From positions 747,869 to 811,868 of the forward strand of contig NZ_VEWL01000001.1 of NCBI RefSeq assembly GCF_006376685.1: DNA of 64,000 bases, given 5' to 3'. Below the pieces are notes generated by a model that was given only the letters and a program-made list of their open reading frames with translations, was not told where the DNA came from and did no database searches. Made by a program: the position numbers and the translations under genes. Below, in pieces: positions 1 through 64,000 of this stretch. This DNA is from Ochrobactrum teleogrylli (GTDB taxonomy: Bacteria; Pseudomonadota; Alphaproteobacteria; Rhizobiales; Rhizobiaceae). Numbering within the stretch: position 1 is the stretch's first letter; each line of letters begins with the position of its first letter.

Positions 1-239
1 TCAACGCCGGTGCCCTTGTGCTTGGCGCGCAGCGCCTCGATCAGCTTGCGCGCCGTTGCGCGCACCGCCTTGCGGGTTTCATCCGGCAGTGTCGCCTGCT
101 CAACCAGAGCCGTCACGCATTCCGCTTCCGAACGACGATAGGCGCTCGTGATGATCTGACGCAGAGCGCTCTGCTCGCGGATCGGCGGCGCAAAATTCTG
201 GAAAACCGGATTTGTGGGAGCTGGAATTTTATCGGTCAT
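1..239 (-). CDS. putA: PutA, proline dehydrogenase / P5C dehydrogenase, N-terminal fragment
   Basis: The frame runs from ATG at 239 down to base 1 without a stop and leaves the window. Its product begins MTDKIPAPTNPVF and continues with ~79 residues, including SALRQIITSAYRRSEAE, which I recognise as the start of rhizobial and Brucella PutA, the membrane-associated enzyme that oxidises proline to glutamate. Only the N-terminus is present, so no catalytic motif can be checked. The divergent Lrp-family gene about 160 bp away is the expected activator, which supports the call. The identity rests on recalled family sequence plus context. Confidence 0.75.
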   Translation of the reverse strand, partial: MTDKIPAPTNPVFQNFAPPIREQSALRQIITSAYRRSEAECVTALVEQATLPDETRKAVRATARKLIEALRAKHKGTGV

Positions 240-400
240 GGTGCAAGGCTCGCAAAAGAGAACAGGCCCGGGCGTAACGCCCAGTTTACCTCTGTTTTAT
301 TTGGGTGCACACTATCATCGGCGCAAATTGCATTCTGCCTTGATTTGAACCATATAAAGGAAAAACGATCTTATTATCGCGATCTATAAAGGCAAAATGA

Positions 401-895
401 ATGCGAAAGATAGAGTCTATAGACGATCTGGATCAGTTCGACCGGCGCATTCTGGAAGTTCTCAGCGAAGACGGCAGAATTCCGGTAACCGAGCTGTCTA
501 AAAAGGTCGGTCTTTCCAAGACGCCATGTCAGGCGCGACTGAAAAGGCTGGTCGATGAAGGCTATATTCTGGGCTTTCGCGCGGCTATCGATCCGGAGAA
601 ACTTGGCATCGATCACATCGCCTTCACGACGGTTAAACTGTCCGACACACGCGAGGCGGCGCTCAACGCCTTCAACACGGCGGTGCGCAAGATACGCGAG
701 GTGGAAGAGTGCCACATGATCGCGAGCTCGTTCGATTATCTTTTGAAAGTGCGTACACCAAATATCCGTCGCTATCGCGAAGTGCTGGGCGAGAAGATTT
801 CCAGCCTGCCCAATGTGGCAAGCACATCGACCTTCGTGGTGATGGAATCCGTCAAGGACAATCGCCCCGTCAGAGTCTATCCGGGCGCGATCTGA
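401..895 (+). CDS. putR: Lrp/AsnC-family activator of proline catabolism (PutR-like)
   Basis: 164 residues, the usual Lrp/AsnC length. An N-terminal helix-turn-helix covers roughly residues 12-60 (DQFDRRILEVLSEDGRIPV, then VGLSKTPCQARLKRL), followed by the ligand-binding RAM domain with EVEECHMIASSFDYLLKVR and a terminal MESVKDNRPV. It lies divergent from putA across ~160 bp, the arrangement of proline-responsive PutR activators in alphaproteobacteria, so proline is the likely co-effector (inference from context). An out-of-frame ATG at 397 was not chosen because only 401 opens the conserved frame. Confidence 0.85.
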   Translation: MRKIESIDDLDQFDRRILEVLSEDGRIPVTELSKKVGLSKTPCQARLKRLVDEGYILGFRAAIDPEKLGIDHIAFTTVKLSDTREAALNAFNTAVRKIREVEECHMIASSFDYLLKVRTPNIRRYREVLGEKISSLPNVASTSTFVVMESVKDNRPVRVYPGAI

Positions 896-902
896 CCAAA
901 AG

Positions 903-929
903 AAAATGGCGGGCATTGCCCGCCATTTT
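903..929. terminator. Bidirectional terminator between putR and the efeO-like gene
   Basis: A 12-bp perfect stem, AAAATGGCGGGC with GCCCGCCATTTT, closes a 3-base loop. A/T tracts on both sides make it usable in both directions. It separates the convergent ends of putR (895) and the EfeO-like gene (952). Confidence 0.85.
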
Positions 930-951
930 CATTTTCCATTGCTGAAACGGA

Positions 952-1791
952 TTAGTTCAGGCCAAGCGTGCCGCGCAGCGTGGACAGGTCTTCGGCCAGC
1001 GTCGTCACCGGACCGGCAAGCGCCTTGCGGTCGTCTTCCGACAGCTTGTCATAGGTTTCGTAGCCGTCGCCCTTCTTGTACTTGGCAAGAATATCGTCAA
1101 CGGTCTTGAAGTTGGCTTCGACCTTCTTGATCAGGTCAGGATTTTCCTTCTCGATCAGCGGCTTGAACAACTCGACGATCTTCTGCGCGCCATCGACATT
1201 GGCCTTGAAATCCCAAAGGTCGGTGTGGCTGTAACGGTCTTCTTCGCCGGAAATCTTGCCAGCAGCCACTTCCTCCATGAGTGCGGCTGCACCGCCCACG
1301 ACCTTTTCAGGCGGAACAGTCAGGTCTTTTACACGCTTCTGGAGTTCCAGAACATCGGCATAGAGCTTGTCCGCAAAAGGCGTCAGGCCATCGGTCGTGT
1401 TCTGTGCGAACAGGCCATATTCGAGGCGGTGGAAGCCGGTGAAATCTTCCGACTTCTCACCATTTTCATGATCGTCGGCGCGGCTGTCGATAGACGCATC
1501 GAGATCAGCGAAAAGTTCAGCAATCGGCTCGATCTTTTCATAGGAGACGCGCGAAGACGGATAGAGTTCTTTGGCCTTCGCCAAATCGCCAGCCTTGATC
1601 GCATCCGTGAAAGCCTTGGTGTCCTTCACCAGAATGTCGAGGTGCTCCTGCACATAGACCTTGTAGTCGGCAATCGGCTGGACGAGGTCCAGCGGCGAAA
1701 CCTCGGCCTTGGCAGCGCCGAAGCTGAGCGAGAGCGCGACGGCGCAAGCCGAAGCAAGCCCAGAAACATACAGGGGCAGACGATACTTCAT
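952..1791 (-). CDS. EfeO/EfeM-like periplasmic iron-uptake protein (M75 imelysin domain only)
   Basis: About 279 residues: a Sec signal peptide (hydrophobic core then AKAEVSP, cleavage near residue 30) and one M75/imelysin helical domain with the HxxE metal motif in HRLEYGLF. It lacks the cupredoxin domain of the full EfeO at 3230-4423 and so resembles EfeM. The ATG at 1791 is preceded by GGAGAGG at good spacing, so the upstream frame extension to 1806 is rejected. It is the last gene of the efeUOB set, 119 bp after efeB. Likely role: periplasmic ferrous or ferric iron binding for EfeU. Confidence 0.82.
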   Translation of the reverse strand: MKYRLPLYVSGLASACAVALSLSFGAAKAEVSPLDLVQPIADYKVYVQEHLDILVKDTKAFTDAIKAGDLAKAKELYPSSRVSYEKIEPIAELFADLDASIDSRADDHENGEKSEDFTGFHRLEYGLFAQNTTDGLTPFADKLYADVLELQKRVKDLTVPPEKVVGGAAALMEEVAAGKISGEEDRYSHTDLWDFKANVDGAQKIVELFKPLIEKENPDLIKKVEANFKTVDDILAKYKKGDGYETYDKLSEDDRKALAGPVTTLAEDLSTLRGTLGLN

Positions 1792-1910
1792 GTTTAGCCT
1801 CTCCATGATGATGGACAGAGCGCTCCGGCCTCAACCGTCAAAACGCTCTGTCATCTTGTTTGTGCATTTCTCCAAACAGCTTGGGCAGTTGTGGGGGAAA
1901 TGCCTCCACC

Positions 1911-3230
1911 TCACCCGCGGGCGTTTTGCGGCCCGCTCGCCGCAAGCAATCCACGCGCGTAATAGTCCTGATCGTCCGTCACGCCCGGCAGCGCGAAGAA
2001 ATATCCGCCGCCGATGGGCTTGATATATTCTTCCAGCGGCTCGCCATTGAGGCGGTTCTGGACCGTGATGAAACCTTTTTCGAGGTTGGCCTGATAGGCA
2101 ATGAACAGCAGCCCCATATCGAGCTGGCCCGACTTGGTGACACCGTTCGAATAGTTGAACGGACGGCGCAGGATCAGGTTCTCATGCGCCTTGGCATCAC
2201 GCGGATTGGCCAAACGGATATGCGAATCCATCGGCGTGACCTTGCCATCGTGATCCTTGGCAAAATCCGGCACATCGGCTTCTGTCTTACCGTCGAACGG
2301 CGCACCGCTATCCTTGCGACGACCGAAAATCGTCTCCTGCTCCTGCAATGGCGTGCGGTCCCAGCGCTCCACCATATTGCGGATGATGCGCACCGCGACA
2401 TAGCTGCCATTGGCGGCCCAATCCGGCTCGTCGCCTTCCTTCTGCACCCAGACAACCTGCTGCATCAGCTTCTTGTCGGATGCATCCGGATTGGCCGAAC
2501 CATCGCGGAAACCGAGGAAGTTACGCGCGCTTTCCTTGGCTTTCGGCGAATGCGGCGGCTGCACCGACACAGTGCCTTCCTGCTTCCAGCGCACCATCAG
2601 CAAGTCCGGCATATTCTTCATAATATCGCGAAGCGCGTGAATATTGGTGTCCGGCGTGTTGGAGCAGAACTGGATCATCAGATCGCCATGGCAGATATCC
2701 TTCTGCAAGGCATCGTTGGGGAAGCCGGTCATGCGCTGAAGGCGCTTCGGTTTCATCGGCTTCAGGCCGAAACGGTCATCGAACAGCGAATTGCCGAGCG
2801 CGACCGTTATCGTCAAATTGTCCGGCGTCACCGTCGGGCCGAGAATGCCTGAATCAGACGGCGGAAATTTTGCGTCGAGCACCGGCGGCTCGCCGCCCTT
2901 CATCAGAAAGGCCGCGCGCTCGGTCAGGAGCTTGAACATGCGCTCAAGTTCACCGCGATCCCGCGCCAGAACATCGAAAGCGGCAACCAGACCGGCTGCC
3001 GGACGCGCATTGACAATGCCCGGCTGGTGAACGCCATGGAACGGCTGGCTTTCGTGAATTTTGTCGCTTTCCGGCGCGTTGGTCACGCTGTCGGAAGACA
3101 GTGCATGGGCCGGCTGCGGGTTCAACACGCCCGCCACTGCGCCGGCAACGCCGGTTGCCCCAGCGCCCAGCAGCAATGCGCGGCGTGAAGGTGAGACAGG
3201 ATTATCGGTTTTCAAAAATTTCTTGGTCAT
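1911..3230 (-). CDS. efeB: EfeB, Tat-exported Dyp-type peroxidase / deferrochelatase
   Basis: 439 residues. The N-terminus has a twin-arginine signal (SRRALLLGAGATG) followed by a hydrophobic stretch, so the haem enzyme is exported folded. The Dyp-peroxidase signature GFRDGSANP (GxxDG) is present, and length agrees with EfeB. EfeB oxidises Fe(II) or handles haem iron for the EfeUO permease. Its ATG overlaps the efeO stop by one base (TAATG), implying translational coupling. A classical EfeB; no oddity seen. Confidence 0.93.
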   Translation of the reverse strand: MTKKFLKTDNPVSPSRRALLLGAGATGVAGAVAGVLNPQPAHALSSDSVTNAPESDKIHESQPFHGVHQPGIVNARPAAGLVAAFDVLARDRGELERMFKLLTERAAFLMKGGEPPVLDAKFPPSDSGILGPTVTPDNLTITVALGNSLFDDRFGLKPMKPKRLQRMTGFPNDALQKDICHGDLMIQFCSNTPDTNIHALRDIMKNMPDLLMVRWKQEGTVSVQPPHSPKAKESARNFLGFRDGSANPDASDKKLMQQVVWVQKEGDEPDWAANGSYVAVRIIRNMVERWDRTPLQEQETIFGRRKDSGAPFDGKTEADVPDFAKDHDGKVTPMDSHIRLANPRDAKAHENLILRRPFNYSNGVTKSGQLDMGLLFIAYQANLEKGFITVQNRLNGEPLEEYIKPIGGGYFFALPGVTDDQDYYARGLLAASGPQNARG

Positions 3231-4423
3231 TAATCCACTCCCAATTGATCGCGGAGTTTAGAGAATTGGGCGGCGAGCGAAGCGGCGCCGTCCTTGATCT
3301 TCGCCTTTTCATCAGACGAAAGATTGTCATAGGTCTTGAAACCATTGCCTTCGGCATTGGCGCTCAAAAGAGCCTTCACCGCAGCCAGTTCCTTGTCGAT
3401 GCCATCAAATGCCTTCGCATCGACCTTGTCCACGATGGGACGCAACACATCCACCGTCTTGGCCGCGCCTTCAACGAGACCGGCGAATGCGTGCAAATCG
3501 GTGTGGGCATAGCGGTCTTCACCCGTATCGCCCGCCGTCGAAGCAAAGCGATTAAGCGCCGATGCAGTACCAGCGAGCATGCGATCCGGCGAAATGCGCA
3601 GGGCGCGAATACGCTCCTTCAAGGCACCGGCATCCTGTGCCAACTTGTCCGAGACCGGGGCCAGACCGTCTGCCGATTTCTGCTCGAACAGCCCGTATTC
3701 GATACGATGCAGGCCGCCAAAAGCAGCATCCTGTTCACGCTTTTCGAAATAATCAGCGCGCGCATTGATGGCCGTATCGAGATCGGAGAAGGCTTCGGAA
3801 ACCGGCGCAATGCGGGCATAGGCGGCACGGGCCGGACCATAGGCGGCCTGCGCTGCTTCCAGATTGCCGCTGGTGACAGCAGCCGACAGATCGCCTGTCT
3901 CCTTCTGGAATTCAGCCACTTCTGCTGCAAGATAAATCTGGTATTCCGCCAACGCGCCGATGAAGGCGGTCAGTGGCAGCTTCTTGCCCTTCTCGGCATC
4001 GCTGGCAGCGGACGGCGTCACCGTCAGCTTGCCACGCGGGTTGGACAGCAGGCCGCAGGTGATCTGATATTCGCCGGGCGCGAGCTTTGCCGTGATTGTC
4101 TGCTTGAAACCGGGCGCGATATTTTCGCGCTCTTCCAGCACCATGACGCCGTCGAGAATTTCCCATTCGACGGTGCGGTCGGACTTGTTGACGATCTCAA
4201 ACACCGAGCGCCCGGCCGGAACGGACAGCTCGTTCGGTTCGCAGCTTTTCGCATTGATCGCCACCTGAATTTTGCCTTCGGCATCGGCATGACGCGCCTT
4301 GTCCGAAACGCGCGAGGCATAATAGAAGGCCGCCCCCGCCGCCACGAGCAGCAGCACGGCCAGCACCAGCCCGATGCGAACCAGATTGCGGGAGAAAGGT
4401 TCGGTGGCTTTAGGGTTCGTCAT
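3230..4423 (-). CDS. efeO: EfeO, periplasmic iron-binding protein (cupredoxin + M75 domains)
   Basis: 397 residues in three parts: an N-terminal signal/anchor around residues 13-35 (VRIGLVLAVLLLVAAGAAF), a cupredoxin-like domain to about residue 130 (CEPNELSVPAGRSVFEIVN, later YQITCGLLSNPRGKLTV), and a C-terminal imelysin/M75 domain with HRIEYGLF. This is the full-length EfeO layout; the protein is thought to deliver iron to EfeU. It sits 15 bp after efeU and overlaps efeB by one base, so the three form one transcript. Confidence 0.92.
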   Translation of the reverse strand: MTNPKATEPFSRNLVRIGLVLAVLLLVAAGAAFYYASRVSDKARHADAEGKIQVAINAKSCEPNELSVPAGRSVFEIVNKSDRTVEWEILDGVMVLEERENIAPGFKQTITAKLAPGEYQITCGLLSNPRGKLTVTPSAASDAEKGKKLPLTAFIGALAEYQIYLAAEVAEFQKETGDLSAAVTSGNLEAAQAAYGPARAAYARIAPVSEAFSDLDTAINARADYFEKREQDAAFGGLHRIEYGLFEQKSADGLAPVSDKLAQDAGALKERIRALRISPDRMLAGTASALNRFASTAGDTGEDRYAHTDLHAFAGLVEGAAKTVDVLRPIVDKVDAKAFDGIDKELAAVKALLSANAEGNGFKTYDNLSSDEKAKIKDGAASLAAQFSKLRDQLGVD

Positions 4424-4438
4424 GAAAAATCTCTTCGA

Positions 4439-5278
4439 CTAAGCGCTATGCTTGGCCTCAGCGCCCTGAACAGGCGCGGAGGATGGCATCAGGAAAAGAA
4501 CGAGTGCTGGAACAAGGAAGGCGACATAGGCCACGACTTCGCTAACCGTCGGCGTTGCGATATAGCCGAAGATACCGGCCAGAACCGAACCGAGCGTGCT
4601 GTCCAGCGGTAGAATGTCGCTTGCGTCGAAAACCACCGTCTGGAAATGGTTCCAGAGACCGGCTTCATGCAACGCCATCACCGAATTGGCCAGAATACCG
4701 GCGGCGATAATCAGGATGAAAACGCCAGTCCAGCGGAAGAAACGGCGCAGATTGAGCTTCAAACCACCCTTGAAGATGGCATAGCCGACGACAGCGGCAA
4801 GCAGCACACCCAGAAGCGCGCCAAGCGGGGCGGCAGCGCCTTCGCTTTGCTGGAATGCGGCCAGCAGGAAGAAGACCGACTCCAGCCCCTCGCGGGCAAC
4901 AGCGAAAAACACCATCAGGATAAGGCCGACGCCCTTATGCGTCGGCGTTTCAAAAGCAGCATCGATGGAATGATGCAGCTCGGCCTTGATCGAGCGCGCG
5001 GCCTTGCGCATCCAGAACACCATGGAAGTCAGCACGAAAACGGCGATCAATCCAATGATGGCTTCGAACAGTTCCTGCGCCTTTTGCGGAAACTCTGCGC
5101 TCAGAATTTGCAGGATCGCGCCAACGGTCAGCGACATGGCAAGCGCCAGAAGAATGCCGATCCAGACAACGGGCATCCAGGCGCTGCGTCCCGTCTGATG
5201 CAGATAGCTCGCGATGATACCAACGATCAGCGCTGCCTCCACGCCTTCGCGGAACATGATGAGAAACGGTACGAGCAT
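4439..5278 (-). CDS. efeU: EfeU, FTR1-family iron permease
   Basis: 279 residues with about seven hydrophobic segments. Both REGxE iron-translocation motifs of the FTR1 family are present: REGVE at residues 10-14 and REGLE at 129-133. EfeU moves iron across the inner membrane with EfeO and EfeB, which follow directly. It is the first gene of the operon, with about 145 bases from its ATG to an Irr/ICE-like palindrome, consistent with iron-dependent control. Confidence 0.93.
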   Translation of the reverse strand: MLVPFLIMFREGVEAALIVGIIASYLHQTGRSAWMPVVWIGILLALAMSLTVGAILQILSAEFPQKAQELFEAIIGLIAVFVLTSMVFWMRKAARSIKAELHHSIDAAFETPTHKGVGLILMVFFAVAREGLESVFFLLAAFQQSEGAAAPLGALLGVLLAAVVGYAIFKGGLKLNLRRFFRWTGVFILIIAAGILANSVMALHEAGLWNHFQTVVFDASDILPLDSTLGSVLAGIFGYIATPTVSEVVAYVAFLVPALVLFLMPSSAPVQGAEAKHSA

Positions 5279-5421
5279 TTCGTTCTATCCAAACAGACAG
5301 AGAAACCGGCCCGCCCCTTTTGACCAGTTCTCGATCAGCCTAAGCCTTCGTCAATTGGTCACCTTTTATAATTAGCTTACACCCACTGCAAGACAAATGA
5401 ACATGACCACGCTAGGAATGT

Positions 5422-5438
5422 TTTAGAATTATTCTAAC
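5422..5438 (-). promoter_or_regulatory. Irr/ICE-like iron-control box upstream of efeU
   Basis: TTTAGAATTATTCTAAC contains a perfect 7-bp inverted repeat, TTAGAAT and ATTCTAA, around one central base. It closely matches the rhizobial iron-control element (TTTAGAA-N3-TTCTAAA) bound by Irr, a Fur-family haem-responsive regulator. Its place upstream of an iron-import operon supports the reading. Binding is inferred, and the 145-base distance to efeU implies a leader. Confidence 0.6.
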
Positions 5439-5639
5439 GATTTCATGCGTTTATGGGAGCAATTAAGGCACGGCTGACGAACCGTGGCAGACAGGCCCGG
5501 GCGACTCACGCCCTATCCCACGGAAAAGATTTTGAATTTTTCTGCGCCGCAACCTGAACCGAAATGAAACACAACCCCCGTTTGCATTGCGGTAGCGCGA
5601 TCATAAACCCGTGAAAAAGTTCATAATCTTCCGAAATCG

Positions 5640-5808
5640 ACAAAAAAAGTCGACTAAGGGGTTGAACAATGCGGCTGACTGATCCATATCGGGGTTACTT
5701 ACCGCTGTGCCTCCTCCCATTGCGCGCGGTAAGTGTTCCCCTCTGGAGGTTTGCCCAAGTGGCACCTTCATAACTAAGCCGGACTTCCTAGTCCGGCTCT
5801 TTTTTTGC
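5640..5808 (+). ncRNA. Candidate CCUCCUCCC (anti-SD) small RNA
   Basis: No protein-like frame is present, but structured elements are: a stem CTTACCGC (5698-5705) with GCGGTAAG (5726-5733) enclosing CCTCCTCCC at 5710-5718, then an intrinsic terminator (5777-5798, 9-bp stem) followed by a long T run. A loop-exposed CCUCCUCCC is the mark of the alphaproteobacterial CcsR/cuckoo/alpha-r14 type RNAs. GGAGG at 5745-5749 could pair with the motif in an alternative fold. The 5' end is unknown; 5640 is a guess. Confidence 0.6.
5777..5808 (+). terminator. Intrinsic terminator of the candidate small RNA
   Basis: Perfect stem AGCCGGACT / AGTCCGGCT with loop TCCT, followed by C and a run of T. It is not preceded by a plus-strand protein gene, which is the main reason to infer a short RNA here. 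Confidence 0.85.
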
Positions 5809-5833
5809 CTGAATTCCTGTAGCGCCAAATAAA

Positions 5834-5859
5834 AGAAGCTCCACCGCAGCAGAGCTTCT
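5834..5859. repeat. Short inverted repeat between small RNA and gcvP
   Basis: AGAAGCTC (5834-5841) pairs with GAGCTTCT (5852-5859), followed by ATATTT. It may be a weak second terminator. The remaining bases from 5860 to 6150 are AT-rich, with no gene that I can support. Confidence 0.4.
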
Positions 5860-6151
5860 ATATTTGAATTATAATAAATGCTTCACATTCTCGGGAAGCA
5901 TACATTCTCACCGTAATGATCAAAACAACACAATTTCTCGCCGTAGCGCCAGCACTGTAATGTGGATTCTAATCTGGCAGCATTATCCTTCGCGAACGCC
6001 GCTCTGGAAGAAAAGCCGATAAAGATCGGAAAGAGAGACAAGACTAAAACTATTATCTTCATAATAAATCCGTCCGATATGTTTTCTTCTATTTGCGATC
6101 AGCAGATAATTGCAAAAGCGGCGTTTTCTGAAAACCCCAACAAACCGGACA

Positions 6152-6180
6152 GAAAAAAGCGCCGCATTTCGGCGGCGCTT
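6152..6180 (-). terminator. Terminator of the gcvTHP operon
   Basis: AAGCGCCG (6158-6165) pairs with CGGCGCTT (6173-6180). On the minus strand the stem is followed by a U tract (the A run at 6152-6157). It lies 28 bp beyond the gcvP stop. Confidence 0.85.
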
Positions 6181-6207
6181 TCGTGTTTTCAGTCATCCAA
6201 CTGGCAA

Positions 6208-9021
6208 TCAACCGTAGGCTGCAACCGGCGGGCACGAGCAGATGAGGTTTCTGTCGCCGCCGACATTGTCCACGCGGCTGACCGGCGGCCAGTATTTTGC
6301 CGTGGCGTCGAATTCGCCGCCCAAGGCAATGGCCGGGAACACCGCTTCCTCACGCGTGTAAGGATGCGTCCATTCACTGGCCAGCGTATCGCCTGCCGTG
6401 TGCGGTGCATTGGCCAGCGGATTGTCATCCTGCGGCCAGACACCATCAGCAACCTTCTTCGCTTCGGCGGCGATGGCGATCATCGCGTCGCAAAGACGGT
6501 CGATTTCCGACTTCGGCTCGGATTCCGTCGGCTCGATCATCAGCGTTCCGGCGACCGGCCACGACATGGTCGGCGCATGGAAACCATAGTCGATGAGGCG
6601 CTTGGCCACATCTTCCACGGTTACGCCCGCGCTATCCTTGAGAACACGCGTATCCACGATGCACTCATGCGCCACGCGGTCATGCGCGCCCGTATAAAGG
6701 ATCGGATAAGCGTCCTTCAAGCGATGCGCGATGTAGTTGGCATTGAGGATCGCAGCTTCGGTCGCCTTTTTAAGACCTGCACCGCCCATCATGCGGATAT
6801 ACATCCACGTAATGACCAGAATAGACGCGCTGCCGAAGGGAGCTGCCGAAACGGCGTGCTTGGAACCAAGATCAACGTGGCCTGGCAGATAAGGCACCAG
6901 ATGTTTGGCAACGCCGATCGGACCGACACCCGGACCGCCGCCGCCATGCGGAATGCAGAAGGTCTTGTGCAGGTTCATATGGCAGACATCGGCGCCGATA
7001 TCGCATGGACGCGCAAGGCCAACGAGTGCATTGAGGTTTGCGCCGTCGAAATAGACTTGACCGCCATTGTCATGGACGATTTCGCAGAAAGCCTTGATGC
7101 CTTCTTCGAACACGCCATAGGTCGACGGATAAGTGATCATGAAGGCGGCGAGATTATCGCGATGCTTCTCGGCCTTGGCCTTGAGGTCATCGATATCGAT
7201 GTCGCCATCCGGGCGGCAATTGACCACGACAACGCTCATGCCTGCCATCGAAGCGCTGGCCGGATTGGTGCCATGCGCGGAGGATGGAATCAGGCAGATG
7301 TTGCGATAACCTTCACCACGCGACTGGTGATAGTGACGGATAGCCAGAAGTCCGGCATATTCGCCCTGACTGCCCGCATTCGGCTGCAGCGAAACACCTG
7401 CAAAGCCGGTGACTTCGCAAAGCCATGCTTCGACGTCAGCCGTCATCTTCGCATAGCCTTCGGTCTGTGCCGCAGGTGCGAAGGGATGCAGGTTCGCAAC
7501 CGTGTTCCAGCTCACCGGCATCATTTCTGCCGCCGCATTGAGCTTCATGGTGCAGGAACCAAGCGGGATCATCGCGCGGTCAAGCGCCAGATCCTTGTCG
7601 GCCAGACGACGCAGGAAGCGCATCATCTCGGTTTCCGAACGGTGCGAATGGAACACATCCTGCGTCAGGAAGCCCTCACCGCGTCCCTTGCCCGGAACGA
7701 GAACCGCGTCGTCTTCGACCGCCTTCGCGCCGAACAGAACGGCGAGTGCCGCAAGATCGTCTTCCGTCGAGGTTTCATCGAAGGTCACGCCAACCGTGTC
7801 GGCATCGATGATGCGCAGCAGACGACCGCCCTTGTCGGCCTCGTCAGCGATTTTCGCGGCCTTGCCGGCGACCTTGACCGAAACCGTATCGAACAGGCTT
7901 TCGCCTGCGATTTCAACGCCAGCGGCCTTGAGACCGGCAGCGAAACGGGCAGCAAGACCGGCAATGCGTGTGGCAATCGCCTGCAAACCAGCCGGACCGT
8001 GCCAGATGGCATAGGATGCAGCCATATTGGCGAGCAGCGCCTGCGCGGTGCAGATGTTCGAAGTCGCCTTGTCGCGACGGATGTGCTGTTCGCGGGTCTG
8101 GAGCGCCAGACGATAAGCCGCGCGGCCATGCGCATCGACCGACTGGCCGACAATGCGGCCCGGAATGATGCGAGTGAGCGGCTCGGACACGGCGAGATAA
8201 GCGGCATGCGGGCCGCCAAAGCCCATCGGCACGCCGTAACGCTGCATGGAGCCAACCGCCATGTCCGCACCCCACTTCGCGGGAGCTTCCATGATGGTCA
8301 ACGCCAACGGGTCGGCAACGGCGATAACCAGCGCGCCCTTGGCCTTTGCATCGGCGATAACGCCGGTGAAGTCGCCGTAAACGCCCTTGGTATCCGGCCA
8401 CGGCACGATGACAGCAGCGGTGTTGTCATCGACGGTGCTGCCAGCCTCAACCAGCCAGCCGAGCGGCTCGGCGCGCGTGTTGACGACATCGACGGTCTGC
8501 GGATGCAGATCGCCCGCCAGAAGCACGCGGCTGCGCTTGTCGCGGTGATGACGGCAGGCAACGCCGACAGCTTCCGCAACGGCGGTTGCTTCATCGAGCA
8601 GCGAGGCGCAGGCAACCGGTAGGCCGGTCAGCTCGGCAACCAGCGTCTGGAAGTGGAACAGCAGCTCCAGACGGCCCTGGCTAATTTCCGACTGGTACGG
8701 CGTATAAGCCGTGTACCAGGCTGGATTTTCAAACAGATTGCGCTGGATCACCGGCGGCGTATGCACGCCATGATAGCCCGCACCGATGAAGCTCTTCTTC
8801 ACCACGTTGCGGCCCATGATTTCATTCAATTCGGCCAGCGCCGCATGTTCGCTCAACGGCGCTGGCAAATCCAGAGCGCGGTTGAGACGGATGGACGCCG
8901 GAACGGCCTGCGTGATGAGAGTTTCCATGGAAGGAAGGCCGAGCGCGGCCAGCATAGCGCGCTCGTCTTCAATTCTCGGCCCGATATGACGGGCAACAAA
9001 GGGAAGAACCTGCTGGGTCAT
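6208..9021 (-). CDS. gcvP: GcvP, glycine dehydrogenase (decarboxylating), P-protein
   Basis: 937 residues, the size of single-chain P-proteins. It begins [10 protein letters not shown] and later carries the PLP-lysine motif [17 protein letters not shown]. The enzyme decarboxylates glycine and passes the aminomethyl group to the lipoyl arm of GcvH. It is the third gene of gcvT-gcvH-gcvP, 4 bp after gcvH. An 886-codon open frame on the opposite strand is a shadow of this gene. Confidence 0.97.
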
Positions 9022-9025
9022 CGCT

Positions 9026-9394
9026 TTATCCTACCAGAGCGTCGTAACCGGCCTTGTCGAGCAGACCGGAAAGCTGGCCTTCATCCGAAAGCTTCAGCTT
9101 GAACAGCCAGCCATCGCCTTCGGCAGCCTGATTGATCAGAGCCGGATCGGACGACACGGCTTCGTTGACTTCCACCACTTCGCCGTCAACCGGCGCATAA
9201 ACGTCGGAAGCGGCCTTGACCGATTCCACAACCACGACGCCCTCGCCCTTGGCGGCGGTGCGACCGACTTCCGGCAGCTCGACGAAAACGAGGTCGCCCA
9301 GCTGTTCCTGTGCGTGGATCGTTATGCCGACAGTGGCGACGCCGTTTTCGACGCTGATCCACTCGTGATCTTCGGTGAACAGGATTTTGGCCAT
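9026..9394 (-). CDS. gcvH: GcvH, glycine cleavage system lipoyl carrier
   Basis: 122 residues, normal for H-protein. The lipoylation lysine is in [18 protein letters not shown], and the family start is seen (FTEDHEWI). The protein shuttles the methylamine intermediate from GcvP to GcvT and is then reoxidised by dihydrolipoyl dehydrogenase, which is not in this window. It lies 5 bp after gcvT and 4 bp before gcvP. Confidence 0.97.
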
Positions 9395-9399
9395 GGAAA

Positions 9400-10506
9400 T
9401 TATCCTTTGCGATAGCGATGCGGTGTGAAGGGAAGCGCCGAAACGTCAACGGGAACCTTGTTGCCGCGAACGTCAGCGAAAATACGTGTGCCGGGCGTGG
9501 CGAGGCTGGCCTCGACATAGCCCATGGCGACCGGGAAACCGGCGGAGGGACCAAAGCCGCCCGATGTGACCGTGCCGATCTGGCGGCCGCTTTCATCGAA
9601 CAGGTCTGCGCCGCCGCGTACCGGCTGCCGGCCTTCCGGCTTGAGGCCGACGCGCTTGGCGGCAGCGCCCTTGGCAATGGTATCGAGCACGGGCTTGGCA
9701 CCGTTGAAGGCGGCTTTCTCGCGCACGGCCTTGGTGATCGCCCAGGTGAGACCGGCGGAGACCGGATCGGTTTCCGGCGTGATGTCCTGTCCGTGCAGGC
9801 AAAGCCCGGCTTCGAGGCGCAGGCTGTCGCGAGCGGCAAGGCCGATCCACGCAACGCGTTCGTCGGCGAGAAGCTTGGTCGCCAGCGCGCGCGCCTCATC
9901 GGCAGGCAGGCCGATTTCAAAACCGTCTTCGCCGGTATAGCCCGAGCGGGTCATGAACCAGCCCGGCTTCGGCTCAAAGCCGCTCATGAAGGCGAGATCG
10001 GCAGCACCGGTAAGACCGGCATCGTTAATAACGCTTTCGGCTTCCGGCCCTTGAATGGCGAGGAATACGCGGTCGAGCGGATTGACCGTAACCTGTTTGC
10101 CGGAAGCGGCTTCGTTCAAATGCTCGATATCGGCCTCGGCATTACCCGCATTGGCGACGACCATGAAGCGGTCTTCGCCAAGACGCGTGACGATGAGATC
10201 GTCCAGAATGCCGCCCTTGTCATTAAGGAAGAAAGTGTATTTCGACTGGCCAGGCTTCAGCACGGTCGGGTCGAGCGGGCAGGTTTCCGCCAGAAGCGCT
10301 GCGGCATCGCTGCCGGAAACTTCGACCAGCTTCATATGAGAAATGTCGAAAAGGCCCGCATGGTCACGCGTATGAAGATGTTCCTTCATGACGCCCAGCG
10401 GATAGGTGATCGGCATGTTCCAGCCTGCAAAGCCGCCAAAGCGCGCGCCAGCCTGTTCATGCAAGTCCTGCAAAGGCAGGATATTCAAATGTGCGGTATC
10501 GCCCAT
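9400..10506 (-). CDS. gcvT: GcvT, aminomethyltransferase (T-protein)
   Basis: 368 residues from ATG at 10506, which follows GGAG in CTCTGGAGTTGTTATGGG. The open frame extends back to 10593, but that part is riboswitch sequence. Family motifs include [15 protein letters not shown] near the start and [12 protein letters not shown]. It transfers the methylene group to tetrahydrofolate and releases ammonia. It is the first gene of the operon, directly behind a tandem glycine riboswitch. Confidence 0.96.
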
Positions 10507-10555
10507 AACAACTCCAGAGTCGCACGTGTGCCTTCCGCAAAATGCGGTAGCTTCG

Positions 10556-10730
10556 TGCCCCTCTGTCTCAGGCCTGAGAGACTCGCATAGCAAAGCGCTA
10601 TACTTACACCTTCGGCGCGGAGTTTCCCCCGACTTTCCAGAGTTGTCTTACCCGTCTGCGGTTCCTTGTACCTGAGAGATTTCGGGCGATTTCCCCTTCG
10701 GCGGCCAATTTGGCGCTCTCCCGCAGACAG
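10556..10730 (-). promoter_or_regulatory. Tandem glycine riboswitch (gcvT element)
   Basis: Read on the minus strand, two aptamers follow one another. The first is closed by CCGCAGAC (10721-10728) and GTCTGCGG (10654-10661) and holds GGGAGAG, CGCCGAAGGGG and CTCTCAGGTA. The second lies from about 10642 to 10558 and holds CTCTGGAAAG, CGCCGAAGG and CTCTCAGGCC, closed by ACAGAGGGG. This is the two-aptamer class with a short linker. It ends ~50 bases before the gcvT start and most likely switches the gcv operon on with glycine. Confidence 0.93.
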
Positions 10731-11151
10731 ACAGTGAAAAAGCATTTGTAAAACGCATGCTTCGGCACCCGACACAAATCCCTTAGCTTAATCCGCTTTG
10801 GGAGTCATGCAGAATTGTAGTCTTCAACCGACAATTTCCAGAAGTTTTGCGACAAAACTTGAGTCATTGCGCCCGCCGCCCAAGAATCAGCCGACATACA
10901 TGTTTAAATCGGAGATTTTCACTAGCTATGCGGAAAATGATAGCGATGGAGGCTCTGTACGGCATCAAATTTGGTGATTTGGCCATGGAGAACGGCAATT
11001 GTGATAACATAATGACCGATCTGCGTAAAAAACATGCAATCTCCAAGCTTAATTGCACATCAGCTATGCAAATCTGGCTCTCCTTTTTCAGATCGCACCA
11101 GCCTATATGCTGTCTGCAACACAGAGAGATAGATTTTACTAGGTGAGAGAA
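10731..11151. other. Intergenic stretch upstream of gcv operon and DUF1127 gene
   Basis: This 420-bp gap must hold the minus-strand gcv promoter near 10740-10800 and the plus-strand promoter of the DUF1127 gene. A CTATATG sequence at 11103-11109 could be a -10 element for the latter, but I see no clean -35. No protein gene is supported. Confidence 0.4.
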
Positions 11152-11298
11152 ATGAACCTGATCCGCTCGTACAACAACTGGCGCCGTTACCGTACAACCG
11201 TAAACGAACTGAGCCGCCTGAGCCCACGTGAACTGAACGACCTCGGCATCCTGCCTTCGGAAATTCCGTTCGTCGCACGCAAGGCTGCTGCTCGCTAA
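11152..11298 (+). CDS. DUF1127 small basic protein (CcaF1-like)
   Basis: 48 residues, starting MNLIRSYNNWRRYRTTVNEL and ending SEIPFVARKAAAR. The core LSRLSPRELNDLGI is the DUF1127 signature. AGGTGAGAG lies 2-10 bases ahead of ATG. It is arginine-rich and soluble. In Rhodobacter a DUF1127 protein (CcaF1) is encoded just before the CcsR small RNAs and was reported to affect RNA; here too a CCUCCUCCC RNA follows, ~110 bp after the stop. A role in RNA handling is an analogy, not shown. Confidence 0.88.
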   Translation: MNLIRSYNNWRRYRTTVNELSRLSPRELNDLGILPSEIPFVARKAAAR

Positions 11299-11405
11299 TC
11301 AGCGGGAAAAGCGCCATCCGAAGGCATCAGCCTTCTTTCAGGATCGCGACCTCCAAACCGCGCGGTCCTCATGGTTTCCAGGGCATTCAATTGCTCAAAC
11401 GAGTT

Positions 11406-11525
11406 ATCGCCGGGGTTTCCTCCTCCCATTTTTCCCTGGCGATCCAAAGACCGGACATCCTCCTCCCCCATTGTCCGGTCTTCCCCATAAGCACCCGTCG
11501 CTCCTCCCGCGACGGGTGTTTTTGT
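11406..11525 (+). ncRNA. CcsR/cuckoo-type small RNA with three CUCCUCCC hairpins
   Basis: Three consecutive hairpins each expose the same motif. Hairpin 1, 11406-11443 (ATCGCC/GGCGAT stem), holds CCTCCTCCC at 11419-11427. Hairpin 2, 11449-11480 (GACCGGAC/GTCCGGTC), holds CCTCCTCCC at 11459-11467. Hairpin 3, 11492-11518 (CACCCGTCGC/GCGACGGGTG), has loop TCCTCCC and ends in a T run, so it is also the terminator. The RNA may be cut from the DUF1127 transcript, as in Rhodobacter CcsR1-4. The 5' end is not visible in the sequence. Confidence 0.8.
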
Positions 11526-11539
11526 TTGTGGCGACCTGT

Positions 11540-12763
11540 TCAGTTTTCCTGTGAGGCAAGCGTCGTCGCAGTTCCCCGATCCAGCAGCATCGAAATTCCG
11601 AACACAACCAGACCGGCCAGAGCCAAAAGCGCGCCGACCGTACCGGTCGATGTCCAGCCATAGCCCCATGCAATTGCCAGTCCGCCGAGCCATGCACCGA
11701 GTGCATTGGCGAGATTGAGCGCTGAATGGTTGAGCGCCGCAGCGAGCGTCTGGGCATCGGCTGCGACATCCATCAGGCGGGTTTGCAGTGCGGGCACCAG
11801 CGCAAAGCCGCCGCCGACCAGAAGCACATTGAGGAAAGCGGTGAGCGGATGCTGCATCAGCAGCGGGAATGCCAGCATCACCGCCATGTCATAAAGCAGC
11901 ACGATCCCAACGGTTCCCATGACGGAACGGTCGGTCAGCCGGGAGCCCACTATATTGCCCAGTACCATGCCGAGACCGAACATGACAAAGACCAGCGGCA
12001 TCCATTTCACATCGATATGAGAAACTTCCGTCACGGTGGCGGCGACATAGGAAAAGACGGAAAACAGCCCGCCCGTGCCGATGGCGCCAATGGCAAGCGT
12101 CAGCAGCACCTGTTTGCGGCGCAGCGCACCCAGCTCACGTAGCGGCGACGCGCCTTCTGCGGCGGGCAGCTTTGGCACATAAAGCGTCACCATCACCATG
12201 GTCAGAATGGCGATCAGGCCGACCGCGCCGAACATGGCGCGCCAACCCGCCACCTGCCCCAGCCATGTTGCCAGCGGCGTGCCGCACAGCGTGGCAATCG
12301 TCAGGCCCATCATGACACGCCCAACCGCCTGCGCGCGCTTGCCCGGCTCGGCCAGCGATGCGGCAACCAGCGATGCGACGCCGAAATAAGCGCCATGTGG
12401 GAAGCCTGCGATAAAACGCATTATATAAAGGCTGGAATAATCCTGCATGAAAGCGCTGGCGAGATTGCCAAAGGCAAACAGGCCCATCAGCAGGAACAGG
12501 AGCTTGCGGCGGTCGAGCTTCGCGCCGATGACGGCCAGCACCGGCGCGCCGATCAGCACGCCCAGTGCATAAGAACTGATGAGATGTCCGCCCTGCGGGA
12601 TCGTGACGTTGAGGTCGCGTGCAATATCCGGGAGCAGTGCCATGATGGCGAACTCGCCGGTGCCGATGCCGAAGCCACCAATGGCAAGCGCGATTTCCGC
12701 CATGCGTTCGGACGAGCGTGGCGAAGATTTCCGCATCGCAGCGGAAGACTGAAATTGTGACAT
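11540..12763 (-). CDS. MFS transporter, DHA1/AraJ-type efflux family
   Basis: About 407 residues with roughly twelve hydrophobic segments. GIGTGEFAIMALLPDIARDL in the first helix and AKLDRRKLL after helix 2 are typical of AraJ/YdhP-like drug-proton antiporters. I chose ATG 12763 (MSQFQSSAAM); an upstream GTG at 12799 is open but lacks a good ribosome site. It is the last gene of a flavin reductase - RidA - MFS group on the minus strand. Substrate unknown. Confidence 0.8.
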   Translation of the reverse strand: MSQFQSSAAMRKSSPRSSERMAEIALAIGGFGIGTGEFAIMALLPDIARDLNVTIPQGGHLISSYALGVLIGAPVLAVIGAKLDRRKLLFLLMGLFAFGNLASAFMQDYSSLYIMRFIAGFPHGAYFGVASLVAASLAEPGKRAQAVGRVMMGLTIATLCGTPLATWLGQVAGWRAMFGAVGLIAILTMVMVTLYVPKLPAAEGASPLRELGALRRKQVLLTLAIGAIGTGGLFSVFSYVAATVTEVSHIDVKWMPLVFVMFGLGMVLGNIVGSRLTDRSVMGTVGIVLLYDMAVMLAFPLLMQHPLTAFLNVLLVGGGFALVPALQTRLMDVAADAQTLAAALNHSALNLANALGAWLGGLAIAWGYGWTSTGTVGALLALAGLVVFGISMLLDRGTATTLASQEN

Positions 12764-12856
12764 GAATAGGCCTGAAGGGAGTGTAGGAGTCTCGCACACC
12801 TACCACCCATTTCATGCAAAGGCGATACGCCTTCTTGTCACGCGTAAAGTTCGAAA

Positions 12857-12895
12857 GCGCATCCCAAAAAGCGCGAAGCGGTTTTCGGGATGCGC
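12857..12895. repeat. Half-size palindromic intergenic repeat (RIME-like)
   Basis: GCGCATCCC (12857-12865) and GGGATGCGC (12887-12895) flank GCGCGAAGCGGTTTTC. The layout and words match one half of the ~102-bp elements at 30589 and 44858. It lies between ridA and the MFS gene and could damp read-through. Confidence 0.6.
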
Positions 12896-12903
12896 GCGAG
12901 AGA

Positions 12904-13293
12904 TCAACTTGCGGCGACGACTTCGATTTCGACCTTGAATTCCTCGCGGGTAAAGCCGGAAACGATCATCAGCGTCGAGGCGGGCGCTGGCTGCGGAAAC
13001 AGCCTGTCGCGCACGTCCATATAGGGGCGCATATAGGCGCGATCCGTCACATAGGCGTTGATGCGCACGACATTGGAAAGATCCATGCCGCCATCGCGCA
13101 AAATGCGACGGATATTCTCGAAGCAAAGCTCGGCTTGCGCGGCCGCATCTTCGGGCACGCTTCCATCCGGCGCGATACCGAGCTGGCCGGAGCAGAACAC
13201 CAGTTCGGCACCGGCTTGCACCTTCACGCCATGACTATAGGCGGCGAAGGGTGCCGCCATGTCGGCAGGCAGCAAATGTTGCAAAGTGCTCAT
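12904..13293 (-). CDS. RidA-family protein (YjgF/YER057c/UK114)
   Basis: 129 residues, the usual length, with LVFCSGQLGIAPDGSVPEDA and the C-terminal VRINAYVTDRAYMRPYMDVR region of the fold, including an Arg typical of the ligand pocket. Canonical RidA hydrolyses reactive enamine/imine intermediates, but this protein ends in EVEVVAAS instead of the canonical VEI ending, so it may belong to another Rid subgroup. It follows the flavin reductase by ~10 bp, hinting at a detoxifying role for an imine product (inference). Confidence 0.85.
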   Translation of the reverse strand: MSTLQHLLPADMAAPFAAYSHGVKVQAGAELVFCSGQLGIAPDGSVPEDAAAQAELCFENIRRILRDGGMDLSNVVRINAYVTDRAYMRPYMDVRDRLFPQPAPASTLMIVSGFTREEFKVEIEVVAAS

Positions 13294-13303
13294 CGAACGA
13301 TCC

Positions 13304-14536
13304 TTATGATTTGGGGGCGCTGGCCAGAAGTTCCTTCAGGCGCGGCGCACCCGCTGCAATGTCGGCTTCCGTGGGAGTTATCCCGGCCGCCAGCAGGCGG
13401 CGGGCGATCATGTGGTCGGCCGGGCGATTGATGGAATCAACCGCCACCAGCCTGTCACCGGCAAAATGGAAGATCGAAAAGGCATTATCATCGGGATTGC
13501 CTGACAGAATATGACGGTCTGCTTCAAATGACAGGCCTGCCGTCTGGAGCTTCATGTCGCCCTGATCAGACCAGAACCACGCTACTTCGCGGAACGGCGT
13601 GGCGCGCCCGACAATGCTGCGCGCCACATGCTTGGCCTGATCGGTCGCGTTCTGCACCGATTCCAGCCGCACACGCCGACCGGCATGAAAATGGTCGTAG
13701 CTCACGCAATCGCCGATGGCGTAGACATGATCCGCTGATGTGCGCATCTTTTCATCCACGACAATGCCATTGTCGGTGACGAGTCCGGCTGCGGCAGCGA
13801 GTTCGACATTGGGCAGCGCGCCGGTGCCGATAACAACCATATCCGCCGGGAACACGGTCCCATCTGCTGCCTTTACACCGGTCACGCGACCGTTTTCGCC
13901 TTCGATTGCCATCACACCAAGCCCGGTGTGCAGCGTAATTCCCGCGGCGCGGCTGCGCGTTTCGACATGTGCAGAGATTTGTGTCGCGACCGAGCGGCCA
14001 AGAACACGCGGCGCGGCCTCGATCAACACGGTGTTCTTGCCGAGCGCCATCGCGCTATGTGCCATTTCAAGCCCGATGAAGCCGCCGCCGATGATCACGA
14101 CATTGCTGATGGTGGGCATGAGGCCAGCAATGCGGCGCGCATCTTCCATCCGGCGCAGCGTGACGACACCGTCAAGATCGACGCCCGGCATGTCGGGAAC
14201 GCGCGCGCGGGCACCGGTTGCAAAGACCAGATCAGACCAGTGCAGCACGCGACCGTCATCAAGGGTCACCGTGCGGTCGGTCAGCGATACGCCTTCGACC
14301 CGATGCCCGAACAACATCTCGATATTATTGTCGCGATAGGCGCTTTCCGGACGCAGCACCAGGCCGCCATGCTCCGGTGCCTTGAGATAGGATTTGGAAA
14401 GCGGCGGCTTATGATAGGGAATATCCGTCTCATCGTTGATGAGCACGATGTCTCCGGCATAGCCTTCCTGACGAAGGCTGATTGCGGCCTGCGAGCCCGC
14501 ATGGCCCGCGCCAATAATAATGCATCTCTCGTCCAT
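13304..14536 (-). CDS. FAD-dependent ferredoxin/rubredoxin reductase-type oxidoreductase
   Basis: 410 residues. An N-terminal FAD Rossmann motif (IIIGAGHAGSQAA), a central NAD motif (VVIIGGGFIGLEMAHSA) and the second FAD motif (VYAIGDCV) define the reductase family that feeds electrons to ferredoxins of Rieske oxygenases and P450s. ATG at 14536 follows GGAGGTCCT. No partner ferredoxin or oxygenase is adjacent; RidA and an MFS exporter follow. It diverges from the creatininase operon. Confidence 0.85.
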   Translation of the reverse strand: MDERCIIIGAGHAGSQAAISLRQEGYAGDIVLINDETDIPYHKPPLSKSYLKAPEHGGLVLRPESAYRDNNIEMLFGHRVEGVSLTDRTVTLDDGRVLHWSDLVFATGARARVPDMPGVDLDGVVTLRRMEDARRIAGLMPTISNVVIIGGGFIGLEMAHSAMALGKNTVLIEAAPRVLGRSVATQISAHVETRSRAAGITLHTGLGVMAIEGENGRVTGVKAADGTVFPADMVVIGTGALPNVELAAAAGLVTDNGIVVDEKMRTSADHVYAIGDCVSYDHFHAGRRVRLESVQNATDQAKHVARSIVGRATPFREVAWFWSDQGDMKLQTAGLSFEADRHILSGNPDDNAFSIFHFAGDRLVAVDSINRPADHMIARRLLAAGITPTEADIAAGAPRLKELLASAPKS

Positions 14537-14649
14537 AGGACCTCCGGAAATTTCCGCGCATCATAGTCATGTGCTGGTCTGTCGCGTGGCGCATCTACCA
14601 CGGATTCACATCTTAATTGCACGCGGCTCGCAATTTTTAAACATTTAGT

Positions 14650-14665
14650 TTGACCAATCGGTCAG
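14650..14665 (+). promoter_or_regulatory. RutR-like operator upstream of the creatininase operon
   Basis: TTGACCA-AT-CGGTCAG is an inverted repeat that matches 12 of 14 fixed positions of the E. coli RutR box (TTGACCA-N2-TGGTCAA). It lies ~48 bp before the TTG start at 14713. The last gene of the operon encodes a RutR-like TetR, so autoregulation is a fair inference. Confidence 0.55.
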
Positions 14666-14712
14666 ATTGTTTAGTAAGGTTGCTGCTTCAAGACAAAATT
14701 TGGAGCGCCACC

Positions 14713-15513
14713 TTGAAACGATATTGGTCCGATTACACGAGCGAGGCGTTTTCGCGCCTTGAGCGCGACAAGCTCGTGGCGGTGTTGCCTGTTGGCGCAA
14801 TCGAGCAGCACGGACCGCATCTGCCGATGTGCGTGGATGCCGCCGTCGCGGATGGCATGGTGGCGGAACTGATCAAACGCTTGCCCGATACAAGCAATGT
14901 TCTGTTCCTGCCGACACAGGCCATTGCCAAGAGCAATGAACACAAGCGCTATCCCGGCACGCTGACCTTTTCAGTCGAAACTGTCATCCGCATGTGGTGC
15001 GAGATCGGCACCTGCGTGGCGGCAAGCGGCGTGCGCAAGATGGTGCTGTTCAACAGCCATGGCGGCAATATTCCGGTGATGGACATTGTCGCCCGCGAAT
15101 TGCGCGTGCAGCACAATATGATGGTCTTCTGCCTCAACTGGTTCGGCCTTGGCATGCCCGATGGCGTTTACAGCGAGCATGACCTGAAGCATGGCATTCA
15201 TGCTGGCGACATGGAAACATCGGTGATGCTGGAAATGCATCCCGATCTGGTGGTGATGGAAAAGGCGCAGGATTTCCGGACGCTGACCGAAGTTTTCGCC
15301 GACGAATACAAACACATCAGCCTTGGCGGCGGCGCCAAGCCCGCATGGCAGATGCAGGATATCAATGCCTATGGCGCAGCAGGCAATGCATCTATTGCTA
15401 CCGCTGAAAAGGGTCGCAAGACCATCGATTTTGCTGCCGACCGGCTGATTGAAGCGCTGGGCGAGATTGAGCGCGCGCCGCTCTCCTGGCTCGACAAAAA
15501 TCCCGCTTGGTAA
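14713..15513 (+). CDS. Creatininase-family amidohydrolase
   Basis: About 266 residues from a TTG at 14713, which has GGAG seven bases upstream; the open frame reaches back to 14650, but that segment holds the operator. Family motifs include LPVGAIEQHGPHLPMCVDA near the start (metal ligands), FNSHGGNIPVMD and ATAEKGRK. The family covers creatininase, FAPy deformylase and other cyclic-amide hydrolases. Beside a cytosine-deaminase-like enzyme and a RutR-like regulator, a pyrimidine- or hydantoin-like ring is a plausible substrate; creatinine itself is not established. Confidence 0.85.
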   Translation: MKRYWSDYTSEAFSRLERDKLVAVLPVGAIEQHGPHLPMCVDAAVADGMVAELIKRLPDTSNVLFLPTQAIAKSNEHKRYPGTLTFSVETVIRMWCEIGTCVAASGVRKMVLFNSHGGNIPVMDIVARELRVQHNMMVFCLNWFGLGMPDGVYSEHDLKHGIHAGDMETSVMLEMHPDLVVMEKAQDFRTLTEVFADEYKHISLGGGAKPAWQMQDINAYGAAGNASIATAEKGRKTIDFAADRLIEALGEIERAPLSWLDKNPAW

Positions 15514-15518
15514 GGACG

Positions 15519-16328
15519 ATGAGCGTGGCCCCCAACTCGCAGAACCAGTCACCACTGATCGACATCAACGGCGTCTACAAGCAGTACGGCACCGGCGTCA
15601 TGGCCGTGAACGACATGTCGCTCAAGATCGAGCAAGGCCAGTTCGTCAGCTTTCTTGGGCCTTCGGGCTGCGGCAAGAGCACGGCGCTGCGCATGATCGC
15701 CGGACTGGAATCGGTCTCGGCTGGCGAAATTCGCGTCAATGGTCATGCACCCGGCAAGGGTCCTTCCGGCGCACAGGATATCGGCTTTGTGTTTCAGGAA
15801 CCGACGCTGATGCCCTGGGCTAGCGTCTACGACAATGTCTATCTGCCGCTGCGGCTTTCCGGCGTTTCGCGCAAGGAAGCCAAGCCCCGCATTGAAGAAG
15901 TGCTGACGCAGGTTGGCCTGTCGCGTTTTGCCAATGCCTTTCCGCGTGAGCTTTCGGGCGGCATGAAAATGCGCGTTTCCATTGCGCGCGCATTGGTGAC
16001 GCGCCCGCGCCTGCTTTTGATGGACGAGCCTTTTGCGGCGCTCGACGAGATGACGCGCTTCAAGCTCAATAATGACGTGTTGCGGCTGTGGCAGGAACAC
16101 GGACTGACCGTGATCTTCGTCACCCACAGCGTCTATGAGTCGGTCTATCTCTCCAACCGCGTGATCGTGATGGCGGCGCGTCCGGGTCGTGTCGTCGCGG
16201 ACATTCCCATCATCGGCACTTATCCGCGGGCCGAAAACTACCGCACCACGGATTCTTACGCGAAATATTGCGCCAAGGTTTCCGATACGCTGACCGCGAC
16301 GCTTTCCTCTGAAGATATCGATCACTGA
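15519..16328 (+). CDS. ABC importer ATPase, TauB/SsuB/ThiZ class
   Basis: About 269 residues. Walker A GPSGCGKST, the Q-loop FQEPTLMPW, the signature [15 protein letters not shown] and Walker B LLLMDEPFAALDE are all intact. ATG 15519 is preceded by AAGGA; the frame opens at 15507 inside the previous stop region. It pairs with the permease 4 bp downstream and the NMT1-type binding protein at 19758. It powers uptake of the substrate of this operon. Confidence 0.9.
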   Translation: MSVAPNSQNQSPLIDINGVYKQYGTGVMAVNDMSLKIEQGQFVSFLGPSGCGKSTALRMIAGLESVSAGEIRVNGHAPGKGPSGAQDIGFVFQEPTLMPWASVYDNVYLPLRLSGVSRKEAKPRIEEVLTQVGLSRFANAFPRELSGGMKMRVSIARALVTRPRLLLMDEPFAALDEMTRFKLNNDVLRLWQEHGLTVIFVTHSVYESVYLSNRVIVMAARPGRVVADIPIIGTYPRAENYRTTDSYAKYCAKVSDTLTATLSSEDIDH

Positions 16329-16332
16329 GGAC

Positions 16333-17181
16333 ATGCAAATGAACCAGATGCAAAACGAACTGCCAGTCCTCAATTCCGAACAGGATCGTCTCGCACGACG
16401 CGAACGCACGCTGCGCATTCTCATGCCGACGCTGGCGATCATCATCGCGCTCGGCATCTGGGAAGGTCTGGTGCGCTTCTATGAAGTGCCGCATTACCTG
16501 ATCCCGGCCCCGTCACTGATTGCTGAAACGCTTTTCAAGGACGGCCCGTCGCTGATGGCCTCCATGTGGTTCACCGTCAAGCTGACGCTTATCTCGCTGG
16601 CCTGCGCCATCATTGGCGGCGTTTTGCTCGGCATGGTGTTTGCGCTGTCGCGTCCGATCGAAATGGCGTTCTTCCCCTTCGCCGTCATCCTTCAGGTGAC
16701 GCCGGTCATCGCCATCGCGCCGCTGATCCTGATCTATGTGCGCGATACTTTCTCGGCCCTGCTTATCTGCGCGTGGATTGTCGCTTTCTTCCCGATTCTG
16801 TCCAATACGGTGATCGGACTGCGCAGCGCCGACCACAATCTGCGCGATCTGTTCAAGCTTTATCGCGCCTCGCCGTGGCAGCGCCTGCGCTATCTGCTGG
16901 CCCCGAGCGCGCTGCCCTATTTCATGGCGGCCCTGAAAATCGCCGGTGGCCTGTCGCTGATCGGCGCCGTGGTGGCTGAATTCGTCGCAGGCACCGCAGG
17001 CCAGAGCACCGGCCTTGCCTCGCGTATTCTGGAATCGAGCTTCCGTAATGAAATCCCGCGCATGTTTGCGGCACTTTTCCTCGTTTCGCTGCTGGGTATC
17101 GTGATCTTCCTGATCACCAGCTGGCTGTCGCGCCTTGTCCTCGGACGCTGGCACGAAAGCGAAATTCGCAGAGACCGCTAA
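16333..17181 (+). CDS. ABC importer permease, SsuC/TauC class
   Basis: 282 residues with about six hydrophobic segments and a BPD_transp_1 core; the loop after FFPILSNTVIGLRSADHNL carries the ATPase-contact region around LFKLYRASPWQRLRYLLAPSA. ATG at 16333 follows GAGGAC; a second ATG at 16339 is equally possible. Its stop overlaps the next start by one base (TAATG). Confidence 0.9.
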   Translation: MQMNQMQNELPVLNSEQDRLARRERTLRILMPTLAIIIALGIWEGLVRFYEVPHYLIPAPSLIAETLFKDGPSLMASMWFTVKLTLISLACAIIGGVLLGMVFALSRPIEMAFFPFAVILQVTPVIAIAPLILIYVRDTFSALLICAWIVAFFPILSNTVIGLRSADHNLRDLFKLYRASPWQRLRYLLAPSALPYFMAALKIAGGLSLIGAVVAEFVAGTAGQSTGLASRILESSFRNEIPRMFAALFLVSLLGIVIFLITSWLSRLVLGRWHESEIRRDR

Positions 17182-18362
17182 TGCTAAGAGGCGCCACTAT
17201 AGCCGGTCGTCCGGGCCGCCACGACATCATCGTCGAGCATGGACGCATTGCCGCGATCACGCCATCGCAGGCGACAGGCGGCGGGTGCGTCACGCCGCTT
17301 TTGGCCGATGTGCATGTGCATCTCGACAAGACGTTCACCATCCAGCGCATCGCGCAGAATGGCGACACGAAGGTCGAGTGCCTGTTCGATGCCATCGACC
17401 TGATGAACACCGACCGCCAGAACTGGAACGCCGAAGACATCCGCACCCGCGCCACGCGCGGCCTTGAGGCGGCTTTTGCGCAGGGCGTCGGCGCTATTCG
17501 CAGCCATGTGGATTGGACCAGCCCGGAAGTTCCGACCGCCTGGCCTGTTCTCAACGAATTGCGACAGGAATGGAAAGGCCGCATTGATCTTCAACTTGCG
17601 GCCCTTGTTCACGGCGATCTGGTTCTGGAAGCAGGCAGTGACATTGCGACCCACGTGAAGGCCGATGGCGGTGTGTTTGGCGCGTTTTTCTATCGCAATG
17701 CCGATCTTGCAGCCAAGATAGAGGAAATGTTCCGTCTCGCTGTCGAAAACGATCTCGATCTCGACTTTCATGTTGATGAAGGTCTGGATGTTGAAGCGGA
17801 CGGATTTTCGCTGATTGTCAATGCGAGCGCACGGCATCATATGGCGGGCCGCGTTTTGTGCGGCCATGCCTGCTCGCTTTCGCTGCGAACAGTGGATGAA
17901 CTCACGCGTATTCTGGATGCCGCCGCGCAAGCAGGTGTCGCGCTTGTCTCGCTACCCACCACCAATCTCTATCTGCAAGACCGGATCGGCGGAAAATCGC
18001 CGCGTCTTCGTGGTGTGGCCCCGCTGAAAGAAGCGCGTCTGGCCGGTGTGGAAACCATGCTTGGCTCCGACAATGTACGCGATGCCTTTTACCCCTATGG
18101 CGACTATGATCCGCTCGCGATCCTGCGCCTTGCGGCACCTGTCTGCCATCTGGAGCCGGAAGAATGGCTCGACAGCATCACCACCCTGCCCGCGCGCCTG
18201 ATCAGGAGCGAGCGCGTGCAGGCGCTGTCCGCAGGCGGTGCCGCCAATTTCATCTGGCACGATGCCGAAGACCTCAATGATCTCATCAGCCGTCCGCAAG
18301 CCCTCCGCCGTGTCTGGCGCGACGGCGTTGCCTCGGACCATGTTTACGGGAGAAACCCATGA
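17181..18362 (+). CDS. Cytosine-deaminase-like amidohydrolase (CodA family)
   Basis: 393 residues of the metal-dependent amidohydrolase fold. Metal ligands are seen in VHVHLDKTF, DFHVDEG, CGHACSLS and GSDNVRDAFYPYGDYDPL, the last resembling CodA SDNIRDPWYP. These enzymes deaminate or hydrolyse amino-substituted N-heterocycles. The context (creatininase-type hydrolase, RutR-like regulator) suggests another pyrimidine-like substrate. It overlaps its neighbours by 1 and 4 bases, so translation is tightly coupled. Confidence 0.85.
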   Translation: MLRGATIAGRPGRHDIIVEHGRIAAITPSQATGGGCVTPLLADVHVHLDKTFTIQRIAQNGDTKVECLFDAIDLMNTDRQNWNAEDIRTRATRGLEAAFAQGVGAIRSHVDWTSPEVPTAWPVLNELRQEWKGRIDLQLAALVHGDLVLEAGSDIATHVKADGGVFGAFFYRNADLAAKIEEMFRLAVENDLDLDFHVDEGLDVEADGFSLIVNASARHHMAGRVLCGHACSLSLRTVDELTRILDAAAQAGVALVSLPTTNLYLQDRIGGKSPRLRGVAPLKEARLAGVETMLGSDNVRDAFYPYGDYDPLAILRLAAPVCHLEPEEWLDSITTLPARLIRSERVQALSAGGAANFIWHDAEDLNDLISRPQALRRVWRDGVASDHVYGRNP

Positions 18363-19738
18363 ATTCTGTCGCCCCGCAGCGCATCTATGACTGGGCCGCA
18401 TTCCGCGCCGAAATCGACGGCATCCGCATCTATGACGACCCCAAGCAGGTCGAGCTGCGCTCCCGCGATTACTTCTGGTACAGCCCGATCCTGACCGAAG
18501 ATATCGGCCATTATGTCGGCGACCTCGTCGTCATTCCGAAGGATCAGGACGAAGTGCGCCGCGTGGCGGCGGCAGCTGCGAAACTGCGCATTCCGATCAC
18601 GGTTCGCGGCGGCGGCACCGGCAATTACGGCCAGTGCGTTCCGCTTGAAGGCGGCATCATCCTCGACATGACCAAGATCGACCGTATCATCGCCATCGAG
18701 CCGGGCAAGGTGCGCGTCGAAGGCGGCGCACGCATTTCGCGTCTTGACGACGCCGTGCGCGAAACCGGACAGGAACTTCTCATGTATCCGTCCACCCGCC
18801 GCATCGCCACCATTGGCGGCTTCTTCTCGGGCGGTTCGGGCGGCATCGGATCACTGCGCCATGGCATGTTGCGCGATGACGGCAATGTCTATTCGGTCAA
18901 GGTTCTGACCGTCGAGCCGGAGCCGAAAATCATCGAGTTGATGGGTCGCGACATCCACAAGGTGCAGCACGCCTATGGCACCAACGGCATCATTCTGGAG
19001 CTGGAAATCGGGCTGACCAAGGCGACCGACTGGATCCATACCGCAGCGCTCTTCGACAGCTATGAAGCAACGCTGAACTTCTGCCTCAAGGCGCTGGAAG
19101 AAAATCTGGATTGCTATCTTCTGACCACCGTGGATCGTCGCTTCGCGCGCTTCTACACCAAGTTCGGCGACCTTTTCCCATCCGACAAGGATGCCGTTTT
19201 CGCCATGATCGCGCCGGAAGAACGCGAGCGGTTCGCAGAGCTCGCCACAGAGTTCAACGGTCAGGTATCGTTCTCCATGACGCTGGACGAGCTGCACAAG
19301 GCTGGCCTTCAGCCTGCCTATGAATGCGGCTGGAACCACACCACGCTTCAGGCGCTGAAGGCGGAACCGGGCTGGACCTATCTTCAGGTCGCCTATCCGC
19401 GCCCCTTCGACCCGGCATTGGTCAATCGCCAGATCGAGCGTTATGGCGACACGCAATATATGCACCATGAAATGGCGCGCCTTGAAGGCGAAGTACAGAT
19501 TTTCGGCCTGCCACTGGTGCGCTTCGAGGACCGCGACGCGATGTATAAGCTCATCGGCGAGCTGGAACAGGTTGACGGTTGCGACATCTACGATCCCCAT
19601 GCCTATACCATCGAGGATGGCGGCATGAAGGAGATCGACAGCGTGCAGATCGAGTTCAAGAAACTGGCCGACCCTTATGGTCTGCTCAATCCCGGTAAAA
19701 CACGCGGCTGGACGGCCGATATGGCACTTTCGAACTGA
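18359..19738 (+). CDS. FAD-linked oxidase (GlcD / FAD_binding_4 family)
   Basis: 459 residues. The FAD-binding PCMH fold is visible at residues ~60-230 (VVIPKDQDEVRRVAAAAAKL, ITVRGGGTGNYGQCVPLEGG, IGGFFSGGSGGIGSLRHG) and the C-terminus ends ADPYGLLNPGKTRGW, as in GlcD-type oxidases. Likely it oxidises a hydroxy or ring C-H/N-H substrate in the operon's pathway. ATGA overlap with the deaminase-like gene. Substrate unknown. Confidence 0.85.
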   Translation: MNSVAPQRIYDWAAFRAEIDGIRIYDDPKQVELRSRDYFWYSPILTEDIGHYVGDLVVIPKDQDEVRRVAAAAAKLRIPITVRGGGTGNYGQCVPLEGGIILDMTKIDRIIAIEPGKVRVEGGARISRLDDAVRETGQELLMYPSTRRIATIGGFFSGGSGGIGSLRHGMLRDDGNVYSVKVLTVEPEPKIIELMGRDIHKVQHAYGTNGIILELEIGLTKATDWIHTAALFDSYEATLNFCLKALEENLDCYLLTTVDRRFARFYTKFGDLFPSDKDAVFAMIAPEERERFAELATEFNGQVSFSMTLDELHKAGLQPAYECGWNHTTLQALKAEPGWTYLQVAYPRPFDPALVNRQIERYGDTQYMHHEMARLEGEVQIFGLPLVRFEDRDAMYKLIGELEQVDGCDIYDPHAYTIEDGGMKEIDSVQIEFKKLADPYGLLNPGKTRGWTADMALSN

Positions 19739-19757
19739 TAACAGGGGAACGAAACCA

Positions 19758-20768
19758 ATGAAAAAAGCACTCTTTGCGGCAGTCGCCGCTTTCTCGCTTG
19801 GCCTTTCGGCGCAGATGGCCTTTGCGCTAGACAAGGTGACGCTTGGCACCAACTGGCTGGCGCAGGCCGGTCATGGCGGCTTTTATCAGGCGCTCGCCGA
19901 TGGCACTTATGAAAAATACGGCCTCGACGTGAAGATCGAGATGGGCGGACCGCAGGTCAACAACCGTCCGATGCTGGCCGCAGGCCGCCTCGACTTCCTG
20001 CTCACCGGCAACCTGCTTTTGTCCTTCAACAATGTCGCAAATGGCGTTCCGACCACGGTTGTGGCTGCCTTCTATCAGAAGGACCCGCAGGCCCTGATGG
20101 CGCATGACGGCGAATACAAGGATTTCAAGGATCTGGTGAACGCACCGACGATCCTGATCTCCAAGGACGGCCAGTTCTCGTTCTGGCCCTGGCTGGTGAA
20201 GGAATTTGGTTTCAAGGACGAACAGCTGCGTCCCTATGGCTATAGCCTCGCCCAGTTCCTCGGCGACAAGAAGACCGTGCAACAGGCCTATGCGACCGCC
20301 GAACCGCTTTACGCGGCCAAGGAAGGCGCAAAGGTCAAAACGTTCCTGCTCGCCGATCAGGGCTACAATACCTACGCAAACACCATTGAGACGCGTCAGG
20401 AACTGGTCGACAAAAACCCCGACCTCGTGCAGCGTTTTGTGACGGCTTCGATCGAAGGCTGGGTCAACTTCATGTATGGCGACCACAGCAAGGCCTATGA
20501 GATGATCCTCAAGGACAATGCGGATATGAGCAAGGAAACGCTCGACGCCGAACTGGCCAATCTCAAGGAACTGCAGCTCATCGACAGCGGCGACACGCTG
20601 ACCAAGGGCATTGGCGCCATCGACATGAGCCGCGTCAAGTCGTTCTACGAGCTGGCGCGCAAGTCCGGCATCGTCAGCGGCGAAGAACTCGACATGAGCA
20701 AGGTTGCAACCGACGCCTTCGTCAACAAGGGCGCAGGTCTCGACATCAAGAAGCAACTGGGCCAGTAA
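19758..20768 (+). CDS. ABC substrate-binding protein, NMT1/THI5-like
   Basis: 336 residues from ATG 19758 (GGGGA upstream); the frame extends to 19677 inside the previous gene. A clear Sec signal peptide (KKALFAAVAAFSLGLSAQMAFA) is followed by VTLGTNWLAQAGHGGFYQALADG, the typical NMT1 opening. The family binds pyrimidine precursors such as HMP analogues, and also sulfonates and nitrate. It is the periplasmic component for the importer at 15519-17181. Confidence 0.88.
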   Translation: MKKALFAAVAAFSLGLSAQMAFALDKVTLGTNWLAQAGHGGFYQALADGTYEKYGLDVKIEMGGPQVNNRPMLAAGRLDFLLTGNLLLSFNNVANGVPTTVVAAFYQKDPQALMAHDGEYKDFKDLVNAPTILISKDGQFSFWPWLVKEFGFKDEQLRPYGYSLAQFLGDKKTVQQAYATAEPLYAAKEGAKVKTFLLADQGYNTYANTIETRQELVDKNPDLVQRFVTASIEGWVNFMYGDHSKAYEMILKDNADMSKETLDAELANLKELQLIDSGDTLTKGIGAIDMSRVKSFYELARKSGIVSGEELDMSKVATDAFVNKGAGLDIKKQLGQ

Positions 20769-20784
20769 GCCCCCGACGAAAACC

Positions 20785-20821
20785 GAAAGCCGCCCGCCTG
20801 TTTGAATGCCCGGCGGCTTTC
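20785..20821 (+). terminator. Stem-loop between binding protein and RutR-like gene
   Basis: GAAAGCCGCC (20785-20794) pairs with GGCGGCTTTC (20812-20821). No T run follows, so it is probably an attenuating or stabilising stem that lowers expression of the regulator and not a full terminator. Confidence 0.5.
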
Positions 20822-20843
20822 CCTCCCGACCACGGTTAGAGAC

Positions 20844-21497
20844 ATGGCTATCGACGACGAGAATGACGATATCGAGCCGACCGGGCGAGACAAGGTTCTC
20901 GACCGCCGGCGGCGCATTCTCGGCGCGATCCGCACTGCCGCGATTGACGAATTCGCGGAAAAGGGTCTGGTCGGCGCATCGACCCAAGGCATTGCGCACC
21001 GTGCCGGACTGACCAAGCCTCAGCTGCATTATTATATTTCCAGCAAGGAAGAGCTCTACGAAGACATCATCGTCTTCATCCTCGACCAGTGGGAAGATAT
21101 TTTCCTCGATGCCAGCGCCGAGGATGACCCGGCCAAGGTGATCCGCCAATATATCCGGGCCAAGCTCGCTTATAGCCAGAAGAACCCCAAGGCATCGAGG
21201 CTTTTCACCACCGAAATCGCCAATGGTGCGCCCTATCTCAGCCGCCACTGGAACAAGCATGTCGCAGCCACCCACAGCGCGGTCAAACTGATCCAGTCAT
21301 GGGTGGATGACGGGCGCATCAAGCCAGTCGATCCGCTGTTGTTCCAGATGCATATCTGGGCCGTGACGCAGCATTATGCCGATTTTGAAACGCAGGTGCG
21401 TAGCATGATGGAAGTGGGCGAGGACGTTCCGCTGGATTTCGAGCGCATCGAAAAGGAAGTCTCGGCGCTGTTTCTGCGCGCATGCGGGCTGGAGTAA
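20844..21497 (+). CDS. RutR-like TetR-family regulator
   Basis: 217 residues. The N-terminal HTH is STQGIAHRAGLTKPQLHYYISSKEELY. The C-terminal domain resembles E. coli RutR: KASRLFTTEIANGAPYL and IWAVTQHYADFETQV are near-matches to its ligand-domain segments. RutR senses uracil/thymine; here an analogous pyrimidine or breakdown product may be the signal. ATG 20844 chosen over 20802. The RutR-like box at 14650 is the probable operator. Its stop abuts that of the convergent rpiR-type gene with no gap. Confidence 0.85.
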   Translation: MAIDDENDDIEPTGRDKVLDRRRRILGAIRTAAIDEFAEKGLVGASTQGIAHRAGLTKPQLHYYISSKEELYEDIIVFILDQWEDIFLDASAEDDPAKVIRQYIRAKLAYSQKNPKASRLFTTEIANGAPYLSRHWNKHVAATHSAVKLIQSWVDDGRIKPVDPLLFQMHIWAVTQHYADFETQVRSMMEVGEDVPLDFERIEKEVSALFLRACGLE

Positions 21498-22352
21498 TTA
21501 TCGCAGCCCTTCAAGTTCCGCGATGCGCGCGGCGCTATCCTTTTCCAGCATGCGCGTCATTTCGCGGATAAGCGTTTCGGCCAGCACGAACAGGGCCGCC
21601 GACGAATCCCAGGCAGAGGGCACCGCCGTGCGACCCGCCAGAACATGGCGCGCAACGCGGGCAATCGGCGACAACCACTGGTCGGTGACAAGAATAACCT
21701 CGACACCCCGCGCCCGTGCTTTTTCCGCCAGCCCCAACAGGCTGTCCTGATACCGGCGAATGTCGAAAACGACGAGCACATCGCGTTTTCCCATATCCAG
21801 CAACCGGTCGCGCCAGACACTTTCCTGACCGCCGAGATGAAACACTTGCGGGCGGATGATCGTCATATGCGCCGTCATATATTGCGCGATGGGATCGGTG
21901 AACCGGCCCCCGATCAGATAAATATTGCCCTTGGCATTCGACAGTGCGGCCACCGCCTGCTGCAACTGTCTGGCGCCAAGATGCCGGAATGTCTCGCGGA
22001 TATTTTCCTGTGTGTGCTCTACCGCCGGATAGGCCGTATCGGGGGCTTTGTCCGGATTTTCATTGCGGTGGTGCGGCGATTGTAATTGCGCCGCAAGTTC
22101 GTTTTGCAGATGCGCCTGAAACTCGGGATAATTCTGGAAACCGAGCCGATTTACAAAGCGCAGGATCGTCGGCGAGCTGACGCCCGCCTGCGCTGAAAAT
22201 TCCGCCACCGTCTTCAATCCGAGTATCGGATAATTGGCGATCAAAGTCTGCGCTGCGGCCCGTTCGCCGGCAGGCATCGTATCGATCCGTTCATTAATGC
22301 GTTCGGCAACGCTGGTGTTTTCCGGGGCGCTTTCCGGCACGATATTTTCCAT
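21498..22352 (-). CDS. RpiR/MurR-family transcriptional regulator
   Basis: 284 residues from ATG 22352 (a TTG at 22364 is also open). HTH_6 domain at the N-terminus (TVAEFSAQAGVSSPTILRFVNRLGF) and a C-terminal SIS domain (residues ~120-250; IYLIGGRFTDPIAQYM, DVLVVFDIRRYQDSLLGLA). SIS domains bind phosphosugars in other members, but the RTDPI-like loop and the neighbours suggest an amine-derived ligand. It diverges from the N-formylglutamate-hydrolase-like gene and likely controls that operon. Confidence 0.88.
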   Translation of the reverse strand: MENIVPESAPENTSVAERINERIDTMPAGERAAAQTLIANYPILGLKTVAEFSAQAGVSSPTILRFVNRLGFQNYPEFQAHLQNELAAQLQSPHHRNENPDKAPDTAYPAVEHTQENIRETFRHLGARQLQQAVAALSNAKGNIYLIGGRFTDPIAQYMTAHMTIIRPQVFHLGGQESVWRDRLLDMGKRDVLVVFDIRRYQDSLLGLAEKARARGVEVILVTDQWLSPIARVARHVLAGRTAVPSAWDSSAALFVLAETLIREMTRMLEKDSAARIAELEGLR

Positions 22353-22386
22353 CCCGATGCCCAATTCAATTCGGGCAAAATTGTGT

Positions 22387-22459
22387 TTGACAAATTATCA
22401 TACGACGTATCAAATAATCCGCAATAGCGCATAATTTTAAAAAACGTAACATAAGTTAC
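22387..22459 (+). promoter_or_regulatory. Promoter and candidate operators of the 22479-30434 operon
   Basis: TTGACA at 22387-22392 lies 17 bases before TCAAAT (22410-22415), a reasonable sigma-70 pair. Two inverted repeats occur here: ATACGACGTAT (22400-22410) inside the promoter and GTAAC-ATAA-GTTAC (22446-22459) downstream. Either could bind the divergent RpiR-type regulator. Confidence 0.45.
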
Positions 22460-22478
22460 AGCGCGGGGAACAAACAAA

Positions 22479-23279
22479 ATGGCGGACGAGCGAGAGAAAC
22501 GCCCGGCTTCGCATGAGCCGGTTTTTGTCGTCAACGAAACAGGGTCAAGTCCCTGGCTTTTCGTTTGCGAACACGCCTCCAACCATGTGCCGGACGGTTT
22601 CGACGGCCTGGGGCTGGGGGAGGATGCCCTTCGTGCCCACATCGCCTGGGATCCCGGAGCGGTGGAGGTTGCCCGACATCTCAGCGCCGCGCTTGATGCG
22701 CCGCTCGTAGAGTCGTGTCTGTCGCGCCTGCTGATCGATTGCAATCGCCCGCTTGATGCGCCGGACCTGATCCCCGAAATCAGCGAAATGACGGTCATTC
22801 CCGGCAATCACGAGCTGAACTCGCTGGAGCGCACCGCGCGCATCGACCTGTCGCATCGCCCGTTTCATGCCCGGATCGAACAGCTTATTGCGGCGCGCGC
22901 CGCACGCGGCTTTCCGTCATGGATGGTCACGATCCATTCGTTCACGCCGGTCTATCGCGCCATATCGCGCCCATGGCATGTCGGCATCATCCACGATGCG
23001 GATGACCGGGTTGCAGCGCCGCTGATTGCCGCACTCAAGCAGGACCAAACGCTCAATGTCGGCGTCAACGAGCCTTATGCGCCGTCCGACCGCGTCTATT
23101 ACACGCTGGAGCGCCATGCGCGCCCGCGCAATGCGCCCTGCGCCATGATCGAAATCCGCAATAACGAAATCGCCGATGCAAAGGCTCAAAGAGCATGGGC
23201 CGAGCGGCTGGCGCCGATATTCAGCCGGATTGGCGAGACGCTTTGCCCCGCAGCGCAACCGAACGGAACGAAGAACTGA
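22479..23279 (+). CDS. N-formylglutamate amidohydrolase-family enzyme
   Basis: 266 residues with FVCEHASNHVPDGFDGLGL near the start (metal-binding region), SRLLIDCNRPLDAPD, TIHSFTPVYR and CAMIEIRNNEI, all family features. Classic members remove formate from N-formylglutamate in histidine breakdown, but no hut genes are nearby. In this operon, with a glutamine-synthetase-like ligase, it may instead cleave a gamma-glutamyl amide (inference). It ends 11 bp before the TRAP small permease. Confidence 0.85.
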   Translation: MADEREKRPASHEPVFVVNETGSSPWLFVCEHASNHVPDGFDGLGLGEDALRAHIAWDPGAVEVARHLSAALDAPLVESCLSRLLIDCNRPLDAPDLIPEISEMTVIPGNHELNSLERTARIDLSHRPFHARIEQLIAARAARGFPSWMVTIHSFTPVYRAISRPWHVGIIHDADDRVAAPLIAALKQDQTLNVGVNEPYAPSDRVYYTLERHARPRNAPCAMIEIRNNEIADAKAQRAWAERLAPIFSRIGETLCPAAQPNGTKN

Positions 23280-23290
23280 AGGAGAGGGAA

Positions 23291-23842
23291 ATGCCCAAGC
23301 CGATCAGGCTTTTCGTCAAATATGTGGATGCGCTGAATTATCGTGTCGGGCGCTTTTCGATGTATCTGCTTTTCGTGCTGGCGGCTTGCCTTCTCTATTC
23401 CACCTTCTCGCGGGTTGCTTTCGGCGTGCCCGTCAACTGGGTCCTTGAAATGTCGCAGTTTCTGCTGTCGGCCTATTATCTGCTCGGCGGCGCCTATGCG
23501 ATGCAACAGGGCGCGCATGTCCGCATGGACCTCTTTTTCGACCGTCTGCCCCCGCGCAAAAAGACGCTGACCGACCTGATCACCATTCTGTTCATCGTGT
23601 TTTATCTCGGCGTCATGGTGATGGGCGGCATTTCTTCCACGAATTACGCCATCGTCTATGGGCAGAAGAATTATACCGCCTGGGCGCCTCCGCTCTGGCC
23701 GATCAAGCTCATCATGACGACCGGCATTTTGCTCCTGCTGCTGCAATGCCTTTCCAACTTTTTCAAGGACTGGGCATCGCTGCGCGGCCAGCCCATCGAC
23801 ACGCTTGCCGGTCCGGCCATTGAGGAGGGCCATCATATATGA
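23291..23842 (+). CDS. TRAP transporter small permease (DctQ)
   Basis: 183 residues with four hydrophobic segments (YLLFVLAACLLYSTFSRVAF; MSQFLLSAYYLLGGAYAM; LITILFIVFYLGVMVMGG; IMTTGILLLLLQCLSNFF). QQGAHVRMDLFFDRLPPR is typical of DctQ. ATG 23291 follows GGAGAGG; the upstream open frame is inside the previous gene. Its ATGA stop overlaps the large permease by 4 bases. Confidence 0.92.
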   Translation: MPKPIRLFVKYVDALNYRVGRFSMYLLFVLAACLLYSTFSRVAFGVPVNWVLEMSQFLLSAYYLLGGAYAMQQGAHVRMDLFFDRLPPRKKTLTDLITILFIVFYLGVMVMGGISSTNYAIVYGQKNYTAWAPPLWPIKLIMTTGILLLLLQCLSNFFKDWASLRGQPIDTLAGPAIEEGHHI

Positions 23843-25164
23843 GCTCTGAACTCATAACACTTTTCATGTTCGCCACAATGATGGCGCTGCTGATGACCGG
23901 TCAGCGGGTTTTCGGCGTCATCGGCTTTGTCGGATCGCTAGCGGCCCTGCTCCTTTGGGGCAAAGGCTCGTTTGAAATGCCGTTCAACGCGACCTTCGCG
24001 GTCCTGAACTGGTATCCGCTGATCACCGTGCCGTTCTTCGTGTTCATGGGCTATATGCTGTCGGAATCCGGCATTGCGAGCAATCTTTATCGCATGTTCC
24101 ATGTCTGGTTCGGCGGCATACGCGGCGGTCTGGCGCTCGGCACCATCGGATTGATGGTCATCATCTCCTGCATGAACGGCCTCAGCGTTGCAGGCATGGC
24201 CATTGGGGCGACCGTGGCGCTGCCGGAGCTTCTCAAGCGTGGCTACAACAAGGTCATGGTCACCGGCGTCATACAGGCAGGCAGTTCGCTCGGCATTCTC
24301 ATTCCGCCCAGCGTCGTGCTGGTGCTTTATGCGATGATCGCTCGCCAGCCGGTGCTGCAACTCTGGCTGGCTGGCATCGGCCCCGGCCTGTTGATGGCGG
24401 CACTTTTCGCGATCTATATCTATATACGCTGCCGCCTGAACCCGGAACTTGGACCAGCCCTGCCAAAAGAAGAGCTGGAGAAATTCAGCTGGAGAGAACG
24501 CTTTTCCGTGTTGCGCGCCGGTCTGCTGCCGCTCGTCGTCTTCGGCGCGATGATGGGCCTGTTTCTGACGGGCGTCACCAGCCTGGTGGAAAGTGCGGCG
24601 GTCGGCGCTTTGCTCGCCACATTGGCGGCGCTGTTCACCGGGCGTCTTAACAAGCAGGTGTGGGAAACGACGTCCCGCAACAGCCTGACCGTCACCTGCA
24701 TGTTCCTCTGGATCATTCTCGGCGCGCTGTGCTTTTCGTCGGTTTATGACGGTTTGGGCGCCGTCAAGGCAATCGAGAAGATCCTTCTTGGCACATTCGA
24801 TCTGTCGCCGTGGACCATTCTCATCCTGATGCTGCTGTCGTTCATTCTGCTCGGCATGTTTTTGGATGATACGGCCATGCTGGTTATCGTGGCGCCGCTC
24901 TATATTCCGCTGGTCAAGAGCCTCGGCTTCAATGCGATCTGGTTCGGCATTCTGTACACGATCACCTGCCAGATTGCGTATATCACGCCGCCTTTCGGGT
25001 ACAATCTCTTCATGATGCGAGCGCTGGCACCCAAGGAAATCACGCTGATCGACATCTACAAATCCATCGTGCCGTTCTTCTTCCTTATGGTGCTGACGAT
25101 CATCATCTTGATGATTTTCCCGCAAATCGCGCTATGGCTGCCGAACTGGTATACCGGGCGATGA
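23839..25164 (+). CDS. TRAP transporter large permease (DctM)
   Basis: 441 residues, about twelve hydrophobic segments. Family features include PLITVPFFVFMGYMLSESGIA, GSSLGILIPPSVVLVLYAMI and the C-terminal ITPPFGYNLFMMRALAP. It forms the sodium-driven channel with DctQ and the binding protein at 25265. Co-transcribed with both. Confidence 0.94.
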   Translation: MSSELITLFMFATMMALLMTGQRVFGVIGFVGSLAALLLWGKGSFEMPFNATFAVLNWYPLITVPFFVFMGYMLSESGIASNLYRMFHVWFGGIRGGLALGTIGLMVIISCMNGLSVAGMAIGATVALPELLKRGYNKVMVTGVIQAGSSLGILIPPSVVLVLYAMIARQPVLQLWLAGIGPGLLMAALFAIYIYIRCRLNPELGPALPKEELEKFSWRERFSVLRAGLLPLVVFGAMMGLFLTGVTSLVESAAVGALLATLAALFTGRLNKQVWETTSRNSLTVTCMFLWIILGALCFSSVYDGLGAVKAIEKILLGTFDLSPWTILILMLLSFILLGMFLDDTAMLVIVAPLYIPLVKSLGFNAIWFGILYTITCQIAYITPPFGYNLFMMRALAPKEITLIDIYKSIVPFFFLMVLTIIILMIFPQIALWLPNWYTGR

Positions 25165-25264
25165 GAAACGATGGAGGAAATACGAATAATCCGGTGACAA
25201 GAGTCCGAATGGACCGGCCCGGCTCATGTGAAAGGGTGAACTTCAAACAAACGGGAGAATGGGC

Positions 25265-26332
25265 ATGAGCGAGAATAACAAGCTTAATAAACGTGACTTT
25301 CTCAAGAAGGCCGGACTGACGACGGTTGGAGCATTGGGTGCCAGCACACTTGCGACGCCCTATGTCAAAGCACAAAGCCCGATCAAGTGGCGATTGCAGA
25401 CTTATGCAGGCCCGGCACTGGCCGAACATGTCATCAAGCCGTCGATTGACGCCTTCAACAAGGCGGCGAACGGCGAAATGACAATTGAACTTTACACCGC
25501 CGACCAGCTGGTTTCGCAGAGCGAACTTTTCCGCGCCGTGCAGTCGGGCACCATCGATGCCGCGCAAAGCGATGACGATTCCATGGCATCGCCCGTCGAT
25601 GTCGCGGTGTTCGGCGCTTATTTCCCCTTCGCTTCGCGCTATAGCCTCGACGTGCCGACACTCTTCAACTGGTACGGGCTGAACGAAATCTGGGAAGAAG
25701 CCTATAAGGAAATTCCCGGCGTCACCTGGCTGAGCGCCGGTTCGTGGGACCCCTGCAACTTCGTCACCACAAAACCGATCCGCAGCGTTGCCGATTTGCA
25801 GGGCCTTCGCGTCTTCACCTTCCCGACAGGCGGTCGCTTCCTGACCAAGTTCGGCGTGGTGCCTGTCACGCTGCCATGGGAAGATATTGAAGTCGCCATC
25901 CAGACCGGCGAACTCGACGGCGTGGCCTGGTGCGGCGCGACCGAGGCCTATACCGTTGGCTGGGCGGATATCAACAAGTACTACCTCACCAACAATATTA
26001 ACGGCGCATGGGCCGGTTCCTATTTCGCCAACACCGAAAAGTGGGATGCCGTACCGGAACACCTGAAAGCGCTCTTCAAGCTGGCGATGGATTCCTCGCA
26101 CTATTACCGTCAGCATTGGTACTGGTGGGGCGAAGCGCATTACCGCACCACCGGCGGCAAGCTGGAACTGACCACCATTCCGGAATCGGAATGGAAGCAG
26201 ATCGAAGATGCGGCGCAGGAGTTCTGGGACGACATTTCCAAGCAGAGCGAGCGCAACGCCAAGGTCGTGGCCATTCTGAAGAAATATCAGGAAACCATGC
26301 GCAATGCCGGAGCGCCGTATCGCTACGCCTGA
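25265..26332 (+). CDS. TRAP substrate-binding protein (DctP/TAXI-like, Tat-type signal)
   Basis: 355 residues from ATG 25265, with GGGAG eight bases upstream (ATG 25259 is too close). The signal LNKRDFLKKAGLTTVGALG has the K-R variant of a Tat motif. The body is DctP-like (IKWRLQTYAGPALAEHVIKP; FFANTEKW-like aromatic-rich C-terminal half). Many aromatic residues (HWYWWGEAHY) recall binders of amino- or keto-acid-type ligands. The ligand cannot be told from sequence; the operon suggests an amine. Confidence 0.88.
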   Translation: MSENNKLNKRDFLKKAGLTTVGALGASTLATPYVKAQSPIKWRLQTYAGPALAEHVIKPSIDAFNKAANGEMTIELYTADQLVSQSELFRAVQSGTIDAAQSDDDSMASPVDVAVFGAYFPFASRYSLDVPTLFNWYGLNEIWEEAYKEIPGVTWLSAGSWDPCNFVTTKPIRSVADLQGLRVFTFPTGGRFLTKFGVVPVTLPWEDIEVAIQTGELDGVAWCGATEAYTVGWADINKYYLTNNINGAWAGSYFANTEKWDAVPEHLKALFKLAMDSSHYYRQHWYWWGEAHYRTTGGKLELTTIPESEWKQIEDAAQEFWDDISKQSERNAKVVAILKKYQETMRNAGAPYRYA

Positions 26333-26427
26333 ACGGTGAACATAACGAACCAGCGAGGGATCGGAGGCTTACGGGAAAGTCTCCGATCCCGGTCTATCCT
26401 TTCATGCTTTGAGGAGCAGGCATATAA

Positions 26428-27795
26428 ATGGCCGGACAATTGACTTTCGACGCGCTGAAAACAGCCGTTTCCGCCGGAGAGATCGACACCATTCTGGCCT
26501 GCATCGTGGATATGCAGGGACGCCTGATCGGCAAGCGTTTCTATGCGCCGTTCTTCGTGGAATCCGCCTATGACGAAACGCATGGCTGCAACTATCTCCT
26601 CGCCGACGATATCGACATGGAACCGGTGCCCGGCTATGAAGCCGCCGGTTGGGACAAGGGTTATGGCGACTTCGTCATGAAACCCGATCTTTCCACCATC
26701 CGGCTTGCGCCATGGCTGGAAAAGACCGCCCTCGTTCTTTGCGACGTGCAGGACCATCACCATGACGATCTCGCCCATTCGCCGCGCGCTATTTTGAAGA
26801 AGCAGCTCACCCGCCTGCAAGAGCGCGGCTATCGCGCTTATTTTGCCTCCGAGCTGGAATTCTATCTCTTCGACGAGACCTACAAGACCGCCCGCAACAA
26901 GCACTGGCAGGCCATGGAAACGGCCTCGCCCTATGTGCAGGACTATGTGATCCACCTCACCACCAAGGAAGAACCGGTCCTGCGCGCCATGCGCAATCAA
27001 CTAGCCGCAGCCGGAATTCCGGTTGAGAATTCGAAAGGCGAATGGGGTCCGGGTCAGGAAGAGCTGAATGTGCGCTATGCCGAAGCGCTGGAAATGGCTG
27101 ACCGGCATGTGATCATGAAAACGGCGATGAAGGACATTGCCGAGCAGCATGGCAAATGCATCACCTTCATGGCGAAGTATGATTACAGCAAGGCTGGCAG
27201 TTCCAGCCATGTGCACAATTCGATCTGGAGCGCTGACGGCAAGGAATCGCTGTTCTTCGACCCGAAGGCGCCACATACGATGACTCCGCTGATGCGGTCA
27301 TGGGTGGCCGGACAGCTGAAATATGCAACCGACTACACCTATTTCCTCGCACCCTACATCAATTCCTACAAGCGCTTTCAGGCGGGCACATTCGCGCCCA
27401 CCAAGATCATGTGGAGCGAGGACAACCGCACCGCAGGTTTCCGGCTTTGTGGTGCAGGCACCAAGGGCATTCGCATCGAGTGCCGCATCGGCGGGGCCGA
27501 TCTCAATCCTTATCTCGCCTTTGCGGCATTGATCGCTGCTGGTCTTCAAGGGATCGATGAGAAGCTTGAACTGGAAGAACCTTTTGTCGGCGATGCCTAT
27601 GGCGCGGTGAAGCTGAAGGAAATTCCCTACACGCTGCGCGAAGCAGCGCTTGCGCTTAAGAACTCGTCTTTCCTGAAGGAAGCACTCGGTGAGGAGGTGG
27701 TCAGCCATTATGTCCACACCGCCCATTGGGAGCAGATCGAATATGACCGCCGCGTCACCGATTGGGAATTGCATCGCGGTTTCGAGCGCTACTGA
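26428..27795 (+). CDS. Glutamine-synthetase-family gamma-glutamyl-amine ligase (PuuA/IpuC-like)
   Basis: 455 residues. The N-terminal beta-grasp has CIVDMQGRLIGKRF; the catalytic domain has FASELEFYLFDETYK, the ATP/metal segments MAKYDYSKAGSSSHVHNS and the arginine flap ENRTAGFRLCG-type EDNRTAGFRLCGAG. It is the GS subfamily that joins glutamate to amines, not ammonia (PuuA, IpuC). Regulatory tyrosine adenylylation sequence of GlnA is not evident. GAGGAG lies 11 bases before ATG. It would activate an imported amine as a gamma-glutamyl amide. Confidence 0.8.
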   Translation: MAGQLTFDALKTAVSAGEIDTILACIVDMQGRLIGKRFYAPFFVESAYDETHGCNYLLADDIDMEPVPGYEAAGWDKGYGDFVMKPDLSTIRLAPWLEKTALVLCDVQDHHHDDLAHSPRAILKKQLTRLQERGYRAYFASELEFYLFDETYKTARNKHWQAMETASPYVQDYVIHLTTKEEPVLRAMRNQLAAAGIPVENSKGEWGPGQEELNVRYAEALEMADRHVIMKTAMKDIAEQHGKCITFMAKYDYSKAGSSSHVHNSIWSADGKESLFFDPKAPHTMTPLMRSWVAGQLKYATDYTYFLAPYINSYKRFQAGTFAPTKIMWSEDNRTAGFRLCGAGTKGIRIECRIGGADLNPYLAFAALIAAGLQGIDEKLELEEPFVGDAYGAVKLKEIPYTLREAALALKNSSFLKEALGEEVVSHYVHTAHWEQIEYDRRVTDWELHRGFERY

Positions 27796-27837
27796 CCGTC
27801 CATGGATATCCAGAATGAGCTATGAAGGACCTGCCCA

Positions 27838-29223
27838 ATGAGCGGCACTGCGAAAACCATCTCGCCTATCGACGGTTCGGTCTATGCCGAGCGCCCTTTT
27901 TTGAGCGAAGCCGCCATTCAGTCCACCGTTGCGGCGGCGCGAACGGCACAAGCCGCCTGGGCTGAACTGAGCATTGCGGAGCGGGCGCGCTATTGCCGTG
28001 CCGCGCTTGCAGCGCTTGCCGCCATGCAGGACGAAATCGTGCCGGAGATTGCCTGGCAGATGGGTCGCCCGACTCGCTATGGCGGCGAAAATGGCGGCGT
28101 GCAGGAGCGCGGTCAGTATATGATCGATATTGCCGCGGAAGCGCTGGAACCTTATCTCCCCGCGCCAAAGGACGGTTTCCGCCGCTATGTCAAACATGTG
28201 CCGCTTGGCGTCGTGCTGGTGATCGCGCCGTGGAACTATCCGTATCTTACTGCCGTCAACACCATCATCCCAGCCCTGATGGCGGGCAATAGCGTCATCC
28301 TGAAACATGCGACGCAGACGCTTCTGGCGGGCGAGCGCTTCGCCCAAGCCTTTGAGAAGGCGGGGCTTCCCAAGGGTGTTTTCCAGAATGTGGTTCTGGA
28401 TCATGCCTCCACCGAAAAACTGCTGGCTTCCGGCACGGTCGATCATGTGAATTTCACGGGGTCGGTCGGCGGCGGACGGGCGATTGAAAAGGCTGCCGCA
28501 GGCACCTTCATGACCATGGGGCTGGAGCTTGGCGGCAAAGACCCGGCCTATGTCCTGCCGGACGTCAATCTCGATCATGCGGTCGCCAATCTGGTGGACG
28601 GTGCCTTCTTCAATTCGGGCCAGTGCTGCTGCGGCATCGAGCGCATCTATGTGCATGAAGATGTCTATGATCGTTTCGTGGACGGTTTCATCGATCTGAC
28701 CCGCCAATATGTCGTCGGCAACCCGCTGGACGCTGGTACAACGCTCGGCCCCATGGCGCAGGCGCGTTTTGCTGATCTTATCCGCGAGCAGAAGGCCGAA
28801 GCGCTGCGCAAGGGTGCCAAGGCGCATGTGAACATGAAAGTTGAAAATGACGTCGCCGGCTCACCCTATATCGCGCCGGAAGTACTCACCTATGTCGATC
28901 ACCAGATGAGCGCCATGCGCGAGGAAAGTTTCGGCCCCATCGTCGGCATCATGAAGGTACGCAACGATCAGGAAGCGCTCGCTTTGATGAATGACAGCAT
29001 TTATGGCCTCACCGCTTCGCTATGGACGACGGACACGGACCGCGCGGCAACGCTCGGCGACCGCATCGAGACCGGCACTGTTTTCATGAATCGCTGCGAC
29101 TATCTCGATCCGGGCCTTGTCTGGACCGGCGTTAAGGATACCGGCAAAGGCGCTTCCCTTTCGCCCATCGGATACGGCAATCTGACCCGGCCTAAATCCT
29201 TCCACCTGCGTGAAAAAATCTGA
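27838..29223 (+). CDS. Aldehyde dehydrogenase family protein
   Basis: 461 residues. NAD-binding and catalytic elements are clear: VLVIAPWNYPYLTAVNTIIP, VNFTGSVGGGRAIEK, the general-base glutamate in LELGGKDP and the nucleophilic cysteine in FFNSGQCCCGIERIYVHE (three consecutive Cys). EESFGPIVGI is the late ALDH motif. It follows the ligase by ~40 bp and precedes the alcohol dehydrogenase, so it likely oxidises the aldehyde which that enzyme produces. Confidence 0.93.
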   Translation: MSGTAKTISPIDGSVYAERPFLSEAAIQSTVAAARTAQAAWAELSIAERARYCRAALAALAAMQDEIVPEIAWQMGRPTRYGGENGGVQERGQYMIDIAAEALEPYLPAPKDGFRRYVKHVPLGVVLVIAPWNYPYLTAVNTIIPALMAGNSVILKHATQTLLAGERFAQAFEKAGLPKGVFQNVVLDHASTEKLLASGTVDHVNFTGSVGGGRAIEKAAAGTFMTMGLELGGKDPAYVLPDVNLDHAVANLVDGAFFNSGQCCCGIERIYVHEDVYDRFVDGFIDLTRQYVVGNPLDAGTTLGPMAQARFADLIREQKAEALRKGAKAHVNMKVENDVAGSPYIAPEVLTYVDHQMSAMREESFGPIVGIMKVRNDQEALALMNDSIYGLTASLWTTDTDRAATLGDRIETGTVFMNRCDYLDPGLVWTGVKDTGKGASLSPIGYGNLTRPKSFHLREKI

Positions 29224-29261
29224 TCTGATCCCTGTTCTGCCCTACTTTGAAAGCTATCGAT

Positions 29262-30434
29262 ATGACGACACTGACCGCTAAATGGAACTTCCCGACCACC
29301 GTTCTTTTCGGGCCGGGGCGCATCAAGGAACTGCCTGCTGTTCTGAAGGCGGCAGGTATCGCGCGCCCGCTTTTCGTCACAGATCCGGGTCTCGCGAAAC
29401 TTCCCGTGGTTGCTTCCACGCTGGCCGTTCTCGATGCGGCAGGTGTGCAATATGGCGTCTTTTCCGATGTGAAGCCTAACCCGGTCGAAAGCAATCTCTA
29501 TGCGGGCGTCAAGGTTTTTCAGGACGGCAAACATGATGGCGTCATCGCCTTTGGTGGCGGTTCTGCGCTCGACCTTGGCAAGCTGATCGCCTTTCAGGCG
29601 GGCCAGACGCGCCCGGTCTGGGATTTTGAGGATATTGGCGACTGGTGGACCCGCGCCGACAGCAACGCCATCGCGCCGGTGATTGCCGTGCCAACCACCG
29701 CTGGAACCGGCTCGGAAGTGGGCCGCGCGGGCGTGTTGACTAATGAAGCGACGCACACGAAAAAGGTCATTTTCCACCCGAAAATGCTCCCGGTCACGGT
29801 CATTGCTGATCCCGAACTTTCCACCGGCATGCCGCCTTTCATCACTGCCGGCACCGGCATGGATGCACTGGCACATTGTCTTGAAGCTTATTGCGCGCCG
29901 GGCTTTCACCCGATGGCGGATGGCATCGCTCTCGAAGGTATCCGCCTTGTGTTCGAAAATCTGCCCCGGGCCTATGCCAACGGCAACGACATCGAAGCCC
30001 GCGCCAATATGATGGCCGCAGCCGCGATGGGCGCAACCGCTTTTCAGAAAGGGCTCGGCGCGATCCATTCGCTGTCGCACCCGATTGGCGCGCTCTACGA
30101 CACCCATCACGGCATGACCAACGCCGTTTTCATGCCCTATGTGCTGCATCACAACCGCGCCGCTATCGAAAAGCGGATTGAACGCCTTGCGGATTATCTC
30201 GGCATAAAGGGCGGTTTCGACGGCTTCGTCGCTGCCATCATGAAACTGCGCAAGGACCTCGGCGTGCCGGACACATTGCCGGAATTCATCAAGGGACTGG
30301 AGATGGACAGCGCCCGCAAGGACCTGATTGCGGAGATGGCAATCGTTGATCCGACGGCTGGCGGCAACCCGATTGAGCTTACCAAGGAAGGCGCGCTGAA
30401 GCTTCTGGAAAGCGCCTTGTCCGGCAAGAATTGA
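29262..30434 (+). CDS. Iron-containing alcohol dehydrogenase
   Basis: 390 residues from ATG 29262 (a TTG at 29247 is open). GGGSALDLGKLIAF is the NAD-binding turn; metal histidines lie in GMDALAHCLEAY and IHSLSHPIGALYDTHHGMTNA, the Fe-ADH signature. It would turn a primary alcohol into an aldehyde. As the last gene of the operon it points to a substrate with a hydroxyl group, such as an amino alcohol. A strong terminator follows. Confidence 0.92.
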   Translation: MTTLTAKWNFPTTVLFGPGRIKELPAVLKAAGIARPLFVTDPGLAKLPVVASTLAVLDAAGVQYGVFSDVKPNPVESNLYAGVKVFQDGKHDGVIAFGGGSALDLGKLIAFQAGQTRPVWDFEDIGDWWTRADSNAIAPVIAVPTTAGTGSEVGRAGVLTNEATHTKKVIFHPKMLPVTVIADPELSTGMPPFITAGTGMDALAHCLEAYCAPGFHPMADGIALEGIRLVFENLPRAYANGNDIEARANMMAAAAMGATAFQKGLGAIHSLSHPIGALYDTHHGMTNAVFMPYVLHHNRAAIEKRIERLADYLGIKGGFDGFVAAIMKLRKDLGVPDTLPEFIKGLEMDSARKDLIAEMAIVDPTAGGNPIELTKEGALKLLESALSGKN

Positions 30435-30547
30435 CCGGCGGCAATTCCCGCAAAACTGTGTAACGTTTTGCTTGCAAGAAAAATATAGACAGCTAATAGT
30501 TAGGCCGACAAAACAAGCATCGCACCGAAGCGGGGGGCGATGCATCT

Positions 30548-30581
30548 GGAGAGCGGGTTCTTGGGGAGGAACCCGCTCTCC
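30548..30581 (+). terminator. Terminator of the TRAP/ligase/dehydrogenase operon
   Basis: A 13-bp perfect stem, GGAGAGCGGGTTC and GAACCCGCTCTCC, with an 8-base loop and TTCATTTTA after it. Confidence 0.9.
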
Positions 30582-30588
30582 TTCATTT

Positions 30589-30690
30589 TAGAGCACATCC
30601 CGAAAGGATGAAACGGTTTTCGGATAAGATGTGTGTTAAAACAAACAGTTAGAGTGCCGATCTGATACAATCAGATCGAAACGCGTTCTA
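30589..30690. repeat. ~102-bp mosaic intergenic repeat (RIME-like)
   Basis: It starts TAGAGCACATCCCG and ends ACGCGTTCTA, and contains GAAACGGTTTTCGG, AAAACAAACAG and an inner CGATCTGAT/ATCAGATCG palindrome. The same order of blocks appears inverted at 44858-44961. It abuts the dctD stop at 30694 and probably serves as 3' processing or attenuating structure. Confidence 0.7.
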
Positions 30691-30693
30691 ACG

Positions 30694-32043
30694 TCAGTCA
30701 TTGGCTCGATAATCAGCGCGGGTGATGCCATGACGTTGCATCTTGTCGTAAAAGGTCTTGCGCGGAATGCCGAGCGCCTTGATCGTTTCCTGCACATTGC
30801 CGCTATGAGCGGCAAGCGTTTCGCGGATCAGCGTTTCTTCATAACGCTCCAGACGTTTCGGCAAAGGTTCCTGATCATCCGCCACGGAACGGCCCACGCC
30901 ATTGGAAGATGAGACGCCAAGCGCCACCCGGTCAGCAAAATGCGCCAGTTCACGCACATTGCCCGGCCAGACATGGCTCATCAGATGGCGATGCGTGGCG
31001 GCGTCAACCACCGGTACATCGCGATTGAAGCGCTTTGCCGCGCGCGTCAAAAAATGCGCAAAAAGCAGCGGAATGTCCTCGCGGCGCTCCCGCAGCGGCG
31101 GTATCGATAGCGTCACAACATTGAGCCGATAGTAAAGGTCTTCACGAAAATCGCCGCGCTGCGCCGGATCGCCGAGATCGATCTTCGCGGCAGCCACCAC
31201 GCGCAAATCGACCGGGCGGATTTCATTGGTACCGAGCGGGGTAATCTCCCGCATTTCCAGCACGCGCAGCAGTTTTACCTGCGTTGCGGCTGGCATGCTT
31301 TCAATCTCGTCGAGAAACAGCGTGCCGCCGCTTGCATGTTCGATGCGTCCCAGCCGCTTTTTCTGCGCGCCGGTGAAGGCACCCGCCTCATGGCCGAACA
31401 ATTCGCTTTCAATCACAGTTTCCGGCAGCGCGCCGCAATTGAGCGCAACGAAATTGCCTTTGCGACGGCGGCTCCAATTGTGCAGCAGTTGTGCCACGAC
31501 CTCCTTGCCGCTGCCGGTTTCGCCCGCCACCAGCACATCCACGTCTGTATCCGCAATATCGCGCAGTGTGCGGCGCAGGTTTTCCATCACGGACGTCTGG
31601 CCGATCAGCGGCAGATCGCCTTCGGCGTCGATTGCAGCGGCGCGCAAGGCGCGGTTTTCAAGCACAAGCTGGCGCTTTTCACCGGCGCGTCGAATGCTGT
31701 GCACCAGACGGTCCGCCGCAAAAGGCTTGGCTATAAAATCATAGGCGCCATCCTGAATGGCCTGAACCGCCATCGGAATATCGCCATGGCCTGTGATGAG
31801 GATCACAGGCAGATCGGGATCGATGGCCTTGATGCGCGTGAAGAATTCCAGTCCATCAATCTGCGGCATCCGCACGTCGGATACGATCACGCCGTCAAAA
31901 TCCGCCGTCACATCGGCCAGCGCGTCCACGGCACTGCCATAATCGGCGACGGAAAAACCGGCAAGCTCCAGTGTCTGCCGGGTGGCGCGGCGCAATGCCT
32001 TGTCGTCATCAACGAGGATAACGGAGTGAGGATGGTTCATCAT
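30694..32043 (-). CDS. dctD: DctD, sigma-54-dependent response regulator
   Basis: 449 residues. Receiver domain with phospho-Asp in [17 protein letters not shown]+ domain with Walker [10 protein letters not shown] and the sigma-54 contact loop GAFTGA (in [11 protein letters not shown]); C-terminal Fis-type HTH ([20 protein letters not shown]). It activates dctA from the UAS and -24/-12 promoter at 33905-34045. Its start overlaps the dctB stop by 4 bases. Confidence 0.92.
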
Positions 32044-33896
32044 GCTTTTCTCAATTCGACGCGGAAGACTGTGCCGTCGGCACTGCTTTCCGCAGATATG
32101 GTTCCGCCATAATCGGTGACGATTTCCTTGACGATCACCAGACCAAGGCCGAGGCCCTTTTCCTTCGATGTATTGAAGGGCGAAAACAGGTTGTCGCGAA
32201 TATGCTGCGGCATGCCCGGTCCGTTATCGGACACGGTGACCAGCACCGTCTCGCGCTGTTCTGTTGCGCGCACTTCGATGCGTCCGTCATTGCCTTTGAC
32301 TTCCACCGCCTCCAGCGCGTTCTGGAACAGATTGATGAGCACCTGTTCCAGCCGAAGCGAATGTCCGACAACGTGCAGATCGGGCGGTGGCAATTCGATA
32401 TCAAGCTGATCCATCCGACCGGAAAAACGGCTGCGCAGCAGCACAAGCGCGCCCGATATAACCTGACTGAGCGGTGTCGGCTCCGAAGGTGAACGCCCCT
32501 TGCGGGCAAGGGCCTTCAGGTCGCCGGTGATAGTGCCGATACGATCGGTCAGCGCGGCGATTTCATCGAGATTCTCGGTTGCGGCCTCCAGCCGCTTTCG
32601 TTCGATGAACGTCTTCGCATTGTCCGCATAGGCCCTTATCGTCGCGACCGGCTGATTGATCTCATGCGCAACACCCGCCGCCACTTGCCCCATAATGGCG
32701 AGACGGTTAGCGTGGACGAGATCCTGCTGCACGCCCTGCAACATGGACTCCGTGCGATGGTGGTCGCTGATTTCAGCTTCCAGTCGGTCTCGCGCAAGAC
32801 TGAGATCGCGGGTGCGTTCTTCTACGCGTTGCTCCAGTTCCTGTTGCGTGCGCGCTGCCGCTGCGATGCGCGCCACCACCTTCTGCCGCCTGCGCAACAA
32901 CATCCCGGCGATGGTCGCAGTGGCCGCCAGAATGATGAAGGCAATCAGCCGCGCCTCGCGCACCGCGCCTGGAATCTGCGGCTTTGTCGGCGCCATGCTG
33001 TACATCTGCCAGGGCGTGGACGGCACCGTGGAATGAATAGCCAGAAACTGCGTGCTGCGCCCCTCACCGGGCATCTGTGCATTCATCAAAAGCACATCGC
33101 CCTCACCCACCGCCTTCATGGACAGCGGCAAGGGTTGCAGCGGCACATCGCCGAATTGCAGACTATCACGAATAGATTGGGATTGTTCCTGACCGATGCG
33201 ACCTATGGTCATGAAGCGCCACGACGGAAGGCTGGTTATCAGCGCGATATTGCGTTCGTCGGTCACGAAAGTCGGACGGCCCGCATTGCGCCAGTCCTGC
33301 TCCAGATCGTCGAATTCCAGTTTGACGACGATGACGCCGAGCGGGCCCGAAGACCCATCGACGCGCCGCGAGATATAAAGGCCGGGGCGAAAGCTCACAT
33401 TGCCAAGCGCAAAATATTCGTCGCCGCCATTGGTCAGGGCATCCCGAAAATAGGGCCGGAACTTGTAATCATTGCCGACAAAGCTGTCCCGCTCGCGCCA
33501 GTTGCTGGCCGCAATCGCGATCCCGTCCATCCCCACCAGATAGATCACCGCCGCCTGCGTGCCCTCCGCGAGCGTCTCCAGCTTTCGGTTTGCGGGGTCT
33601 ATCGTCGCCACCGTCTTGTCCAGAAGTGCCGACGCCAGCTCCCGATCCTTTGAAAGCACAAGCGACAGGGCGCGTTGCTTGTCGAGAACAGCGCGCAGCA
33701 GCGCTGTATTCAGATTGGCATCAATGCGCGTCTGCTCGCTCAAGTCCTCGACGGCGCGCTCATGCGCCGTGTTGCCAACCAGCCAGAATGCCAGCGCGAA
33801 GAACACGGCGCAGATGAGCGCAAACAGAGCCCAGGCCCGGCGATTGGCGGCTCGCAGATCCGCTTCATCAATGATTGGGGACACCAACTTGTTCAT
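32040..33896 (-). CDS. dctB: DctB, C4-dicarboxylate sensor histidine kinase
   Basis: About 618 residues from ATG 33896; the frame is open to 33956 but would cross the regulatory sites. A first membrane helix ([19 protein letters not shown]), a large periplasmic double-Cache sensor and a second helix near residue 310 ([17 protein letters not shown]) are seen. Kinase motifs: [16 protein letters not shown] (H-box), [10 protein letters not shown] (N), DNGPGMP (G1) and [12 protein letters not shown] (G2). It pairs with DctD downstream and lies divergent from dctA. Confidence 0.92.
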
Positions 33897-33904
33897 CAAA
33901 TCAA

Positions 33905-33955
33905 TGTGCGATATTTCGCACAAATTGAAAAGAAGAATGTGTAAAAATTCGCACA
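33905..33955 (+). promoter_or_regulatory. Tandem DctD activator sites (UAS)
   Basis: Two near-identical inverted repeats: TGTGCG-N6-CGCACA at 33905-33922 and TGTGTA-N6-CGCACA at 33938-33955, 33 bp apart (three helical turns). They lie 75-125 bp upstream of the sigma-54 promoter, like the two DctD sites of rhizobial dctA. The dctB start is next to them. Confidence 0.8.
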
Positions 33956-34029
33956 ATACTGAGTAATGCTACCCCTGCCCATGGTGTAATATCCATAGTT
34001 TTCAATCGGATAAGTACGCGCTCACAAAC

Positions 34030-34045
34030 TGGCACGGACATTGCA
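34030..34045 (+). promoter_or_regulatory. dctA: Sigma-54 promoter of dctA
   Basis: TGGCACGGACATTGCA is an essentially consensus -24/-12 element, with the GG and GC pairs 10 bases apart. The dctA start lies ~100 bases downstream. Confidence 0.9.
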
Positions 34046-34143
34046 ATTAGAACCTCCAACAGCGGTTGAGCGCCGCTGAAATCCAGGACTGAAAAGGCTC
34101 GGGAGGCTGGACGCGATCCAGACTGAGCCAAATGGAGGACACA

Positions 34144-35478
34144 ATGATTGCAGTTCCGACTGGCACGGCGGATGAACCGCGCGGCCGCATCCCGCTTTAT
34201 AAGCATCTCTATTTTCAGGTACTGGTGGCGATTGCCGCCGGTATCACGCTCGGCCATTTCTATCCCGAGCTTGGCACGCAGCTGAAGCCGCTGGGCGACG
34301 CCTTCATCAAGCTGGTGAAGATGATCATCGCGCCCGTCATCTTCCTGACGGTCGCGACCGGCATTGCTGGCATGACCGACATGAAGAAGGTGGGGCGCGT
34401 TGCTGGCAAGGCGATGATCTACTTCCTCACCTTCTCCACGCTGGCGCTGATTATCGGTCTCGTCGTGGCCAATGTCGTGCAGCCGGGCGCTGGCATGCAT
34501 ATCGACCCAGCCTCTCTCGACCCCAAGGCCGTGGCCGACTACGCCACCAAGGCGCATGAGCAGAGCATTACCGGCTTCCTCAGCAACATCATCCCGACAA
34601 CGATTGTCGGCGCTTTTGCGGAAGGTGACATTCTGCAGGTGCTGTTCTTCTCGGTCCTGTTCGGTATTTCGCTTGCGCTTGTGGGCGACCGCGGCAAGCC
34701 GGTCACCGACTTTCTGCATGTTCTGACCGCCCCGGTTTTCAAGCTGGTATCGATTCTAATGAAAGCCGCACCCATCGGCGCTTTCGGCGCGATGGCCTTC
34801 ACCATCGGCAAATATGGCATTGGTTCCATCGCCAATCTCGCCATGCTGATCGGCACTTTCTACCTCACCTCGCTGCTTTTTGTGCTCGTCGTTCTGGGTG
34901 CGGTGGCGCGCTATAACGGCTTCTCCATTCTCGCTCTGATCCGTTACATCAAGGAAGAGTTGCTGCTCGTGCTGGGCACCTCCTCGTCGGAAGCGGCTCT
35001 GCCAGCCCTGATGAACAAGATGGAAAAGGCGGGTTGCAAACGCTCGGTTGTCGGCCTCGTCATTCCCACCGGCTATTCGTTCAATCTGGATGGCACCAAT
35101 ATCTATATGACGCTTGCTGCCCTCTTCATCGCGCAGGCGACAGATATTCCGCTGTCGTTGAGCGACCAGATTCTGCTCCTGCTGGTGGCCATGCTCAGCT
35201 CCAAGGGTGCCGCTGGCATCACCGGCGCGGGCTTCATCACGCTGGCCGCGACCTTGTCGGTCGTCCCGGCTGTGCCTGTGGCCGGTATGGCGCTCATCCT
35301 CGGCATCGACCGTTTCATGTCGGAATGCCGCGCCCTGACCAATCTCGTTGGCAATGCAGTCGCCACCATCGTTGTTGCGCGCTGGGAAAACGAGCTGGAT
35401 CAGGACAAGCTTGCCGCCGCATTGGCTGGCACCCCCGCCATCACCGATGCGATGCCGCAGCTGGAGCCAGCGGAGTAA
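34144..35478 (+). CDS. dctA: DctA, C4-dicarboxylate:cation symporter
   Basis: 444 residues from ATG 34144, with GGAGG six bases upstream. It starts [26 protein letters not shown] and has the SDF (glutamate/aspartate:cation symporter) motifs [13 protein letters not shown] (serine-rich reentrant loop) and [13 protein letters not shown]. It imports succinate, malate and fumarate. Control by DctBD and sigma-54 is visible directly upstream. Confidence 0.96.
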
Positions 35479-35493
35479 GCGTTACGCAAACAA

Positions 35494-35520
35494 AAACGGC
35501 CCGCTTCATGCGGGCCGTTT
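35494..35520. terminator. Terminator between dctA and the AroE-like gene
   Basis: AAACGGCCCGC and GCGGGCCGTTT form an 11-bp stem with loop TTCAT; A and T tracts on the two sides make it bidirectional for the convergent genes. Confidence 0.9.
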
Positions 35521-35522
35521 CG

Positions 35523-36395
35523 TTAGATACCGCCGCCCTCTCCGAGCGAACTGAAATGCTCGATCATGCGATCGACATTGGGTGTCAGACCCGTGAACAA
35601 TTCAAACGCGCCGACCGCCTGAAACACGGCCATGCCGCCGCCATTGACGATGCTGCATCCGCGTTTTGCCGCTTCGACCAGAAGCTGCGTCTGAAGCGGG
35701 AAATAAACAATATCCGCCACCCAATGCCGTGGCGTCAGCAGATCCGTATCCAAAGGCACGCCGGGGTGCTTGGCCATTCCGGTCGGCGTGGCATGGGCCA
35801 GCCCATCGGCAGCTTCCAGCGCGGCGGCGATATCCCCGCCCGATACAAACCGGCAAGCCTCATGCCTTGGTGCCAGTTGTGCAATCAGCGCTTCGGTTCG
35901 GGCGGCATCCAGATCGAAAACCTGCACACTTCGCGCGCCCATTGTCGCCAATGCATGCGCAACCGCAACACCCGCACCACCGGCACCGATCAATACTGCA
36001 TTGTCGACCGGGGCATCAGGCAAAGCGCGCCGAAAGCCCTGCGAAAAGCCCCACCAGTCGGTGTTATAGCCGGTTCTGCGACCGTTTTTGAACGTCACCG
36101 TATTAATCGAGCCGAGTGCCGCCGCATCGGACGACAATTCATCGACAAACTGGATCGCCGCCTGTTTGCAGGGATAGGTGATATTGAGCCCTGCAAACCC
36201 GTCTTTCTCCGCCTGATCCATCAGCTGCGGCAAAGCCTCAACGCCCACGCCCGGCATCGAAAGATCGAACCGGTCATAGCGGTAGTCGATGCCGTTCATG
36301 CGCCCTTCATGCATATGCATGGCTGGAGTGCGAGAGGCACCGATGCCGCTGCCAATCAAGCCCACGCGAACCGAACGCGTTACTGTTTCCGTCAC
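35523..36395 (-). CDS. Shikimate/quinate dehydrogenase-like protein (AroE family)
   Basis: 290 residues. GLIGSGIGASRTPAMHM replaces the usual AroE SxSPxxHN with S-R-T-P-A-M-H; GLNITYPCKQ contains the catalytic-lysine region (usual GxNVTxPxK); NTDWWGF and the NADP turn GAGGAGVAVAHAL follow. The variant substrate motif suggests a catabolic quinate/shikimate or related dehydrogenase, not the biosynthetic AroE. The nearby TetR gene (36539) shares an operator with it. Confidence 0.82.
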   Translation of the reverse strand: MTETVTRSVRVGLIGSGIGASRTPAMHMHEGRMNGIDYRYDRFDLSMPGVGVEALPQLMDQAEKDGFAGLNITYPCKQAAIQFVDELSSDAAALGSINTVTFKNGRRTGYNTDWWGFSQGFRRALPDAPVDNAVLIGAGGAGVAVAHALATMGARSVQVFDLDAARTEALIAQLAPRHEACRFVSGGDIAAALEAADGLAHATPTGMAKHPGVPLDTDLLTPRHWVADIVYFPLQTQLLVEAAKRGCSIVNGGGMAVFQAVGAFELFTGLTPNVDRMIEHFSSLGEGGGI

Positions 36396-36458
36396 GGAAT
36401 TTAAACTCCACCCCTATCGTCCCGCCATTTTCGCACGGCAGGTTTCTTGTTTTTGAAA

Positions 36459-36477
36459 ATGTACGAACTGGTTAGTA
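36459..36477. promoter_or_regulatory. Operator copy 1, upstream of the AroE-like gene
   Basis: ATGTACGAACTGGTTAGTA lies ~65 bp before the AroE-like start. It matches the site at 37218 at 15 of 19 positions. Confidence 0.65.
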
Positions 36478-36538
36478 ACGTCAATCGGACACGGCGACTA
36501 TTTTTGCAATGCGCACTGAATTGAAGGCGCTTTCGGTC

Positions 36539-37192
36539 TCACGATTTCAGGTAGGCTAGGATCATATCCGCGATAAGCTGACGATGTCGCGTTCGGTACT
36601 CATCGGCCATGAGGTCCCGGTCGAAAAGCGCGCCAAATGTGTGCCGGTTGGCGACCCGGAAAAAACAGGCGGCGCTGATCATCTGGTGCAAATCGACCGG
36701 ATCGACCTTGCGGGTGAATACACCGCTTGTTTCCCCGCGCGCCAGAATCTCGGCAATGATCCCGATCACGCCGGAATTGGTGCGCTGGAAAACGCTGGAA
36801 TTTTTCAGATGCTCGGCGCGGTGGATGTTCTCGATGCTGACCAGTTGCACGAAATCGGGATTGGCGTCGTCATGATCGAATGTGGCCTCGATCAACCGCC
36901 GCATCGCTTCTTCCGGCTCGAAATCCTGAAGCTGAAGGCGGTTTTCCAGCGCCCTTATCTTGGCATAGGCGCGCTCCAGCACAGCCAGATAAAGCCCTTC
37001 CTTGTTGTCGAAATAATAATAGAGCATCCGCTTCGACGTCTTGGTCTTCTCGGCAATCGTATCAACACGCGCACCGGAAAAACCTGCCCGAACGAATTCT
37101 TCGGTCGCGACCTCAAGGATGTTTTCCCTGGTGCTGTCGGGATCGTTTTTCCGTCCCGCGCGGGCCTGTGCAAGCTCGACTGCGCTGTCCAT
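36539..37192 (-). CDS. TetR-family regulator of the AroE-like gene
   Basis: 217 residues. N-terminal HTH: TRENILEVATEEFVRAGFSGARVDTIAEKTKTSKRM is spread over residues ~20-54, ending in LYYYFDNKEGLY. The C-terminal domain resembles TetR_C of the YcdC/RutR group (VQLVSIENIHRAEHLKNSS). It lies upstream of the AroE-like gene on the same strand, and both have the same operator ahead of them, so it probably represses both. Confidence 0.85.
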   Translation of the reverse strand: MDSAVELAQARAGRKNDPDSTRENILEVATEEFVRAGFSGARVDTIAEKTKTSKRMLYYYFDNKEGLYLAVLERAYAKIRALENRLQLQDFEPEEAMRRLIEATFDHDDANPDFVQLVSIENIHRAEHLKNSSVFQRTNSGVIGIIAEILARGETSGVFTRKVDPVDLHQMISAACFFRVANRHTFGALFDRDLMADEYRTRHRQLIADMILAYLKS

Positions 37193-37217
37193 CGTGATCG
37201 TCTGGCCGCCTTTTAAA

Positions 37218-37236
37218 ATGTACCAACTGGTGGGTT
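37218..37236. promoter_or_regulatory. Operator copy 2, upstream of the TetR gene
   Basis: ATGTACCAACTGGTGGGTT lies 26 bp before the TetR start; the shared core is ATGTAC-N-AACTGGT-N2-GT. The inner ACCAACTGGT is itself nearly palindromic. Confidence 0.65.
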
Positions 37237-37299
37237 ATATAGGCGCATAGTTCAGCGAGGGGCAAGCACGGGGCACTGTCATACATGCGTAAATGGGAA

Positions 37300-37323
37300 A
37301 AGGGGCCGGTAAACCGACCCCTT
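37300..37323 (-). terminator. Terminator of the TRAP operon
   Basis: AAGGGG-CCGGT pairs with ACCG-A-CCCCTT with one mismatch area; on the minus strand TTTTCCC follows. It is 29 bp beyond the binding-protein stop. Confidence 0.65.
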
Positions 37324-37351
37324 CTCTAAGTTCAACAGGCTTGACGCTACG

Positions 37352-38470
37352 CTATTTACCCGCCGCCTGCGCGGCATAGACATAGCTGTCATAGGTATAT
37401 TCGGCGACGCGGAACCACTCGAAACCCTCGTCGCGGAATTTCTTCCAGCTCGGATAGATCTTCGCCCAGGCCGGGTTCTTTTCGGTATATTCAGCGTAGA
37501 GATCGAAGGTGACCTTGTAAGCGGCATCCAGCACGTCACGCGGGAGAGGCCGCAAGTTTACGCCCTTCGACACCAGCGAACGGATTGCACCGGTGTTCTT
37601 CACGTCATAGAGCGAAATCATGTTCTGCGTTGCAGCCTGAGCGGCGGTGTTCAGCGCCACCTTGTAGGCTTCGGGCAGGCTTTCATATTGCTGCTTGTTG
37701 ACGAAGAAATGCACCGAAGCGCCACCTTCCCAGAAAGCCGGATAGTAGTAGTAAGGCGCGATCTGGTAGAAGCCGAGCTTCTCATCGTCATACGGGCCGA
37801 CCCATTCGGCGGCATCGATGGTTCCGCGTTCCAGCGACGGATAGATGTCGCCGCCGGGCAGCTGCTGCGGCACGACGCCAAGGCGCGACATGACTTCACC
37901 AGCCACACCGGCGATGCGCATCTTCAAACCTTTCAGGTCTTCGAGGCTCTTGATTTCCTTGCGATACCAGCCGCCCATCTGTGCAGCGGTGTTGCCGCCG
38001 ACGATACCGACAACGCCGTAATCGGAAAGGAATTCGTTATAAAGCTCATTGCCGCCGCCATGATAGAGCCACGCATTTTGCAGGCGTGTGTTCATGCCGA
38101 AGGGAATGGCGGTGCCGATGGCGAAAGCCGGGTTTTTGCCGGTGAAATAATAGCCGCAGGTGTGGGCGATTTCGACCGTATTGGCCTGCACCGCGTCAAT
38201 AGCCTGCGGACCGGGCACCAGTTCGCCCGCCTGAAACACCTGTATCTGGAACTTGCCGTCCGTCATCTTCGACAGGGCATTGGCCATAAAGACCGCGCCG
38301 CCATAGATCGTGTCGAGATTGTTTGGGAAGCCCGATGTCAGACGCCAGCGTATGTTCGGCAATTCATCTGCGATTGCCGGTGTGGCCAGCGCCGCACCGC
38401 TTGTGGCGGCGGCGGCTCCGATGGCCGCCCCCTTGGTTAGAAATGTACGGCGGTTCAAATCCTGTTTCAT
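37352..38470 (-). CDS. TRAP substrate-binding protein (DctP family, Tat signal)
   Basis: 372 residues from ATG 38470, preceded by GGAGGAGGAAAAC. NRRTFLTKGAAIGAA is a twin-arginine signal. The mature part begins IRWRLTSGFPNNLDTIYGGA and carries the substrate-arginine region (LKMRIAGVAGEVMSRLG) and EWVGPYDDEKLGFYQIAPYY, as in DctP proteins of the larger-permease type. Last gene of the TRAP operon 40648-37352. Confidence 0.9.
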   Translation of the reverse strand: MKQDLNRRTFLTKGAAIGAAAATSGAALATPAIADELPNIRWRLTSGFPNNLDTIYGGAVFMANALSKMTDGKFQIQVFQAGELVPGPQAIDAVQANTVEIAHTCGYYFTGKNPAFAIGTAIPFGMNTRLQNAWLYHGGGNELYNEFLSDYGVVGIVGGNTAAQMGGWYRKEIKSLEDLKGLKMRIAGVAGEVMSRLGVVPQQLPGGDIYPSLERGTIDAAEWVGPYDDEKLGFYQIAPYYYYPAFWEGGASVHFFVNKQQYESLPEAYKVALNTAAQAATQNMISLYDVKNTGAIRSLVSKGVNLRPLPRDVLDAAYKVTFDLYAEYTEKNPAWAKIYPSWKKFRDEGFEWFRVAEYTYDSYVYAAQAAGK

Positions 38471-38529
38471 GTTTTCCTCCTCCAAAACTGTTTCACTTGT
38501 AACCCGCGCGAAAACTGGTCTCCCCTCGG

Positions 38530-40086
38530 TTACTGCGCTGGCTTTTCCGGTTGTCCGAAGCTTGGCTGCGGCGATCCGAACGATGGGGCGGGCAGCGGGT
38601 CCGTGGACGGCGAAGGCGCACCGAATGGGGCGGGCGCAGTGCCGAACGGATTGCCGCCATCCGCACCCGGCATCGGCACGTTGATCTGGATCGTCGACGG
38701 ATCGGCGACCGGATGGCCGGATTTGTAATGGGTAACGATACCGGGAAACGCGATGATGATCGCGACCATCACCAGCTGGATCAGCAGGAACGGGATTGAC
38801 CCCATATAGATCTGGCCCGACGTGACCGGTTGGATCGTGGCTCCCGTTACCTTGTCCTTATAGGCGCGCGACGGCGCCACCGAACGCAGATAGAACAGGG
38901 AGAAGCCGAACGGTGGATGCATGAACGATGTCTGCATGTTTACCGCCAGCATGACGCCGAACCAGACGAGATCGATGCCGAGCGCGTCGGCAACCGGCGC
39001 CAGAAGCGGGATGATGATGAAGGCCAGCTCGAAATAATCGAGGAAGAAGGCCAGAAAGAAGACGAGAATATTGGCGACGATCAGGAAGCCGACTTCGCCG
39101 CCGGGAATCGACGTCATCAGATGCTCAACCCAGACGTGACCGTTGACACCGTAGAAGGTGAGCGAAAACACACGTGCGCCAAGCAGAATGAAAATGACGA
39201 AAGACGAAAGCTTCGCCGTGGCGTAAAGCGCCGAGGTCAGCATCTTCATGTTCAGGCGGCGATTGATGATCGCAAGCAGAAGCGCACCGACCGCGCCCAT
39301 TGCGCCGCCCTCCGTCGGCGTAGCGACACCGATGAAGATCGTGCCCAGAACGAGGAAGATCAGCACCAGCGGCGGCACGAGCGAGACCACCACGCGCTGC
39401 GCCAGTTTCCACCCCTTCAAGGTGCGGGCCTGCAACGGCAAGGCTGGAACAGTCTGAGGCCGCAGGATCGACATGCCGATGATGTAGGCGCAATAAAAGC
39501 CGACCAGCATCAGGCCCGGCACGAGCGCGCCCTTATACATATCCCCGACCGACCGACCGAGCTGGTCGGCGAGAACGATCAGAACGAGGCTCGGCGGAAT
39601 GATCTGCGCCAATGTGCCGGAAGCGGCAATAGTGCCGCTTGCCACTTTGCGGTCATAACCATAGCGCAGCATGATCGGCAGCGAGATCAAGCCCATCGAA
39701 ATCACCGAAGCGGCAACGACGCCAGTGGTGGCCGCCAGAAGTGCGCCGACGATAATCACCGCAAAGGCCAGGCCACCGCGCACGGGGCCGAACAACTGCC
39801 CGATCGTGTCGAGCAGGTCTTCGGCCATACCACTTCGCTCCAATATCAACCCCATGAAGGTGAAGAAAGGAATGGCGAGCAGGGTTTCGTTCGACATCTG
39901 GCCAAAGATGCGGTCGGGTATGGCCCCGAACAGATTGACCGGCAAAAGCCCCATTTCGATGCCGACGAAACCGAAGGCAAACCCGACAAAGGCAAGCGCA
40001 AAAGCCACCGGATAGCCGAGTAAAAGCACGACGATCAGCGAGAGGAACATCAGCGGCGCGAGATTTTCCGCGAAGAAAGCAACCAT
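38530..40086 (-). CDS. TRAP large permease (DctM) with proline-rich C-terminal tail
   Basis: 518 residues from ATG 40086 (GAGGGGGACGGATAT upstream); the frame to 40167 lies in the small-permease gene. About twelve to thirteen membrane segments with the family motifs FFTFMGLILERSGMAEDLL and LAQIIPPSLVLIVLAD. It is longer than the 441-residue paralogue at 23839 and ends in a ~60-residue tail rich in Pro, Gly, Ser and Phe (PFGTAPAPFGAPSPSTDPL and on), predicted disordered. Confidence 0.92.
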   Translation of the reverse strand: MVAFFAENLAPLMFLSLIVVLLLGYPVAFALAFVGFAFGFVGIEMGLLPVNLFGAIPDRIFGQMSNETLLAIPFFTFMGLILERSGMAEDLLDTIGQLFGPVRGGLAFAVIIVGALLAATTGVVAASVISMGLISLPIMLRYGYDRKVASGTIAASGTLAQIIPPSLVLIVLADQLGRSVGDMYKGALVPGLMLVGFYCAYIIGMSILRPQTVPALPLQARTLKGWKLAQRVVVSLVPPLVLIFLVLGTIFIGVATPTEGGAMGAVGALLLAIINRRLNMKMLTSALYATAKLSSFVIFILLGARVFSLTFYGVNGHVWVEHLMTSIPGGEVGFLIVANILVFFLAFFLDYFELAFIIIPLLAPVADALGIDLVWFGVMLAVNMQTSFMHPPFGFSLFYLRSVAPSRAYKDKVTGATIQPVTSGQIYMGSIPFLLIQLVMVAIIIAFPGIVTHYKSGHPVADPSTIQINVPMPGADGGNPFGTAPAPFGAPSPSTDPLPAPSFGSPQPSFGQPEKPAQ

Positions 40087-40099
40087 ATATCCGTCCCCC

Positions 40100-40648
40100 T
40101 CAGAGCGCTTGGGCTTCTGCGTCTTCAGCCGCCACCGTATCCGGTAGACGCCCTTGCAGAATGGCAATGCGTTTGATGAGTTCGGACAGGCCTTGCAGCG
40201 CCAAGAGTCCGAAACCGATGGGGATCAGCGTCCAGACAGGCCAAAGAACCAGCCCGCCTGTATTGTTGGAGGTTTCACCGCTGGCGAACTTCGCTTCCAC
40301 AATGGGCCATGAAAGATAGATCGTGATGAGGCAGAAGGGCAGCAGGAAGACGATAGTGCCGAAAATCTCGACCAGCAGCTGGGTGCGGCGCGAATAACGG
40401 CTGTAGAGCAGATCGACCTTCACATGCTCGCTGTGTAGCAGCGTGTAACCGGCGGCGATCAGGAAAACCGCCGAAAACAGATACCACTGCGCTTCCAGCC
40501 ATGCGTTGGAACTGAGATTGAAAAGCTTGCGCGAAACCGCATTGATGGCGCTGATCAGCACCGCCACGAGTATCAGCCAGGATACTGCTTTTCCGATGAA
40601 ATTATTGGCCGCGTCAATAGCGCGCGACAACGCCAGCAAAACTGACAT
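40100..40648 (-). CDS. TRAP small permease (DctQ)
   Basis: 182 residues, four hydrophobic segments; WLEAQWYLFSAVFLIAAGYTLL and SEHVKVDLLYSRYSRR are DctQ hallmarks. First gene of the operon, 13 bp before dctM. The palindrome at 40751-40770 lies ~100 bp upstream of its start. Confidence 0.9.
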   Translation of the reverse strand: MSVLLALSRAIDAANNFIGKAVSWLILVAVLISAINAVSRKLFNLSSNAWLEAQWYLFSAVFLIAAGYTLLHSEHVKVDLLYSRYSRRTQLLVEIFGTIVFLLPFCLITIYLSWPIVEAKFASGETSNNTGGLVLWPVWTLIPIGFGLLALQGLSELIKRIAILQGRLPDTVAAEDAEAQAL

Positions 40649-40750
40649 TGCTCCTCCCCTTTTGTTTCGGCCTCCTCAAGCCGTTTTGCAAAAGAGAATA
40701 AGTGCGCGGGAATCCACCCGCAAGCAGACGATAGTCGCAACAAAAGCACA

Positions 40751-40770
40751 ATTACCCACTAGTGGGTAAT
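40751..40770. promoter_or_regulatory. Perfect 20-bp palindrome, probable NarL-type response-regulator site
   Basis: ATTACCCACT followed by its exact reverse complement AGTGGGTAAT. Inside it, TACCCAC-TA-GTGGGTA has the 7-2-7 spacing and TACYYM core known for NarL-type dimers. It lies between the LuxR-type regulator (stop 40798) and the TRAP operon (start 40648), both read on the minus strand, so it is in the TRAP promoter region. Confidence 0.7.
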
Positions 40771-40797
40771 AAGCAGAGCTTTCCCGTCTTCCGGCGG

Positions 40798-41439
40798 CTA
40801 ACTTTCTGAAAAGCCAAGCCGGTTTTCAATGGCATAACGGGTCAATCCGGCGGTGCTGGCGATGCCGAGTTTCTTCTTGATGTTCTTGCGGTGAGTCTCG
40901 ACTGTTGCTTCCGATATGCCGAGCGCGGAAGCAATCTCGCGATTGCTGCTACCTTCGGCAACCAGAACCAGCACATCGTTTTCACGCGACGACAGGCCTT
41001 CCGCCTTCTTCTCGGCATTGTCGAGAAGTGCTTCCGAAACGCCGGAGGAAAAATAGGTTCCGCCCGATGCGACTGCATGGATGGCGGCGACGATTTCACT
41101 CGTCGAAACATCCTTCAGCACATAGCCCGAAGCACCGCGCATGATCGAGGTCGAGATATATTCGCGACTGTCATGCATGGAGAGCATCAGAATGCGCGTA
41201 CCCGGCAGTTGCCGCTTGAAAAGCTCGATGGCATCGATACCGTTGAGAAGCGGCATATTGATATCCATCAGCACGACATCGGGCTTGGCGGTCTGCGCCA
41301 TATCCAGCGCCAGCCGCGCATTGGATGCAGCGCCCGCGATTTCAATGTCGTCATAGGTTTCAAGCACGGCGCGCAAGCCGTCGAGAACCAGCGGATGATT
41401 ATCGACCAGCAATACGCGAATCTTGCATTCTTTCGTCAT
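40798..41439 (-). CDS. NarL/LuxR-family response regulator
   Basis: 213 residues. Receiver: VLLVDNHPLVLDGLRAVLE, phospho-Asp in KPDVVLMDINMPLLNGIDA. Output HTH: LSSRENDVLVLVAEGSSNRE then SEATVETHRKNIKKKLG. It overlaps the sensor kinase gene by 4 bases and precedes the TRAP operon, which it likely controls through the palindrome at 40751. Confidence 0.93.
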   Translation of the reverse strand: MTKECKIRVLLVDNHPLVLDGLRAVLETYDDIEIAGAASNARLALDMAQTAKPDVVLMDINMPLLNGIDAIELFKRQLPGTRILMLSMHDSREYISTSIMRGASGYVLKDVSTSEIVAAIHAVASGGTYFSSGVSEALLDNAEKKAEGLSSRENDVLVLVAEGSSNREIASALGISEATVETHRKNIKKKLGIASTAGLTRYAIENRLGFSES

Positions 41440-42833
41440 GCGACTTCCGGTTTCATCAGGGACGGCTTCGTCATAGGTCTTTCGACTGCCGAAAGCGGCA
41501 GGCGCGCGGTCAACTGCGTACCATCGCTGCCGGTTTCCACCAAGAGCACACCGCCGAAATGTGCCATGCGTTCCTGCATATTTCTGAGGCCAAGTCCCGA
41601 TGTCGCCCCTTTCAGATCATGACCGGCAAATCCATCGCCATTGTCGCTCACCGTCATCGTCACACGCCCGTTCGAATCCCAAAGGCGCACAGAGACCGCG
41701 CTCGCGCCCGAATGGCGCTCGATGTTGGTCAGCGCTTCCTGCGCCACCCGGTAGAGCGCCGTGCTCGGCTCCGGTTTCAGATTGACCCGCAGCGTATCGG
41801 CCTCAAAGCGGGTCTCGATACCCGTCCGCTCCGCGAAATGCTCGAAGAGCGCTTTCAGCGCCACCGTCATACCCAGATCGTCCAGAATACGCGGTCGCAG
41901 ATCATGCGAAAGCCGCCGCACCTCCTTGATCGCGCCGTTCAGCACATCCGATGCCTTCTCGATGGCCCTCGGCGCACCGTCGCTGCCCGTATGCACCTGA
42001 CGGCTGGCCAGATCGATGGCATAGCGCACGCCCACCAGATTCTGCGAAATGCCGTCGTGAAGTTCGCGGGCCAGACGGGCGCGTTCCTCCTCCTGCGTAT
42101 CGATGATGCGCTGGGCAAGCTCCTTGAGCTTGCTGTCCGCCATGCGCCGCTCGCGAATGTTCAACAACATGCATGTCGCGAAAACCAGCATGACGGCAGG
42201 CACGGCGATGAGACTGACCACCAGAAACGTGTTGCGGATATTGGCGCGAAAATCGGCATTGGCCGCCGCCGTCTGCGCATAAACATCATCCAGATAAACG
42301 CCGGTTCCCAGCATCCATTTCCACTTATCCAGCCCAACCGCAAAGGACAGCTTGTCGGCCATTTCGCCGCTCGACGGCTTTTCCCATTTATATTGGTGCA
42401 GCCCGCCCCCCTGCTTTGCCTTGTCGATCAGATTGGCAATGACATGATCACCATCAGGATCGACTAGATTGAGCCAGTTCTGACCGGGACGAAAGGTCTG
42501 GCGCGGATGCACGACATTGTTGCCGTCATAGTCATAAACGAAGAAATAACCGTCCCGCCCGTAATCGAGCGAGGTGAGAATGCTCGTCACCTTCTGCATG
42601 GCCGCTGTATCGTCGGGACCGGCCTCGTCATAGATTTTCTGGATTGCTGACAGAGCCAGATTGGTGAGGTTCAGAAGCTCGGTCTCCTTCGCCTTCAGCA
42701 TGTTCTTCTCAAAAGTCGCGATGCTGCTCTGCACGAGATTGGCCGATTGCCACGTGATGAAGGCCGTGACCGTCAGGATCGCGACGATCAACGGCACAAT
42801 GGCCAGAGCCAGAATCTGATATCGAAGCGTCAC
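41436..42833 (-). CDS. Cache-domain sensor histidine kinase (HisKA_3 type)
   Basis: 465 residues. Helix 1 (ILALAIVPLIVAILTVTAF), a periplasmic single-Cache domain at ~35-190 (YGRDGYFFVYDYDGNNVVHP; KWKWMLGTGVYLDDVY), helix 2 (FLVVSLIAVPAVMLVFATCML) and a kinase with ERARLARELHDGISQNLVG (His) and an ATPase domain (SDNGDGFAGHD; GLGLRNMQERM). Such kinases pair with TRAP or carboxylate transporters and sense the transported small acid. Partner regulator follows directly. Confidence 0.92.
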   Translation of the reverse strand: MTLRYQILALAIVPLIVAILTVTAFITWQSANLVQSSIATFEKNMLKAKETELLNLTNLALSAIQKIYDEAGPDDTAAMQKVTSILTSLDYGRDGYFFVYDYDGNNVVHPRQTFRPGQNWLNLVDPDGDHVIANLIDKAKQGGGLHQYKWEKPSSGEMADKLSFAVGLDKWKWMLGTGVYLDDVYAQTAAANADFRANIRNTFLVVSLIAVPAVMLVFATCMLLNIRERRMADSKLKELAQRIIDTQEEERARLARELHDGISQNLVGVRYAIDLASRQVHTGSDGAPRAIEKASDVLNGAIKEVRRLSHDLRPRILDDLGMTVALKALFEHFAERTGIETRFEADTLRVNLKPEPSTALYRVAQEALTNIERHSGASAVSVRLWDSNGRVTMTVSDNGDGFAGHDLKGATSGLGLRNMQERMAHFGGVLLVETGSDGTQLTARLPLSAVERPMTKPSLMKPEVA

Positions 42834-43196
42834 GCCTAGCTCCTCCCAACATCGCCGGACGGCTTTTTAAATTGGGACTTTAAAGCCCCGCTTCGACGGA
42901 CGAAAGAGGCGATATGCGCTGCCAATTTGCGGCACATTGCCAGACGGCAATATTATTTCGTATAGACTTATTTATGTAGATATAATGCAAAGCGCGGTCA
43001 GCTTTCCATTGCGCCTTGTTGCAAGAGCGGTATAGGAAGGCTGAAATTAAACGTTCGCGCGCTTCATTCGCGACGTGCAGGACCCTGAATTCTGGCCGTC
43101 TTGCCCAACCCCCATCGTTGAAGTGCGCCTTCGGAGGAGTGATTACATGCAATATTGCGGCAAGGCGCCTCGTCGGCTTCCCAAGGAGAGAAGACG
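42834..43196. other. Divergent promoter region between sensor kinase and ABC operon
   Basis: 363 bp. The part 42940-42990 is AT-rich and contains TATAAT at 42981-42986, which may be the -10 box of the plus-strand ABC operon; no convincing -35 is seen. Overlapping short open frames show no family features. Confidence 0.4.
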
Positions 43197-44054
43197 ATGA
43201 ACGCCGAAGTAAAGCACGCGCAGGCGGGTGGAACCGACAAGACGGCCATCGAGCTGAAGAATGTAGAGATTTCGTTCAAACTGGCCGATGGCGGTCGGTT
43301 CGATGCGGTTGCCGAAAGCAATCTCAAGGTCGCGGAAAACGAATTCGTCGCCATTGTCGGCCCAACCGGATGCGGTAAATCCACCTTGCTGAATGCTGTG
43401 GCCGGTCTTCTGACGCCCGCGCAGGGTATTGTCGAGATCAACGGCCAGCGCCTGCAAGGGCTAAATCGCAAGGCGGGTTATCTCTTCCAGCAGGACGCGC
43501 TGATGCCCTGGAAGACGGTGCTCGACAATGTCGCCATCGGCCTTGAAATCGCAGGCTCGACAAAGGCCGAAGCCCGCAGACATGCGCAGGAATGGCTGGC
43601 CCGTGTCGGGCTTGCAAGCTTCGGCGACCGCTATCCGCATATGCTTTCCGGGGGCCAGCGCAAACGTGTGGGTCTGGCGCAGGTGCTGATCCGCAATCCG
43701 AAATATCTGCTGATGGATGAGCCATTCGGCCCGCTGGACGCGCAAACCCGCGTCATCATGGGCGATTTGCTGCTCGATCTGTGGTCGCAAGACAAGAAGG
43801 CGGTCATGTTCGTCACGCATGATCTCGAAGAAGCCATCGCGCTTGCTGACCGCGTTGTCATCATGTCTGCCGGTCCGCGGGCGCGCATCATGGCGGAATA
43901 TCGCATTCCGCTCGAACGCCCTCGCGAGATTTCCGAAATCCGCCTCGACAACCAGTTTCACGAAATCCACCGGGAAATCTGGAGCGCGCTCAAGGAAGAA
44001 GTCCTCAAGGGCTACCAGCAGACGAGTGGAGACCGCGCCGGAGGACGTTCATGA
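43197..44054 (+). CDS. ABC importer ATPase, nitrate/sulfonate class
   Basis: 285 residues from ATG 43197 (AAGGAGAG upstream). Walker A GPTGCGKST, Q-loop FQQDALMPW, signature LSGGQRKRVGLAQVL, Walker B YLLMDEPFGPLDAQ, H-loop FVTHDLEEA. Works with the permease that overlaps its stop by 4 bases and the binding protein at 44972. Substrate not deducible; class members take sulfonates, nitrate, taurine or pyrimidines. Confidence 0.92.
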   Translation: MNAEVKHAQAGGTDKTAIELKNVEISFKLADGGRFDAVAESNLKVAENEFVAIVGPTGCGKSTLLNAVAGLLTPAQGIVEINGQRLQGLNRKAGYLFQQDALMPWKTVLDNVAIGLEIAGSTKAEARRHAQEWLARVGLASFGDRYPHMLSGGQRKRVGLAQVLIRNPKYLLMDEPFGPLDAQTRVIMGDLLLDLWSQDKKAVMFVTHDLEEAIALADRVVIMSAGPRARIMAEYRIPLERPREISEIRLDNQFHEIHREIWSALKEEVLKGYQQTSGDRAGGRS

Positions 44055-44839
44055 AAAAACCATTGCTGTTTCTGGCGCAGCTCAGTATTGCTGTTGCCGT
44101 TATTCTCGTGTGGCATGTCTTTACCGCCACGCATCTTTTCGGCAACCCCGCCAAGGCGAAATTCTTCTTCGCCACACCGGGCGATGTCGCCTTGCGCACC
44201 TATAAATGGTTTGCCGAAGGCACGATCTGGTATCACCTCGGCATCACGCTGCTCGAAGCCATGCTCGCCTTTGCCATCGGCTCGATTGCGGGTGTCCTGA
44301 TCGGCTTCTGGTTTGCGCGCAAGCCCATATTGGCAGCTGTTTTCGACCCCTATGTGAAAGCCGCCAACTCCCTGCCGCGTGTTGTTCTGGCACCGATTTT
44401 TGCGCTGTGGCTTGGCCTCGGCATCTGGTCCAAGGTAGCGCTTGGCGTTTCACTGGTGTTCTTCATCGTGTTCTTCAACGTCTATCAGGGCGTGAAGGAA
44501 GTGAACCAGACCGTGCTGTCCAATGCCCGCATGCTTGGCATGAACGAGCGGCAATTGTTGCGCAACGTCTACCTGCCCTCGGCTTTGTCATGGATGTTTT
44601 CGAGCCTGCATACCGCTGTCGGCTTCGCCGTCGTGGGTGCGGTCGTGGGCGAATATCTCGGTTCTTCGGCGGGGCTTGGCTACCTCATTCATCAGGCGGA
44701 AGGCGTGTTCGACGTGACCGGCGTTGTCGCCGGTATGCTCGTGCTGACCGTCTTCGTGCTGATCATCGACTGGGGCGTCACCATCATCGAGGAGCGCCTG
44801 CTTGTCTGGCGCCCCAAAGCCGCAAGCCACAACGCATAA
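44051..44839 (+). CDS. ABC importer permease, SsuC/NrtB class
   Basis: 262 residues; signal-anchor start (LLFLAQLSIAVAVILVWHVF) and about six hydrophobic segments, with the ATPase-coupling loop NARMLGMNERQLLRNVYLPSALSW split over residues ~157-180. A ~100-bp mosaic repeat separates it from the binding-protein gene. Confidence 0.9.
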   Translation: MKKPLLFLAQLSIAVAVILVWHVFTATHLFGNPAKAKFFFATPGDVALRTYKWFAEGTIWYHLGITLLEAMLAFAIGSIAGVLIGFWFARKPILAAVFDPYVKAANSLPRVVLAPIFALWLGLGIWSKVALGVSLVFFIVFFNVYQGVKEVNQTVLSNARMLGMNERQLLRNVYLPSALSWMFSSLHTAVGFAVVGAVVGEYLGSSAGLGYLIHQAEGVFDVTGVVAGMLVLTVFVLIIDWGVTIIEERLLVWRPKAASHNA

Positions 44840-44857
44840 CGGCGCGTCGCGCTTACG

Positions 44858-44961
44858 AGAGCGGTTCCGGTTAAAATGGAATCATGGAATCGCTCTATCT
44901 ATTTGTTTTCACGCATCATCCCACGCAAAACCGCTACGCACTTTTGGTGGAAGTGCTCTAG
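44858..44961. repeat. ~104-bp mosaic intergenic repeat (RIME-like) inside an ABC operon
   Basis: AGAGCG (44858) ... CGCTCT (44896) forms one hairpin; then TTTGTTTTCACGCAT, ACGCAAAACCGCTACGCAC and a terminal GTGCTCTA. It is the inverse orientation of the element at 30589-30690, with the same block order. It sits between the permease and binding-protein genes and ends within the ribosome site TAGGAGGA of the latter. Confidence 0.75.
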
Positions 44962-44971
44962 GAGGAAAATC

Positions 44972-46012
44972 ATGAAGATTAATCGCAGAGACGCCCTGCT
45001 GGGCGCCGCAGCTCTTGGACTGGCCGGCATTGCTTCCCGCCTGCCCGCCTATGCGCAGGACGCATCGGCAACGCCAGAAAAACCCGAACTGATGTTCGGC
45101 GTCGGCGGCAAGCCGCTTTTCTACTACCTGCCGCTAACGATTGCCGAGCGCAAAGGCTTCTTTGAAGAACAGGGCCTGAAGGCAACGGTCAACGATTTTG
45201 GCGGCGGCGCGAAGTCGTTGCAGGCTCTGATCGGTGGTTCGGTCGATGTCGTGACGGGCGCTTACGAACACACGATCCGCATGCAGAACAAGGGCCAGGA
45301 CATCAAGGCAGTCTGCGAACTTGGACGTTTCCCGGGCATCTGCATCGGCGTGCGCAAGGACCTCGCAGGCGAAATCAAGACCATTGCCGACCTGAAGGGC
45401 CAGAATGTCGGCGTTACGGCGCCCGGCTCCTCCACGTCGCTGTTCCTGCAATATGCACTCATGAAGAACGGTCTGTCGGAAGATGCCGCGTCGATTATCG
45501 GCGTTGGCGGCGGCGCAAGCGCGGTTGCAGCCATCAAGAAAGGCGAAATCGCCGCTCTCGTCCATCTCGATCCGGTAATCACCCGCCTCGAAGTCGATGG
45601 CGATATCACTCTGCTGATCGACACCCGCACAGAAGAAGGCACGCGACAGCTGTTCGGCGGCACCAATCCGGCCGCGACAGTTTATGTGCAGCAGAGCTTT
45701 ATCGACGCAAACCCGATCACTACGCAGCGCGTCGTCAATGCCTTCGTCAAGTCGCTGGACTGGATTCACAAGGCATCCGCCGACGACGTTGCCGACGCCG
45801 TGCCGGAGGAATATCTGCTTGGCGACCGTGAACTCTACAAAACCGGCTTTGAGAAATCCCGCGCCATGTATTCCGAAAAGGGCCTGATTGCCGAAGAAGG
45901 CTTCAAGAGCCTCTATGAAATGTTGAAGGCGCTCGATCCGGAGCTTTCCAGCGCGGATATTTCATTTGCGCAGACTTTCGATCCGCGCTTTGTGCAGGCC
46001 GCCAAAATCTAA
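44972..46012 (+). CDS. ABC substrate-binding protein, NMT1/SsuA-like (Tat-type signal)
   Basis: 346 residues from ATG 44972, with GGAGG seven bases upstream. INRRDALLGAAALGLAG is a twin-arginine-like signal. The mature part has FYYLPLTIAERKGFFEEQGL and GGSVDVVTGAYEHTI, typical of the nitrate/sulfonate/pyrimidine binding family. It belongs to the transporter at 43197-44839, and a terminator follows. Confidence 0.9.
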   Translation: MKINRRDALLGAAALGLAGIASRLPAYAQDASATPEKPELMFGVGGKPLFYYLPLTIAERKGFFEEQGLKATVNDFGGGAKSLQALIGGSVDVVTGAYEHTIRMQNKGQDIKAVCELGRFPGICIGVRKDLAGEIKTIADLKGQNVGVTAPGSSTSLFLQYALMKNGLSEDAASIIGVGGGASAVAAIKKGEIAALVHLDPVITRLEVDGDITLLIDTRTEEGTRQLFGGTNPAATVYVQQSFIDANPITTQRVVNAFVKSLDWIHKASADDVADAVPEEYLLGDRELYKTGFEKSRAMYSEKGLIAEEGFKSLYEMLKALDPELSSADISFAQTFDPRFVQAAKI

Positions 46013-46020
46013 CCAAGAAC

Positions 46021-46050
46021 AAGGCCGGGATCGCTTCGAATCCCGGCCTT
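46021..46050. terminator. Terminator between ABC operon and GntR gene
   Basis: AAGGCCGGGAT and ATCCCGGCCTT, an 11-bp perfect stem with an 8-base loop, followed by TTTCCATTTC. Confidence 0.9.
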
Positions 46051-46084
46051 TTCCATTTCATTCGTTGAAAAATGCCGCGCGGAA

Positions 46085-47008
46085 TCAAACGCTATCGTGA
46101 GCTGGACGCGCGATGTGCCGCTTCAGCAATGCGGCTGCAAATTCGAAATCCCGTGCCTCGATAGCCTGCAAAATCTCCAGATGGTCCGCGCAGGCCTGAC
46201 GAATTCGCGCTTCGCCCATACGCTCAAACTCACAGGATTCCGTCAGTCTCCTCAAATGGTTCTGCCAGCGCAGAGCCTGAGTAAGAAACCGGTTATTAGC
46301 CCATGACACCAGCGTTTCATGGAAATTCGCATTGACGTCGAACCAAAACCCATCCGGAAAATCGGATATCGGGCGTTCGAGTATTTCAAGCTGTTCGCGT
46401 TGCAGTTCCTGCAACTCGGAGAGAACCGGGCTGTAATCAGCTTGTGTCAGCGCGCCGCATTCGATGACCACCCGGAAAGAATAGCTTTCATTGACGGCAT
46501 GTTCATTGTCGAGCGCTTCGGCAAAGCGCCAGCCGTAGCCTGGAAGCCGCTCGGCCAGTCCTTCGGCGGCAAAGCGCATCAATGTGCGGCGCACCGTTCC
46601 ACGTGTCACTTCGAACTGTTCCGCGAGGGCTGCTTCAGAAACTTCCAGGCCGATCGAACCGGAAGCACGCGCGCTCATCAGCCTGTGATAGAGGTCTTCG
46701 AAATCGGACGGCGGCAATATTTCGTTCGACAGCTCGTCCTGTTTCGGAAAGCGCTGCAACAGATAACCGCGATTGGGCGCCTGCGCGACGATCCCCCGCT
46801 CCACCAGAAGATGCAGAACCTGCCGGACCGGCGAGCGCGAAACATGCAATTCGCGCGCAATCGCGGCATCGGAAATGCGATCACCGATCTGCCAGCGCTC
46901 CTTGGTGATAAGCGCCAGCATCTTATGCGCAACTTCCACCTGAAGATTGCTCAAACCGGTTTGCGTCACTGTTCCGTCCGTCCGGGGTGCTGTTACGATG
47001 ATGTTCAC
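46085..47008 (-). CDS. GntR-family regulator with two winged-helix domains and an FCD-like domain
   Basis: About 307 residues from GTG 47008, with GGAGG ten bases upstream; the frame to 47086 lacks a start signal. Two consecutive winged helices are seen: AAIARELHVSRSPVRQVLHL (residues ~50-70) and AALAEQFEVTRGTVRRTLMR (~125-145). The C-terminal half (SYSFRVVIECGALTQ, NANFHETLVSWANNRF, DHLEILQAIEARDFEFAA) is FCD-like with metal histidines. A double GntR head on one FCD is unusual. It is convergent with the ABC operon and may regulate it. Confidence 0.82.
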   Translation of the reverse strand: MNIIVTAPRTDGTVTQTGLSNLQVEVAHKMLALITKERWQIGDRISDAAIARELHVSRSPVRQVLHLLVERGIVAQAPNRGYLLQRFPKQDELSNEILPPSDFEDLYHRLMSARASGSIGLEVSEAALAEQFEVTRGTVRRTLMRFAAEGLAERLPGYGWRFAEALDNEHAVNESYSFRVVIECGALTQADYSPVLSELQELQREQLEILERPISDFPDGFWFDVNANFHETLVSWANNRFLTQALRWQNHLRRLTESCEFERMGEARIRQACADHLEILQAIEARDFEFAAALLKRHIARPAHDSV

Positions 47009-47230
47009 GCGCGGTAAATCCTCCGTGACAAATTTATAACAAAAATCTGCACGCGCGGGAGTTCCATTCGCTTGAGGGCACGCCAATGTGATCGGCGCGT
47101 GATGAGGCGAAACGGAAAGCAGTTTTCTGAAAAATAGCGGGAGTTACGGCCGGGGAGCCGCTTTGCTCGACCCGAACTGGTGCGCTTCAAAGGGCAACCC
47201 AAATGGCAATACCGCCGCCCCGATAAAAAG

Positions 47231-47259
47231 CAGGCGACAGATCGGAGACCTGTCGCCTG
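47231..47259 (-). terminator. Terminator downstream of omp2b
   Basis: CAGGCGACA (47231-47239) pairs with TGTCGCCTG (47251-47259); on the minus strand CTTTTTATCG follows. It is ~150 bp after the porin stop. Confidence 0.75.
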
Positions 47260-47365
47260 TCTATAACAATGGACTGGAGGTCACATTATTATCAGTTCAT
47301 ATTTTCAAGCTTCGTCAGATAACCCGACACATTACTGCGAACATAAACCTAGACGAAACCTGTCC

Positions 47366-47394
47366 GGATATCGGGACGATGCCCCGATATCCGA
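47366..47394. repeat. Strong inverted repeat in the omp2b 3' region
   Basis: CGGATATCGGG (47366-47376) and CCCGATATCCG (47384-47394). It starts 15 bp after the porin stop and has no U run, so it looks like a 3' stability or processing hairpin. Confidence 0.65.
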
Positions 47395-47409
47395 TCTTGA
47401 TATGTGTTA

Positions 47410-48501
47410 TTAGAACGAGCGCTGGAAGCGAACGATACCGCCCCAAGCGTCCTTCTCGACAGCGAGATCACGCCATTCGCCACCGAACTTGGTGTACGAA
47501 ATTTCCGGGGTGATCGTGAAGCCAGGAACGAGCTGGTAAGCTACGTTAGCCGTAACTGCAGTCTTGCCCCAGTCGTCGTGTGCGCCCTGAAGGTTGAAGG
47601 TAGCCTTGTCGGTTGCCTTGAACTTCGCGCCACCCCAGACAGCCCAATCGCCGCCCCACTGGCCGTAGTTCTGCACCGGAGATTCTTCCGAAGCGTAACC
47701 ACCCTGCAACCAAACCGAGAAGCGGTCGGTGATGTTCACGTCACCGCGAACCTTGGCAGCCCATTCTTCGATGACCGAGTCGTAAGCTGCAACAGCTGCG
47801 ATCGAGCCCCAGCCGCCTTCGTACTTCAGACCGCCGAGGATGTGCGGGGTGTAGCCGTCGATGACGTAGCCCGAGCCGCCTTCTTCAACAGCCAGGATAG
47901 CCGAGAAGCCGTTGCCGCCCTTGTAGGTGTACGAAATCTGACCGGTGGTGTAGCTGCCTGCGCCGACCACGTCATCGTTGATGACGCCGCCGAGGTAACC
48001 GGTGAAGGTGTGGAATGCGGATTCGTCGATACCGACCTTGAAGCCGCCGAGCTGGATGTAGCCGATACGGAAATCAACGCCGCTGCTCGTGCCACCCCAA
48101 ACGGTGTCTTCGTCAGGGCTGTAGCCGCCGTAGAATCCATCGTGACGGGAATTGTTGGCGCCGTAGTTGAAGCGGGTCTCCGTGTAGGTCTTCAGGGTGC
48201 CGAGTTCGGTTTCCGAAGCAGTGTGGGTGCGCAGCGTGAAGCGAGCAGCCTTGTCCCAGCCCTTACGGTCGCTACCGGTGTAGACGTCATCGCCGCCCTT
48301 TACGTCGTAACGGACGTAGCCGCTGATGCGCAGGCAGGTTTCGGTGCCCGGAATGTAGAAGTAGCCAGCGCCGTAAGCATCGCAAACGCGGACATATTCA
48401 ACTGCTTCAGGTTCCGGTGCAACGATTGCATCGGCAGCCTGTGCGCCGGAAACTGCAACGAGCGCTGCAGCGGAGCCGAGAAGAAGGCTCTTGATGTTCA
48501 T
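47410..48501 (-). CDS. omp2b: Omp2b-type general porin
   Basis: 363 residues. Signal peptide [20 protein letters not shown] with cleavage after AQA, then [22 protein letters not shown], the Brucella Omp2 N-terminus, two Cys (VCDAYG, ETCLR) and a C-terminal Phe ([10 protein letters not shown]) as in trimeric 16-strand porins. GGAGG precedes ATG. It forms an outer-membrane diffusion channel. The omp2a-like paralogue is ~5 kb away, divergent; Brucella has them ~1 kb apart. Confidence 0.92.
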
Positions 48502-49180
48502 TTCTGACCTCCAGGATCAAGTTGATAGAAGTTTCGATTTTTTTACGAGTCGTTTTTTACGATTGCATAATACGATTTTCATTGATGGTTTCGTTAGTCA
48601 ATGGCGTTTTTTCCCAATAAGATACAGACCGTTACTTCCGGGGCGACCGTTGAAATTCTGCAACAGTCATAATTAGCCATGGCCCGCCGCTCTCCCACTT
48701 TTGCGGGAGCTGGATTTTCGATCCCCCGGATGCCCGGAGCGCTGTTTTGAGGATTTCTGCAGCTTCCCGGTGGAACCCGTGCAGATGGTGGAAACGCTAC
48801 ATGCCGCGGGCAGCTATTGTGCAAGCGAGCGACATCATGCACCGCCTTGGCAGCGTGCAAGACATCGCCTCAACATTTTCGATGGTAGCCAAACCCGCCA
48901 TATTTCACCCCTCTTCAATACATCCCCGCAGCCGTTGTCCCCCAACGAACTGCGAATGTCCGGATGCTTCGCCCATTTCTGTTACAATCAGATGACGAAC
49001 AGTGAGCGCTGCAACCAATATCGTTGTTTTAAAGGATCGAGAGCGGAGTTCAGCTTATAATTTTTTATTATTTTGTAGGGATTTAGCAAAAATCCCTACA
49101 GACCCGTGCGTTTTCTTTTATTGCCGCTGATTTTTTTAAGAGTGCCGCTGCAAACCTGCGTTTGGCGCGGGTCGTCGCAC
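48502..49180. other. Long intergenic region between omp2b and macB-like gene
   Basis: 679 bp. The first ~100 bp are AT-rich and should hold the omp2b promoter and leader. CTCCCACTTTTGCGGGAG near 48694-48711 is a small hairpin. From 48720 to 49000 several overlapping short frames exist but none shows a family motif or a ribosome site; the stretch may be degraded coding sequence. Nothing further supported. Confidence 0.4.
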
Positions 49181-51142
49181 TTACCCCTTGGAAAGCGCGA
49201 TGACCGGGTCCAGTTGCGAAGCGTTTCGCGCTGGCAGATAGCCGAACACGACACCGATCAGCGTCGAACACAGGAAAGCTGCGATAATCGACGTGGTTGA
49301 ATAGACAAGGCTGAAATTCGAGCTGAACAAGCTGAAGAGCAAGCCGAAGCCGAGCGCCGTCAGAATGCCCAGAACACCGCCGATCAGGCAGACAAGCACC
49401 GCCTCGATCAGAAATTGCTGCAAGATATCGCTCTGTCGCCCGCCGACCGCCATGCGTACCCCGATTTCCGAAACACGTTCAGACACCGTGACGAGCATGA
49501 TGTTCATCACCCCGATGCCGCCGACGATCAACGAAATAATGGCGATTGCCGCCACCAGAAGCGTCAGCGTCTGGGTCGTGCTGGTGATCGTCTTGCGAAT
49601 ATCGTCGGTGTTCAGGATGTAGAAATCCTTGGTGCCGTGGCGCTGCAACAGAAATTCGGTGACCGACTGCTCGGCCAGCGCCGTATCGATCCCGTCCTTG
49701 ACCTGCAAGGTAATGCTGCGCAGCGAATTGCTTCCCAGAAACCGTGCCTGAACGGTGGTGTATGGCAGATAAAGCGACAGGTTTTGATTGGAGCCGAAAC
49801 CGCCCTGCTGCGGCTCCATCACGCCGACAATGCGCGCTGGAACATTGCCAATCAAAAGCACCTGCCCCACCGGATTGATATCGGCAAACAGTGCATTCTT
49901 GGTGTTCTGGTCAATGACCACATCCTGCGCCGTGGTTCGCACGCTTTCGCGGTCGAAAAACTGACCATCGGCAATCTTGCTGCCCTTGGCGACAAAATAT
50001 TGCTCGCTGACGCCATTCACCAGCGCATTGGACTCCTGCGAGCCGAAACGCACCGTGCTGTTCGTGGAGACCGTTGGGGTGGCAGCCGCGACGTAGGGCT
50101 GTTTGGACAGTTCCAAAGCGTCCGAAACCACCAGCGTGGTGATTTTCCCGGATCGCACATCGCCGAAATCCTTGCCTGCGAAAATTTCCAGCGTATTGGT
50201 GCCGAGGCTGGAAATATTGGCCAGCACCCGCTCCTGCGAACCGCGCCCCAGCGCCACAACACTGACGACCGAAGCGATGCCGATGATAATGCCCAGCATG
50301 GTCAGGAAAGTGCGCAGCTTATGCGCCCGCATCGAAAGCAAGGCCATCAGAAAGGCCTCGCGGATCGAACCCATCAATCCATAGAGCGACAGCGCGCGCT
50401 TGCGCTTCGAGGCCGCATCCTCCGGGCTGACGGCGCTTTCCACGATTTCGGTCTTTTCCACCGGACGGTCGGCGATGATCTCGCCATCGCTGATTTCGAT
50501 GATGCGTTCTGCCTTGCTGGCAATCGACATATCGTGGGTGACGATGATGACCGTGCGCCCTTCGGCATGTAGCTCACCCAGAATGCGCAGCACCTCTTCG
50601 CCGCTATGCTTGTCGAGCGCGCCGGTCGGCTCGTCGGCCAGAATGAGGCTGGCGTCGTTCATCAGCGCACGCGCAATGGATACTCGCTGCTGCTGCCCGC
50701 CGGAAAGCTGGCCGGGCCGGTGATGCAGCCGGTCACCCATGCCAAGACGCGTCAGCAAGGACCCGGCGCGCTTGGCACGCGCCGACGGGTCGATACCAGC
50801 ATAGATCGCCGGTATCTCGACATTGCCGATGGCCGTCAGCTCTGGCAGCAGATGATAACGCTGGAAGATGAAGCCGAAATGCTCACGCCGCAGCGCGGCC
50901 AGTTCATCCACATCCATGGAGGCGGTTTCGCGACCGCCGATTTCGTAGCTGCCGGACGTTGGACGGTCCAGACAACCGAGAATATTCATCAGCGTGGATT
51001 TACCCGACCCCGACGCACCGACAATCGCCACCATCTCGCCAGAATTGATGGTGAGGTCGATGTCTTTGAGGACCGCGATGGAACTGTCCCCCGACGGGTA
51101 CTCCCGCCGGACTTTTCTGAGGCGGATCAACGGTTCCGTCAT
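49181..51142 (-). CDS. macB: MacB-like ABC exporter (ATPase fused to permease)
   Basis: 653 residues. The N-terminal LolD-type ATPase has Walker [10 protein letters not shown], signature [15 protein letters not shown] and Walker [15 protein letters not shown] first membrane helix near residue 285, a large periplasmic MacB domain and three C-terminal helices ([22 protein letters not shown] and following) complete the MacB fold. It lies 2 bp after the macA-like gene. It should export peptides, lipids or antibiotics with an outer-membrane TolC partner, which is not encoded here. Confidence 0.9.
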
Positions 51143-51144
51143 GA

Positions 51145-52365
51145 TCAGAAGCCCATCGGCGGGCCGCGACGGCCACCCGGGCTGGGGCTTGCCGCAGCAC
51201 CTGCCGCCAATTGGCCGGTGACGACGCGTTCGCCTTCATCGAGGCCCGATTTCACCTGAACCATCACCTTGTTGTTCAGGCCGATTTCAATCTTCTTGCT
51301 TGAGATCTGCCCCTTGTCATCGACCACGCGCACCGTATAGCGGCCATCCGCATCGGGCGCACCCAAGGCAGAGGACGGAATGGTCAGGACATTGTTCTCC
51401 TGCCCGAGAACGATGTGCACTTCCGCCGTCATATAGGTGCGCAGATGCCCGTCTTCATTCGGGATGGTGAAAAGGCCATTATAATAGATCGCCTCCGACG
51501 ACGTACTGCTCGAAGAGGACGACGAGGACGAGCTTGAGGAACTGAAGCTGCTGTCGCTCTTGATCGATTCCGGCGCCGGTTCCACCGATTCAAGGCTTGC
51601 TTCATAGCGGCGGTCCTGATCGCCGAGCACCGTGAAATAAAGCGGCAGGCCGGGCTTCACCCGGACGATATCAGCTTCGGAAATTTCCGTATAAACCGTC
51701 ATCCGGTCAAGCTGGCCGAGAATAACAATCGTCGGTGCGGATTGCGTTGCGTTGACCGTCTGGCCTTCCTGGCTGACGATGGAAAGAACGGTTCCCTCAA
51801 TCGGCGCGGTGATCTGCGTATAGCCGAGATTGGCTCTGGCGGTCTCGACGGCAACTTCGGCTGCCTTGATCTGGGCCCTGAGCGATTCAATCTGCGCCTG
51901 CGTCACATTCAGATCGGCAGCAGCCGTGTCGAAATCGGCCTGAGAAACAGCATGTTTGGCAAGCATGGCTTTCTGGCGGTTCAGCGTCTGCTGGTTCAGC
52001 GCCAGCGTCGCCTGCTTTTCCTTCAACTGCGCCTGCATGTTGGCAAGTGACGCCTCTGATGTTCGCAGGTCGTTTTTCTGCGTGGTGGAGTCGATCTCGG
52101 CAATGAGGTCATTCGCCTTCACGACCTGCCCAAGCTTTACCTTGACCGATGTGATGCGGCCCGATGCCTGCGCGCCGACCGCAACCAGACGAACCGGCTT
52201 GATGGTTCCCGTGGCAAGCACCGTGACTTCGATGTCGCTGCGGGTCGCAGTGGCGGTCATCATCGATGGTGTCTGGGACGACGATTGGCTGCGCCAGTAA
52301 AAATATCCGCACACGGCCACAGCGATGAGGACTGCGGTCGTGACGACGAGACGTTTAAAGCGCAT
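51145..52365 (-). CDS. macA: MacA-like periplasmic adaptor with poly-serine insert
   Basis: 406 residues: membrane anchor ([19 protein letters not shown]), lipoyl half-motifs ([39 protein letters not shown]), a coiled-coil hairpin (residues ~95-170; [20 protein letters not shown]) and a beta-barrel region. Around residues 273-292 a run of about eighteen serines ([13 protein letters not shown] and on) interrupts the barrel region, which is unusual for MacA. Couples MacB to an outer-membrane channel. Confidence 0.88.
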
Positions 52366-52449
52366 TCAGGGAACCTTGCATATGCTCGTGGATTGAACGT
52401 GACCCCGGAAATCGGCCTCACAGGGCCGCATGATCAAGGGTCGAATTCA

Positions 52450-52660
52450 AAAAATCCAGTAGAAATCTATAATTGCTGGCAATCTTTTCAATTCCGGCAT
52501 CTGCCTTGGCTCGGCAACATGACATCCAGAACGATCAGCTTGGGGTTGGTCTTCACGAGCCGCTTTCGCATTCACAGCGGTTCCCGCCACCGCAACGCGA
52601 AAACCCGCTCGTTGGTATAGCGCTGCAACGACGGGCGGTTTTCATTTTTTGTAACCGGAT
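52450..52660 (-). pseudogene. Remnant of a response-regulator receiver domain
   Basis: On the minus strand, one frame reads VVAALYQRAGFRVAVAGTA (about 52630 to 52572), like the alpha-1/beta-2 part of OmpR-type receivers (YLRRAGFRV). Another frame reads VKTNPKLIVLDVMLPSQG (about 52557 to 52504), matching the phospho-Asp strand (PDLVVLDVMLP). A frame change and stops separate them. I see no output domain. It may be the relic of a two-component pair once next to macAB. Confidence 0.5.
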
Positions 52661-52781
52661 ATTTCTGCGCTGAAGCCAGAAGCATTCCGAACAAATGAGC
52701 CTGAAATATCCGCTCCGGCAACAACAGGACCAGGCGCAGTTTCTGCAACACCGCGCCGGTCCACATGCCGTCAGACAGGGA

Positions 52782-53225
52782 TCAAGCCCTCTCGTTGATG
52801 ACGCGCCGCAAAAGACTATTGGCCGTGTTGATATCGGAACTCTCAAATTCCCGGAACAGATTTTGGTGCACACTATCCAGGATCGTCTGCATGATGGAAA
52901 CGACACGACGCCCCTCGTCGGTCAGCCTGATCCGGTTGGCCCGCCGGTTGTTCTCATCGACCTCGCGGCGCGCCAGCTGCAGCGCTTCGAGTGAATCGAT
53001 CATCCGCACCAGCGATGCAGCCGTCAGCCCCATTTCCGTCGCGATATCGATTTGCTTGGCGCCATCGCCCACATAGGCGATCCAGAACAGGCAGGCCGCA
53101 ACCCCGGAATCAAGTCCAAGGTCCAGCAGCGCCTCGTTAGCCAGCGATCGCCATATTTTCGCGGAGACAAGTATATTCGCCATCAAGTCGCGCAATAAAA
53201 TCATTTTTTCTGCGTCAATCGTCAT
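52782..53225 (-). CDS. MarR-family transcriptional regulator
   Basis: About 147 residues from ATG 53225; earlier starts (53279, 53309) are in AT-rich leader sequence and add residues not typical of the family. Winged helix: AKQIDIATEMGLTAASLVRMIDSLEAL, with the wing DENNRRANRIRLTDEG. It lies upstream of the macAB-like genes on the same strand and divergent from omp2a-like, so it could control either. A 14-bp palindrome at 53356 is a candidate operator. Confidence 0.87.
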   Translation of the reverse strand: MTIDAEKMILLRDLMANILVSAKIWRSLANEALLDLGLDSGVAACLFWIAYVGDGAKQIDIATEMGLTAASLVRMIDSLEALQLARREVDENNRRANRIRLTDEGRRVVSIMQTILDSVHQNLFREFESSDINTANSLLRRVINERA

Positions 53226-53571
53226 CGATAAACTTCTTTTCCAATTAGCCGCTCCAAAGGAACGATTAAATCCTCTCATTTTGAAATGCATGATTATACT
53301 ATCAATCAAATTCGCAAAATCGCAACTTTTTGAAAAATAATGAGAATTTTATAATTAGTTATATAACTATTTCATAGTTTGATTTATTGGTAATCCATAT
53401 CTAATCATGTAAAAGTAAAAATATAAATCGATATTTATTATATAAATTGGTATCTCTTATGCAACATAACAACACTATTGGATTTAATTACTTTAACTTC
53501 CATTGAGGCCGAAGCTTTGCCGCGATATACATGAACTCTCTCAAAGTTCACGCTGAATCGAGGCAACTCTT
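53226..53571. other. AT-rich divergent regulatory region (MarR gene / omp2a-like)
   Basis: 346 bp, with the part 53290-53500 visibly richer in A and T than any other stretch in the window. Contains the perfect palindrome TAGTTATATAACTA (53356-53369), a possible MarR operator, and several TATAAT-like words. It must hold promoters for both genes. Confidence 0.55.
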
Positions 53572-54678
53572 ATGAAAATGAAGACCGTTCTGATCTCTTC
53601 GGCAGCGACGATGATGTCTTTTTCATCTTACGCTGCCGACGCAATCATCGCACCGGAGCCGGAAGCCGTTGAATATGTGCGTGTTTGCGACACCTATGGC
53701 GCGGGCTATTTTTATATCCCCGGCACCGAAACCTGCCTGCGCATTCATGGCTATGTGCGTTATGATGTAGTGGGCGGCAAAGATGTCTTTTCCGGTATTG
53801 ATCGCAAAGGCTGGGATAAGAGCGCTCGCTTGGCGCTTCGCACCTCGACCGCTTCCGAAACGGAAATGGGCATGTTGCGCACCTTCACCGAAACGCGCTT
53901 CAATTATGTCGCATTCAATTCAAGCGACGACCGCGTATATGGCGACACAGTATCCGATGTCGTCCTGCGGTTCGCCTATATTCAACTCGGCGGGTTCAAA
54001 GTGGGCATTGACGAGTCAGAATTCCATGTCTTCACCGGCTATCTTGGTGACATCATCAACGACGACGTGGTCTCGGCTGGCGCATTCCGCACGGGCAAGA
54101 TCTCTTACACTTTCGCAGGCAGCAGTGGCTTTTCGGCGGTGATTGCTCTCGAACAGGGTGGCGACAACGACGGTGGCTATATCAACCCCTTCCGACACGA
54201 CTATGTTATCGACGGCTACATGCCGCATGTCGTTGGCGGCTTGAAATATGCGGGCGGCTGGGGCTCCATTGCGGGCGTCGTGGCGTATGATTCCGTTATC
54301 GAAGAATGGGCGGCCAAGCTTCGCGGCGACGTCAATCTGACCGACCGTTTCTCGCTCTGGTTACAGGGCGGCTATGCTTCGGAAGAAGACCCAGACCAGA
54401 TGTACGGTCAATGGGGTGGCGACTGGGCTGTTTGGGGCGGGTTGAAATTCCTGGTAACCGACAAGGTCGTATTCAACCTGCAAGGCGCGCATGACGATTG
54501 GGGCAAGACGGCTGCTGCAGCCAATATTGCCTACCAAATTGTCCCCGGCTTCACCATCACGCCGGAAGTCAACTACACCAAATTCGGTGGGAACTGGAGG
54601 CGTTACGAAGCCGATTTTCGCGACAACAAGGTCAACGATGCCTGGGGCGGCACGGTGCGCTTCCAGCGGTCGTTCTAG
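53572..54678 (+). CDS. Omp2a-like porin, paralogue of omp2b
   Basis: 368 residues. Signal [21 protein letters not shown], then [19 protein letters not shown] and a C-terminal VRFQRSF; overall very similar to the 47410 product. The signal peptide differs, and loop 3 and some surface loops vary ([18 protein letters not shown] insertion). Ribosome site GAGGCA lies 9 bases before ATG. Expressed from an AT-rich promoter region, probably under different conditions from omp2b. Confidence 0.9.
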
Positions 54679-54755
54679 TGGCAAAAATGGGCCCCACCAA
54701 CACTACCAGTTTGTGATGATCTGACCTCCAGTCAAAAGGGCATCACAAAAGGGGG

Positions 54756-54786
54756 AGCAGCGACAGAACCCGCATCTGTCGCTGCT
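54756..54786. terminator. Bidirectional terminator between porin and dmpA
   Basis: AGCAGCGACAGA and TCTGTCGCTGCT, a 12-bp perfect stem with a 7-base loop, followed by TTCTATATTT and preceded by an A-rich tract further upstream. Confidence 0.85.
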
Positions 54787-54810
54787 TTCTATATTTGCAA
54801 TCAGCCGTCT

Positions 54811-55941
54811 TTATGCAGACAGCCGTCCGTAACGGGCCAGCACTTCGCGCAGCCTGTCGTGATCGATAGCCTGAACGCGCAGACGGTCGTAAGGCGTGCC
54901 GCCCATATCTTCAGCTGCCAGCATCGCATTGACCACTGCTTCCTCCACGCTATCGACCGCAGCGAGATAGAACGGATCGAGCGGCTCGTCATTCACCACT
55001 TCCATCTGGAGGAACGGCGCGGAGCGATGTTGCATCGGGCGTTGATTGGCCGTCGAGAAGGCCAGGAAAATATCGCCCGAATTGTTGCCGCCCGGCGTGC
55101 CATTGCGGCCGATGCCGATCGCTGCGCGACGTGCCAGCCGCTGCAACTGGTGCGGCATCAAAGGCAGGTCGGTCGCGAGCACCACGATGATGGAACCGCG
55201 CTCCTGCAACTGGCTTTGCGGCGTGCCGTCGCGCATATGCTGGCCAACCGGAACACCGGCAATGGTCAGCCAGTCGCGCTGGCCGTGATTGGCCTGCACC
55301 AGCGCGCCAATGGTGAAGCTGCGACCACCGAATTCCACGACGCGCGATGCCGTGCCCGTGCCGCCCTTGAATCCATAGGTGATCATTCCTGTGCCGCCGC
55401 CGCAATTGCCTTCCTGCACCGGGCCGGAGGCAACGCTGTCGAGCGCCTTGCGCACATCGGCTTCGGTAACCGGAAAGCAGTTGATGTCGTTCAGCACGCC
55501 GTCATAGGTCTCAGCAATAACCGGCATGATCCAGAGAAAATCGTCGGTCTTGTAGGTCGAGGCATAGCGGTCAACCATCCAGCGGGTGGTGGCGTGATGC
55601 GCCATGCCAATGCCATGCGTATTGGTGATGACGACGGGTCCCAGAAAATAACCGCCATCCGCGATCCAGTGCGTGCCGGTCATTTCGCCATTGCCGTTGA
55701 AACGATGCACACCAGCATAGACCGGAACAGGCGTTTCCGACTGCATATGCGGCAGAATGGCGGTCACGCCGCTGCGAACAGGACGCTTGCGGCCCGGGCG
55801 CGGCTCGTTCTCGATGATCGTTTGAAAGCCGACACCGACGCCATCAACATCGGTGATCGCATTGTGCGGACCAGTACACCCGGTGAAAGGGATGCCAAGA
55901 TCGCGGCCACGCGGTTTACGGATAGGTGTTTGTGAGGTCAT
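54811..55941 (-). CDS. dmpA: DmpA, L-aminopeptidase D-Ala-esterase/amidase (P1/S58 family)
   Basis: 376 residues from ATG 55941 (MTSQTPIRKPRGRDLG); the frame reaches 56127, but that N-terminal part is not in the known protein. The proenzyme is cleaved autocatalytically before the nucleophile Ser250; here residues 249-250 are Gly-Ser in LQERGSIIVVLATD, exactly at that position. GNCGGGTGMITYGFKGGTGTASR is split across the substrate pocket region. I recognise the sequence as Ochrobactrum DmpA. It removes N-terminal D- or L-residues from small peptides in the cytoplasm. Confidence 0.95.
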   Translation of the reverse strand: MTSQTPIRKPRGRDLGIPFTGCTGPHNAITDVDGVGVGFQTIIENEPRPGRKRPVRSGVTAILPHMQSETPVPVYAGVHRFNGNGEMTGTHWIADGGYFLGPVVITNTHGIGMAHHATTRWMVDRYASTYKTDDFLWIMPVIAETYDGVLNDINCFPVTEADVRKALDSVASGPVQEGNCGGGTGMITYGFKGGTGTASRVVEFGGRSFTIGALVQANHGQRDWLTIAGVPVGQHMRDGTPQSQLQERGSIIVVLATDLPLMPHQLQRLARRAAIGIGRNGTPGGNNSGDIFLAFSTANQRPMQHRSAPFLQMEVVNDEPLDPFYLAAVDSVEEAVVNAMLAAEDMGGTPYDRLRVQAIDHDRLREVLARYGRLSA

Positions 55942-56233
55942 GCTATTTCTACCGGGAACGAAATGAAGATCGGCAGAAGTCGTAGCATCAACGCCTAAGA
56001 TAAAGAAGGGATGCCAGCGACTGCCGCCGCCCATGAACCACAATATATCAAATGATCTGTTCGTATCGTGTTGCTGCCGCGATATTCCGGGAAGGCCGGT
56101 CAGCCTCCGCATCCAGGGACGATCCAAAAATCATCCGAGAAAGTTTGGAACCATGCCACAAGGCTGGATATCACATTGTAACCGAAGCGCCAGACATGTA
56201 TGATAAAGTGTCGAATATCTGAGATATCTACAA

Positions 56234-56902
56234 ATGCGTTACGAATCTTCCAATGAGTCCATCGCTGAAAGCTGCTATCGCCGCATTCGGACCGATATTA
56301 TCTTCGGGCGGCTGGCGCCTGCGCAGCGGTTGCGGCTGGAAAGCCTGAAGGATTCCTACGACACCAGCGTGAGCACGTTGCGCGAAATCCTCAACCGGCT
56401 GTCATCGGAAGGATTTGTCGTTGCCGAAGGCCAGCGCGGCTTCGAAGTCGCGCCCATGTCGGATGCCGATCTCAAGGAAATCGCTGCATTGCGCCTGTTG
56501 CTCGAAACCCACGCGCTGGAGCAATCCTTCGCTTTCGGCGGGATGGATTGGGAGGCGCAACTGGTCTCCGCGCACTACAAGCTTTCGCGGATGGAGCAGA
56601 TCATGGCGTCAGGCGACGCCAGCCGGGCGGAAGAATGGAAACGCTATGACTGGGAGTTTCATCAGGCGCTAATTTCCGCCTGCGGTTCAAGATTGCTGAT
56701 GGAAACCCACGCCACCGTCTTCGACAAATATCTGCGCTATCAGATGGTTGCGCTGTCCTATCGCGGCGATGTCGCCGAAAAGGAACACAAGCAATTGCTC
56801 GACGCTGCGCTAGCGCGCAATGCGACCGAAGCAAAAGCTATTCTTATCAAGCACATAGATGGCGGCGTCCAACATGCGCTGGCCGGGGGCACCCTGCCCT
56901 GA
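56234..56902 (+). CDS. GntR-family regulator, FCD/FadR-like (copy 1)
   Basis: 222 residues. Winged helix in the first 70 residues (SLKDSYDTSVSTLREILNRL; EGFVVAEGQRGFEV) and an FCD domain with metal-site histidines (ETHALEQSF; YDWEFHQALISACGSRLL). It is highly similar to the next gene (copy 2). Divergent from dmpA. Probable targets: dmpA, the ABC/aroQ genes or both. Confidence 0.9.
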   Translation: MRYESSNESIAESCYRRIRTDIIFGRLAPAQRLRLESLKDSYDTSVSTLREILNRLSSEGFVVAEGQRGFEVAPMSDADLKEIAALRLLLETHALEQSFAFGGMDWEAQLVSAHYKLSRMEQIMASGDASRAEEWKRYDWEFHQALISACGSRLLMETHATVFDKYLRYQMVALSYRGDVAEKEHKQLLDAALARNATEAKAILIKHIDGGVQHALAGGTLP

Positions 56903-56947
56903 TTTGCCACTGCCGTTGATCGTGACCGCCACGGAAAAGGAAGCACC

Positions 56948-57622
56948 ATGCTGCGGGAAGAAAGCGCACCCACCGAAACCGTCAGCGATGTAGTTTTCCG
57001 GCAGATCCGCAAGGACATCATCTCCGGGACATTACCGCCACGGGCCAAGATCAAGCTGGAACAGGCAAAGCAGCGCTATTCGATCAGCGTCTCGTCGCTG
57101 CGCGAGATCCTCAACCGGCTGACCACGGAAAATCTGGTCGTCGCTGAAGGGCAGCGCGGTTTTGAAGTGAGCCCGGCTTCCCGCAAGGAGCTTGAGGAAC
57201 TGGCCGATCTGCGCTCGGTTCTCGAAACCCACGCCATCGGGCTTTCCTTCGCGGTCGGCGATCTGGAATGGGAAGGGCGTATCGTTGCGGCCCACCACAA
57301 GCTCGCCGCTGCGGAAAGAGTGCTGCTTGCGGGCGATGCATCGCGCACCATCGACTGGGTGCGTTACGACTGGGAGTTTCATCAGGCCATCGTCTCGGCA
57401 TGCGATTCGCAAACATTGCTGACGGCGCTGTCCTCGGTGTTCGACCGCTTTTTGCGCTATCACATGCTGGCGCAGACCTTTCGCGGACGGCCCGTCGTGG
57501 ATGACCACAAATTGCTATTCGAACTGGCCGTGGCACGCGATGTCGAAGGCGCGCAAGCCGTTGTGCGCCGCCATATCCAGAGCGGCATGGATCATATTCT
57601 CAAAAGCGGGCGCATCGTCTGA
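56948..57622 (+). CDS. GntR-family regulator, FCD/FadR-like (copy 2)
   Basis: 224 residues, same domain order as copy 1; the two share blocks such as SLREILNRLT, VAEGQRGFEVSP, ETHAIGLSF and RYDWEFHQAIVSACDSQ. Only 45 bp separate them, so they arose by tandem duplication. The region just after it (57660-57790) precedes the ABC operon and contains a CATATG-centred near-palindrome that could be its site. Confidence 0.9.
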   Translation: MLREESAPTETVSDVVFRQIRKDIISGTLPPRAKIKLEQAKQRYSISVSSLREILNRLTTENLVVAEGQRGFEVSPASRKELEELADLRSVLETHAIGLSFAVGDLEWEGRIVAAHHKLAAAERVLLAGDASRTIDWVRYDWEFHQAIVSACDSQTLLTALSSVFDRFLRYHMLAQTFRGRPVVDDHKLLFELAVARDVEGAQAVVRRHIQSGMDHILKSGRIV

Positions 57623-57812
57623 ACCGCATTCGCTCGTACATATCCGTCGGTTGTCTGTCGGAAAAATGCGTTTTGTGCAAAATACAAAATCTCATATGAT
57701 TTTTATAAACTCGGTTGATTTGCCAAGCATCATCTGACAAAAATATACTCATACGGCCATCTGATCCACGGGAGAGGATCGACAGAGCGCCAGTTTTTGG
57801 GAGGAGGAACGA

Positions 57813-58643
57813 ATGTTTAAATCGATGCTGACACGTCGCAACATGATGCTGGGTGCGGCGGCGCTGGTTGCCGCCGCCGGGATGACCAAGCCCGCATCCG
57901 CCATCACGCCAGAGGAAATCAAGGCGCGCGGCAAGCTGATCGTTGGTATTCAGGGCGACAATCCGCCATGGGGTTTCGTGACGAGCGCTGGCCAGCAGGA
58001 CGGTCTTGACGCCGATATCGCCAATCTGTTCGGCAAGGAACTGGGCGTGCCGGTCGAATTCGTACCGCTCGAAGTCAACAACCGCATTCCCGCGCTGACC
58101 ACCGGTCGCGTCGACGTGCTGTTCGCAACCATGGCGATGCTGCCGGAACGCGCCAAGGCGGTACAGTTCAGCAAGCCCTATGTGGCCAATGCCATTGTGC
58201 TGATCGGCCCGAAATCCATGTCGATCAAGACCAATGAAGATATGGCCAATCTCACCATCGCGGTTGCGAAGGGCGCTGCGCAGGACACGCAGGTGACCAA
58301 GAACGCACCATCCAGCGCCACCATCCGCCGCTATGACGGCGATGCGCCAAGCGTTCAGGCTCTGGCTTCGGGTCAGGTGCAGGCATTGGGCGGAAACATC
58401 TTCTACATGGACCGCGTCGAAAAGGCCCGTCCGGGCGAATTCGAAAACAAGCTGGAATTCCAGAAGCTCTATAACGGCGCCTGCACGCGTCTGGGCGAAA
58501 AGGAACTCAACGCCGCCATCAACAGCTTCATCGACAAGATCAAGGACAATGGCGAGCTGAAGAAAATCTACGACAAGTGGATGAAGGTGCCGGTTCCGGA
58601 ATTCCCGGAAAAGCTTGAAGGCGTTTCCTTCACGGCGAACTGA
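57813..58643 (+). CDS. Polar-amino-acid-type ABC substrate-binding protein
   Basis: 276 residues. Signal with RRNMMLGAAALVAAAGMTKPASA (Tat-like), then KARGKLIVGIQGDNPPWGFV, a family-3 solute-binding protein. GGGAGGAGGAACG precedes the ATG. Forms an importer with the permeases at 59375 and 60054 and the ATPase at 60722. aroQ lies between, suggesting an aromatic-precursor ligand such as quinate or shikimate (inference). Confidence 0.92.
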   Translation: MFKSMLTRRNMMLGAAALVAAAGMTKPASAITPEEIKARGKLIVGIQGDNPPWGFVTSAGQQDGLDADIANLFGKELGVPVEFVPLEVNNRIPALTTGRVDVLFATMAMLPERAKAVQFSKPYVANAIVLIGPKSMSIKTNEDMANLTIAVAKGAAQDTQVTKNAPSSATIRRYDGDAPSVQALASGQVQALGGNIFYMDRVEKARPGEFENKLEFQKLYNGACTRLGEKELNAAINSFIDKIKDNGELKKIYDKWMKVPVPEFPEKLEGVSFTAN

Positions 58644-58676
58644 TAATTCAGCGATCCTGATTGCGGACGCTGGCTA

Positions 58677-58732
58677 AAAAGCATTCCCGGCAAAAGCGCG
58701 AAGCCGCTTTGCGTTCAAATGCATAAAAACAA
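58677..58732. repeat. Half-length RIME-like intergenic repeat
   Basis: AGCATTCCCGGCAAAAGCGC, GAAGCCGCTTTGCG and TGCATAAAAACAA match, block by block, the reverse complement of the right half of the 44858-44961 element. Located between the binding-protein and aroQ genes. Confidence 0.6.
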
Positions 58733-58737
58733 GATTT

Positions 58738-58763
58738 GGATTGGCACCGGGGGGCGCCAATCC
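58738..58763 (+). terminator. Hairpin after the half repeat
   Basis: GGATTGGC (58738-58745) pairs with GCCAATCC (58756-58763). No T run; probably an attenuating stem between the binding protein and the distal genes. Confidence 0.5.
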
Positions 58764-58838
58764 GATCCTAAAAACGCCAGCGTCTGCAACCGTTTCCTCA
58801 TGTCGTAAAACGGCTTGCCCGCCGTTTCGGGAAGCACC

Positions 58839-59282
58839 ATGTCCAGAACAATCTTTATCTTGAACGGCCCCAATCTCAATCTGCTCGGCGAGCGGGAGCC
58901 GACAGTCTATGGCACCACGACGCTTGCCGATATTCGCGACCGCGCGACACAGGTGGCCGAGACGCTGGGATTTGCGGTCGATTTTCGCCAGACCAATTTC
59001 GAGGGCGAACTGGTGGAAAGCGTGCATCAGGCGCGCAAAGGAGCCTGCGGCATCATCGTCAATCCCGCGGGCTATACTTTCACGTCGGTCGCCCTACTCG
59101 ATGCGTTGAAAATGTTCGACGGCCCGAAGATCGAGCTGCATATCTCAAACGTCCATGCCCGCGAGAGCATCTACCACAATTCGCTCATTTCGCGTGTCGC
59201 AACCGGCATTCTGATCGGGTTCGGCGCGAATGGGTATGAACTGGCCGTGCAAGCCATGGCCAAAATGGTCGACAAGGACTGA
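58839..59282 (+). CDS. aroQ: AroQ, type II 3-dehydroquinate dehydratase
   Basis: 147 residues from ATG 58839 (the frame opens at 58815). ILNGPNLNLLGEREPTVYG carries the catalytic Arg/Tyr segment; GIIVNPAGYTFTSVALLDAL and ELHISNVHARESIYHNS are the substrate and His motifs of the type II fold. It interconverts 3-dehydroquinate and 3-dehydroshikimate. Placement within an ABC importer and 3.4 kb from pca genes suggests a catabolic copy. Confidence 0.95.
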   Translation: MSRTIFILNGPNLNLLGEREPTVYGTTTLADIRDRATQVAETLGFAVDFRQTNFEGELVESVHQARKGACGIIVNPAGYTFTSVALLDALKMFDGPKIELHISNVHARESIYHNSLISRVATGILIGFGANGYELAVQAMAKMVDKD

Positions 59283-59374
59283 CCGACAAACATCTGGCAA
59301 GCCGCGCCGGTCAATCGGAGCAAGAGAGCAACGGCGATCTCGCCGCGCCTTGATAAAAACAGACAGAGCGAACG

Positions 59375-60043
59375 ATGAATTATACTCTGGATTTCACGCC
59401 GGTCATCGATGGCCTCCCCAACCTGCTGCTTGCCTGTCTGGGCACCTTTACCCTGGCCATATTCGGCATGTTGCTGGCAATCGTCATCGGCATTGGCGGT
59501 GTTCTGCTGCGCGGTTCGCGCTACTGGTTTTTGCGATGGCTGGTCATCGGCTTTGTCGAACTCATCCGCAACACGCCCTTTCTCGTCCAGATATTCTTCA
59601 TCTATTTCGCTCTGCCGCTGGCCGGTGTCCGGCTCGACCCGACGCCGACCGCCATCATTGCGCTCGGCATCAATGGCGGCGCCTATGCCATCGAAATCAT
59701 TCGTGGCGGTGTTCAATCCATTCCGAAAGGCCAGATCGAGGCGGGCATCGCGCTTGGTCTGCATAAGGCGCAGGTCTTCCGATTGATCGTGCTGAAACCG
59801 GCCTTGCGGGCAATTTTCCCATCGCTGACCAGCCAGTTCATCCTGTTGACGCTGACGACCAGCATCGCCTCGGCAATCTCGGCCTATGAACTGACCTCAG
59901 TAGCCCAGCGCATCGAATCCGACAGCTTCCGCAGCTTCGAGGTCTATTTCACCGTCACGGCGTTCTATCTGGTGATTTCCTGGGTCATGATGCGCCTCTT
60001 CTCCTTCATTTCGGCGCGCTATTTCGCCTATCCGGTCAAGTAG
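59375..60043 (+). CDS. Polar-amino-acid-type ABC permease 1
   Basis: 222 residues, HisM/GlnP type: GLPNLLLACLGTFTLAIFGM at the first helix, ELIRNTPFLVQIFFIYFALP and the coupling loop EAGIALGLHKAQVFRLIVL. Starts ~90 bp after aroQ; 10 bp before permease 2. Confidence 0.92.
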   Translation: MNYTLDFTPVIDGLPNLLLACLGTFTLAIFGMLLAIVIGIGGVLLRGSRYWFLRWLVIGFVELIRNTPFLVQIFFIYFALPLAGVRLDPTPTAIIALGINGGAYAIEIIRGGVQSIPKGQIEAGIALGLHKAQVFRLIVLKPALRAIFPSLTSQFILLTLTTSIASAISAYELTSVAQRIESDSFRSFEVYFTVTAFYLVISWVMMRLFSFISARYFAYPVK

Positions 60044-60053
60044 GAGCATTCCC

Positions 60054-60695
60054 ATGGGTCACGATGAATTCGTCTTCCTGCTGATCGGATTGAAGTGGAC
60101 GGTCGCGCTCTCCGCCGTGGGCTTCGTCTGCGGCTGCACGGCCGGTCTTGGCATTGCCTTGCTTCGCACATCGGGCTTTCCTGTGCTGGAACGATTGACC
60201 GCTGGCTATATCGCGGTCTTTCAGGGCACGCCGCTCCTGATGCAGCTCTTCGTCGTCTATTATGGCCTTGCACTGATCGGGCTGAAACTCGATGCATGGC
60301 TGGCCGTCGCCATCGGCCTGAGCCTGCATGCCAGCGCCTATCTTGGCGAAATCTGGCGCGGCTCGATTGAGGCGGTTCCCAAGGGGCAGATGGAGGCCGC
60401 GAAAGCGCTGAGCCTTCGCTATTTCTGGCGCATGAAGGATGTAATCCTGCCGCAGGCGATCCGCATTTCGCTGCCCGCCACCATCGGCTTTCTGGTGCAG
60501 CTTATCAAGGGAACGTCGCTTGCCTCCATCGTCGGCTTCACCGAGCTGACACGGGCTGGCAACATCATTTCGAACCAGATTTTCGAGCCGCTCACTGTCT
60601 TCGGCATTGTGGGCATTCTCTACTTCCTGATGTGCTGCCCGCTGACGATCTTCGGCGCGCATCTTGAACGTAAATTTGCCGCGTCGAGCCGCTGA
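60054..60695 (+). CDS. Polar-amino-acid-type ABC permease 2
   Basis: 213 residues of the same family: [38 protein letters not shown] and [21 protein letters not shown]. Forms a heterodimer with permease 1. GGAG lies 8 bases before ATG. Confidence 0.92.
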
Positions 60696-60721
60696 GCCTG
60701 AACCATGCCCGGAGTGACCCG

Positions 60722-61486
60722 ATGATCCACCAGCCATCCGCCGATCCTTCCGAAGCGATGATCCGCTTGCAGAATGTCGAGAAATGGTATGGCAATTTTC
60801 AAGCCTTGCACGATGTCAATCTGGCGGTGCGCAAGGGAGAAAAGATCGTTCTCTGCGGTCCCTCCGGCAGTGGAAAATCCACGCTCATCCGCTGCATCAA
60901 TCATCTCGAAACCTACCAGAAGGGTGAAATCCACGTTGGCGGCATTTTGCTCGGCCATGCGGGCAAAACCATCGATGCGGTGCGCCGTGAGGTCGGTATG
61001 GTGTTTCAGCAGTTCAATCTGTTCCCGCATCTCACCGTGCTGCAAAACTGCATGCTGGCGCCCATGCGCTCGCTTGGAGCCAGCAAGGCCGATGCGGAAA
61101 AAAGCGCCAGGGCGCTTCTGGACCGGGTGAAAATTCTCGAGCAGGCCGATAAATATCCGTCGCAGCTTTCGGGCGGCCAGCAACAGCGCGTTGCGATTGC
61201 GCGAGCGCTCTGCATGAAGCCGAAGGTCATGCTCTTCGATGAACCGACCTCGGCCCTTGATCCGGAAATGGTCAAGGAAGTGCTCGACACGATGGTCAGC
61301 CTTGCCGAAGAAGGCATGACGATGATCTGCGTCACCCATGAAATGGGTTTTGCCCGTCAGGTGGCCGACCGCGTGATCTTCATGGCCGAAGGCGCGATTA
61401 TTGAACAGGCGTCCCCGGACGAATTCTTCGCCAATCCGAAGCAGGAACGCACGCGCAAATTTCTGGGCGAACTATTGCACCACTAG
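60722..61486 (+). CDS. Polar-amino-acid-type ABC ATPase (GlnQ class)
   Basis: 254 residues. Walker [11 protein letters not shown]-loop FQQFNLFPH, signature [15 protein letters not shown], Walker [16 protein letters not shown]-loop [10 protein letters not shown]. The stop codon (TAG, 61484-61486) is formed by the first bases of the inverted repeat at 61483, so the end of the reading frame is set by the repeat. Confidence 0.94.
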
Positions 61487-61557
61487 TGGTCTGATTCCAA
61501 CATCTGCATCCCTCGGTTCACGCGCTGAGCAAATGTTGGAATCAAAAAGACCACTAG
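61483..61557. repeat. Long inverted repeat A (CTAGTGGT ... ACCACTAG)
   Basis: Arms CTAGTGGTCTGATTCCAACAT and ATGTTGGAATC-AAAAAG-ACCACTAG enclose a central part with GCATCCCTCGGTTCACGCG. 75 bp. It overlaps the stop codon of the ABC ATPase gene. As a transcript it would form a strong hairpin and may terminate the operon. Confidence 0.8.
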
Positions 61558-61570
61558 CAAGTATATGTAT

Positions 61571-61648
61571 CTAGTGGATTTTTCGAATTTGACGTTTGAA
61601 ACAGCATCTATGTCAGCCGGGATTCAAACGTCAAATTCAATCCACTAG
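61571..61648. repeat. Long inverted repeat B (CTAGTGGAT ... ATCCACTAG)
   Basis: 78 bp. Arms CTAGTGGATTTTTCGAATTTG and GTCAAATTCAATCCACTAG, with inner GACGTTTGAA/TTCAAACGTC. Both repeats start CTAGTGG and end CCACTAG but differ inside. It ends 3 bp before the pcaQ stop (61651). Confidence 0.8.
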
Positions 61649-61650
61649 CC

Positions 61651-62592
61651 TCATTGCAGTCTGCTTGTGGACGAGCGGGACAGAGACGCGCCGGACACAT
61701 CGCGCAATATCTGGATAAGCATTTGCAGCGCCCCGGAGCTGACCGTATCCGTCCGCATTGTCAGACCAACCGGCCCGACAGTCTCGCTGGTATCGATCGG
61801 TAACATGACCAGTTTGCCTTCCGCCACATCGCGCGCCACGACACCTTCGGAAATGATCCAGATTGCATCGCTCTCGCGAACGAAAGCGCGCCCGAAAGCA
61901 TCCGACACGGTTTCAACCTGAATGGGCAGCGCGCCAATGCCGTTGGCAATCAGCAACCGCTCCACAAAAGGACGGATGATCGAATTTTGCGTCGGCATCA
62001 GCACCGGATAATCCGCCAGATGGTCGAAGACGGGTCGCCCGTCGGTCAGCGGATGCCCTGCCCGGACCAGAAACCGCACCTGCTCGGAATAGAGGTGTTC
62101 GAAGGAAAAGCCGGTCATCTTTTCCGGCGCGGCCAGACGCCCGACAACCAAATCGAGATCGCCGACGCGCAACTGCTCCAGCAAAACCGCATTCTCGCCC
62201 GTCACGATCTTCACGCGGCTGCCCGCCTTTTCCGCCAGAAACAGGCTCATGGCCTTGGGCATGATGCGTGTGGAAACTGTCGGCAAGGCGCCGACACGAA
62301 TGGGCGGGCCGGAACCGTCGAGCTCCTGCGAGACCGAATCCAGCCCCTGCCGCAAGGCCGTCAGCGCCGTACCCGCATGGCGCAGGAATACCTCGCCAAA
62401 CCGCGTAATACGAATGCCGCGACCGTCGCGCTCCAGAACCGGAACGCCCAGCACCTCCTCCAGCTCACGGATAGTTTTGGTGACGGCGGGCTGGCTGATA
62501 TTCAAAATCTCCGACGCCTTGACCACGCTCTTCTGCCGCGCCACTTCAACAAAGGTGTGCAGATGGCGAAACTTGATCCTGTTTCCGATCAC
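61651..62592 (-). CDS. pcaQ: PcaQ, LysR-type activator of the pca operon
   Basis: 313 residues from a GTG at 62592. It begins IKFRHLHTFVEVARQKSVVK, with HTH AILNISQPAVTKTIRELEEV-type sequence (ASEILNISQPAVTKTIRELE) and a LysR substrate domain. It is divergent from pcaD, the fixed PcaQ arrangement in rhizobia and Agrobacterium, where beta-carboxy-cis,cis-muconate or its lactone is the co-inducer. The PcaQ box lies 8 bp before the start. Confidence 0.93.
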   Translation of the reverse strand: MIGNRIKFRHLHTFVEVARQKSVVKASEILNISQPAVTKTIRELEEVLGVPVLERDGRGIRITRFGEVFLRHAGTALTALRQGLDSVSQELDGSGPPIRVGALPTVSTRIMPKAMSLFLAEKAGSRVKIVTGENAVLLEQLRVGDLDLVVGRLAAPEKMTGFSFEHLYSEQVRFLVRAGHPLTDGRPVFDHLADYPVLMPTQNSIIRPFVERLLIANGIGALPIQVETVSDAFGRAFVRESDAIWIISEGVVARDVAEGKLVMLPIDTSETVGPVGLTMRTDTVSSGALQMLIQILRDVSGASLSRSSTSRLQ

Positions 62593-62599
62593 TTATTGG

Positions 62600-62615
62600 A
62601 TAACCTATGAGTTAT
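62600..62615. promoter_or_regulatory. PcaQ-binding box
   Basis: ATAACC-TATG-AGTTAT agrees with the rhizobial PcaQ consensus ATAACC-N4-GGTTAA in the left half and mostly in the right. It is 72 bp before pcaD and 8 bp before pcaQ, suited to activation of pcaD and autoregulation. Confidence 0.75.
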
Positions 62616-62687
62616 GTTTTAGACTGATAATATCATTTTACTTAACCAATTGGAAAGCGCAACAGTGCTGATCAAGAGGAGAAAGCC

Positions 62688-63485
62688 GTGCAGTTCGCAA
62701 ACGTCAACGATATCGTCCTTCACTATGATTTGCAGTGGAGTGGTGATGAAAAGCCCGTTCTGGTTTTCATCAATTCACTGGGAACCGACCTGCGCATCTG
62801 GGATGACGTGAGGGCGAAGCTCGGCAACGATATCCCGACGCTGGTTTACGACAAGCGCGGGCACGGCCTTTCCGATATCGGCAATACGCCCTACAGCATC
62901 GAACTTCTGGCGCAGGATCTGATCGCGCTTTTGGAAAAACTGTCGATCCGCAGCGTGGTTCTGTGCGGCCTTTCGGTCGGCGGACTGATTGCGCAGGGCG
63001 TTTATGCCGCCCGTCCCGATCTCGTCGCGGGTCTGGTCCTGTCCAACACCGCCCACAAGATTGGCACCGCGGAGATGTGGAACGCCCGCATCGACGCCAT
63101 TATGCAAAACGGTCTTGCCAGCATTCTCGACGGCACGATGCCGCGCTGGTTCACAGACGATTTCCGCAAGCCGGACAATGACGCCTTCCGCGCCTATTGC
63201 AACATGTTCGTGCGCCAGCCACTCGATGGCTATGCGGCAACCTGCGCAGCCCTGCGCGATGCGGATTTCACGCAAGCGGCCAAGGCGATTGCCGTGCCCG
63301 TGCTTTGTGTCGTCGGCGATCAGGATGGCGCAACACCGCCAGCGCTCGTCAAGGAACTGGCAAGCCTCGTGCCCGGCGCGCATTTCGCTGAAATTGCGCA
63401 TAGCGGCCACATACCCTGCGTTGAACAGCCAGACGCCTATGTCTCGCTGTTGCGCGATTTTCTTTCAACCCGACTTTCAAATTAA
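62688..63485 (+). CDS. pcaD: PcaD, 3-oxoadipate enol-lactonase
   Basis: 265 residues from GTG 62688, with AAGAGGAG 8 bases upstream. Alpha/beta-hydrolase: oxyanion region FINSLGTDLRIW, nucleophile elbow GLSVGG and catalytic His in HSGHIPCVEQPD. Converts enol-lactone to beta-ketoadipate. First gene of pcaDCH(G) under PcaQ. Confidence 0.95.
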   Translation: MQFANVNDIVLHYDLQWSGDEKPVLVFINSLGTDLRIWDDVRAKLGNDIPTLVYDKRGHGLSDIGNTPYSIELLAQDLIALLEKLSIRSVVLCGLSVGGLIAQGVYAARPDLVAGLVLSNTAHKIGTAEMWNARIDAIMQNGLASILDGTMPRWFTDDFRKPDNDAFRAYCNMFVRQPLDGYAATCAALRDADFTQAAKAIAVPVLCVVGDQDGATPPALVKELASLVPGAHFAEIAHSGHIPCVEQPDAYVSLLRDFLSTRLSN

Positions 63486-63506
63486 GCTTCCACAGGGAGA
63501 ATAGCC

Positions 63507-63914
63507 ATGGGTGACACTGTCGAGCGCTCCGAGCGTTACAAGCTTGGAATGAGCGTCCGTCGCTCGGTTCTGGGCGATGCGCATGTGGACCGGGCATCGA
63601 AGGCTGCCACGGGACTTGATGCGCCCTTTCAGGAGCTTATTACCGAAACGGCATGGGGAACGGTCTGGTCGCGTCCGCAATGGACAAAGCGCGAGCGCTC
63701 CATGGTGACGATTGCGCTTCTGGCCGCTCTTGGCCAGGACGATGAAGTTGCAATGCATATCCGCGCCACGAAAAATACGGGCGCAACCAAGGAAGACATC
63801 TGCGAAGCTCTGCTGCATGTTGCGATTTATGCGGGCGTGCCTGCATCGAACCATGCGTTCAAGATCGCCAAACAGACCTACGCGCAGATGGAAGCGGAGG
63901 AAGCCGAGAAATGA
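63507..63914 (+). CDS. pcaC: PcaC, 4-carboxymuconolactone decarboxylase
   Basis: 135 residues of the AhpD-like CMD family: RRSVLGDAHVDRASKAATG near the start and the active-site region HIRATKNTGATKEDICEALL with IYAGVPASNHAFKIAKQTY. Follows pcaD by 21 bp and its TGA overlaps the pcaH start. Confidence 0.96.
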   Translation: MGDTVERSERYKLGMSVRRSVLGDAHVDRASKAATGLDAPFQELITETAWGTVWSRPQWTKRERSMVTIALLAALGQDDEVAMHIRATKNTGATKEDICEALLHVAIYAGVPASNHAFKIAKQTYAQMEAEEAEK

Positions 63915-64000
63915 AAAACACACCGCCGGAAACGAGCCCTTTTTTCGCTCGTGATCTCACCATGCATCCACCGGCCTATACGCCGTGGTACAAGACATCC
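63911..64000 (+). CDS. pcaH: PcaH, protocatechuate 3,4-dioxygenase beta subunit, N-terminal fragment
   Basis: ATG at 63911 overlaps the pcaC stop (ATGA). The thirty visible codons give MKNTPPETSPFFARDLT, then MHPPAYTPWYKTS, which resembles the start of PcaH (the Y-T-P-x-Y-K-T segment). The gene runs off the window, so no catalytic residues are visible. Confidence 0.85.
   Translation, partial: MKNTPPETSPFFARDLTMHPPAYTPWYKTS

What the first reader, a model, noticed from the sequence alone, without database searches (positions are those of the whole stretch)
11152..11525. DUF1127 gene followed by a triple-hairpin CCUCCUCCC small RNA
All three hairpins present the same anti-Shine-Dalgarno motif, the last one inside the terminator loop. 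A DUF1127 gene right before such an RNA is the known Rhodobacter CcaF1-CcsR layout. Repeating the decoy three times in one RNA suggests titration of an RNA-binding factor or of ribosome sites on several mRNAs. The hairpins and motifs are seen directly; the function is inferred.
Basis: partly seen in the sequence, partly recalled or inferred. Interest (0 to 1): 0.75.

Follow-up and report, generated by a model that had tools for sequence, protein, structure and literature searches.

The report
αr14 small RNA behind DUF1127 gene
This is a known type of bacterial small RNA that carries the same ribosome-site-blocking motif in three hairpins, sitting at the tail of a tiny-protein gene; what is new is evidence that gene and RNA are probably switched on together by the same kind of regulator that is known to drive a free-standing version of this RNA.

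Summary
Window 11402-11524(+) folds into three hairpins with CUCCUCCC at each loop, the last inside the terminator, 103 nt behind a 48-aa DUF1127 gene. It is a full-length match to Rfam ar14 (αr14, the NfeR1 family), whose published hallmark is this triple motif; the DUF1127-plus-RNA layout is known too (CIN1 locus). It is not a CcsR, though a cousin. All 23 same-genus genomes searched keep the pair; stems covary. Added here: (1) no promoter was found directly before this copy, so it is probably the 3' end of the DUF1127 mRNA. (2) The DUF1127 promoter has a TGCA-N9-TGCA dyad exactly 49 nt before the -10. This geometry precedes 64 of 80 named DUF1127 relatives (73 with looser matching), CcsR-like loci at 48 nt, and two of three free-standing αr14 copies here; it fits the published VtlR box. 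(3) Genes with the complement GGGAGGAG before their start are mostly ABC-transporter genes (12 of 21; control 0 of 14). Likely mechanism: VtlR/LsrB-type activation, release of αr14, redundant antisense blocking of transporter translation. I had no expression data for this copy.

The parts
11054..11070 (.). TGCA-N9-TGCA dyad, proposed VtlR/LsrB site; the reverse strand reads GCAT-AGC-TG-ATG-T, matching the published VtlR box GCAT-N3-TG-N3-T
   Evidence: box from PMC7486931 (passages)
11103..11108 (+). -10 element CTATAT, 49 nt after the dyad start; CCTATAT invariant in the 24 aligned sequences
11141..11147 (+). ribosome site AGGTGAG of the DUF1127 gene
   Evidence: GGTGAG kept in the alignment
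11152..11298 (+). short DUF1127 protein, 48 aa
11320..11335 (+). spacer hairpin 1 (GAAGGC-AUCA-GCCUUC), conserved in relatives
11341..11368 (+). spacer hairpin 2, C-rich loop; possibly a decayed fourth module (inference)
11402..11524 (+). αr14 small RNA (RF02344, 73.5 bits, gathering 58.8); no good promoter match directly upstream
11406..11443 (+). hairpin 1 with CCUCCUCCC loop
11447..11482 (+). hairpin 2 with CCUCCUCCC loop
11489..11521 (+). hairpin 3, intrinsic terminator with CUCCUCCC at its loop
57799..57815 (+). candidate target site inside the window: GGGAGGAG before the ATG (57813) of an SBP_bac_3 solute-binding protein gene

Best explanation
The locus makes one transcript from an activator-dependent promoter (dyad plus -10) that is probably recognised by the LysR-type regulator VtlR/LsrB. 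The transcript encodes a short DUF1127 protein and ends in an αr14 RNA whose third hairpin is the terminator. The RNA is released by processing in the hairpin-bearing spacer (inferred, probably by RNase E in analogy with ccaF1-CcsR). Its three CUCCUCCC loops are interchangeable antisense seeds that bind GGGAGGA-type ribosome sites, mainly of ABC-transporter substrate-binding-protein mRNAs, and block translation. Shown here: RNA family, structure, conservation of the pair, lack of a recognisable separate promoter, promoter geometry shared with two free-standing αr14 copies, target-site bias. Inferred: regulator binding, co-transcription, processing, silencing.
For: Rfam ar14 full-length match. 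24-sequence alignment: 98.8% of cells paired, 12 of 31 pairs with double changes, 0 of 500 shuffles as good on any measure. Pair present in 23 of 23 same-genus genomes. No terminator-like site on + in the spacer. Free-standing copies L001 and L004 have a -10 at their 5' end with the dyad 49 nt before it; the window copy and the C41 copy show neither there. Dyad at 49 nt, one mismatch allowed: window, 21 of 23 orthologues, 17 of 17 fetched C41-type paralogues, 64 of 80 named DUF1127 loci; controls 0 of 80 downstream and 0 of 80 reverse strand; one site at that spacing in the 64-kb window. With two mismatches 73 of 80; single-spacing counts are 72 at 49 and 0-4 at every other spacing from 42 to 56; controls 0, 0 and 1 of 80. 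GGGAGGAG-N3-10-ATG: 26 matches against 4 for the reversed pattern; 12 of 21 frames of 100 aa or more are ABC-transporter genes against 0 of 14 for GAAGGAGA (Fisher one-sided p 0.00035). LsrB binds and activates nfeR1 (PMC10746234, introduction and passages); VtlR activates three DUF1127 genes and abcR2 (PMC12595884, passages).
Against: No transcript, binding or processing was seen. In S. meliloti only one of six αr14 copies was reliably detected by Northern blot (PMC7143759, passages), so this copy could be weak or silent. The promoter goes with the DUF1127 gene rather than with the RNA: under the looser rule 60 of 80 named loci have promoter and motif, 13 promoter only (four Bartonella loci among them), 4 motif only, 3 neither. 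A Sinorhizobium locus (L293) has the promoter at 48 nt and no motif. The box does not match the printed S. meliloti spacing TGCA-N6-GCAT, and its half-site points the other way in the free-standing copies. The -35 is poor, and the promoter score used is blunt: the free-standing copy L003 scores no better (6 of 12) than the window copy, and L003 has the dyad but no fitting -10. The 80 named loci are related, so counts are not independent. The target test used one usable control pattern.
Confidence: 0.68

Rival explanations
1. The RNA is an independent αr14 gene with a cryptic promoter in the spacer; its place behind DUF1127 is only shared neighbourhood.
For: NfeR1 has its own promoter (PMC10746234), as do L001 and L004 here. 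The free-standing copy L003 scores no better than the window copy in my promoter scan, so absence is not proven.
Against: Best promoter-like match before the window copy is weak (6 of 12) and misplaced; the spacer has two conserved hairpins and no terminator-like site; 64 of 80 relatives have the motif within 600 nt behind DUF1127, many within 30 nt of the stop, where there is no room for a promoter.
Confidence: 0.15
2. The hairpins are mainly a 3' stabiliser or terminator array of the DUF1127 mRNA, and the anti-SD loops sponge ribosomes or the DUF1127 protein rather than pair with specific mRNAs.
For: DUF1127 protein CcaF1 is reported to act with RNase E in maturing CcsR RNAs (PMC10253847, passages); motif number varies from 1 to 10 in the relatives that have it.
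Against: The motif is kept in most hairpins while stem pairs change by compensation; exact complements of the loop lie before ABC-transporter genes; NfeR1 motifs silence targets by pairing (PMC10746234). Whether DUF1127 binds RNA or protein is disputed (PMC12501420, passages).
Confidence: 0.12
3. A true CcsR relative under heat-shock sigma control as in Rhodobacter.
For: Same gene order as L053; CcsR-like loci L053, L054 and L055 have a dyad at 48 nt much like the one here.
Against: One three-hairpin unit instead of tandem two-hairpin RNAs; full-length αr14 by Rfam, while L053, L219 and L221 are not hit. No RpoH promoter model was run.
Confidence: 0.05

Closest known systems
αr14 family (Rfam RF02344): NfeR1/SmelC397, SmelA075 of Sinorhizobium
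   Same: Three hairpins, CCUCCUCCC at each loop, variable stems, about 123 nt, several copies per genome
   Different: This copy has no recognisable promoter of its own and lies behind a DUF1127 gene
CcaF1-CcsR1-4 of Rhodobacter sphaeroides (RS0680a)
   Same: Short DUF1127 gene followed by anti-SD hairpin RNA; CcsR-like loci fetched here also have a dyad, at 48 nt
   Different: CcsR: four separate RNAs, two hairpins each, RpoHI/RpoHII promoter (literature); here one three-hairpin RNA that matches αr14
CIN1 locus / cuckoo RNA (Reinkensmeier and Giegerich 2015; paper not held, known from a citing passage)
   Same: Short DUF1127 genes next to CcsR-like RNAs in many alphaproteobacteria
   Different: Not told apart here; the promoter geometry and its probable regulator are the added point
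AbcR1/2 (αr15)
   Same: Anti-SD seeds on ABC-transporter mRNAs; VtlR/LsrB regulation reported
   Different: Different Rfam family; AbcR reported to bind Hfq, NfeR1 reported Hfq-independent

Membership tests
αr14 (RF02344) | Covariance-model score above gathering, full length | tested here: met
   73.5 bits against 58.8, positions 1-123 of 123
αr14 (RF02344) | Three hairpins each with CCUCCUCCC unpaired | tested here: met
   the third copy lacks the first C of the nine
αr14 (RF02344) | Stems variable, loops constant | tested here: inconclusive
   12 of 31 pairs have double changes, but within the genus mean column identity is alike for stems (0.89) and motif columns (0.90), the hairpin-1 motif being out of register in that alignment
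αr14 (RF02344) | Own sigma-70 promoter with conserved upstream motif (a feature of NfeR1, not required by the RNA model) | tested here: not met
   none found before 11402; a dyad promoter lies before the DUF1127 gene instead
αr14 (RF02344) | Accumulates as a small RNA and silences targets | not testable with these tools
   no RNA data
CcsR | DUF1127 gene directly upstream on the same strand | tested here: met
CcsR | Tandem separate two-hairpin RNAs | tested here: not met
   one three-hairpin unit; L053 shows four two-motif units
CcsR | RpoHI/RpoHII promoter | not tested
   no RpoH model was run; a dyad promoter was found
CcsR | RNase E and CcaF1 dependent maturation | not testable with these tools
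   -
VtlR/LsrB regulon | GCAT-N3-TG-N3-T box before the promoter | tested here: met
   on the reverse strand
VtlR/LsrB regulon | S. meliloti LsrB motif TGCA-N6-GCAT as printed in PMC10746234 | tested here: not met
   the site reads TGCA-N9-TGCA
VtlR/LsrB regulon | Regulator binds and activates | not testable with these tools
   -

The most novel reading that the evidence does not exclude
Short DUF1127 genes across alphaproteobacteria, those with αr14 RNAs and those with CcsR-like RNAs alike, share one ancient LysR-type promoter of fixed geometry (dyad 48-49 nt before the -10). Through it VtlR/LsrB drives DUF1127-RNA dual transcripts as well as free-standing αr14 RNAs (and, by the literature, AbcR), filling a common pool of anti-SD RNAs that turns down ABC transporters. 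Part of what has been credited to the small proteins or to AbcR in VtlR/LsrB mutants would then come from the RNA at the 3' end of the DUF1127 message.
Probability: 0.48. Interest if true: 0.65.

Novelty: new member of a known kind. Interest (0 to 1): 0.43.

Why it matters
The RNA itself is an ordinary αr14. The useful part is a join between two lines of work. The NfeR1/LsrB papers seen here (PMC10746234, PMC8844928) do not contain the word DUF1127, and the VtlR papers seen (PMC7486931, PMC12595884) do not contain NfeR1, while one describes an LsrB-activated αr14 RNA and the other VtlR-activated DUF1127 'small proteins'. If the DUF1127 messages carry αr14 at their 3' ends under the same regulator, deletion phenotypes of DUF1127 genes need to be re-read for loss of the RNA, and transporter effects of VtlR/LsrB get an obvious mediator. 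The fixed 49-nt geometry makes the regulon searchable, and its presence before CcsR-like loci makes it testable in Rhodobacter too.

Tried and rejected
CcsR membership: rejected on structure and Rfam. A further argument, that CcsR-like loci lack this promoter, was dropped when I checked it: with one mismatch L053 shows none (one search printed only a two-mismatch site), but L054 and L055 have perfect dyads and L053 a two-mismatch dyad, all at 48 nt from a -10-like hexamer.

Fourth hairpin at this locus: spacer hairpin 2 has a C-rich loop but no CTCCTCC; left as a possible remnant. The C41 paralogue does have a fourth exact motif.

DUF1127 ribosome site avoiding its own RNA: 0 of 80 named loci have a GGAGG-type site in 22 nt, but only 2 of 33 listed genes of a Pseudochrobactrum plasmid stretch do, so the absence means little.

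E. coli-type SD as a control (AAGGAGGT): 8 matches against 7 for the reversed pattern, too few to use.

abcR copies: the window's ar15 (5697-5804) has no dyad-plus-(-10) in its upstream stretch; the second copy (L291) has a near dyad, TGCATGGCAGCTTTGCG, but no -10 that fits my rule.

The half-site CAGCYATGCA alone: 31 in the genome against 19 for the reversed pattern, so weak by itself. Two further CAGCTATGCA sites (L222, L223) have no Rfam match near them and were not followed.

Literature: the eight searches listed no paper that I saw to tie VtlR/LsrB to a DUF1127-linked αr14. The 2015 cuckoo paper and the 2021 CcaF1 paper were asked for and are not held; the 2015 VtlR paper and the 2018 fucose paper were not asked for. 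PMC7486931 mentions two other VtlR-activated small RNAs whose family I did not check.

Full report
WHAT IS THERE. The window stretch 11152-11298(+) encodes a 48-aa protein with a DUF1127 domain (PF06568, 57.6 bits). 103 nt after its stop, 11402-11524(+) matches Rfam ar14 over its full length (73.5 bits, gathering 58.8). The stretch folds into three hairpins at -59 kcal/mol, z -10.1 against shuffles. CTCCTCCC lies at each loop (11420, 11460, 11501). The third hairpin is an intrinsic-terminator-like site.

CONSERVATION. I searched 40 genomes (the window's own, 23 of its genus, 16 of other families in the order) for the RNA family and for DUF1127. All 23 same-genus relatives have the pair of the window; in one of them (G013, a fragmented genome) the RNA scores 39.5 bits, below the gathering score. 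I fetched all 23. In each the DUF1127 frame is 48 aa and CTCCTCC follows. On an alignment of 24 sequences the helices have 98.8% standard pairs, 12 of 31 pairs with changes on both sides, and no shuffle of 500 reaches these values; slid controls fall to 40-49% paired. The core TCCTCC is in hairpin 1 of 24 of 24, hairpin 2 of 23 and hairpin 3 of 21. So single motifs are lost now and then while stems stay, which fits redundancy; all three are never lost together. Mean column identity within the genus is about the same for stems and motif columns (0.89 and 0.90), so at this short distance loop constancy is not the stronger signal. The spacer holds two further conserved hairpins (22 of the 24 sequences aligned; L079 and L092, with a large insertion, left out).

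COPIES IN THE GENOME. The genome (4.76 Mb) has six ar14 matches, five above the gathering score, and seven DUF1127 matches. Two DUF1127 genes, the window's and one on C41, are followed by ar14 within about 300 nt on the same strand. Three copies (L001, L003, L004) are free-standing. L001 and L004 have a -10 (CTATTT) just before the RNA with a -35-like hexamer 17 nt further up; the window copy and the C41 copy have no such element. The scan is blunt: the free-standing L003 scores as low as the window copy (best 6 of 12). I conclude that the two DUF1127-linked copies are most likely 3' ends of the DUF1127 transcripts. This is inference; there is no RNA evidence.

THE PROMOTER. Upstream of the DUF1127 gene in the 24 sequences two blocks stand out: CAGCTATGCAAA and CCTATAT. 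The first holds half of a dyad TGCA-N9-TGCA. In the window the dyad starts at 11054, exactly 49 nt before the -10 CTATAT at 11103. A scan of both strands of the 64 kb with one mismatch allowed finds this spacing once (a second, one-mismatch site at 61655 has spacing 52). The spacing is 49 in 21 of 23 orthologues (48 and 47 in the other two) and in 17 of 17 C41-type paralogues that I fetched, out of 23 seen in the tables. It is also 49 in L001 and L004; L003 has the dyad but no -10 that fits. On the reverse strand the dyad reads GCAT-AGC-TG-ATG-T, which fits the published VtlR box GCAT-N3-TG-N3-T (PMC7486931, passages). By those passages VtlR of Brucella and Agrobacterium is the orthologue of LsrB of Sinorhizobium. 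LsrB binds and activates the promoter of NfeR1, the founding αr14 (PMC10746234, introduction and passages). VtlR activates three DUF1127 genes and abcR2 (PMC12595884, passages). Two cautions: the printed S. meliloti LsrB motif is TGCA-N6-GCAT, which this site does not match, and the CAGCTATGCA half is turned the other way in the free-standing copies.

SURVEY OF NAMED GENOMES. The sample leans to close relatives, and the loci are not independent. Within 600 nt downstream of the stop 64 of 80 have at least one CTCCTCC, 57 at least two and 48 at least three; three control stretches (antisense downstream, sense upstream, antisense upstream) give 1, 3 and 4 of 80, none with two. Counts run from 1 to 10 where present: the two Nitratireductor loci with nine motifs (L211, L214) have three tandem ar14 matches and one Aurantimonas locus (L169) four. 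The 49-nt promoter, one mismatch allowed, is in 64 of 80; controls 0 and 0 of 80. Under that rule promoter and motif occur together in 57, neither in 9, one alone in 14.

A LATE CHECK WIDENED THE PROMOTER. Going back over the claim that CcsR-like and Rhizobium loci lack the promoter, I allowed two mismatches and found the claim wrong. At 48 or 49 nt it is present in 73 of the 80; counted one spacing at a time, 72 loci have it at 49 and 0 to 4 at every other spacing from 42 to 56. Controls give 0 of 80 (downstream), 0 of 80 (further upstream) and 1 of 80 (reverse strand), and 1 of 426 stretches of the window. The Rhizobium plasmid loci L295 and L296 have it with two mismatches at 49, Sinorhizobium L293 with one at 48. 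So the promoter belongs to short DUF1127 genes at large, and goes with the gene rather than with the RNA: by this rule and, 60 of 80 have promoter and motif, 13 promoter only (the Bartonella loci L174, L180, L181 and L186 among them), 4 motif only, 3 neither. What ties the promoter to the RNA is that the RNA follows the gene without a terminator, and that two free-standing αr14 copies have the same promoter. Because of this wider reach I raised the odds of the novel case from 0.45 to 0.48 and the interest from 0.40 to 0.43.

ORDER AND CLASS. A sequence-only pattern (two CCTCCTCCC at 18-48 nt) hits 37 of 199 genomes of the order and 16 of 289 of the class, the window's own genome counted in both; some hits are chance, as the reversed pattern also hits a few genomes. 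Of 29 loci taken at order level, 10 have a DUF1127 frame within 1.5 kb. L053 shows a 72-aa DUF1127 frame followed by four two-motif units, the CcsR layout. Rfam ar14 does not reach its gathering score on L053, L219 or L221. Of five loci taken from plasmid records, L260 has motif and promoter, L295 and L296 four motifs each, L293 and L294 no motif.

TARGETS. The exact complement of the loop before a start codon, GGGAGGAG-N3-10-ATG, occurs 26 times in this genome against 4 for the reversed pattern. One is the C41 RNA read backwards and four open frames under 100 aa. Of the remaining 21, ten are solute-binding proteins and two are ABC ATPases; others include a PTS permease, a LysE exporter and an MFS protein. 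With another strong ribosome site, GAAGGAGA-N3-10-ATG, there are 39 matches; 30 were given as loci, in one of these my script found no frame, 14 have frames of 100 aa or more, and none of the 14 is an ABC-transporter gene by Pfam (one is a TRAP subunit, one LysE). Fisher one-sided p is 0.00035. Duplex energies of the three loops with the 21 sites are -16.6 to -27.1 kcal/mol, with ten of the control sites -7.3 to -19.7, with the two DUF1127 ribosome sites -4 to -8; the first is expected from how the sites were chosen. One candidate target lies in the window (57799). This agrees with published NfeR1 target predictions, mostly ABC transport systems (PMC10746234, introduction).

HOW IT WORKS. Best reading: VtlR/LsrB-type activation of a DUF1127-αr14 transcript, release of the RNA in the spacer, and redundant antisense silencing of transporter mRNAs. 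The step from RNA to silencing is borrowed from NfeR1, where the three motifs act redundantly (PMC10746234, PMC7143759). The step of release is borrowed from ccaF1-CcsR (PMC10253847, passages). The role of the protein is open: RNA binding for CcaF1, protein binding for Agrobacterium and Salmonella members (PMC12501420, passages). The main risk is that this copy is silent: in S. meliloti only one of six copies was reliably detected (PMC7143759, passages).

WHAT IS KNOWN. Three- and four-hairpin RNAs with CCUCCUCCC at each loop, grouping with the two-hairpin RS0680a of Rhodobacter, were described in 2011 as one family with a varying number of modules (PMC3927594, section 2.7 read). The association with short DUF1127 genes is named the CIN1 locus (PMC10253847, passage). 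The novelty claim is therefore narrow: the shared promoter geometry and its probable regulator for DUF1127-linked copies. My literature searches did not show this link, but papers of 2015, 2018 and 2021 that bear on it were not read.

Noticed in passing
window 5697-5804 (+): αr15 (AbcR family) RNA, 65 bits; a second copy lies at G000 C12:289003-289116. In Phyllobacterium leguminum (L158) an αr15 gene sits about 210 nt before the DUF1127-αr14 pair.
   Followed up: partly
window 10649-10733 (-): Glycine riboswitch aptamer before the gcvT gene of a glycine-cleavage gene set, divergent from the DUF1127 promoter.
   Followed up: no
L002 / L224 (G000 C41:104188-104324): DUF1127-linked paralogue with a fourth CCTCCTCCC motif upstream of the three, like the four-hairpin SmelA099 type.
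   Followed up: partly
L010 (G000 C23:20151-20366): A third short DUF1127 gene has the published VtlR motif CAATGCAGCCATGCA exactly in its upstream region, and an αr14 copy lies about 2.7 kb downstream on the same strand; its leader also holds GGGAGGA.
   Followed up: no
L009 (G000 C1:653330-653440): A fourth short DUF1127 gene has a one-mismatch dyad 49 nt before CTATTT, with no CTCCTCC in the 330 nt printed behind it.
   Followed up: no
L174, L180, L181, L186 (Bartonella): DUF1127 gene keeps the perfect dyad at 49 nt but shows no CTCCTCC within 600 nt: apparent loss of the RNA in this lineage.
   Followed up: partly
   Followed up: partly
   Followed up: no
L039 (G033) and L221 (uncultured Nioella): Ten anti-SD motifs behind one DUF1127 gene.
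   Followed up: no
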